A stretch of DNA of 32,102 nt, taken from positions 1 to 32,102 of the forward strand of contig DAIDHU010000505.1 in assembly GCA_027451915.1 (NCBI GenBank), in the 5' to 3' direction. Shown piece after piece: positions 1-32,102 of the stretch. The notes beneath the pieces are model-generated. The model had not been told where the DNA came from. It was given only the letters and a program-made list of their open reading frames with translations, and ran no database searches. Source of the stretch: Thiomonas sp. (GTDB lineage Bacteria > Pseudomonadota > Gammaproteobacteria > Burkholderiales > Burkholderiaceae_C). The translations under genes and the position numbers were made by a program. Within the stretch, counting starts at the first letter, position 1. Each line of letters opens with the position of its first letter.

Positions 1-1096
1 GTTCTTCCTCGTCGGTTGAATTAGCGTGGGCGGACGCATGTTCACGCTGTACTTGCATGGCCGAGACCTCCGTGAGAGCCGCTTCAACCGCGGCATGTTT
101 GGCCAGACTTTCAGGCGCAAGGATCGAGACCAGCCTGCGCCCTTCGTCGAGCCTGCAGATCTGGGAGATTTCCGCGAGGTCGTCATGACGAGCGAGCATG
201 GCAGGCAGGTCGTCAACCATGTCCTTGCGCACACGCAGCACCTCCGAGACGCTATCGGTCACCAGTCCGACCGCGGTCGCCCCCAGGGTGACGACGACGA
301 TCCGGCTGCGCTCGTCGATATTCCGAGCCGGCAGGTTGAACAGGCGCCGCAGCGACAACAGGGGGAGCAGCCTTTCACGCAGGGTCATCAGACCGATCAC
401 ATGCGCCTGCGCCTTCGGCACGTGGGCGATCGCCTCCGGAATCTGGACGATTTCCTGCACGCTCGCGATATCGATGGCGTATTCCTGGCCCTCCACGCTG
501 AAGCTGACGAGCTGCAATTCGTTGGAATCGACCTCCTGCTCGGGCGATGGCTGCGTACCCTGCAGGTCCTGCCGGACTTCGCTGCGCACCGCGGCAATGA
601 TCTGCGCGAACTCGCGCGCAATCAATCGCTCGAAATCCAGCACCATGACCATGGAAAAGCCGCCGACGTCCCGGAGAACGCCGCTGAGGAGATCGGAATC
701 GATCGTCGCGCGGATGCCGTCGACCTCCCCGATGCTGGCGGGCTCCACACTGATCACGCTGGCGATGCGGTCGACGACGAAGCCGAGCGCTTGTCCGATG
801 TCGATCACCAGGGCCCGTGTGGATTCATCATGAGCAGTCTCCTCGGCGCCGAAGATTCGACGAAGCGAGATGATGGGCAGTACGCGCCCACGCAGGTTCG
901 CGAGTCCGTGAAGCGAGCGTGGCGCCAGGGGTACCCGCACGATGTCGGGCATGCGAATGATTTCCTGCACCGGGTCCATCTGCACGCCGAACACCTCGTC
1001 GCCGACGATGAAGGTCACGAATTGTCGGGTCAAGGCACGCTGGTCCTCGGTCGCCGGGGGCCTGTCGCCTGCAGCCGACTGGATGTTTGTGCTCAT
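1..1096 (-). CDS. Multi-domain CheW-type chemotaxis coupling protein (3' end outside window)
   Basis: CheW-type scaffold that links chemoreceptors to a CheA kinase in the cytoplasm. The frame stays open from the ATG at 1096 to the window edge (365 codons, no stop), so the C-terminus is missing. Two complete CheW domains are visible. The first is at about residues 24-163 (QFVTFIVGDEVFGV, then LANLRGRVLPIISLRRIF). The second is at about residues 193-330 (LQLVSFSVEGQEYAI, then VIGLMTLRERLLPLLSLRRLF). The acidic tail at the edge (TDEEE) resembles the linker before another CheW domain, so a third is likely but not seen. The start has a strong AGGAGG 6-7 bases upstream and lies 14 bases after the chemoreceptor stop, so the two genes form one operon. 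A CheV is less likely because the second module is CheW rather than a receiver domain. Confidence 0.93.
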   Translation of the reverse strand, partial: MSTNIQSAAGDRPPATEDQRALTRQFVTFIVGDEVFGVQMDPVQEIIRMPDIVRVPLAPRSLHGLANLRGRVLPIISLRRIFGAEETAHDESTRALVIDIGQALGFVVDRIASVISVEPASIGEVDGIRATIDSDLLSGVLRDVGGFSMVMVLDFERLIAREFAQIIAAVRSEVRQDLQGTQPSPEQEVDSNELQLVSFSVEGQEYAIDIASVQEIVQIPEAIAHVPKAQAHVIGLMTLRERLLPLLSLRRLFNLPARNIDERSRIVVVTLGATAVGLVTDSVSEVLRVRKDMVDDLPAMLARHDDLAEISQICRLDEGRRLVSILAPESLAKHAAVEAALTEVSAMQVQREHASAHANSTDEEE

Positions 1097-1110
1097 CGCA
1101 CCCTCCTGCG

Positions 1111-3024
1111 TCAAGCGCTTTGAAGTTCATCGGCTAGTGCCGCGATTTCCTCGATGGCCGAAGACAACTCCTCCGATCCGCGGGCCTGCTGTTCGGCGGC
1201 ACTCGCCGCCTCGCCGGACGCCTTTTCCGCCTCCTGCGTCGCTCCGGAGATCTGCTCGACACCCTCCTTGACCTTGGCAATTGCGGCGCTGACGATCTCG
1301 GCGCCCTTGACGATTTCTTCAGCCGCGCTGCGCACACCGTCGACTTCCACCTCGGAGGTTGCGATGTGCTTGAGAATGCCCTTGGCCTTTTCCGTCTCAG
1401 CTGCTGCTGCGCCGATGATTTCGCGCAAGTCGGAGCCAACCAGCACGATCTGATCCTGGATCGACTTGATCATGTCGCGGATGCGGTCGGCGTTCTGCGC
1501 CGAATCGTGCGAAAGGTTCCGGATGTCTGTCGATACAACGATGAAGCCCTTGCCGAACTCGCCAGCACGCGCTGCCTCGATGGCCCCGTTGACCGCCAAC
1601 ATGTTGGTCTGCACCGAAACCATGGCGATCGATTCGACGATCTTGTCGATGTCCCGTGCAACGTTCTGCAGGTCGCCGACCTGACGGGCACAACCCTGGG
1701 TGATCTCGATGGCCTTCATGGTTCCAGCCAGCATGGCCTCGATGGTGGTCTTGATTTCGTTGATCGCGTGCTTGCCGAACTCCGCCTTCTCCAAGCCGAG
1801 ATTGCCGCCCTTCATCGACTCCTGAACGTTGAACTCGACCTGCCGAATGGCTTCGTTGGCGTCATTGGCGGCGTCCGTCTGGTCCTTGGCGCCGCGCCGG
1901 ATCTCGCCGATGGCCGACATGATCTCGGTGGACGCGCGGGTTATTTCCTTGACCGCGTTGGACAGTTCCTCGGCCGACGACGCAACGTCCTCTGCGCTCT
2001 TGGAAATGTCGGTGGAGTTCTTCAGATCCTCCGCTGTCTCGCTCAGGCCGCGTGCCGTCTGCTCGCAGTCACCGAGGGCTTTGGCCTGCTCGGCAATGAT
2101 CTTGTTGGACTCCTCTGCAGCGGCCGATTGCTGCGCCGAGGCCGCAGCGATGGTCTCCGACACCTTGGCCATCTTCTGGGTTGCGGTGGTTGCCTCCTTG
2201 GCGACTCCCACCACCAGTCTCGAAGCCTGGACCACCTCCGTGGACGCCTGTCCGATACGTCCCAGGGAGTCATTGACCGCGTCGCCCTTGTCCGCCTCGG
2301 CCTGCACCGTGCTGGTCGATTCGTTGACGCCCGCGGCCACCGATTTCACGTCCGTCTGGATCTTGGCGATCAGGTCCGAGATCTGCTTGGCACTCTTTTC
2401 CGAAGTCTCCGCCAGGGAACGCACCTCGTCGGCAACGACCGCGAACCCCTTTCCGTGCTGGCCCGCGCGCGCGGCCTCGATGGCGGCATTGAGCGCGAGC
2501 AGATTGGTCTGGTCGGCAATACGCCCAACCGCCTTGACGATGTCCCCAATGTCAGCCGCCTGCTTCTCCAGTCCGGTGACCATCTTCACCGATTCCACCT
2601 GGCGCTTGGCAGCCTGAATGACGTTGTTGACCATCTGGGAGACCTCTTCCATCACCCGTTGCGCGGCGGCTACGAGAGTCTCGCCCTTTTGCAGCGTGAT
2701 GTTGGCGTTCTGGTCCACCTGGTCCACGCCCACGACCATTTCCTTGATACGCACCGCCGAGTCCTGCGCCGCGCTGGATGCCTGCTCGGAGCCGGCTGCA
2801 ATCTGCTCGGCGGCGCGCTTGAGCTCCTCGGCAGCGGACGCAGCCTCGTTGATACCCGCGGCCAGCTGCCCGGTAGCGGCGGCGATGCGCTCGGCTGCCT
2901 GCTGCTGCTTGGCCAGGGTCCGGGCTCGACGGCGTTGCGCCTCCGCTTCCTTGGATACCACGTTGGGCGCCCGGCTCGGGCCAGCAACCGCACCCGATGG
3001 CGTGGACTTTTTCACCAGACTCAT
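1111..3024 (-). CDS. Soluble methyl-accepting chemotaxis protein with two signalling modules
   Basis: A 637-residue chemoreceptor with no transmembrane segment, HAMP or recognisable sensor domain; almost all of it is heptad-rich helix. It carries two MCP hairpin tips. The first, residues about 161-205, is near canonical ([18 protein letters not shown], then [16 protein letters not shown]). The second, about 461-505, is diverged ([18 protein letters not shown], then [18 protein letters not shown]). MCP tips contact CheA and CheW, so the protein should organise a cytoplasmic signalling array. Its partner is probably the multi-CheW protein encoded 14 bases downstream. The start at 3024 ([10 protein letters not shown]) is preferred over an upstream in-frame start because AAGGAG lies 7 bases before it. 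The input signal is unknown; residues 1-40 are basic and alanine-rich. Cytoplasmic receptors such as FrzCD are known, but a duplicated tip in one chain is uncommon. Confidence 0.93.
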
Positions 3025-3171
3025 GACCAGACTCCTTGGAGGGACTACGGGTTGTCTTTGCACGGACCGTGCGGCTTATGCATCATCCGCGTCCGATGAA
3101 TTTTCTCGATAGCTCCGCAGATGCAGGAACGGATTGTTAGGGCGCATAGCAATGATGTTTTTGCCTTCGAT

Positions 3172-3185
3172 CATGGAATTCCATG
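3172..3185. repeat. 14-bp perfect palindrome upstream of the chemoreceptor gene
   Basis: CATGGAATTCCATG is perfectly self-complementary and lies about 150 bases upstream of the chemoreceptor start codon. A palindrome of this length is expected only rarely by chance in a 600-base region. It could be an operator for a dimeric regulator, but there is no promoter assignment to support this. Confidence 0.4.
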
Positions 3186-3439
3186 TTTTCACCTTTTCAC
3201 GCAGTCCCGGAAATCGCAGAAAAATACTAAGAGCGAAAACGGTGCAATTGAAACCCTGCCCATGTCTTACGCGCACCTCGGAAAAGGGCGGCACATCGAA
3301 GTGAGAATTGAAAATATATCGAGCAAGGCCAGGAATCGCGATATCGGCATACGATGATTCGTGGGGATGCAAGAGGTTGAATTAACAAGTTCCACGCCCA
3401 GGCACTTTTCGGCGAAATTCGACAGCCATCCAGGATCGG

Positions 3440-3480
3440 TTGACGTAGATCACCGAGGCAACCACAAAACGATTGACAAT
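3440..3480 (+). promoter_or_regulatory. Possible FNR/Anr-type site with GACAAT -10 element
   Basis: TTGACGTAGATCAC at 3440-3453 matches the FNR/Anr pattern TTGAY-N4-RTCAA except at the final base. GACAAT at 3475-3480 fits a -10 hexamer. Their centres are 31 bp apart, close to the 32 bp expected when FNR binds at -41.5. Transcription would start near 3487 and leave a leader of about 170 bases before the GTG at 3657. The same pairing occurs, with a better dyad, before ubiU. Regulation is inferred. Confidence 0.45.
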
Positions 3481-3656
3481 CGCTCGTCCGAAAGCCTGGC
3501 GCTACGACCCCATGGCGTCGCAACCATGTCAGGAAATACTGGCTGACCGTGACCGAACCAGCTGTCGCGCAACCGATTGCCCGGCCCCATTCACCGGCAA
3601 CGCGTTTAGCAAAGCCGAATGTCCATGATTAACCCACAGCTGAACGGAGATCCGCC

Positions 3657-6600
3657 GTGACACCAGCCACGCGGCAGTTGCAGTGGAATTCCATACTCGA
3701 TACGGGTATTTCTGTCGTGGACAAACAGCATCGGCGCCTGGTGGAAATCTTCAATCAGGCCGCGACCGCTCAAAACGAGGGTGCAACCACGGAGCAGACC
3801 CTGGGCCTGCTCGATGCCTTGTTCGACTACACCCGCCAACACTTTCGCGAAGAGGCGCAACTCATGCGCAAGTGGAAGGTGCATGCGTCGCACCGCGGGC
3901 CCCATCTGCAGGCGCACAGGCGCTTCGTCACCTTCCTGGTGCGCATGCGCGTGCAAGCCTCGACCCATCCGGCCGAGCTCGCAGCCGACCTGATGAACTT
4001 CCTTGCGCAATGGCTACTGCACCACATCATGGGGCTGGACGCCGCCATGGCCCGAGCGATCCGCGCCGCCAAGGGTGAGCCGGCGCCAGCGCTCGAAGCG
4101 GCCCCGCAGGACCTGACGGCCAGGCAATATCTGCTCGACGTCATGGGCCAGCTCACCGATGCCCTCGGCAGGCGCACTCTGGACCTGCTCGATCAGCGCC
4201 AGACTCTGCTCGCGCAGCGCCGTAATCTGCTGGAACTGCAGGATCTGTACCGCGCCCTGCTTCGTTCGGCCGCCATCCTCATCGATAGCGGAAGCGAAGC
4301 CGAGATGCTGGAGAGTCTGTGTGAGACGCTCACGCGCGACACCCCCTTCCAGGCGGCGTGGATCGGCCGGCCCGGGGCTTCGCGGGCCTTCGAGATCCTG
4401 GCACTGCGGGGTTTCGCCGCGGGACAAGACAAAGAGCCCGGGCTGCAGGCTCGCGCGGTGGCCTGCATGGCCGATCGTGCCTGGAAGACGCGGCAGGTGG
4501 TGGTTTGCAACGATACCCAGTTCGAGGAATGTCTTCAACCCTGGCACGCGCAGCTGCGCTCGCAGGGTTGGACCAGCCTGCTGGTGGCGCCCGTGGAGCG
4601 CGGGCAGGACATCTGGGGGCTGCTCATGCTGGTGTCGGCGCGTCGTGAAGCCTTTGACGAAGGCACCATTGCGCTGTGCACGCGCATTGCCGGCCTGCTG
4701 GGTCACGGATTGGGCGAGTTCGACCGCAAGGAGCGGCTGCGCCACATGCAGCGGCACGAAGCGCTAGCCGCCCGCACCGATGTGCTCACCCAGTTGCCCA
4801 ACAGATTCGCGCTGGAGCAGCATCTGCCCCACACGATCCGGCGTGCGCGTCGCCAAGGCACGACCCTGGCGGTGGGTGTACTAGATCTGGATGATTTCAA
4901 GCCCGTTAACGACCGCTTCGGCCACGCAACCGGTGACGAGCTGTTGCAGCAGCTCGTACAACGACTTCGGACCACGCTGCGGGGAACCGACTACATGGCC
5001 CGACTTGGCGGGGACGAATTCGTACTGGTGTTCGAAGACCTCGACCCGGCGCACGCCGAGAGGCAACTGGCGGTGGTGTTGCATCGTCTGATGCAAGCGA
5101 TCCGAAATCCGTTCGATCTAGGGCCGCAACGTCAGGCGCGGGTGGGCATGACCCTAGGCCTGGCACTGTTTCCCGGCGATGGCGAGGACGCCGACACGCT
5201 GCTTCGCAACGCCGATGCTGCGATGTACCAAGCCAAGGCGCGCAAAAGCACCCGCACGCAGTGGTGGAGGCTGTGGGGCGAAGGAACCCTGGTCGAGTCC
5301 ACCGTGGAGACGCCAGTCGATCTTTTCGGCGAAGAAGTCCGGCAACTGCTTCAAGCCCTGGTTCCCATCGTGCAGGAGGTCGCGCCCGAGTTTGCCGCGC
5401 AGTTCTACGCCGAACTCATGTGCGATGCGCAGCAGGCGGCCATTCTGGACTCGCTGTTGCCGCAGGAGCTTGCGCATCTGCAGGACAAGCAGGCGCAGCA
5501 TCTGCAATTCCTGCTGCACCCGGACACAACGGCCGAACAAATCAATGAGCGCGCACAGCTCATCGGGCAGGTACACGCGCTCGTGGGCTTATCGCCCGCT
5601 GCGCTGCTGCAGGCGACGGCCCTGTACGAGTCGCTTCTGCGCTCTCGACTCGAGAACTCAGCCCTCATGGCCAAGACGCGCTACCGACTGGTGCGCATCA
5701 TCCAGGCGCGCATGGCCCATCACCTGCGAGGAGAGATCAATGCCCAGCAGGCGCTGCTGTCCACCTACCACGCACTGCTGGCTGACCCGCTGCCGTCGTT
5801 TGGGCGCTGGATCGACCTGGCGCGCTCCGAGCTGGACCGGATCGCGGCCTTGCCCGGCATCCGCGCCGTGTTCATCTTCAGGGTGAATGACTCCGGGCAG
5901 CTTCGCATTGAACTCGGCGCAGGGCCCGTGGCGGAGCAGATCCAGACCGGGATCAACGGCGCCGGACTTCACCCGACCATCCACCTTGGCCCCAACGAGC
6001 AACGCGGCGTGATGGGGCAGGCCTGGGCCAGCGCGACTCCGCAGATCGTGGACAGCTACCTGCTGGATGCGCGCCTGCGCCCCTGGCAGGCCATGATGCT
6101 GCCTCTGGGAGTGCGCAGCGCGGCCGCGATCCCCATACTGCGCGCAACAGCTGCCGAGGCCGTGTTGTTCATTCTCGGCGCGTATCCGCGCCAGTTCTCT
6201 AATCCCCTGTTGCAGACCTGGATCAGCGCCCAGAAAAATCGCTGGGAGCAGCTTCAAAATGCGGCCTGTGCAGCCCCACCACCGTCCGATGCCCTGCACG
6301 CCACAAAATGGCGCAGCCTGCTCTACCAGGGAGCCTTGCGCATGGTGGTGCAGCCGATCGTGGATCTGCGTGGCGGCACGGTCACCAAGGTGGAGTCGCT
6401 AGCCCGGCTGCAGGCGCGCGACGGGACCCTGGTGTCGCCTGGAATGTTCCTGCCAGCCATGGGACAGGACGACCTGCGCATTCTGTTTCGCCAGGGACTT
6501 GAGCAAAGCCTGAGCGCCTTGCGCCAGTGGCGCAAGGCCGGCACGGCCATCACCCTCTCACTCAACCTCGATCCGATCACACTGCTCGACCCCGATTGCC

Positions 6601-7313
6601 CGCTGTGGGTCGAGCGTGCGCTGTGCCATGCCGACCTGCCGCCCGACGCGCTCACGCTGGAACTGCTGGAGACGCGCGACATCGACCCCCGCCTCGCGGA
6701 TGCGTCGATCGCGCGCCTGCGCGCCACCGGCGTGGGCCTGACCATGGATGACCTAGGCTCTGGCTACAGCAGCATGAAGCGGCTCATGAACCTGCATTTT
6801 GACGTCATCAAAATTGACCAAGCCGTGGTCAAGGACGTGTTTGTCCATCCGCTGCAGGGCATCGCGCTCATGCGCACGGTACTGCAGTTGGGCCTGGACA
6901 TGGGCTGCGCGGTGGTCGCCGAGGGCCTGGAGGACAATGCGCTGGTCGAGGTTGCAATGCTGCTGGGTTGCGCACAGGGGCAGGGCTACGCACTCGCGAT
7001 GCCGATGGGCACAGCGGCCTTCGCCGAGTGGCTGGGCGCACACACGCCCATACCACTTCCCGGTGGGGGTGAGCTTCACTCCTGGTTAGGCGCGACGGCC
7101 TATGCGTGGGGCAAGGAGGGTGACATCCGGGTCGAACCCATGCGCCTGGATATGTGTCCGCTGACTCGGTTCTTGCACCGGCAGGGGGTGCGCGATGGCG
7201 ATGCGCTGCGCTGGCATGCGTTGATGCATGACAGCGCGTTCGAGCAGGAACGAACCCGTGCAAGACAGTCGCTGCTGCAGTGGCTGCAACAACAGGCACT
7301 TACCCAGCATTGA
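3657..7313 (+). CDS. Hemerythrin-GAF-GGDEF-globin-like-GAF-EAL c-di-GMP signalling protein
   Basis: A 1218-residue cytoplasmic protein predicted to make and/or degrade cyclic di-GMP in response to oxygen or redox. Residues 10-130 are a bacteriohemerythrin with the usual di-iron ligands (H25, H62, E66, H83, H87, H123, D128). A GAF-like domain (about 205-350) and a GGDEF domain follow; the GGDEF motif is intact at 451-455 with an RxxD inhibitory site at 442-445. Residues about 555-665 resemble a globin-coupled sensor, with H640 in IGQVHALVGL at the proximal-histidine position. A second GAF-like region (about 715-870) leads to an EAL domain carrying ESL at 913-915, DDLGSGYSS, KID and AEGLED, so phosphodiesterase activity is plausible. 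The C-terminus has an H-x25-C-x19-H-x3-H pattern like CZB zinc-binding domains. The GTG start has CGGAGA about 7 bases upstream. No transmembrane segments are seen. The gene stands alone. Confidence 0.92.
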   Translation: MTPATRQLQWNSILDTGISVVDKQHRRLVEIFNQAATAQNEGATTEQTLGLLDALFDYTRQHFREEAQLMRKWKVHASHRGPHLQAHRRFVTFLVRMRVQASTHPAELAADLMNFLAQWLLHHIMGLDAAMARAIRAAKGEPAPALEAAPQDLTARQYLLDVMGQLTDALGRRTLDLLDQRQTLLAQRRNLLELQDLYRALLRSAAILIDSGSEAEMLESLCETLTRDTPFQAAWIGRPGASRAFEILALRGFAAGQDKEPGLQARAVACMADRAWKTRQVVVCNDTQFEECLQPWHAQLRSQGWTSLLVAPVERGQDIWGLLMLVSARREAFDEGTIALCTRIAGLLGHGLGEFDRKERLRHMQRHEALAARTDVLTQLPNRFALEQHLPHTIRRARRQGTTLAVGVLDLDDFKPVNDRFGHATGDELLQQLVQRLRTTLRGTDYMARLGGDEFVLVFEDLDPAHAERQLAVVLHRLMQAIRNPFDLGPQRQARVGMTLGLALFPGDGEDADTLLRNADAAMYQAKARKSTRTQWWRLWGEGTLVESTVETPVDLFGEEVRQLLQALVPIVQEVAPEFAAQFYAELMCDAQQAAILDSLLPQELAHLQDKQAQHLQFLLHPDTTAEQINERAQLIGQVHALVGLSPAALLQATALYESLLRSRLENSALMAKTRYRLVRIIQARMAHHLRGEINAQQALLSTYHALLADPLPSFGRWIDLARSELDRIAALPGIRAVFIFRVNDSGQLRIELGAGPVAEQIQTGINGAGLHPTIHLGPNEQRGVMGQAWASATPQIVDSYLLDARLRPWQAMMLPLGVRSAAAIPILRATAAEAVLFILGAYPRQFSNPLLQTWISAQKNRWEQLQNAACAAPPPSDALHATKWRSLLYQGALRMVVQPIVDLRGGTVTKVESLARLQARDGTLVSPGMFLPAMGQDDLRILFRQGLEQSLSALRQWRKAGTAITLSLNLDPITLLDPDCPLWVERALCHADLPPDALTLELLETRDIDPRLADASIARLRATGVGLTMDDLGSGYSSMKRLMNLHFDVIKIDQAVVKDVFVHPLQGIALMRTVLQLGLDMGCAVVAEGLEDNALVEVAMLLGCAQGQGYALAMPMGTAAFAEWLGAHTPIPLPGGGELHSWLGATAYAWGKEGDIRVEPMRLDMCPLTRFLHRQGVRDGDALRWHALMHDSAFEQERTRARQSLLQWLQQQALTQH

Positions 7314-7500
7314 CGCAGCACCCTCATGCATCGTGCGCAGCGCCCCGGACAAGAGCAAGCAGCACGAACCACAGCGGCGTGGACAATGGGAATACGTCGA
7401 ACAGGACAACGCCCTGGCACGCGCAGGCGCGCGCGGCAGGGGGCCGCCATCGGTCCGGCGCATCGCAGCTTGGCAGCGCGCACACGCGTCGGCCTGAGCC

Positions 7501-7860
7501 TCAGCGCACGCGCGACAATCGCGATCCAGCCGGGAAGGCGGCTCGACGCGCCGCTGGGCTACCGGGCAAAAGCCGTTCGTATTCCTGCCGGACGACCTGG
7601 TGGAACTCGCAGGTCCTGCGCTCCAGGCCGGGGCGGTCGAGCACGTGGATATGCCCGCGCGTGTAGCGAATGAGCCCATCGCGCTGCAGGCTCAAGGCGG
7701 CCTCGGTCACGCCCTCTCGCCGCACACCCACCATGTGGGCGATGAGTTCCTCGGTGACGATGATTTTCTACCCCGAAAGTCGATCCAGGTTCAACAGCAG
7801 CCAACGGGCACGCACTGCCGCCTGCGCGGCTCGCATCGCCTGATAAACCGCGCCGCGCAG
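7501..7860 (-). pseudogene. Remnant of a Crp/Fnr-family transcription regulator
   Basis: Reading leftward from 7860, the frame gives AVYQAMRAAQAAVRARW and then LLLNLDRLSG. It hits a TAG at 7768-7770 and continues in the same frame with EELIAHMVGVRREGVTEAA, then LQRDGLIRYTRGHIHVLDR, to a stop at 7501. This matches the winged-helix DNA-binding end of Crp/Fnr proteins, including the recognition helix. The cyclic-nucleotide-binding domain is absent: upstream to about 8008 the frame is open but unlike that domain. A 77-residue product could start at the ATG at 7734, but it would lack a sensor and dimerisation helix. I therefore treat it as decayed. The 187 bases between the c-di-GMP gene and this remnant (7314-7500) hold nothing I recognise. 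Confidence 0.7.
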
Positions 7861-8008
7861 GTCGACCCTCTCGGGTGCGCGGGTGAGCGGGCCCGGGCGC
7901 GCCTCCCGGCAACCATGCCGCCAGGCGCACGGGGCCTGTGGATCGCGCAGTCCTTCGGCGATGCCTGCCAGCCGGGCCCCATGCCGGGGCTGCGCCTGCG
8001 GCAGCGCT

Positions 8009-8479
8009 TCACTGAGCTCGCGGGGGTCCAGATCCCAGGGCCGCTGCGGCAGCGAACAAAGTGCCCTGGACGCGCTGTTCAGAAGCCAGCCGGTCGAAAC
8101 GCACTTGCGTGCGCCCCTCGGTGAACACGTAGCCCTGCACGACGCCCTGCGGGTTGAAGCGAATCACCAGGCGCCTGAGCGCGTCAGGGGCCTGGGCTCG
8201 GATCATCGAGACCGTGGGAACAAAGTCGATGAGCCGGCGCGTCGTGCGGCGCGAGGTGTAGATCCACTCTTCCTGCCCCCGGTCGAACGCCACGTTCTGT
8301 GGACTGCCCAGCGCGTTCGCCACCTGCGCCTTGGTGGTCGAGCCCACGCGCATCGGTCCCTGCATGCAGGCCCGGGCCGGCTGGCCGGGGGAAGCACAGC
8401 CCAGGCTGCCGCAGCCGGCCAGCGGCGCCGCGGCCCCGGTCAGGCCCGCAAGCATCATGCTTCGCAAACGGCGCTTCAT
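8009..8479 (-). CDS. BamE/SmpA-like outer-membrane lipoprotein
   Basis: A 156-residue predicted lipoprotein. The N-terminus (MKRRLRSMMLAGLTG) is a basic and hydrophobic signal ending in a lipobox LAGC, with C23 as the lipidation site. The mature part contains an SmpA/OmlA-like segment: MRVGSTTKAQVANALGSP, then EEWIYTSRR, then LVIRFNPQGVVQGYVF. In this family (BamE is the best known member) the fold supports outer-membrane protein assembly or envelope integrity. This protein is not the standard BamE by context, so its specific role is open. The frame extends upstream to 8734, but the start at 8479 is chosen because it places the signal peptide at the N-terminus. The ribosome binding site is weak. 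It is transcribed away from the pterin dehydratase gene. Confidence 0.8.
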   Translation of the reverse strand: MKRRLRSMMLAGLTGAAAPLAGCGSLGCASPGQPARACMQGPMRVGSTTKAQVANALGSPQNVAFDRGQEEWIYTSRRTTRRLIDFVPTVSMIRAQAPDALRRLVIRFNPQGVVQGYVFTEGRTQVRFDRLASEQRVQGTLFAAAAALGSGPPRAQ

Positions 8480-8622
8480 CGTGGATGCTGGTCCGTGCCT
8501 GGGTCCGGAGAAGGTAGCCCAGGACCGGAGAAACTCCCGGCAAGGCCTTGTTAGCTGCCCATTCGCGCAGGCCCGCTCTCCCGGGGGGAAGGCCAGGCAC
8601 GCCGCAGGCATGGGGCCGCGGC

Positions 8623-8651
8623 TTGCGAGGTCCCGAACGCCGGGGGACAAT
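8623..8651 (+). promoter_or_regulatory. Sigma-70-type promoter for the pterin dehydratase gene
   Basis: TTGCGA (8623-8628) and GACAAT (8646-8651) are separated by exactly 17 bp and read toward the gene starting at 8716. The start point would be near 8658. The -10 and the bases after it (GACAATTCCCGCA, then GGTC after one mismatch) recur at 12865 in front of ubiU. Confidence 0.5.
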
Positions 8652-8715
8652 TCCCGCACGGTCCGGTACCGGCGGCATGTCCCGCGGTCGGCCGGCCATC
8701 CCATGGGAGGAGACG

Positions 8716-9129
8716 ATGCCGCAGCGTCGCGCAAACGCCCCCGGCGAGCGGGTCCACAGCTCGCAAGCCGTCGACGCGCATCTTCGCGCGCATTTGCCGC
8801 GCTGGTCGCGCGACGGCGACTGCATCCAGCGCCGCTATCGCACGGCGGGCTGGAAGGCCAGCGTGCTGGCCGTGGGCGCGGTGGCCCACCTGGCGGAAGC
8901 GGCCTGGCATCATCCGGAACTCATCGTGGGCTACGACCATGTGGTGGTGCGCCTGAGCACCCACAGCGCTGGCGGTGTGACCGACAAGGACTACGAACTC
9001 GCCGAGCGCATCGAGCAGCTTCTGACCTGGAATCCCGCGGGCCAGCCCGGCAGCGCGCTCGACGGCACCCCGGCCGACCCTCGCCACGCCTACCTGCCGG
9101 GCGACGACCCGCGGGCCGGCGCGACCTGA
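8716..9129 (+). CDS. 4a-hydroxytetrahydrobiopterin dehydratase (pterin-4a-carbinolamine dehydratase)
   Basis: A 137-residue protein of the PCD/DCoH family, which dehydrates 4a-hydroxytetrahydropterin formed by aromatic amino acid hydroxylases so the cofactor can be recycled. The family signature is clear: W64-H65-H66-P67, then YDHVVVRLSTHSAGGVTDKD, then the helix YELAERIEQLL. The two histidines are the catalytic pair. The protein is longer than typical 90-115-residue members because of a polar C-terminal tail of about 30 residues (NPAGQPGSALDGTPADPRH). The start at 8716 is supported by GGGAGGAGA just upstream; the frame is open further upstream without a better start. No phenylalanine hydroxylase gene is nearby, so its partner enzyme cannot be named from this window. 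It lies 64 bases before hflX and may be co-transcribed. Confidence 0.93.
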   Translation: MPQRRANAPGERVHSSQAVDAHLRAHLPRWSRDGDCIQRRYRTAGWKASVLAVGAVAHLAEAAWHHPELIVGYDHVVVRLSTHSAGGVTDKDYELAERIEQLLTWNPAGQPGSALDGTPADPRHAYLPGDDPRAGAT

Positions 9130-9193
9130 GTCCGCCCCCGGGGCACGGCTCTGCGCGTACGATGCAATGCTTTCCCCGCCACACCAGCATCCC

Positions 9194-10540
9194 ATGCCGC
9201 CAGAATCCCAGGACAGACCACTCGACGCCGTCGTCGCCTCGGTGCAATTGCCCGAGGTCAGCGACGGGGACTTCGAGTCCTCGCTGACCGAACTGCGCGA
9301 ACTGGCCAAGACCCTCGGCTACCGGGTGGTGCAGACCTTCACCCAGAAGCGCTCCAGCTTCGACACCACGGCCTACCTGGGCACGGGCAAGCGCGAGGAA
9401 GTTCGCGCCTACATCGAAAGCCAGGGTGGCAGCGGCCAGGACGAACGGTCGGGACATGCGACCACGCCCGAGCATGAGGGCATCCAGGTCCTGTTGATCG
9501 ACCACGAGATCTCGCCGTCCCAGGCACGCAACCTGGAAAAGGCCGTGGGATGCGAGGTGATGGATCGCACCATGGTGATCCTGGAGATCTTCCACCGCCA
9601 TGCGCGTTCGCGCGCCGCGCGCGCCCAGGTGGAGATCGCTCGCCTGGGCTACATGGCGCCGCGCCTGCGCGAAGCGGCCAAGCTGGCTGGCCCCCAGGGT
9701 CGCCAGCGCAGCGGCACCGGGGGCCGCGGGGCCGGCGAGTCGCACACCGAGCTGGACCGGCGCAAGATCCGCGATCGCATCGCCGAACTGCAGGCCGACA
9801 TCGAGGCCATGGGCACGGAGCGCCAGACCCAGCGCGCGCGCCGGCAGCAAGGCCAGGGCGTGGCCAGCGTGGCCCTGGTGGGCTACACGAACGCGGGCAA
9901 GTCCACGCTGATGCGCTCGCTCACCGGCAGCGAGGTGCTGGTGGCCAACAAGCTGTTCGCCACGCTGGACACCACCGTGCGCGTGCTGCATCCCGACAGC
10001 GTGCCGCGCGTGCTGGTCAGCGATACCGTGGGTTTCATCAAGAACCTTCCCCACGGCCTGGTGGAATCCTTCAAGTCCACGCTGGAGGAGGCGCTGGACG
10101 CTTCGCTGTTGTTGCACGTGATCGATGCCAGCGACCCCGGATTCGAGCGCCAGCGCCAGGTGACCGACGACGTGCTGGCCGAAATCGGCGCGCAGGACGT
10201 GCCGCGCATCCGGGTGTTCAACAAGATCGACCAGGTCGGCGATGCCCACAGGCGCCAGGAACTGGAGGCCGATCTGCGTTTGCGCTACCCCGGATGCATC
10301 GTGATGAGCGCTCGGCGCGCCGAGGACGTGGCTGCGTTGCGCTTGGTCATCCTGGACTTTTTCCGCAAGGACCTGGTCGAGTCCGAGCTGCGGGTGCCAT
10401 GGTCCGCGCAGCAGTTGCGTCGCGACATCTATGCGAACTGCGAGGTGCTGGCCGAGCAGTCCGACGAGGCGGGTGCGGTGTTCCGCGTGCGCGGCGAGGC
10501 CGCCACCATCGACGCGCTGCGCGAGCGCGCGGCCGGCTGA
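9194..10540 (+). CDS. hflX: GTPase HflX
   Basis: A 448-residue translational GTPase. HflX binds the 50S subunit and splits or rescues stalled ribosomes, especially after heat or antibiotic stress. The N-terminal HflX domain is seen in LAKTLGYRVVQTFTQKRS and LGTGKREEVRAY. A coiled linker (about residues 190-220) leads to the G domain with GYTNAGKS at 230-237 (P-loop), DTVGFIKNLP (switch II) and NKID (G4). The length fits the family. I chose the second in-frame ATG (9194, MPPESQD); an ATG at 9167 is also possible and neither has a good ribosome binding site. Unlike the E. coli arrangement, hfq is not adjacent; the upstream neighbour is the pterin dehydratase gene. It converges with the glycosyltransferase gene. 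Confidence 0.95.
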   Translation: MPPESQDRPLDAVVASVQLPEVSDGDFESSLTELRELAKTLGYRVVQTFTQKRSSFDTTAYLGTGKREEVRAYIESQGGSGQDERSGHATTPEHEGIQVLLIDHEISPSQARNLEKAVGCEVMDRTMVILEIFHRHARSRAARAQVEIARLGYMAPRLREAAKLAGPQGRQRSGTGGRGAGESHTELDRRKIRDRIAELQADIEAMGTERQTQRARRQQGQGVASVALVGYTNAGKSTLMRSLTGSEVLVANKLFATLDTTVRVLHPDSVPRVLVSDTVGFIKNLPHGLVESFKSTLEEALDASLLLHVIDASDPGFERQRQVTDDVLAEIGAQDVPRIRVFNKIDQVGDAHRRQELEADLRLRYPGCIVMSARRAEDVAALRLVILDFFRKDLVESELRVPWSAQQLRRDIYANCEVLAEQSDEAGAVFRVRGEAATIDALRERAAG

Positions 10541-10541
10541 A

Positions 10542-10558
10542 CCGGGCCGCCCGCCCGG
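10542..10558. terminator. Hairpin between convergent hflX and glycosyltransferase genes
   Basis: CCGGGC (10542-10547) pairs with GCCCGG (10553-10558) across a five-base loop, in the 27-base gap between two converging stop codons. There is no T-run on either strand, so it is at best a weak two-way terminator. Confidence 0.35.
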
Positions 10559-10567
10559 GCAGCCCGT

Positions 10568-11380
10568 TCAGAGCCGCGCGCGCAGCGCCTCGACATGCGC
10601 GGCGAATGCCGCTTCGTCCAGCGTGCGCCGCTGCACCGCGGCCTGATGGTTGGCCGCGCCCAGCGGGCCCTCGGCCCAGTGCTGACGCGAGGCCGAGTCA
10701 TGGTGCAGGTGGAACAGGCGCGTACCCGCCACCGACCACCAGCGCACCCCCAGGCGCACGGCACGCCCCAGCAACTCGTCATCCTCCCCGCCCCACCCCT
10801 GGAAGGACGGGTCGAAGCCCCCGACGCGCAGGAAGGTCTCCCTGCGCATCAGGGTGATGCCCCCGGCGGCGCTCGCATACAGCATGTCCATGTCGGGCGC
10901 GAGGGGGTCCTGGACCCCGGCATAGGGCTGCAGGCAGGCGAAGTCCGCGGATTCGGCCAGGCGCTGGCGCAAGGCGCCGCCGACGTTCACCACCTGCTGG
11001 TACGGCGCCCACGCATCGGAGCGCTGCTCGTCCAGCAGATCGTCCACGCACAGCTTGAATACCTGCGGGTTGGCCACGACATCCGCATCGTGCAGGCACA
11101 GCACCGGCCCGCGGGCGGCGCGCACCCCGACATTGCTCGTGGCGCCTCGGGAAAAGCGCTGGGTATCGCACAGGAAAATGTGGCGCACCTTCGGATCGGC
11201 GAGCTCGGTCCACGCGAATACCGGGGCCCGGTCCGCCTCCACCAGCCACACCGTGTAGTCGCGATAGGTGCGGTCGAGATGACGCAGCACGGTGCGCAGG
11301 TTGCCGAGCCGCTCGGCGCTGGCGCCTCGGAAACTGATGATGATCTCGAGACCCCGAAGGTCGATGCGCGCCGTGCTCAT
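10568..11380 (-). CDS. Glycosyltransferase, family 2 / galactosyltransferase-like
   Basis: A 270-residue GT-A-fold glycosyltransferase likely to transfer a sugar from a nucleotide donor onto a surface or extracellular polysaccharide. The N-terminal part reads LEIIISFRGASAERLGNLRTV; a DxD metal site appears in LCLHDADVV. The C-terminal part has the GT7-like signature FLRVGGFDPSF, then GWGGEDDELLGRA, as found in polymerising galactosyl- and N-acetylgalactosaminyltransferases. The C-terminus includes FHLHHDSA, a frequent motif in that subfamily. The start at 11380 has AGGAGG about 6 bases upstream, better than the ATG five codons earlier. No other capsule or lipopolysaccharide genes are near, so donor and acceptor are unknown. 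No membrane segments are seen. Confidence 0.88.
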   Translation of the reverse strand: MSTARIDLRGLEIIISFRGASAERLGNLRTVLRHLDRTYRDYTVWLVEADRAPVFAWTELADPKVRHIFLCDTQRFSRGATSNVGVRAARGPVLCLHDADVVANPQVFKLCVDDLLDEQRSDAWAPYQQVVNVGGALRQRLAESADFACLQPYAGVQDPLAPDMDMLYASAAGGITLMRRETFLRVGGFDPSFQGWGGEDDELLGRAVRLGVRWWSVAGTRLFHLHHDSASRQHWAEGPLGAANHQAAVQRRTLDEAAFAAHVEALRARL

Positions 11381-11853
11381 GGCGCCTCCTGGCAAGGGCT
11401 CACGGACGCCCGCACAGGCTCCGGGGCGCAGCCCTGATGGCCGCGGGCCGGATGCCGCGGCCCTGCTGCCCGATTCAGGCCGCGCTCACGGCTGGCTGCT
11501 CGATGGATCACGACGATTCCCGGGCCTCGCGGGTCCAGGCCGGCCTGGCTCATTCCCGGCCCCCGTGGTCTGCCCGGCGCGCGAAGCGCGGCCTGCGCAG
11601 GCCGGCTTCCGGCCCGCGGCGAGGATCTTGCATGATCATGGTCCAGCTCCGTCGATTCCGCGCGCCGCGCACCGCCCTGGCGACGCCGCGCGCCAGCAAG
11701 CCGCCACATGACGCCGCCTGGCGTCACTCCGCCCCGCCTCGGACCCGCGGGTCTCATCGAGGGGTTGCGATCCAGCCTACCTGGGTCCGGGCGCTGCGCA
11801 AACCGCGCCGAAGCCGGTGCGCATCGCGGGGCGCGCCGTCTCGCGTACAGGCT
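11381..11853. other. Non-coding region between glycosyltransferase and mutarotase genes
   Basis: These 473 bases contain long open frames only because of high GC; none has a ribosome binding site or resembles a family I know. One perfect hairpin is present: TGACGCC (11709-11715) with GGCGTCA (11720-11726), loop GCCT, about 130 bases past the mutarotase stop. It lacks a T-run. The glycosyltransferase promoter must lie here but I could not place it. Confidence 0.5.
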
Positions 11854-12747
11854 TCAGGCGCCGGGAAACTCCAGCACCTGGTAGTGCGCCCCCAGCACAT
11901 GCTCGGCGCCGGGCGGCAGGGTGAGTCCGTCGCGTTCGACGTTTCCCGCCTCCACGCACAGCATGCGATCCCAGCTGGCCTCGCGCATGTCGGAGAGGGC
12001 CGCCGCGCCCTCGCGCCAGGGATTCCACACCACGGTACTGCGGGAGCCCTCCTTGCTCACGCGGATGCGCCGTCGCAACGCGGGGTCGTCCACGACACAG
12101 GCCGATTCGGTACCCACGAACATGCGGTCGATGGGACCATCGAAGGCCAGGGCTCCACGCTGCACCGAGTTGCGCATGGCGTCGAGCTTGTCCACGCAGG
12201 TGGCCCCGTCCAGCCCCGTCAGGCGCAGCCGGCGCACGTCGCCCACGCGCAGGTAGGCATGCAAGGCCTGGGTCATGCGCAGCGGGTGGGGTCCGCGGTT
12301 GCGCGTGTGCAGGCGCAGGCGCAGCGAATCGCCGACCTCCACCCCCAGCTCCAGCTCGGCGTGCCGCTCCGCCTCGCCAGCGTCCTGTGGTGCGACCAGG
12401 CGCAGTGTCAGGGCGATGGCGTCGCCAAGGCGCCGCGCCTCCTGCAGGATCCAGGGGCTGATGCGCGCGTAACCATGCGCGGGCGCGCCGGTCTGCTCCG
12501 GGTGCGGGCCGAACCAGGGCCAGCAGATGGGAATGCCTCCGCGCAACGCATGTCCCCGGCGATGGATCGCCGACTCCGACACCCACAGCAGCGGCTCGGG
12601 GCTCGAGGCACTGCGGTATTCCAGCAGCTGCGCGCCCTGCAGGCACAACACCGCGCTGCCCGCCGCGGCACGCACGTGCACGTAATCGAGATCCCCGGCT
12701 CCGCGCCGCGTATGGACCCCCTCGACGATCGGCGATTCGCTATGCAT
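11854..12747 (-). CDS. D-hexose-6-phosphate mutarotase (aldose 1-epimerase family)
   Basis: A 297-residue cytoplasmic enzyme of the YeaD-like branch of the aldose 1-epimerases, which interconverts alpha and beta anomers of hexose 6-phosphates such as glucose 6-phosphate. The beta-sandwich signature is plain: LQGAQLLEY, then LRGGIPICWPWFG, then APAHGYAR, with the histidine that acts as a general acid. HAYLRVGDVRRLRLTGL and the closing CVEAGN, carrying the glutamate base, follow. The length fits the family. The start at 12747 has GAGGG upstream. It is transcribed divergently from ubiU, with 187 bases between the start codons; nothing suggests a functional link to ubiquinone synthesis. Confidence 0.92.
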   Translation of the reverse strand: MHSESPIVEGVHTRRGAGDLDYVHVRAAAGSAVLCLQGAQLLEYRSASSPEPLLWVSESAIHRRGHALRGGIPICWPWFGPHPEQTGAPAHGYARISPWILQEARRLGDAIALTLRLVAPQDAGEAERHAELELGVEVGDSLRLRLHTRNRGPHPLRMTQALHAYLRVGDVRRLRLTGLDGATCVDKLDAMRNSVQRGALAFDGPIDRMFVGTESACVVDDPALRRRIRVSKEGSRSTVVWNPWREGAAALSDMREASWDRMLCVEAGNVERDGLTLPPGAEHVLGAHYQVLEFPGA

Positions 12748-12826
12748 GCCCGGCCCTCGACGAACGGAAACGCCGATTCTCGCAGCACCGCCCTGGCGGC
12801 GCTTGGCGCGCCCCGACTGGGCATCG

Positions 12827-12870
12827 CTTGACCCCGGTCAAGACCTGTGCCGAGGATCCCGGCTGACAAT
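12827..12870 (+). promoter_or_regulatory. FNR-type dyad and GACAAT -10 element upstream of ubiU
   Basis: CTTGACC (12827-12833) and GGTCAAG (12836-12842) form a perfect 7-bp dyad matching the FNR/Anr/DNR consensus TTGAC-N4-GTCAA. GACAAT at 12865-12870 lies 33 bp away centre to centre, the spacing of a class II FNR-activated promoter. No good -35 hexamer exists 17 bp upstream of the -10, as expected where an activator replaces it. Transcription would start near 12877 and read into ubiU. Control by low oxygen is inferred but agrees with the function of UbiUVT. Confidence 0.75.
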
Positions 12871-12934
12871 TCCCGCATGGTCGGGCGCGAGACCGTGCAT
12901 GGCTGTTGCCCGCCGCCCACCGATACCCTGTCCG

Positions 12935-13999
12935 ATGCCTGATTCTTCGTCTGACTTCGCCGGCGCGCCTTCCTCGCCGGCCTCCGATGCGGTCGCGCCG
13001 AAGGCGCCCGAGCTGGTCTGCCCGGCCGGCTCGCTGCGCGCCTTGCAACTCGCGGTGGACGCCGGCGCCGACGCCGTGTACCTGGGACTGCGCGATGCCA
13101 CCAACGCGCGCAATTTCGCCGGGCTGAATTTCGACGACAGCCAGGTCCGCGCCGGCGTGGACCACGCGCACGCGCGGGGCGTCAAAGTGCTCATGGCCCT
13201 GAACACCTTCGCCGACGCGGGCGACACGGGCCCCTGGCTGCGCGCCGTGGATCGCGCCGCCGAACTGGGTGCCGACGCGCTGATCGTGGCCGACACCGCG
13301 GTGCTGGCCCATGCCCGCCGGCATCACCCCGGCATGCGGCTGCATCTGTCGGTGCAGGCCTCGGCGACCAGCCACGCCGCCATCGAGTTCTACCGTCGGC
13401 ACTACGGCATCCAGCGCGCCGTGCTGCCGCGGGTGCTGACCCTGTCCCAGGTGGCGCATGTGATCCGCAACACCTCGGTGGACATCGAGGTGTTCGGTTT
13501 CGGCAGCCTGTGCGTGATGGTCGAGGGTCGCTGCCTGTTGTCGTCCTACGCCACGGGCTGTTCGCCGAACAATGCCGGAGTGTGCTCGCCGCCGGCAGCG
13601 GTGCGCTGGACCGAGCGCGACGGCACGGTGGACGCACGGCTCAACGACGTGCTGATCGATCGCTACGCGCCCTCGGAGCCGCGGGGCTATCCGACCTTGT
13701 GCAAGGGCCGCTTCCTGGTCGAGGGCCGGCGCGACTACGCGCTGGAGGAGCCCACCAGTCTGAACACCCTGGACATTCTTCCCCAACTGATCGAGGCCGG
13801 CGTGAAGGCCATCAAGATCGAGGGACGACAGCGCAGCCCCGCCTATGTCGCCGAGGTCACGCGGGTCTGGCGCGCCGCCATCGACCTGGCCGCATCGCGG
13901 GAGCGCTATGCGCCCCACGCGGACTGGACGGCCCGGCTGTCGCGCTGGGCCGAGGGCCAGCAGCACACGCTGGGGGCCTACGACAGGCCCTGGCGCTGA
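12935..13999 (+). CDS. ubiU: Ubiquinone biosynthesis protein UbiU (U32 peptidase family)
   Basis: A 354-residue protein of the U32 family. UbiU forms a heterodimer with UbiV; together they carry 4Fe-4S clusters and perform O2-independent ring hydroxylation in ubiquinone synthesis. Four cysteines, C193, C200, C217 and C256, have exactly the spacing of the cluster ligands known in E. coli UbiU (offsets 7, 24 and 63), in EGRCLLSSYATGCSP, GVCSPP and TLCKGR. Other hallmarks are ELVCPAGSLRALQLAVDAGA near the start, KIEGRQRSPAYV, and the ending TLGAYDRPW. The start at 12935 is chosen; an in-frame ATG at 12899 is equally possible and both lack a clear ribosome binding site. The proline/serine-rich first 25 residues are extra to E. 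coli UbiU. It is the first gene of ubiUVT-thiM. Confidence 0.96.
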   Translation: MPDSSSDFAGAPSSPASDAVAPKAPELVCPAGSLRALQLAVDAGADAVYLGLRDATNARNFAGLNFDDSQVRAGVDHAHARGVKVLMALNTFADAGDTGPWLRAVDRAAELGADALIVADTAVLAHARRHHPGMRLHLSVQASATSHAAIEFYRRHYGIQRAVLPRVLTLSQVAHVIRNTSVDIEVFGFGSLCVMVEGRCLLSSYATGCSPNNAGVCSPPAAVRWTERDGTVDARLNDVLIDRYAPSEPRGYPTLCKGRFLVEGRRDYALEEPTSLNTLDILPQLIEAGVKAIKIEGRQRSPAYVAEVTRVWRAAIDLAASRERYAPHADWTARLSRWAEGQQHTLGAYDRPWR

Positions 14000-14033
14000 T
14001 GGTCCGGCGAGAACCCCACACACCTTGACATCC

Positions 14034-14999
14034 ATGCTCATCGATTCCGGCGCGCAGGCGCGCCGCGCCGAATTCAGCATCGGCGCGCTTTCGTATTGGT
14101 GGCCTCGCGCCGCCACACTGGCCTTCTACGCCGAGGTCGCCGACAGCAGCGCCAGCTGCGTGTTGCTGGGCGAGACCGTGTGCTCGCGCCGCACCGAGAT
14201 GAAGCCGGGCGACTGGCTGGCGCTCGCGCGCGAACTGCGCCAGGCCGGCAAGGAGGTGGTGCTGGCCACGCTGCCCCTGCTGAGCAGCGAGGCGGAATGG
14301 CGCGCGGTGCGCGACCTGGCGGGGCAGGAGGAGTTCATGGTCGAGGCTGGCGATGCTTCGGCGCTGCACGCGCTGGAGCAGGCCGCGCAGCAGCGCGGCG
14401 GCGCCTGCCGCTTCGTGCTCGGCCCGCACCTGAACGTCTACAACACGCAGGCGCTGCGCGAGCACGCCGCGCTGGGCGCCGTGCGCTGGGTGGCTCCGGT
14501 CGAACTCGCGGCCGAGGCCATCGGAAACGTGAATCCTCCGCGGGCGCGGGTGGTCGGTCCGCATGGAGAGATCGCCACCGAGGCCTGGGGATTCGGACGA
14601 CTCCCGCTGGCGATGTCGGCACGCTGCTTTACCGCGCGACACCACCGCCTGCGCAAGGACGCCTGTGATTTCCGCTGCCGCGACGACTCCGACGGCCTGC
14701 GCCTGGACAGCGGCGAGGGCCAGGCCTTCCTGTGCATCAACGGCACCCAGATCCAGTCCGCCGGCCTGCATGCCGTGCTGGGCGAATGGCCCGCGCTGCG
14801 CGCGGCCGGGGTCGGGCGCCTGCGCCTTTCGCCTTGCAGCCGCGGCTTCGCCGAGGTGCTGCGGACCTTCGATGCCGTGTGCAACGATGGCGCCGACCCG
14901 GCGGATGCGCTGGAACACCTGCGTGCCATGGACCTGCCGGGTCCCTTGGTGGACGGCTATGCCCGCGGCGCGCCGGGCATGTCGGCGGCACGCGCATGA
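14034..14999 (+). CDS. ubiV: Ubiquinone biosynthesis protein UbiV
   Basis: A 321-residue U32-family protein, the partner of UbiU in anaerobic ubiquinone hydroxylation. The presumed 4Fe-4S ligands are C50 (LGETVCSRR), C198 (SARCFTAR), C211 and C215 (DACDFRC); the 13 and 4 residue spacings of the last three match E. coli UbiV. FSIGALSYWWPRAATLAFY near the N-terminus and FGRLPLAMSARCF in the middle are family-typical. The start ATG at 14034 lies 34 bases after the ubiU stop and has no strong ribosome binding site. The C-terminal tail (YARGAPGMSAARA) is unconserved. Together with ubiU and ubiT it forms the standard O2-independent trio. Confidence 0.95.
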   Translation: MLIDSGAQARRAEFSIGALSYWWPRAATLAFYAEVADSSASCVLLGETVCSRRTEMKPGDWLALARELRQAGKEVVLATLPLLSSEAEWRAVRDLAGQEEFMVEAGDASALHALEQAAQQRGGACRFVLGPHLNVYNTQALREHAALGAVRWVAPVELAAEAIGNVNPPRARVVGPHGEIATEAWGFGRLPLAMSARCFTARHHRLRKDACDFRCRDDSDGLRLDSGEGQAFLCINGTQIQSAGLHAVLGEWPALRAAGVGRLRLSPCSRGFAEVLRTFDAVCNDGADPADALEHLRAMDLPGPLVDGYARGAPGMSAARA

Positions 15000-15018
15000 A
15001 CCCCTGGGAAGCGACACC

Positions 15019-15513
15019 ATGACCAGCAGAACCTGGCCTGACCCAGCCCCGGCGCAAGGCGCGCACGGCTGGCTGGACACCGTGGTCCTGGGCTGCGCGC
15101 GGCTTGCGCGCGGCGCCCCGCCCGGCCTGCGTGGCCTGGTGCGCGCGCTGCCGGTGCGGCCTCCGTCCTTCGCCCTCGCCCGCGTGCTCGACCGCTGGCT
15201 GCTGCCACGCCTGGACGCGGCGACCCGGCAGGCGCTGCGCGGCCCGACGGTCGAATTGGAGCTGCAGGACCTGGGGATCCGGGCCAGGCTGCGCCTGGGC
15301 GCGCGGGGCTTCGAGCCCGGCGACCAGTTGCCGGCCGTGACCATTCGCGGCGCGGCCGAGGCGCTGTGGCGCCTGGTGCGCGGCTGGGACGATGCCGACC
15401 GGTTGTTCTTCGAGCGCGAGCTGGTCATGGAAGGCGACACCGAGTTCGGCCTGCTGCTGAAGAACACGCTCGATGCCCTCGGCCCCCTGGGCGACGCAAG
15501 GCCGCGGCCATGA
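15019..15513 (+). CDS. ubiT: Anaerobic ubiquinone biosynthesis accessory factor UbiT (SCP2 domain)
   Basis: A 164-residue protein with an SCP2-like lipid-binding fold. UbiT is the anaerobic counterpart of UbiJ: it binds polyprenyl ubiquinone intermediates and presents them to the enzymes. The C-terminal half is diagnostic: [16 protein letters not shown], then [16 protein letters not shown], then [14 protein letters not shown]. The N-terminus (about 30 residues) is variable. The start at 15019 lies 19 bases after the ubiV stop with GGGAAG upstream. Its stop overlaps the thiM start in an ATGA, so the two are translationally coupled. Confidence 0.92.
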
Positions 15514-16394
15514 AGGGCACGACCAGCCTGTGCGCCGCGGACCTGTGGCAGGACCTGTGCGCGGTACGCGAAACCCAGCCCCTGGTGCACAACGTGACCA
15601 ATCTGGTGGTCATGCAGTTCAGCGCCAACATGCTGCTGGCCCTGGGCGCATCGCCCGTCATGGCCCATGCCGAGGAGGAGGTCGAGGACATGGCGGCGCT
15701 GGCGGGTGCGCTGGTGCTGAACATCGGCACGCTGTCCGCCCCCTGGCTGCGCGCGATGCACCTGGCGGCGCGCAGCGCGCGCGCGCACGGCAAGCCGGTG
15801 GTGCTGGATCCGGTGGGCGCCGGGGCCACCCGCTACCGGGATCGCGCGCTGCGCGAACTCCTCGACGACGGCTTCCCGGATGTGGTGCGCGGCAACGCCT
15901 CGGAGATCATGAGCGTGGCAGGGCTGACGCCGGGCACGCGCGGGGTCGACAGCCTGGCGGGCGCGGACGAGGCCGTGCCGGCCGCCCGCCGCCTGGCCGC
16001 GCGCACGGGGGGCGTGGTGTGCATTTCCGGGGCAAGTGACCATGTCGTGGATGCCCAGGGTCGCCATGCGGTGCTGTCCAACGGTCATCCCTGGATGACC
16101 CGGGTGACCGGCGTGGGATGTTCGGCCAGTGCGCTGGTGGCTGCGCTGGCCGCCGTGCAGCCGGACCGCTGGCGCGCCACCGTGGCCGCCATGGCCTACC
16201 TGGGCGTCGCGGGGCAATGGGCGGCCGAGCGCGTTCTCGCCCAAGACGCCGCAAGCGGCCCCGGCTCGAGTCTCGCAGGCAGGGCGGGCCCTCCGTCGGG
16301 CCTGGGCGGCTTTCAGGTCGCCCTGCTCGACGCCGTGCACCAGCTGGACGCGCGAACCTTCGAGCAAGGCCTGCGCCTGAGCCTGCCCGCATGA
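15510..16394 (+). CDS. thiM: Hydroxyethylthiazole kinase
   Basis: A 294-residue kinase that phosphorylates 4-methyl-5-(2-hydroxyethyl)thiazole, a salvage step feeding thiamine phosphate synthesis. The family signatures are [18 protein letters not shown] at the N-terminus, [29 protein letters not shown] and [12 protein letters not shown], where C204 occupies the family's catalytic position. The length fits. The ATG overlaps the ubiT stop by four bases (ATGA), so it is expressed from the ubi operon. No other thiamine gene and no TPP riboswitch are visible, which is unusual for thiM. A stem-loop follows the stop. Confidence 0.94.
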
Positions 16395-16396
16395 GC

Positions 16397-16416
16397 CCCG
16401 GCGCCTGCGCGCCGGG
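16397..16416. terminator. GC-rich stem-loop after thiM
   Basis: CCCGGCGC (16397-16404) pairs perfectly with GCGCCGGG (16409-16416), loop CTGC, two bases after the thiM stop and 28 bases before the converging LysR stop. No T-run follows on either strand, so it may act as a mRNA 3' end or a weak two-way terminator. Confidence 0.5.
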
Positions 16417-16443
16417 CCGCGACGCGCGGCGCCCTCGCCGGCC

Positions 16444-17355
16444 TCAGGCCTGCGGCCCCGCGGTGGCGGCCTGGTGCAGCGCGAGCTCCCCGAGCAGGCG
16501 CGAGAGTGCGGGGTTGTCGTTGTCGCGCTTGACCACGATGCCCAGCTCCACCGGGTTATCGGGGCGCAGATCCGCGAGTTCCCGGAACACCACGCCTTCA
16601 TAGTGGAAGACGGTGGTGCCGGCGGGCACCAGCGAAAGCCCGAGTCCGGCGCGCACCAGGGCCAGGATGGTGTGGATCTGGCTGACGTACTGCACATGGC
16701 GCGGGCGCACGCCGGCGCGCCGCAGGATGTCGGAGACGAGGTCGTAGAAATAGCGCGCCTCGTCGGGGGAGTACATGACGAAGTCGACCCCGTCCAGCGC
16801 ATCCAGCGCGATGCACGGGCGCTCGGCGTAGGGGTGGCCCTGCGGCAGCACCGCGAGCAGGCGCTCGCGCCGCAGGGGGCGCCATTGCAAGGCCGGCTGC
16901 ACCACCGGCGGGCGCACCAGCGCGAGGTCGATGCGCCCGGCCAGCAGCGCTTCCAGCTGGGCCTGCGACACCATTTCACGCAACTTGAGGTTCACGTCGG
17001 GGAGCAGGGCGCGACACCGTGCCACCAGCTCGGGCACGTCGCGGTAGCTCGAACCGGCGGTGAACCCGATGGCGATCTCGCCGGCATGGCCCTGCGCGAC
17101 CCGGCGCGCGTCCAGCACGGCGGTCTCGGCGCTGCGCAGCAGCCCGCGCGCCTCATGCAGGAAGCGCCGGCCGGCCGGCGTGAGCTCGACCACGCGGGTG
17201 CTGCGAAACAGCAGCGGCGTGCCCACCGCGTGTTCGAGCAGCTGAATCTGCCGGCTCAGCGGCGGCTGGGTCATGTTGAGCCGCGCGGCCGCCTTGCCGA
17301 AGTGCAGTTCCTCGGCGACGGCGACGAAACAACGAATCTGGCTGAGCTCGAACAC
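16444..17355 (-). CDS. LysR-family regulator, probable controller of the galacturonate operon
   Basis: A 303-residue LysR-type regulator. The N-terminal winged helix (residues about 4-62) includes FVAVAEELHFGKAAARLNMTQPPLSRQIQLLE; the remaining part is the two-lobed effector domain with GEIAIGFTAGSSY at its start. The HFGKAAARL type is common among regulators of aromatic- and sugar-acid catabolism. It starts at a GTG (17355) with GGGGAT upstream and is divergent from kdgD across a short gap, the usual arrangement of a LysR gene and its target. The likely effector is an aldarate or a pathway intermediate; this is inferred from position only. Confidence 0.92.
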   Translation of the reverse strand: MFELSQIRCFVAVAEELHFGKAAARLNMTQPPLSRQIQLLEHAVGTPLLFRSTRVVELTPAGRRFLHEARGLLRSAETAVLDARRVAQGHAGEIAIGFTAGSSYRDVPELVARCRALLPDVNLKLREMVSQAQLEALLAGRIDLALVRPPVVQPALQWRPLRRERLLAVLPQGHPYAERPCIALDALDGVDFVMYSPDEARYFYDLVSDILRRAGVRPRHVQYVSQIHTILALVRAGLGLSLVPAGTTVFHYEGVVFRELADLRPDNPVELGIVVKRDNDNPALSRLLGELALHQAATAGPQA

Positions 17356-17370
17356 TGATCCAATCCCCGC

Positions 17371-17390
17371 ATGAATTCATTCAGTATATG
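17371..17390. promoter_or_regulatory. Palindrome and -10-like element between the LysR gene and kdgD
   Basis: ATGAATTCAT (17371-17380) is a perfect 10-bp palindrome, an AT-rich spot in very GC-rich surroundings. TATATG (17385-17390) follows and can serve as the -10 for kdgD, placing the start point near 17397. No -35 hexamer is seen, consistent with activation by a LysR protein. The LysR gene starts 16 bases to the left, so autoregulation is likely. Confidence 0.5.
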
Positions 17391-17458
17391 GCTTGGACAG
17401 GAAAGAACCCCCCTCCTACGATGCCCTGCAGCCATTCCCCACCGACCCGGAATTTCCC

Positions 17459-18382
17459 ATGCGGCACCCCTCTCCCATGACCCCCGAGGAACTCAAGGTC
17501 GCCATCGGCGGCGGCCTGCTGTCCTTTCCCGTGACGGCCTTCGACGCCCGGCTGGAACTGGACGAAGCGCGCTACGCCCGCAATTTCGAGATCGTGCTCG
17601 AGCACGCCCCGGCGGGCATTTTCGTCGCCGGTGGCACCGGGGAGTTCTTTTCCCTGACGCCGCAGGAAGTGCAATGCCTGGTGCGTCGCAGCGCGGACAT
17701 GGCGCAGGGGCGCGTTCCCGTGATCGCTCCCGTGGGCATGGGCACGCGCCTGGCCTGCGAGCTCGCGCGCCAGGCCGAACAAAGCGGCGCGGATGGACTG
17801 TTGCTGTTTCCTCCCTACCTGACCGAGTCGGACCCCGCGGGCCTGGCGCTTCACATCGAGCAGGTGTGCGCCGCCACCCGACTGGGCGTGATCGTCTACA
17901 GCCGCGGCAACGCACGTGTGGGCGCGGAATGCCTGCCCGCCCTGGCCGAGCGCTGCCCCAACCTCATCGGCTACAAGGACGGCATCGGCGACATCGAGCT
18001 CATGACCCGCGTGTACACGACCATGGGCGATCGCCTCACCTACGTGGGCGGCCTGCCGACGGCCGAAACCTTCGCACTTCCCTATCTGGAAATGGGCGTC
18101 ACCACCTACTCCTCGGCGATATTCAACTTCCTGCCCAAGTGGGCCAAGGATTTCCACGCCGCGGTGCTGCGGCGAGACCACGCGCACGTGTATCGGGAAA
18201 TGCGCGAATTCGTCATGCCCTACACCGCGCTGCGCAACCGTCGCCGCGGCTACGCGGTGTCCATCGTCAAGGCGGGCATGCGCGTGGTGGGGCGCGACGC
18301 CGGCGGTGTGCGCCCCCCGCTCACCGACCTGGAAGACGCCGAGGTCGAGCAACTGCGCGCCCTGGTCGCCACGCGGAGCTGA
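17459..18382 (+). CDS. kdgD: 5-dehydro-4-deoxyglucarate dehydratase (decarboxylating)
   Basis: A 307-residue class I aldolase-fold enzyme that converts 5-keto-4-deoxyglucarate into 2-oxoglutarate semialdehyde with loss of water and CO2. The N-terminus [23 protein letters not shown] and the segment [19 protein letters not shown] are characteristic of KdgD within the DHDPS/NAL superfamily. The Schiff-base lysine is K173 in [10 protein letters not shown], and VIVYSRGN supplies the tyrosine. The start at 17459 is chosen; 17477 (MTPEEL) is also possible and matches the usual family start. An earlier ATG (17393) lies within the likely promoter. It is the first gene of the operon, and the product of GarD feeds it. 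Confidence 0.95.
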
Positions 18383-18384
18383 GC

Positions 18385-19953
18385 ATGGGGCTTCGAGGCG
18401 AAAACCTGCTGGGGCTGCGCGCGGTGCGCGGCACGCGCGCCGCGCTGCAGGGCGTGGATCCGGTCAGCGGCCAGTCGCTGCTTCCCGCGTATGGCGGGGC
18501 CTCGCGCGAACAGCTCGACCAGGCCTGCGATCTGGCCTGGCGGGCCTGGGCTCCCTATCGCGAACTCGGAGCCGCCGCCCACGCCCGGCTGCTCGACGCC
18601 ATCGCCGCGCATATCGAGGACCTGGGCGAGGAGCTGATCGACCGCGCCGCGCTGGAGACCGCGCTCGACGCCGCGCGCCTGCGCGGCGAGCGCGCGCGCA
18701 CCACCGCCCAGCTGCGCCTGTTCGCGCAGCTGGCGCGCGAAGGGCGTCACGTCGAGCCGCGCCACGATCCGGCCCTGCCGGGCCGCGCGCCCCAACCCCG
18801 CCCGGATCTGCGCATGGGCCATATGGGCATCGGACCGGTGGCCGTGTTCGGTGCCAGCAATTTCCCCCTGGCCTTCTCGGTGGCCGGGGGAGACACCGCG
18901 TCGGCGCTGGCCGCCGGATGCCCCGTGGTGGTCAAGGCGCACAACGCCCATCCCGGGACGTCCGAACTGGTGGGCCGCGCGGTGCAGGCGGCGGCGCGCG
19001 AAACGGGCATGCCCGACGGCGTGTTCAGCCTGCTGTACGGGGCCGACGAGCAGATCGGCGCCTGGCTGGTGGCGCACCCGCGCATCCAGGCGGTGGGGTT
19101 CACCGGTTCGCGCGGCGGGGGCGACGCGCTGGCGCGCATCGCAGGCTCCCGGGCCCGGCCGATCCCCGTGTTCGCGGAGATGAGCAGCGTGAACCCGGTG
19201 TTCGTGTTCCCGGGCGCGCTGCGCGAGCGTGCCGGGGCCATCGCATCGGGCTTCGTGCAGTCGATGACCCTGGGCAGCGGGCAGTTCTGCACCAAACCGG
19301 GACTGGTGTTCCTGCTGGGCGACGAGGGGGCGCAGGAGTTTGTCGACACCCTGGAGCGGCAGTTGCGGGCCACCCGCACCGCGCCGCTGCTCAGCGCCGG
19401 CATCGCCGCGCGCTACCGGCAGGCCACGCAGCAGGCCGGCGCGCGCGCGTCATCGCCAAGCCTGAGCGCCGCCACCGCCTCCGACGGCACCCGGGCCCAG
19501 GTCTTCGTGCTGGGCCTGCGCGAATTCGCGGACGACCCGGCCTGGGGCGAGGAGATGTTCGGGCCGGCCGCGGTGGTGGTGCGCTGCGCGAACGCAGGGG
19601 AACTTGCTCCCCTGCTGGATGGCCTGGCCGGGCAGCTCACCGCGACCGTGGTGGTCGAAGCCGGCGACCACGCCGCCGCCAGGCCCCTGATGCGCGTGCT
19701 CGAGACTCTCGCCGGGCGCCTGCTCATGAACGGCTGGCCCACCGGCGTGGAGGTCTGCGAGGCCATGGTGCACGGCGGCCCCTACCCCGCCTGCAGCGAT
19801 CCCCGGTTCAGCAGCGTGGGCACGCTGGCGATCCGCCGTTTCCTGCGGCCCGTGTGCTACCAGAACATGGCCGCGGATCTGCTGCCGGGCTGGCTGCACG
19901 AACAAAAGCCGCGGGCACAGGCCCCAGCCGACAACGAGGGAGCGCTCGCATGA
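18385..19953 (+). CDS. 2,5-dioxovalerate (2-oxoglutarate semialdehyde) dehydrogenase
   Basis: A 522-residue NAD(P)-dependent aldehyde dehydrogenase that oxidises 2-oxoglutarate semialdehyde to 2-oxoglutarate, the last step of the pathway. The catalytic cysteine is C302 (GSGQFCTKPGLVF) and the general base is E265 (FAEMSSVNPVFVF). The cofactor site is seen in VAVFGASNFPLAFSVAGGD and VGFTGSRGGGDAL. The FGASNFP and SGQFCTKPG motifs are typical of the ketoglutaric-semialdehyde subgroup. The frame is open far upstream inside kdgD, but the ATG at 18385, two bases after the kdgD stop, is the natural start. Its stop overlaps the udh start (ATGA). Confidence 0.95.
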   Translation: MGLRGENLLGLRAVRGTRAALQGVDPVSGQSLLPAYGGASREQLDQACDLAWRAWAPYRELGAAAHARLLDAIAAHIEDLGEELIDRAALETALDAARLRGERARTTAQLRLFAQLAREGRHVEPRHDPALPGRAPQPRPDLRMGHMGIGPVAVFGASNFPLAFSVAGGDTASALAAGCPVVVKAHNAHPGTSELVGRAVQAAARETGMPDGVFSLLYGADEQIGAWLVAHPRIQAVGFTGSRGGGDALARIAGSRARPIPVFAEMSSVNPVFVFPGALRERAGAIASGFVQSMTLGSGQFCTKPGLVFLLGDEGAQEFVDTLERQLRATRTAPLLSAGIAARYRQATQQAGARASSPSLSAATASDGTRAQVFVLGLREFADDPAWGEEMFGPAAVVVRCANAGELAPLLDGLAGQLTATVVVEAGDHAAARPLMRVLETLAGRLLMNGWPTGVEVCEAMVHGGPYPACSDPRFSSVGTLAIRRFLRPVCYQNMAADLLPGWLHEQKPRAQAPADNEGALA

Positions 19954-20756
19954 GTTTCGAATTCCACGCACGCCTGGCCGTCACCGGAGCCGCCGGGGCG
20001 CTGGGCACGGTATTGCGCGCCGAGCTGGCCCGCGTGGGGGTCCGCACCCTCAGCCTGGACCTGCGCGAGCCCTCGCGGGTGCACGACAACGAGACCTTCG
20101 TGCGCTGCGATCTCGCCGACGCCGAGGCCACGATGCGCGCGCTGCAGGCAGCCGATGCGGTGGTGCATCTGGGAGGCATCTCCACGACGGCGCCCTTCGA
20201 CTCGATCCTCTCGGCCAATATCTGCGGCAGCTTCCACGTGTTCGAAGCCGCGCGCCGTCACGGCATGCGCCGCGTCGTGTACGCCAGCTCCAACCACGTG
20301 ACCGGCTATTACCCCTCCAGCGAGCGCGTGCGGCCGGACATGCCACACCGCCCCGACTCCTTCTATGGGCTGTCCAAGGCCTTCGGCGAGGACCTGGCCC
20401 AGTTGTACTGGGACAAGTACGGCCTCGAATCGGTGGGCCTGCGCATCGGCTCGTGCTTCGAGAGGCCCCGTGATCGCCGCATGCTCAAGACCTGGCTGAG
20501 CCACCGGGACTTCCTGCGCCTGGTCGAGCGTGCGCTGCTGGCACCCAAGGTAGGGCACACCGTGGTCTACGGCGTCTCGAACAACCCCCGGGTCTACTGG
20601 GATGCCGATCCGGCCGGCGCACTCGGCTTCACCCCGCTCGACTCCTCCGCGGCCTTCGCCGGCTCGCTGCCCGGCGACGAGCCCGAACCCGAGCGACAGG
20701 GCGGCGGTTTCATCGAGGTCGATGAAACCGCGCTCGGCCCTGCGGAGCAAGCGTGA
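19950..20756 (+). CDS. udh: NAD-dependent uronate dehydrogenase
   Basis: A 268-residue short-chain dehydrogenase/epimerase-family enzyme that oxidises D-galacturonate or D-glucuronate at C1 to the aldaro-lactone using NAD+. The Rossmann motif is GAAGALGTVL near residues 11-20. The active site is Y139-x3-K143 (FYGLSKAFGE), with VVYASSNHVTGYYP contributing the serine. The length is close to that of Agrobacterium Udh (265). LRIGSCFERPRDRRML and the ending FIEVDETALG are typical of the family. It starts in an ATGA overlap with the aldehyde dehydrogenase stop. Its last codons contain a near-perfect 28-base inverted repeat, listed separately. Confidence 0.95.
   Translation: MSFEFHARLAVTGAAGALGTVLRAELARVGVRTLSLDLREPSRVHDNETFVRCDLADAEATMRALQAADAVVHLGGISTTAPFDSILSANICGSFHVFEAARRHGMRRVVYASSNHVTGYYPSSERVRPDMPHRPDSFYGLSKAFGEDLAQLYWDKYGLESVGLRIGSCFERPRDRRMLKTWLSHRDFLRLVERALLAPKVGHTVVYGVSNNPRVYWDADPAGALGFTPLDSSAAFAGSLPGDEPEPERQGGGFIEVDETALGPAEQA
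20704..20731. repeat. 28-base inverted repeat in the 3' end of udh
   Basis: GCGGTTTCATCGA (20704-20716) and TCGATGAAACCGC (20719-20731) are perfect complements separated by GG. The repeat lies in codons for GGFIEVDETAL, about 90 bases before the binding-protein start. It could be an operator for a dimeric regulator serving an internal promoter, or an RNA hairpin that protects or punctuates the operon mRNA. Confidence 0.65.
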
Positions 20757-20763
20757 GCGGAAG

Positions 20764-20785
20764 GGCAGGTCCGCGTTCACCTGCC
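20764..20785 (+). repeat. Stem-loop between udh and the binding-protein gene
   Basis: GGCAGGT (20764-20770) pairs perfectly with ACCTGCC (20779-20785) across an eight-base loop, in the 62-base gap before the SBP start. It is followed by an A-rich stretch and then the ribosome binding site GAGGAGA. There is no T-run, so a processing or stabilising role is more likely than termination. Confidence 0.45.
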
Positions 20786-20818
20786 ACAACAAAGCCTAAC
20801 CACGAAGAGGAGACCACC

Positions 20819-21988
20819 GTGTTCCAACGCATCGCATCGCCGCTGGCGAGAGGGCTCGTCGGCTCGCTGATCGCAGCCGGCGCCTTGTCCTGGGGCCAGG
20901 CTGCCCAGGCGGCGCCCATGAGCATCAACATCGTCGACGTCGCGGGCAACCTGGCACTGACCCAGAAGGCCTTCGAGCAGTTCGAGAAGACCCATCCCGG
21001 CCTGGTGCACTTCACCTACTCCACGTCGCCGGCGCCGCAGTTGTTGCCGCGCATCCGCGCCATGGAACACGCCGGTCGCTCCGACATCAACATGGTGCTG
21101 ACCGGCACCGACGATCTGGCCTTCGGCATCCAGCAGGGGCTGTGGCAACAACTGCTCCCGGGCTACGCCGGGCAGCTGCCCGGCATTCCGCGGGACTACA
21201 GCCCCGGAGCCGCGCGCATGCAGGACCTGGCCAAGGGCTACGGCGTCGAGGTCGTGTACTCACCGGCGGGCCCGCTGCTCGAGTACAACCCGCAGACCGT
21301 CAAGCACCCGCCGCGCACGCCGCAGCAACTGCTGAGCTGGTGCCAGGCGCACCCGGGCAAGTTCATCTACGCCCGCCCGAACAACTCCGGCCCCGGCCGC
21401 GCGTGGCTGATGGCCCTTCCCTATCTGCTGCACGACTCCAATCCGCGCGATCCGGTGCATGGATGGACCAAGACCTGGGCCTACCTCAAGCAACTCAATG
21501 CCTGCATCGCCTACTACCCCAGCGGAACGGGTGACGTGATGAAGGAACTCGGCCAGCAGACCCGCTGGATGACCCCCACCATCACCGGCTGGGACATCAA
21601 CCCGCGCAAGCTGGGCATCGTGCCCAAGGACTTCCAGGTCCAGAAGCTCGATCACATGGTCTGGCTGAACGACGCGCAGTACATGGTGATCCCCAAGGGG
21701 CAGTCGCCCGCGCAGGTGGCTATGCTCCTGCGGGTCATGCGCTACATGATGAAGCCCGAGCAACAGGCGATGACCTACGACGACGGCTACTTCTATCCGG
21801 GCCCGGCGATCGCGGGGGTCAGCCTGGGCATGGCCCCGGCCAGCAGCCAGCAGGTGATCCGCGAATACGGCCGCAAGGACTATGACGCCTGGATCGCCAA
21901 GTATCCGAACAAGACGCCGCTGAACGCATCCGCGATGGTCAAGGCCTTCGAGATGTGGAATCAGCAGATCGGTGCCCTGAAGCATTGA
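20819..21988 (+). CDS. ABC transporter periplasmic solute-binding protein
   Basis: A 389-residue periplasmic binding protein. The signal peptide (FQRIASPLARGLVGSLIAAG, then ALSWGQAAQA) is likely cut before APMSINIVDV. The mature protein resembles the family-1/Pot-type binding proteins used for polyamines, iron and small organic acids; LTQKAFEQFEKTHPGLVHF and LEYNPQTVKHPPRTPQQLLSWC are typical lobe-1 segments. From its place inside the uronate operon the ligand is probably galacturonate, galactarate or a related acid, but no binding residue proves this. It starts at a GTG with a strong GAGGAGA 7 bases upstream. Inverted repeats flank it on both sides, which could raise its mRNA level above that of the membrane components. 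Confidence 0.9.
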   Translation: MFQRIASPLARGLVGSLIAAGALSWGQAAQAAPMSINIVDVAGNLALTQKAFEQFEKTHPGLVHFTYSTSPAPQLLPRIRAMEHAGRSDINMVLTGTDDLAFGIQQGLWQQLLPGYAGQLPGIPRDYSPGAARMQDLAKGYGVEVVYSPAGPLLEYNPQTVKHPPRTPQQLLSWCQAHPGKFIYARPNNSGPGRAWLMALPYLLHDSNPRDPVHGWTKTWAYLKQLNACIAYYPSGTGDVMKELGQQTRWMTPTITGWDINPRKLGIVPKDFQVQKLDHMVWLNDAQYMVIPKGQSPAQVAMLLRVMRYMMKPEQQAMTYDDGYFYPGPAIAGVSLGMAPASSQQVIREYGRKDYDAWIAKYPNKTPLNASAMVKAFEMWNQQIGALKH

Positions 21989-22070
21989 AGCCTGGGGCGC
22001 CTGGAATGACGCACCGGCGACCCGCGTGGCGCGGCGCCGGTGCGATCGACCTGCGGTGGGAGACGAGTTG
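21989..22070 (+). repeat. Strong stem-loop between binding-protein and ATPase genes
   Basis: GCACCGGCG (22011-22019) pairs perfectly with CGCCGGTGC (22035-22043). Inside it, CCGCG (22022-22026) pairs with CGCGG (22030-22034) around a TGG loop, giving 14 pairs with a two-base bulge. It fills the 82-base gap. No T-run follows. Such hairpins after binding-protein genes commonly block 3' exonucleases and lower downstream expression. Confidence 0.65.
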
Positions 22071-23153
22071 ATGAGCGGGACCGAAGATCTCGTGCTGGAA
22101 GACGTGACCAGGCACTACGACATGCAGGGCGGCGGGGTCCACTGCGCCCTGTCCAGGCTGAACCTGCGGGTTTCGCCGGGAGAGTTCGTGGCCCTGCTCG
22201 GGCCTTCGGGCTGCGGCAAGACCACCGCGCTGAACTGTATCGCCGGGCTGACCGAGATCAGCTCGGGCAGCATCCACGTGGCGGGCCGGCGCATCGACCA
22301 GCTCACGCCGGACAAGCGCAACGTGGGCGTGGTGTTCCAGAACTACGCCTTGTTCCCCCACATGACCATTCTGGACAACGTGGCCTTCGGACTGCGCATG
22401 CGCGGCATGCCCCGGGCGCAACGCCATGCCAAGGCCATGGACGCGATCCGCATGGTGCAACTCGAGCAGCATGCCCACAAGCACCCGGCCCAGCTCTCGG
22501 GAGGGCAGCAGCAGCGCGTGGCGATCGCGCGCGCCATCGTCGTGGAGCCGGACATCGTGCTGATGGACGAGCCCCTGTCCAACCTGGATGCCAAGTTGCG
22601 CATCGAGATGCGCTCGGAGATCCGGCGCCTGCACGAGCGCGTGCGGCGCATCACCATCTACGTCACCCATGACCAGGACGAGGCGCTTTCCATGGCCGAC
22701 AAGATCGTCGTACTCCAGGACGGGGTGGCGCACCAGGTGGGCACGCCGCAGGAACTGTTCAGCCTTCCCCGCGACCTCGACGTGGCCCGGTTCATGGGCT
22801 ATCGCACCTTGCTGCGCGGCGCGTGCCGAGCGGGCGGCGGCGAGACGCGGGTACAGGTCGAGGTCGGCCCGGGCTGCACGCTGCAAGGCCTGCGCATCGA
22901 TCCGCACCTGGGCGAACGCGCGGTGGCGGCCATCCGCCCGGACGAATTCCGCATCGCCGACGACCAAGCCGCCAACCTGATCGGCGGCGAGGTCCGCTCG
23001 GCCGAGTATTACGGTCGCGAGAGCCTGGTCGTGCTCGACAGCGCCGCGGGCACCCTCTATGCCAAGCTGCCGGGAAGCTTCGCCATCGGCTCGCGCCTGC
23101 GGCTTCACGTTCCGGCCGATCGCGTCCTGTGCTACGCGGAGAGCGCATCGTGA
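22071..23153 (+). CDS. ABC transporter ATP-binding protein (PotA-like)
   Basis: A 360-residue ATPase that powers the importer from the cytoplasmic face. The nucleotide-binding domain has Walker [10 protein letters not shown] (44-52), the Q-loop [13 protein letters not shown], the signature LSGGQQQR starting at L142, Walker [13 protein letters not shown] with D166 and E167, and the H-loop THDQDEAL. Residues from about 240 form a C-terminal TOBE-type regulatory region ([21 protein letters not shown]), as in PotA and related importers. The start at 22071 has GGGAG upstream; the frame is open a little earlier. Its stop overlaps the GTG of the next gene. Confidence 0.95.
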
Positions 23154-23995
23154 ACCCGCGCAACCGCGCCTGGCTGCTGGTGCTGCCGGCCACCCTGTTC
23201 CTGCTGGGATTCTTCGCCTACCCCATGCTGGCCGGCCTGGGAAGCTCGCTGCGCCCGACGAGCCACGGCTACTCCCTGCACAACTACCTGCGATTCTTCG
23301 CCACGCCCGAGTTGCGCGATACCGTGTGGACCACCTTGCGCCTGGCCATTCCCGCCACCGTGCTGAGCCTTGCGCTGGCGCTGCCCTGCGCGTATTTCCT
23401 GCGCAGGCCCTCGCGGGCGCAGCGCTTGAGCACCATCGTGTTCCTGCTGCCCATCACCTTCGGCTCCGTGCTGGTCGCCGACGGCATGCTGAGCTATTTC
23501 TCGAACAATGGCTGGTTCTGGCAGCTGGCCTCGCTGCTGGGAATCCATGCGCGGGTGGCGCTGATCCACAGCTTCACCAGCGTGCTGATCAGCCTGGTCA
23601 TCGGGGGCTTTCCCTTCGCCTTCCTGTTCCTGCTGTCCTTCATCTCGGGCATCGACCCGAATCTGGAGCGCGCCGCGGCGACTCTGGGCGCGGGGCCGTG
23701 GCGCCAGTTCCGCCACGTGGTGGCGCCCCTGCTGGTGCCGGGCTTGCGCATGACCGCGATCCTGGTCTTCGTCCAGTGCTTCACCGTGTTCCCCTCCGCC
23801 GTGCTGCTGGGCATCCCCGCGGGCGCGACCCGCGTGATGTCCATCGCGGCCGCGCACGCCGCCTTCGAGGACTACGACTACTCCATGGGCAACGCCATCT
23901 CGGTGCTGATGGGCTTGATCCAGTTCGCCGCCGTGGGCCTGCTGCTGCTGGCCACGCGCAAGGCCTTCCGCGGCTCCTCGGCCGGGTTCAAGTAA
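23150..23995 (+). CDS. ABC transporter permease 1 (PotB-like)
   Basis: A 281-residue inner-membrane permease with about six hydrophobic segments, the first at residues 7-27 (AWLLVLPATLFLLGFFAYP). The cytoplasmic EAA loop that docks the ATPase reads ERAAATLGAGPWRQFRHVVAPLLVPG. It begins at a GTG that overlaps the ATPase stop (GTGA), so the two are translationally coupled. The frame is open upstream in the ATPase gene, but only this start gives a proper membrane protein. It pairs with the next permease to form the channel. Confidence 0.94.
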   Translation: MNPRNRAWLLVLPATLFLLGFFAYPMLAGLGSSLRPTSHGYSLHNYLRFFATPELRDTVWTTLRLAIPATVLSLALALPCAYFLRRPSRAQRLSTIVFLLPITFGSVLVADGMLSYFSNNGWFWQLASLLGIHARVALIHSFTSVLISLVIGGFPFAFLFLLSFISGIDPNLERAAATLGAGPWRQFRHVVAPLLVPGLRMTAILVFVQCFTVFPSAVLLGIPAGATRVMSIAAAHAAFEDYDYSMGNAISVLMGLIQFAAVGLLLLATRKAFRGSSAGFK

Positions 23996-24023
23996 TGGCG
24001 GCCCCAGCGGCGCGGAGACCATC

Positions 24024-24833
24024 ATGCAAAGGTTCCTGAAATGGCTGGTGTGGGCGGTGGTCGGACTGTTCATGCTCAACATCCTGGGCATCCTGGCGAC
24101 GGTGCTGGTGGATTCCTTCGCCACCCGCTGGTTCGCCACCGTGCTGCCCGAGGGATTCACGCCGTCCTGGTACGCGCAGGCCTGGAGCCAGTTCCAGCTC
24201 GGCGACGTGCTGTGGTTCACCGCGCGTATCGTCGCTCTGGTCACGCTGGGCGCGCTGGCGCTTGGCGTTCCCTGTGCCTATGCGCTGGCGCGCAGCGAGT
24301 TTCCCGGCAAGCGCGCGGTCAGCCTGCTGATCATGCTGCCCATCATCATTCCCCCGGTGACCTACGGCATTCCCCTGTCCAGCGTGATGTATCGCTTCGG
24401 CCTCGTGGGCACCTTCACCGGCGTCTGGCTGGCCAACCTGGTGCCGGCGCTGCCTTTCGTGATCCTGGTGCTGGTGCCCTTCATCGAGCAGATCGATCCG
24501 CGCCTGGAGGCGGCGGCGCGGGTGTTCGGCGCCAACCTTCCGCGCTATTTCCTGCATGTGCTGCTGCCGCTGCTGGCCCCGGGCATCCTGGCCGCCGGAT
24601 TGCTGCTGCTGATCAAGACCATCGGGCTGTTCGAGCTGACCTACTTCACCTCGGGCCCCGGCACCCCGACCCTGGTGGTGGCGCTGTACTACGCGGTATT
24701 CGGCGCCGGCGTGCGCGCCCCCCAGGCCATCGACGCCATGGCCATTGTCTACATGCTGGTCAGCCTGGCCGTGGTGGTCGTCGCGCTGCAGTTCGTCAGC
24801 CCGACCCAGATGGTCAGTCGCGCGCGGCGATGA
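24024..24833 (+). CDS. ABC transporter permease 2 (PotC-like)
   Basis: A 269-residue inner-membrane permease with about six hydrophobic segments, beginning with LKWLVWAVVGLFMLNILGIL. The EAA loop is LEAAARVFGANLPRYFLHVLLPLLAPG. The long tract VSLLIMLPIIIPPVTYGIP is typical of BPD_transp_1 domains. It starts 28 bases after permease 1 with CGGAG upstream. Its stop overlaps the next ATG (ATGA). Order and families (SBP, ATPase, two permeases) match polyamine/iron-type importers rather than the TRAP carriers more often linked to uronates. Confidence 0.94.
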   Translation: MQRFLKWLVWAVVGLFMLNILGILATVLVDSFATRWFATVLPEGFTPSWYAQAWSQFQLGDVLWFTARIVALVTLGALALGVPCAYALARSEFPGKRAVSLLIMLPIIIPPVTYGIPLSSVMYRFGLVGTFTGVWLANLVPALPFVILVLVPFIEQIDPRLEAAARVFGANLPRYFLHVLLPLLAPGILAAGLLLLIKTIGLFELTYFTSGPGTPTLVVALYYAVFGAGVRAPQAIDAMAIVYMLVSLAVVVVALQFVSPTQMVSRARR

Positions 24834-25846
24834 AGGGCGAAGCGATGCTCGAATTCGTCGTCGCCTGCGCGGGCGACGGCGTGGTGCAGCGCTGGGCGCT
24901 GCATGGCGCGAGCGGGCGCCTGGAATGCCTGCAGCAACTCGACTGCGCCGGACCCGTGGCTGCGCTGGCCTGGGACCCCGACCGCCGCGGCCTGTACGCC
25001 GCGCTGCGCGGCGAGCCCTATGCCCTGCTGCGCATGGACCTGCGAACCGACGGCAGCCTGGCCCATGCGCAGCGCCGCGAGCTGCCCGCCGACATGGCCT
25101 GCATCGCGCTGGACGGCAGCGGCGAAGGGATGCTGTGCGCCTCCTACACCATGGGGTGCATCGCCTGGGCGCGCGGCTCCGGGGTCGAAAGTCTGGCGAC
25201 CGATGGCCCCTCCCATGCCTGCGTGGCATTGGGCGGCGGGCGCCTGGTGCTGGCCACCCAGACCGTCGAGGGCAGCCTGTTGTGCCTGAGCTCCGACGAC
25301 CCCGCGCTGCCACTGGCGCGGCGGCGCGTGCGGCGCCTGCGCCTGCACGCGCAGGCCAGCCCACGCCACGTCGCCGTCGCCGGGGACCTGGTGTTCATCG
25401 ACCATGAGGAACACAGCGTGGTCGACGTGTGCCGCTACGACCCCCTGGCCAATGCGCTGCGGCCCCTGTTCAGCACCGAGCTGGGCCACGCCATCGAGGG
25501 CCGCCCCTGGTATGCCGACATCCGCTGCGACGCCGAAGGCACCTGGCTGTGGCTGAGCGAGCGCAGACAAGGCATGGTGCACGGCCTGCGCGTGGACCTT
25601 CCGGGTGCCAGGCTGGTGCCGACGACCAGCCTGCCGGTGCCGGCCACCCCGCGCTCCATCGCCGCCCACGGCGACTGGCTGGTGTGCTGCGGGGAAACGG
25701 CCGACGCGCTCAGCCTGCATGCGCGCGGCGCCGACGGACATTGGCGTGAGCGCGCCCGCATGCGCTGCGGGGCGCGCCCGATGTGGGTTGAATTCCTGCT
25801 CCCGCCGACGCGCGCCGCGGCGGGGGCCTTCCTCGAGGACTCCTGA
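24830..25846 (+). CDS. Beta-propeller lactonase family protein, probable aldarolactonase
   Basis: A 338-residue protein resembling the seven-bladed 6-phosphogluconolactonase (Pgl/LactB) family: repeated strands such as [40 protein letters not shown] and [17 protein letters not shown]. Udh releases a galactaro- or glucaro-lactone, and the next enzyme GarD needs the open acid, so a lactonase for that step is the best reading of the context. The blades are degenerate and the match is moderate. There is no signal peptide, so it acts in the cytoplasm. Start: 24830 overlaps the permease stop; an ATG at 24845 ([10 protein letters not shown]) has a better ribosome binding site (AAGGG) and may be the true one. 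Confidence 0.75.
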
Positions 25847-25848
25847 TC

Positions 25849-27423
25849 ATGGAACAACGAGCCCGGCTCGTGCGCATGCACGACACGGACAACGTGGCGG
25901 TGGTCGCCACGCGCTCCGGCTTGCCGGCGGGCGAGCGCGTCGACGACGGCCTGGTGCTGCGCGAGGCCGTGCCCCAGGGGCACAAGGTCGCGCTGCGGCG
26001 CATCGAGGCCGGCGAGGCGGTGCGGCGCTACGGCGTGGCCATCGGCTACGCGGTGTCGGTCATCGAGGCCGGCTCGTGGGTGCACGAGGCCCTGCTGCGC
26101 ATGCCCGAGGCGCGCGCGCTGGAACACTTGCCCGTGGCCACCGATCTGCGCAGCGCGGCGCCGCTTCCAGGCCAGTCCTTCCTGGGATACCGCAACGCCG
26201 ACGGCAGCTTCGGCACGCGCAACCTGTTCGCCATCACCACCACCGTGCAATGCGTGGCCGGAGTGGTGGCGCAGGCGGCCGAGCGCATTCGCCGCGAGTT
26301 GTTGCCGCGCTTTCCCAACGTGGACGGCGTGGTCGCGATCGACCACGCCTACGGCTGCGGCGTGGCCATCGATGCCCCCGACGCGCAGGTGCCGATCCGT
26401 ATCCTGCGCAACCTGGCCCGCAACCCCAATTTCGGGGACGAGGTGATGGTGGTCAGCCTGGGCTGCGAAAAACTGCAGCCCGAACGCCTGCTTCCGCCCG
26501 GCAGCATCGCGCTGCGCGACGAACGCGACGCGCAGGCGGCCGGCGCGACTTCCGGCCTGCACGTGCTGCGCCTGCAGGACCCCGCGCACGGCGGCTTCTC
26601 GGGCATGCTCGATGCCATCGTCGGCGCCGCCGAGCCGCACCTGCGGCGCCTGGACGCGCGCAGGCGCGAGACCACGCCGCTGGCCGGCCTGGTGGTGGGG
26701 GTGCAGTGCGGAGGCAGCGACGCGCTGTCCGGCGTGACCGCCAACCCCGCCCTCGGCCATGCCGTGGACATGCTGGTGCGCGCCGGCGCGACGGTCCTGT
26801 TCTCCGAGGTCACCGAGGTGCGTGACGGCGTGGCGTTGCTCAGCTCCCGGGCGCGCGACGCCGAGGTCGCGCGGCGCCTGGTGGCCGAGCTGGACTGGTA
26901 CGACGCCTACCTGCGCCGCGGGGGAGCCGACCGCAGTGCCAACACGACCCCGGGCAACAAGGCGGGCGGCCTGTCCAACATTGTCGAAAAGGCGATGGGC
27001 TCCATCGTCAAATCGGGCACCCTGCCCATCGACTTCGTGCTCGGCCCCGGCGAGAAACTGGGCGCGGGACAACGCGGCCTGGGCTTCGCCGCCACGCCGG
27101 CCAGCGATTTCGTGTGCGGCACCCTGCAGGCGGCCGCGGGCATGAACGTGCACGTGTTCACCACCGGCCGCGGCACACCCTACGGCCTGGCCGCGGTGCC
27201 GGTGATCAAGGTGTCCACGCGCAGCGAACTCGCCGAGCAATGGCCCGACCTGATCGACCTGGACGCGGGGCCCATCGCCCGCGCCGAGCGCAGCATCGCC
27301 GAGGTCGGCGAGCAGATCTTCGCCTGCATCGTCGAGGTAGCCAGCGGGAAGCGCCGCACCTGGGCCGAGCGCTGGAATCTGCACAACGCGCTGACCCTGT
27401 TCAATCCCGCGCCGATCACTTGA
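25849..27423 (+). CDS. garD: Galactarate dehydratase
   Basis: A 524-residue enzyme of the UxaA/GarD family that dehydrates meso-galactarate to 5-keto-4-deoxyglucarate, the substrate of KdgD. E. coli GarD is 523 residues. The N-terminal SAF-like domain (about 1-100) is followed by the catalytic part: [20 protein letters not shown], then [19 protein letters not shown], then [19 protein letters not shown], then [14 protein letters not shown] and [18 protein letters not shown]. The family uses a divalent metal, commonly iron. It begins two bases after the lactonase stop and ends the operon, only 9 bases from the converging HNH-like gene. No glucarate dehydratase (GudD) is present, so in this window only the galactarate branch is complete. 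Confidence 0.95.
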
Positions 27424-27432
27424 ACCGGCGCC

Positions 27433-28041
27433 TCAGCCTGCGTAGCCGTGGCCTCGCCGCGCCGGCGGCCGGGGCCCCACGTACTTGCGGTAGGCCGCGA
27501 TCCAGTCGTGGCTGATGTCGTATTGCGCCTGGGCCAGGGACAGACGCCCGCGGCATACCAGGCGGTGCAGGCGGTTTTCCAGCCGGTCCTTGGCGTAGCT
27601 GCCCCAGCCGCCGATCACATGATGGGGCTCGGGCCAGAGGTTGCGCGGCGAATCCGGGGAGCCTCCCAGCTCCAGGCTGATCAGGTGGTCCTCCTCGTAG
27701 TCGCGCAGGCGACGATCGGCGTAGCCGTAGGCGCGAACGCCCTCGCGCTTGAGTCCCTCGGTGTATCGCTCGGGCGGGCGAATGCCGCGCGTGTACCCCG
27801 GCACGCAGATGGTCGAGCGTATGTTGGCCTGCGTGACCTGCGGATTCAGAGCTCCCGGCGTGATCGCGGGCTTCGGCTCGGCGCTGCTCGCTGGAAACAC
27901 GACGCCGTAGCGTCCCTGCGCGCCCTCCACGCCGCCGGCGTCGAACGCGCGCTCTCGCGCCTGCGCGGGCTGCGCGGCAAGGGTCGCGAACAGCAGCACG
28001 CAGGCCGTGGCGAACCAGGGAGCGGGGATTCGACGGGCCAT
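27433..28041 (-). CDS. Secreted HNH-nuclease-like protein
   Basis: A 202-residue protein with an N-terminal signal peptide (PAPWFATACVLLFATLAAQP, likely cut after AQA). The mature part has a compact motif YEEDHLISLELGG (D118, H119), then SPRNLWPEPHH (N134, H140), then LENRLHRLVC. This resembles the DH...N...H arrangement of His-Me/HNH nucleases. C80 and C163 could form a disulfide, which fits export. The family occurs as a predicted extracellular or periplasmic protein; I cannot show that it cuts nucleic acid. The start at 28041 gives a clean signal peptide, though no ribosome binding site is seen. No immunity gene lies beside it. Confidence 0.72.
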   Translation of the reverse strand: MARRIPAPWFATACVLLFATLAAQPAQARERAFDAGGVEGAQGRYGVVFPASSAEPKPAITPGALNPQVTQANIRSTICVPGYTRGIRPPERYTEGLKREGVRAYGYADRRLRDYEEDHLISLELGGSPDSPRNLWPEPHHVIGGWGSYAKDRLENRLHRLVCRGRLSLAQAQYDISHDWIAAYRKYVGPRPPARRGHGYAG

Positions 28042-28121
28042 GGGGGAGGAATTCCGGTTCAAGTTCGGGCTCGGGTGGGACTTCGGGCCTCGCATGCTAT
28101 CGGCAGGCGCGGCCCGAGGCC

Positions 28122-29036
28122 TCACCAGCGGCGGGTCTTGATGAAATCGACCAGGGCCCGCAATGCCGGCGGCAGTTGGCGCTGGCCGGGATAGTAGAGA
28201 AAGGGGCCGGTGAAACTCGGCCACCAGGGCTCCAGTACCGGTTCGAGCTGCGCGCGCGCGAAATACGGTGCCAGCCAGTCCTCGAACAGGTACACGATGC
28301 CCACGCCCGAACAGGCGGCGTCCACGGCGAGGTCGGTGGCGCCCCCGATGCCCACCAGCAGCGGCCCCTGGGGGTCGAGGCGCAAGACCTCGCCATCCCG
28401 CGCGAACTCCCAGGCCGGCATGGCGCCGCTGGAGAACCGCCCCCGCAGGCAGGCGTGGCGCATCAGGTCGCGCGGATGCAGGGGCCGGCCCGCGCGCCGC
28501 AGGTAGTCGGGCGACGCGGCGGCCGCGAAGCGCTGCCGGGCCGGACCGCTGGGCACCGCCACCATGTCCTGCTCCAGGCGCTCGTCGTAGCGTATGCCGG
28601 CGTCGCAGCCTTCGGCCAGGATGTCCACGAAACGGTCCTCGGCGCGGATTTCCAGGCGAATGCGGGGGTAGGCAGCCAGGAACTCGGGCAGGATGCGCGG
28701 CAGCACCAGGCGCGAGGCCGCCACGGGAACATTCAGGCGCAGGGTGCCGGCGGCTTGGTCCGCCGAGGCATGGGCCTGTTCCAGCGCGCTGCCGATCTGC
28801 TCCAGCGCAGGGGCCAGGCGGCGCAGCAATTGCTGGCCTGCCTCGGTGGGCGCCACGCTGCGCGTGGTGCGATGCAGGAGCCGCACGCCCAGGCGGGCCT
28901 CGAGCCGGCGCACGGCCTCGCTGAGACTGGACGCACTGGTTGCGCGCGCCCGCGCGGCGTCACGAAAGCCCCCGGCGCGAGCGACCGCGGCGAAGGCGCT
29001 GAGGTCATCGAGCCTGGGCTCGAGTCGGGGATCCAT
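28122..29036 (-). CDS. LysR-family transcriptional regulator
   Basis: A 304-residue LysR-type regulator. The winged helix (about residues 9-67) reads LSAFAAVARAGGFRDAARA, then ASSLSEAVRRLEARLGVRLLHRTTRSVAPTEAG. The effector domain begins at GTLRLNVPVAASRLVLPRIL. The RTTRSVAPTEAG type belongs to the subgroup often paired with divergent oxidoreductase genes. Indeed a remnant of an aldo/keto reductase lies on the other strand at 29136-29282, so this regulator may have lost its target. The start at 29036 (MDPRLEPRLDDL) is chosen over a longer open frame that lacks family similarity. Confidence 0.92.
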   Translation of the reverse strand: MDPRLEPRLDDLSAFAAVARAGGFRDAARARATSASSLSEAVRRLEARLGVRLLHRTTRSVAPTEAGQQLLRRLAPALEQIGSALEQAHASADQAAGTLRLNVPVAASRLVLPRILPEFLAAYPRIRLEIRAEDRFVDILAEGCDAGIRYDERLEQDMVAVPSGPARQRFAAAASPDYLRRAGRPLHPRDLMRHACLRGRFSSGAMPAWEFARDGEVLRLDPQGPLLVGIGGATDLAVDAACSGVGIVYLFEDWLAPYFARAQLEPVLEPWWPSFTGPFLYYPGQRQLPPALRALVDFIKTRRW

Positions 29037-29135
29037 TGTTCGCTTTTCCGTACAGGCGGTGAATCCTAGTACGGCTGATCGAACACCGCCAGGGCTTCCA
29101 GCGTTTGTGCATGACCCTGGAGAAAGCCCCCATGA

Positions 29136-29282
29136 ACCCACCGACCGCACATTCTGATCCCGGGCACGGCGCCCAGCGCGCACCTGCGCCACAGGCTCGC
29201 GGCCGCCGCGCTGCGCCTGGACGCCGGCAGCCCGCGACGGCTGGACGCCATCGCGGGCCCCGGGAGTACTCAGAAACTGTAG
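29136..29282 (+). pseudogene. C-terminal remnant of an aldo/keto reductase
   Basis: The plus strand reads HILIPGTAPSAHLRHRLAAA, then ALRLDAGSPRRLDAIAG, to a TAG at 29280-29282. This closely fits the C-terminal end of NADP-dependent aldo/keto reductases (IPGTSSVAHLRENLAAA-type motif and final helix). A TGA at 29133-29135 closes the frame upstream, and nothing else of the enzyme is present: the catalytic barrel is missing. It sits divergently from the LysR gene, the usual position of such a target gene. The end overlaps the 3' end of ompW on the other strand. Confidence 0.65.
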
Positions 29283-30046
29283 CCCACCGCCAGGGTGTAG
29301 ATCACCGGGTGGAAGTTGATGTCCGTGCTGGACTGCGAGGTCACGATGCGCGGGCTCACCGGCGCGGGCGAGTAGGAGGTCACCGTCAGGGTGCTCTTGA
29401 CGTCCGCGATGGCCACCGTGCCCACCACCGACCAGTGCTGGTCGAGGTGGTAGGTCAGGCCCACGTGGGCCGCCGGCCCCCAGGAGTCCGACAGGCTGAG
29501 CTCGGTCGGGCCCAGGGCGTTGGTCAGCGGGGTGAGGGCCTTGGTGTTGGCGAAGCGCGTGTAGTTCAGGCCGAGGCCGACGAAGGGGTCCCAGCGCGAG
29601 CGCGTGGTCAGCGGGTGCCAGTTGAAGAACACGGTCGGCGACAACACGTCCACGTCGGCGATGCGCGTTCCCGGGGAAATGCCCAGCAGCGCCCAGTTCG
29701 CCCCCTTCGCCGCGGTGTGCACGGTGGGCGGCGCGCCCAGCGCCAGCTCGACACTCCAGCGATCGGTGATGTTGTGCACGAAACCCAGGCCCAGCGTGGT
29801 GGCGTTGCCGATGTCCAGGTTCAGCCCGGGCGGGGTGTTCAGGCCGTGCAGGTCGCCCAGCGAGGCGTGGTTCTGCAAGTCGGCCACGCCGGCGTAGATG
29901 GTGTTCTCGCCGGCCCCTCCGAGGGTATCGGCATGGGCGCAGGCGCCCGCGAAGGCCGCGCCGGCGGCCAGCAGCGAGGCCGCGGCGACACGCAGGCCGC
30001 GGGACGAAGCAGGCGCGCCTGCGCGTTCGGACAGTTGGCGGATCAT
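29270..30046 (-). CDS. ompW: OmpW-family outer-membrane protein
   Basis: A 258-residue predicted eight-stranded outer-membrane beta-barrel. It has a signal peptide (LRVAAASLLAAGAAFAGACA, cut near AHA). Family features include NTIYAGVADLQNHASLG, TTLGLGFVHNITDRWSVEL, then VDVLSPTVFFNWHP and DPFVGLGLNYTRF. The last residue is phenylalanine (VGYSF), the usual C-terminal signal for barrel assembly. OmpW proteins form narrow hydrophobic channels and are often controlled by oxygen or stress. The start at 30046 has AGGAGA about 9 bases upstream. It lies 46 bases after the GDSL lipoprotein gene on the same strand and may be co-transcribed. Confidence 0.93.
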   Translation of the reverse strand: MIRQLSERAGAPASSRGLRVAAASLLAAGAAFAGACAHADTLGGAGENTIYAGVADLQNHASLGDLHGLNTPPGLNLDIGNATTLGLGFVHNITDRWSVELALGAPPTVHTAAKGANWALLGISPGTRIADVDVLSPTVFFNWHPLTTRSRWDPFVGLGLNYTRFANTKALTPLTNALGPTELSLSDSWGPAAHVGLTYHLDQHWSVVGTVAIADVKSTLTVTSYSPAPVSPRIVTSQSSTDINFHPVIYTLAVGYSF

Positions 30047-30092
30047 GCGGGGAGTCTCCTGGAAAATGGCACCGGGAAGCCTGCGGCCTGGC

Positions 30093-31319
30093 TCAGGACA
30101 CCCAGCCGAAGCTGCGCAGCTCGGCCAGGGTGGCGTTGGCGATCACCTGATAGCCGGCCGGCGTAGGGTGCACGCCATCGGCGAACAGCCAGGTGCCCAG
30201 GTTGGAGGCGCTCGCACCATAGGCCGTCGCAGGGGTGTTCACATTGCACAACAACGAGGTGTTGTTCACGGCGGCCAGGTTGCACCACGGCGTGGTGACG
30301 TTGGTGAAGCCGAAGCTCGCCGGGCTGGCGATCTCCTGATTGAGCAGCGCGAAGCCGTCGATCATCTTCACCGGCTGGCCCTGCAGGTCGTTGAGCAGGC
30401 GCTGGTTGAACACCTGCACCAGGTTGGACAACAGGTAGCAGGCGGTCTGCGGGTTCTGGTTGTTGCAGGTGGTGCCGCCCGTGAGGCTCTGGCCGAAGGG
30501 AGTCAGCGAGGAATCGGGCAAGGTGTAGACCACGACGTAGCGCCCGCCGTTGCTCACGATGCTGTGCACCACGGCGGCCAGCTCGTCGGCGGCCACGCCC
30601 ACGCTGGCCTGGGCCTGCGCGACCGCGGTGGCCTGCGCCACCCCCTGGCCCACGGCGGTCTGCACGGCGCTCAGCGCGGAGAAGATGTCGTTGTTGCCGG
30701 CCAGCACGGAAATCAGCTGCGAGCCGTTGAACGAGCCGAACTGCGTGAGGTAGTTCTGCAGCTGCTGGGTGACCGGCAGGGTCAGCGCGCCGGTGCTGTG
30801 GCCGATGCCGTCGGGGTTGGCCACCATGGAGCCACCCTGGGCGAAGTCCGTGCAGTCCTGCGGGCTTCCGGCAGGCGCGGTATTGAAGGGGCAGAAGGTC
30901 TCGGTGGCGCTGAGGCCGCCGGCGGTCAGGTAGGTCGTCGCGGTGCCCGAGCTGTAGCCGATCAGGTTGGGCGTGAGGCCCAGCCCCAGGCTCTGGGCCA
31001 GCACCTGGGTCCAGTTGCCGGTGGCGGCGCCGTTGACCGTGAACTGCCCGCCGGCCGCGTAGGGCAGCCCGGTGAACGACACGGACGTGCCGTACACGCT
31101 CAGCGCGGCCACCGTGTAGGCGCCGTCGTCGGAGAGGCTGTCTCCGAACACGACAAAATTCTTGAACCCCCCGCTGGGCGCGGCGCTCGGGGCGGTGCTT
31201 GCCGCGTTGACGCTGGCCACCGTGGACAGCGACGGTGCGCTCGGGTTGCCGCCACCGCCGCAACCGGCCATCAGCAGCGCGGCGCCTGCGGCGACCGCGA
31301 AGGTAATTCCCCTGTTCAT
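30093..31319 (-). CDS. GDSL/SGNH-family esterase lipoprotein
   Basis: A 408-residue surface or periplasmic lipoprotein. The signal ends in LMAGC with C20 as the lipid site, followed by a glycine- and serine-rich linker. The SGNH hydrolase blocks are intact: S61 in FVVFGDSLSD, the glycine in FAQGGS, the asparagine in LAGNNDIF, and D381/H384 in FADGVHPT. The enzyme should hydrolyse ester bonds in lipids, acyl glycerols or acetylated polysaccharide. The start at 31319 is chosen because GGAG lies 8 bases upstream; an ATG six bases earlier is too close to it. A terminator-like hairpin lies 35 bases before the start. Confidence 0.93.
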   Translation of the reverse strand: MNRGITFAVAAGAALLMAGCGGGGNPSAPSLSTVASVNAASTAPSAAPSGGFKNFVVFGDSLSDDGAYTVAALSVYGTSVSFTGLPYAAGGQFTVNGAATGNWTQVLAQSLGLGLTPNLIGYSSGTATTYLTAGGLSATETFCPFNTAPAGSPQDCTDFAQGGSMVANPDGIGHSTGALTLPVTQQLQNYLTQFGSFNGSQLISVLAGNNDIFSALSAVQTAVGQGVAQATAVAQAQASVGVAADELAAVVHSIVSNGGRYVVVYTLPDSSLTPFGQSLTGGTTCNNQNPQTACYLLSNLVQVFNQRLLNDLQGQPVKMIDGFALLNQEIASPASFGFTNVTTPWCNLAAVNNTSLLCNVNTPATAYGASASNLGTWLFADGVHPTPAGYQVIANATLAELRSFGWVS

Positions 31320-31353
31320 TGACATTTCTCCATGGGAGAAGCAGAAGCACCGG

Positions 31354-31377
31354 AAAAAAGGAACGACCGTTCGTTCC
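31354..31377 (-). terminator. Intrinsic terminator upstream of the GDSL lipoprotein gene
   Basis: On the minus strand, GGAACGA and TCGTTCC (31377-31371 and 31366-31360) form a perfect 7-bp stem around ACGG, followed at once by six T (31359-31354). This is a textbook Rho-independent terminator. It lies about 200 bases after the DUF1330 stop and only 35 bases before the GDSL start codon, so it may end the DUF1330 transcript or act as an attenuator in the GDSL leader. The remaining 31378-31577 holds no gene I can recognise. Confidence 0.7.
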
Positions 31378-31577
31378 AATCCTGATTCGGTTGCGACTCT
31401 ACGCTCGGGGACCTCGTTGCCATAAGTCGGGTTTTCCCGCGTACCGGGACAAACACCTGCCCGGCGATGCTGCAAGCTTTTCAGGCGCAGGGTATCAGCG
31501 CGGGGGCGTGGCTTGCCTGGCCCCAGGGTTGATCCCTACATGCGCGCCGGGGTACCCGGCAAGCCTCGCGCGGGCTC

Positions 31578-31868
31578 TCAGACGCCCTCGACGATCACCA
31601 CGGTTCTCCGGGCCGAGCGCCTGCTGATGCCCAGGGCCTGCTGGTACCCGGGGGACTCGTAGAAGGCCCGGGCCTTCTCGACCGAGGGGAAGCGCACCAC
31701 CACCAGACGCGACGGACTCCACAGCTCCGACTCCTTGAGGATCATGTCGCCTCCGCGCACCACGTACTCGCCTCCATGCTGCTCGGCCAGGGGCCTGGCC
31801 TTGCGCTTGTACTCCTCGTAGGCCTCGGGGTCGGTGAGCTGGGTGTCGGCGATCAGGTAGGCGGCCAT
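31578..31868 (-). CDS. DUF1330 domain-containing protein
   Basis: A 96-residue protein of the DUF1330 family, small ferredoxin-like (dimeric alpha-beta barrel) proteins of unknown function. Family features are AAYLIADTQLTDPEAYEEYK at the N-terminus, HGGEYVVRGGD, VVVRFPSVEKARAFYESPGY, and YQQALGISRRSA. The whole domain fills the protein. The start at 31868 is the only reasonable one. It lies 79 bases after an SDR gene on the same strand; a terminator-like hairpin follows 200 bases downstream. Confidence 0.92.
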   Translation of the reverse strand: MAAYLIADTQLTDPEAYEEYKRKARPLAEQHGGEYVVRGGDMILKESELWSPSRLVVVRFPSVEKARAFYESPGYQQALGISRRSARRTVVIVEGV

Positions 31869-31947
31869 GGCGGTTGTCGTGCTGGGGAAGGGTCGAGGCG
31901 GCGCCCTGCGCGCCGCCCCCGCGCCGACTATAGGCGTCTTGCGCCCC

Positions 31948-32102
31948 TCACAGTCCGGTGAATCCCCGGACCACGCGGAAATACAGGCGATCAGGCAGCA
32001 GGCGCAGCAGGCGCAGCCACAGGGTGAAGCGCCGCGGGAAGTGAATGTCGAAACGCCCGCGCGCCCAGCCCTCCAGCATGCGCGAGGCGGCCTGCTCGGG
32101 AC
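31948..32102 (-). CDS. Short-chain dehydrogenase, C-terminal end (5' end outside window)
   Basis: The last 51 codons of a gene entering from the right edge: PEQAASRMLEGWARGRFDIH, then FPRRFTLWLRLLRLLPDRLY, then FRVVRGFTGL and a TGA at 31948-31950. This tail is typical of a group of NAD(P)-dependent SDR oxidoreductases (GRFEIHFPRRFT-type ending). The Rossmann motif and YxxxK active site lie outside the window, so the assignment rests on the tail alone. Confidence 0.75.
   Translation of the reverse strand, partial: PEQAASRMLEGWARGRFDIHFPRRFTLWLRLLRLLPDRLYFRVVRGFTGL

Follow-up and report, generated by a model that had tools for sequence, protein, structure and literature searches.

A putative class II FNR-activated promoter ahead of a c-di-GMP gene with hemerythrin and protoglobin modules in Thiomonas sp.

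FNR class II control of a c-di-GMP phosphodiesterase is already known from yfgF (pdeF) of E. coli and Salmonella Enteritidis, where a class II FNR-dependent promoter drives a MASE1-GGDEF-EAL enzyme; in Salmonella the FNR box TTGAC--ATCAA lies at -41.5 with TACAAT as the -10, and activation of yfgF by FNR has been reported for E. coli (PMC3718329). Hemerythrin-bearing c-di-GMP enzymes have been described from V. cholerae (VcBhr-DGC) and Ferrovum (Bhr-HD-GYP), and globin-coupled c-di-GMP sensors include DosC/DgcO and BpeGReg (PMC8846402). In our partial literature search, no report brought together hemerythrin, FNR and diguanylate cyclase. The case described here would add a different sensor set to the one known from yfgF.

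The window, i.e. the whole stretch of 32,102 nucleotides that was analysed, is contig G000:C505 of a 3.19 Mb metagenome assembly, which is 84% complete and 5.8% contaminated, and was compared with a genus set of 28 species/genomes. The habitat, judged from the kind of isolate names, would be acid mine drainage. A relatively A+T-rich intergenic region of 632 bp separates a divergent gene for a methyl-accepting chemotaxis protein (MCP) from a 1218-codon c-di-GMP gene that begins with GTG, and an FNR-like dyad lies 217 bp upstream of this start (Table 1). Positions 3440-3480 are probably a class II FNR-activated promoter of the c-di-GMP gene. Directly downstream of the c-di-GMP gene, a Crp/Fnr-family gene remnant (HTH_Crp_2, 9.6e-11) was seen on the minus strand at about 7565-7830, with an in-frame TAG just ahead of the helix-turn-helix, and this may be a pseudogene or an assembly error.

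Table 1. Coordinates of the features discussed, in positions of the window except where residues are given
Feature	Position	Strand	Remarks
FNR-like dyad TTGACGTAGATCAC	3440-3453	+	predicted activator site, centre 3446.5
Predicted -10 element GACAAT	3475-3480	+	21 nt past dyad, centre 3477.5
Predicted leader, about 170 nt	3481-3656	+	
c-di-GMP gene, 1218 aa	3657-7313	+	Pfam, NCBIfam
Domains of the c-di-GMP protein (residues)	Hemerythrin 16-129, GAF 213-349, GGDEF 373-531, Protoglobin 557-682, GAF-like, EAL 886-1116		
Divergent soluble methyl-accepting chemotaxis protein gene	1111-3024	-	MCPsignal 1.3e-60; ATG, AAGGAG upstream
TTGACCCCGGTCAA, N23, GACAAT upstream of ubiU	12828-12841 (dyad)	+	internal positive control

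The initial annotation had described the dyad as matching the FNR pattern in all but its last base. The mismatch at the last base is there, but it is not the only one: against the canonical E. coli consensus TTGATNNNNATCAA, the dyad differs at C5 as well as C14 and agrees at 8 of the 10 consensus positions. C5 is ordinary within the genus, where the ccoN boxes read TTGAY-N4-GTCAA, and the site appears to be a dyad of the TTGAT-N4-ATCAA type or its genus equivalent. Its right half-site ends in C (TCAC, GTGA-type and CRP-like) and not in A, and the pattern of a CRP (cAMP) site, TGTGA-N6-TCACA, does not fit, GTTGA-N6-TCACC agreeing at 7 of 10 positions. The distance of 31 bp between the centres of dyad and GACAAT, as given in the same annotation, is exact by the sequence coordinates, and its description of the geometry as nearly class II also holds, with the -10 pointing to the gene and the same 31 bp at the ubiU of another genome (G018). 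With a dyad expected near -41.5, some 31-33 bp from the -10 centre, the predicted geometry is that of class II, and transcription would start near 3487. No good -35 element accompanies GACAAT, as in the standard class II configuration, where FNR sits immediately ahead of a -10 that lacks a -35. TTGACG and TTGACA were considered as the -35 of a sigma-70 promoter and rejected for want of an acceptable -10, and a consensus scan found no sigma-70 promoter.

The predicted leader is longer than those of the two homologue promoters L166 and L173 described below (roughly 55-70 nt). An Rfam search of it returned no match at E up to 1, and gave no riboswitch or other known RNA. A 38-codon ATG open reading frame (MASQPCQEIL...) at 3512-3628 could encode a leader peptide, and the small open reading frames of the intergenic region had no match in Pfam.

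As TTGATNNNNATCAA is absent from the genome that holds the site, the E. coli consensus is an unsuitable standard here and a genus motif was built instead, trained on 41 ccoN and hemN promoters of the genus with the window excluded from training. Both genes are textbook FNR/Anr targets. A perfect TTGAY-N4-GTCAA, followed after N22 by TACCTT or a variant as the -10, is present in all 15 ccoN loci whose upstream DNA was usable, while hemN has TTG[CT]-N6-TCAA, N22 and mostly xATxAT in 26 of 27, and both control promoters are found in the same genome as the site (L111, L139). On this motif TTGACGTAGATCAC scores 12.6 bits and ranks second among 32,089 window positions, or third when the motif is trained on either gene set alone; with training sites at 14.5-19.5 bits it falls below all of them and is a weaker-than-typical box. 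The ccoN and hemN spacing is 22 nt (32 bp), 1 bp longer than at the window site, and the 21-nt spacing is also present at the ubiU of G018 and at the L166/L195 and L173 promoters. The genus-level motif and spacing rule are usable for regulon prediction in uncultured relatives.

The control within the window is ubiU, a gene of oxygen-independent ubiquinone synthesis identified by an equivalog match (2e-161); its box TTGACCCCGGTCAA ranks first in the window on the genus motif and is a better box than TTGACGTAGATCAC. The E. coli ubiUV genes are activated by FNR (PMC10470549), and positions 12828-12870 are likely the FNR promoter of ubiU. Across both strands of the window, a dyad of at least 9 bits followed by a -10 at 21-23 nt occurs at only these two sites, 3440 and ubiU, and both point into their genes. 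The strict form, TTGACNNNNRTCAM-N21/22-NANAAT, has its single occurrence in the 3.19 Mb assembly at 3440, and occurs 11 times in 28 congeneric genomes compared with 0 for the reversed pattern. Matches elsewhere include the ubiU of G018, with an identical N21-GACAAT, and also two Crp/Fnr regulator genes, three thiM-like genes and one locus, adjoining a Crp/Fnr-type gene, that occurs in three copies; the genes in this list were named by eye. These occurrences suggest that 21 nt is a spacing in use and that the architecture marks plausible FNR-family targets.

Several further sites were noted. The third-best motif match in the window, TTGTACTGGGACAA at 20403-20416, lies upstream of a gene for an ABC transporter substrate-binding protein and has no -10 at class II distance. 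In the same genome, the FNR-type dyad TTGATGCCGGTCAA with N23 and a -10 stands ahead of a CxxCH cytochrome-like gene (L007), and in genome G004 TTGATACAGATCAA, N21 and GACAAT stand ahead of another (L079); in both, the gene starts 90 bp after the first base of the dyad. In three species (L209, L211, L213), TTGAC-N4-RTCAA-N22-NANAAT precedes a thiM-like kinase gene, an unexpected candidate target.

The nearest full-length homologue of the c-di-GMP protein is 51% identical, and no close orthologue of the gene was found. None of the 27 congeneric genomes contains DNA homologous to the upstream region of the window, so an alignment-based footprint is impossible. The initial annotation had named conservation of the dyad ahead of orthologues as a check; among homologues the picture is mixed. 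The upstream regions of L166 and its orthologue L195 contain TTGTCCGGGATCAA-N21-CAGAAT and that of L173 contains TTGTCGGAGATCAA-N21-GATAAT, but the dyad is missing upstream of the four nearest homologues of the window protein (L183, L169, L167 and L192). None of 300 shuffled sets of 27 homologue regions had the dyad-N21--10 arrangement in at least two regions (mean 0.017 per set), and in a cleaned genomic background its rate is 0.002 per 420 bp. The proteins of L166, L195 and L173, from three genomes, fall in one clade (100/99) apart from the window protein, and L173 and L166, being of the same clade, count as one independent recurrence and not two. Between the promoters of these two, only the dyad and the -10 can be aligned, which would be the pattern expected if selection keeps those elements. 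Conservation of the arrangement is patchy: another branch of the family has it too, but it is not universal. Two occurrences of TTGACCCAGATCAC, far upstream of L013 (-484) and L039 (-551), were rejected, as they lie near the start of or inside a divergent neighbour and share no position with the window site.

Regarding the regulator, the same genome encodes an FNR with the iron-sulfur cysteines. The protein on G000:C144, near ccoG-type genes, has all four cluster cysteines, with CX2CX5C and a central Cys, and an ETVSR recognition helix, and matches FNR structures at about 3e-46; on the NCBIfam Fnr model it scores 191 bits, below the cut-off of 228. A second Crp/Fnr regulator, on G000:C270, carries CRNC and an ETASR helix and could use the same box. 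We therefore weighed whether the site answers to this protein or to another of the family, such as a DNR-like NO sensor, the signal then being NO or another redox cue. This would be consistent with the FNR-type ETxSR helix that the assembly encodes a second time, with the promoters of the C270-regulator homologues in G008 and G017, which have the same TTGAC-N4-ATCAA-N21-NANAAT architecture, and with the CRP-like TCAC half-site, which counts for a non-FNR regulator. We nevertheless consider it unlikely, because the motif that locates the site was learned from classic FNR/Anr targets, and the G000:C270 protein reaches 83 bits on the Fnr model compared with 191 for that of G000:C144. The assembly has five cNMP-binding matches, none of which was recognised as a cAMP-CRP.

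Taken by itself, the dyad is only slightly out of the ordinary and is weak evidence. Shuffling the upstream region produced a dyad of equal score in 58 of 3000 cases (~2% by chance), the 32-kb window had been scanned by eye, and one-mismatch matches to TTGANNNNNATCAA number 5 in the window where 1.45 are expected. A chance resemblance, with a functionless dyad and transcription of the gene from an unrecognised promoter at another place in the intergenic region, would fit these figures, as well as the missing dyad in the closest homologues and a genomic background of ~0.02 dyads per 420 bp. What makes it quite unlikely is the arrangement and not the dyad: none of 3000 shuffles gave a dyad followed at 21-23 nt by a -10, and the strict form is found only once in the assembly. 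It is also conceivable that the site serves the MCP gene, which diverges from the same intergenic region, or acts as a repressor site, as a palindrome is directionless. However, the MCP start is more than 400 bp from the site and the minus strand has no -10 at class II distance from the dyad, which leaves either role very improbable.

The hemerythrin and globin-like modules ascribed earlier to the product were recovered as Pfam domains with conserved ligand residues. The hemerythrin domain matches DcrH-Hr at 1.7e-10 and contains the diiron ligand set H, HxxxE, HxxxH, H...D; the bacteriohemerythrin ligands H25, H62, E66, H83, H87, H122/H123 and D128 are invariant in 8 homologues. The Protoglobin domain scores 36.6 bits in Pfam (cut-off 25), and its proximal heme histidine H640, which corresponds in the alignment to the histidine of IGLVHVRIGI in Tlr1989, is invariant in the same number of homologues. 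The second GAF (GAF-like) was placed by position, without a Pfam match. In the GGDEF half, RLGGDEF is intact and accompanied by an RxxD I-site, and in the EAL half the acidic residues of the catalytic site are conserved or intact, the EAL signature itself being ESL; both sets of catalytic residues look intact, and the catalytic residues are conserved in the 8 homologues. GGDEF/EAL proteins of this type form an unusually large family, with at least 15 matches per genome, mostly 24-27, in every species of the genus.

Taken together, the sequence features support the FNR reading of the site in the initial annotation, as a prediction from sequence. Counting against it are the TCAC end of the box, the spacing 1 bp below that of ccoN and hemN, the longer leader, the missing dyad at the nearest homologues, the want of homologous upstream DNA in the congeneric genomes and the incompleteness of the metagenome assembly. 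For the class II FNR-activated promoter, [4Fe-4S] FNR would bind the dyad at low oxygen, centred about 40.5 bp upstream of the predicted start, and the bound FNR would recruit sigma-70 RNA polymerase to GACAAT, such that the product would chiefly be made when conditions are micro-oxic or anoxic. The diiron and heme domains of the protein may then adjust its c-di-GMP turnover to the oxygen level or redox state, and oxygen would govern a single enzyme at two points, how much of it there is and how active it is. Binding and activation by FNR are inferred here, as are the net activity of the enzyme and the direction in which expression responds to oxygen; post-translational control by the hemerythrin and globin would follow by analogy with the VcBhr-DGC, Bhr-HD-GYP, DosC and BpeGReg families. 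Tentatively, the locus could be a double oxygen gate, in which FNR sets the amount while the diiron and heme sensors set the making versus the destruction of c-di-GMP, and which would have arisen at least two times in the genus. If true, the main anoxia regulator would be linked to a c-di-GMP enzyme bearing two kinds of oxygen/redox sensor, and oxygen could set the motility/biofilm decisions of acid-mine Thiomonas-like bacteria via both transcription and activity.

Within the genus, the ccoN, hemN and ubiU promoters likewise carry a TTGAC/TTGN dyad and, 21-23 nt further on, a -10, although their boxes end in TCAA and the window box in TCAC. Among described systems, yfgF resembles the predicted arrangement in having an FNR box directly before a GGDEF-EAL gene; YfgF, however, is a membrane protein (MASE1) whose GGDEF is degenerate, whereas the window protein, by its sequence, combines an intact RLGGDEF with predicted sensors of the hemerythrin and protoglobin types. 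VcBhr-DGC and Bhr-HD-GYP also place an N-terminal bacteriohemerythrin ahead of a c-di-GMP output domain, and Ferrovum, the source of Bhr-HD-GYP, is also from acid mine drainage, but each of the two has one sensor and one output, in contrast to the hemerythrin, GAF and protoglobin of the window protein with both GGDEF and EAL. Finally, DosC/DgcO and BpeGReg share with it a protoglobin-type heme sensor tied to GGDEF; unlike these proteins, the window protein has its globin between the GGDEF and the GAF-like/EAL half, and it carries a diiron domain besides.
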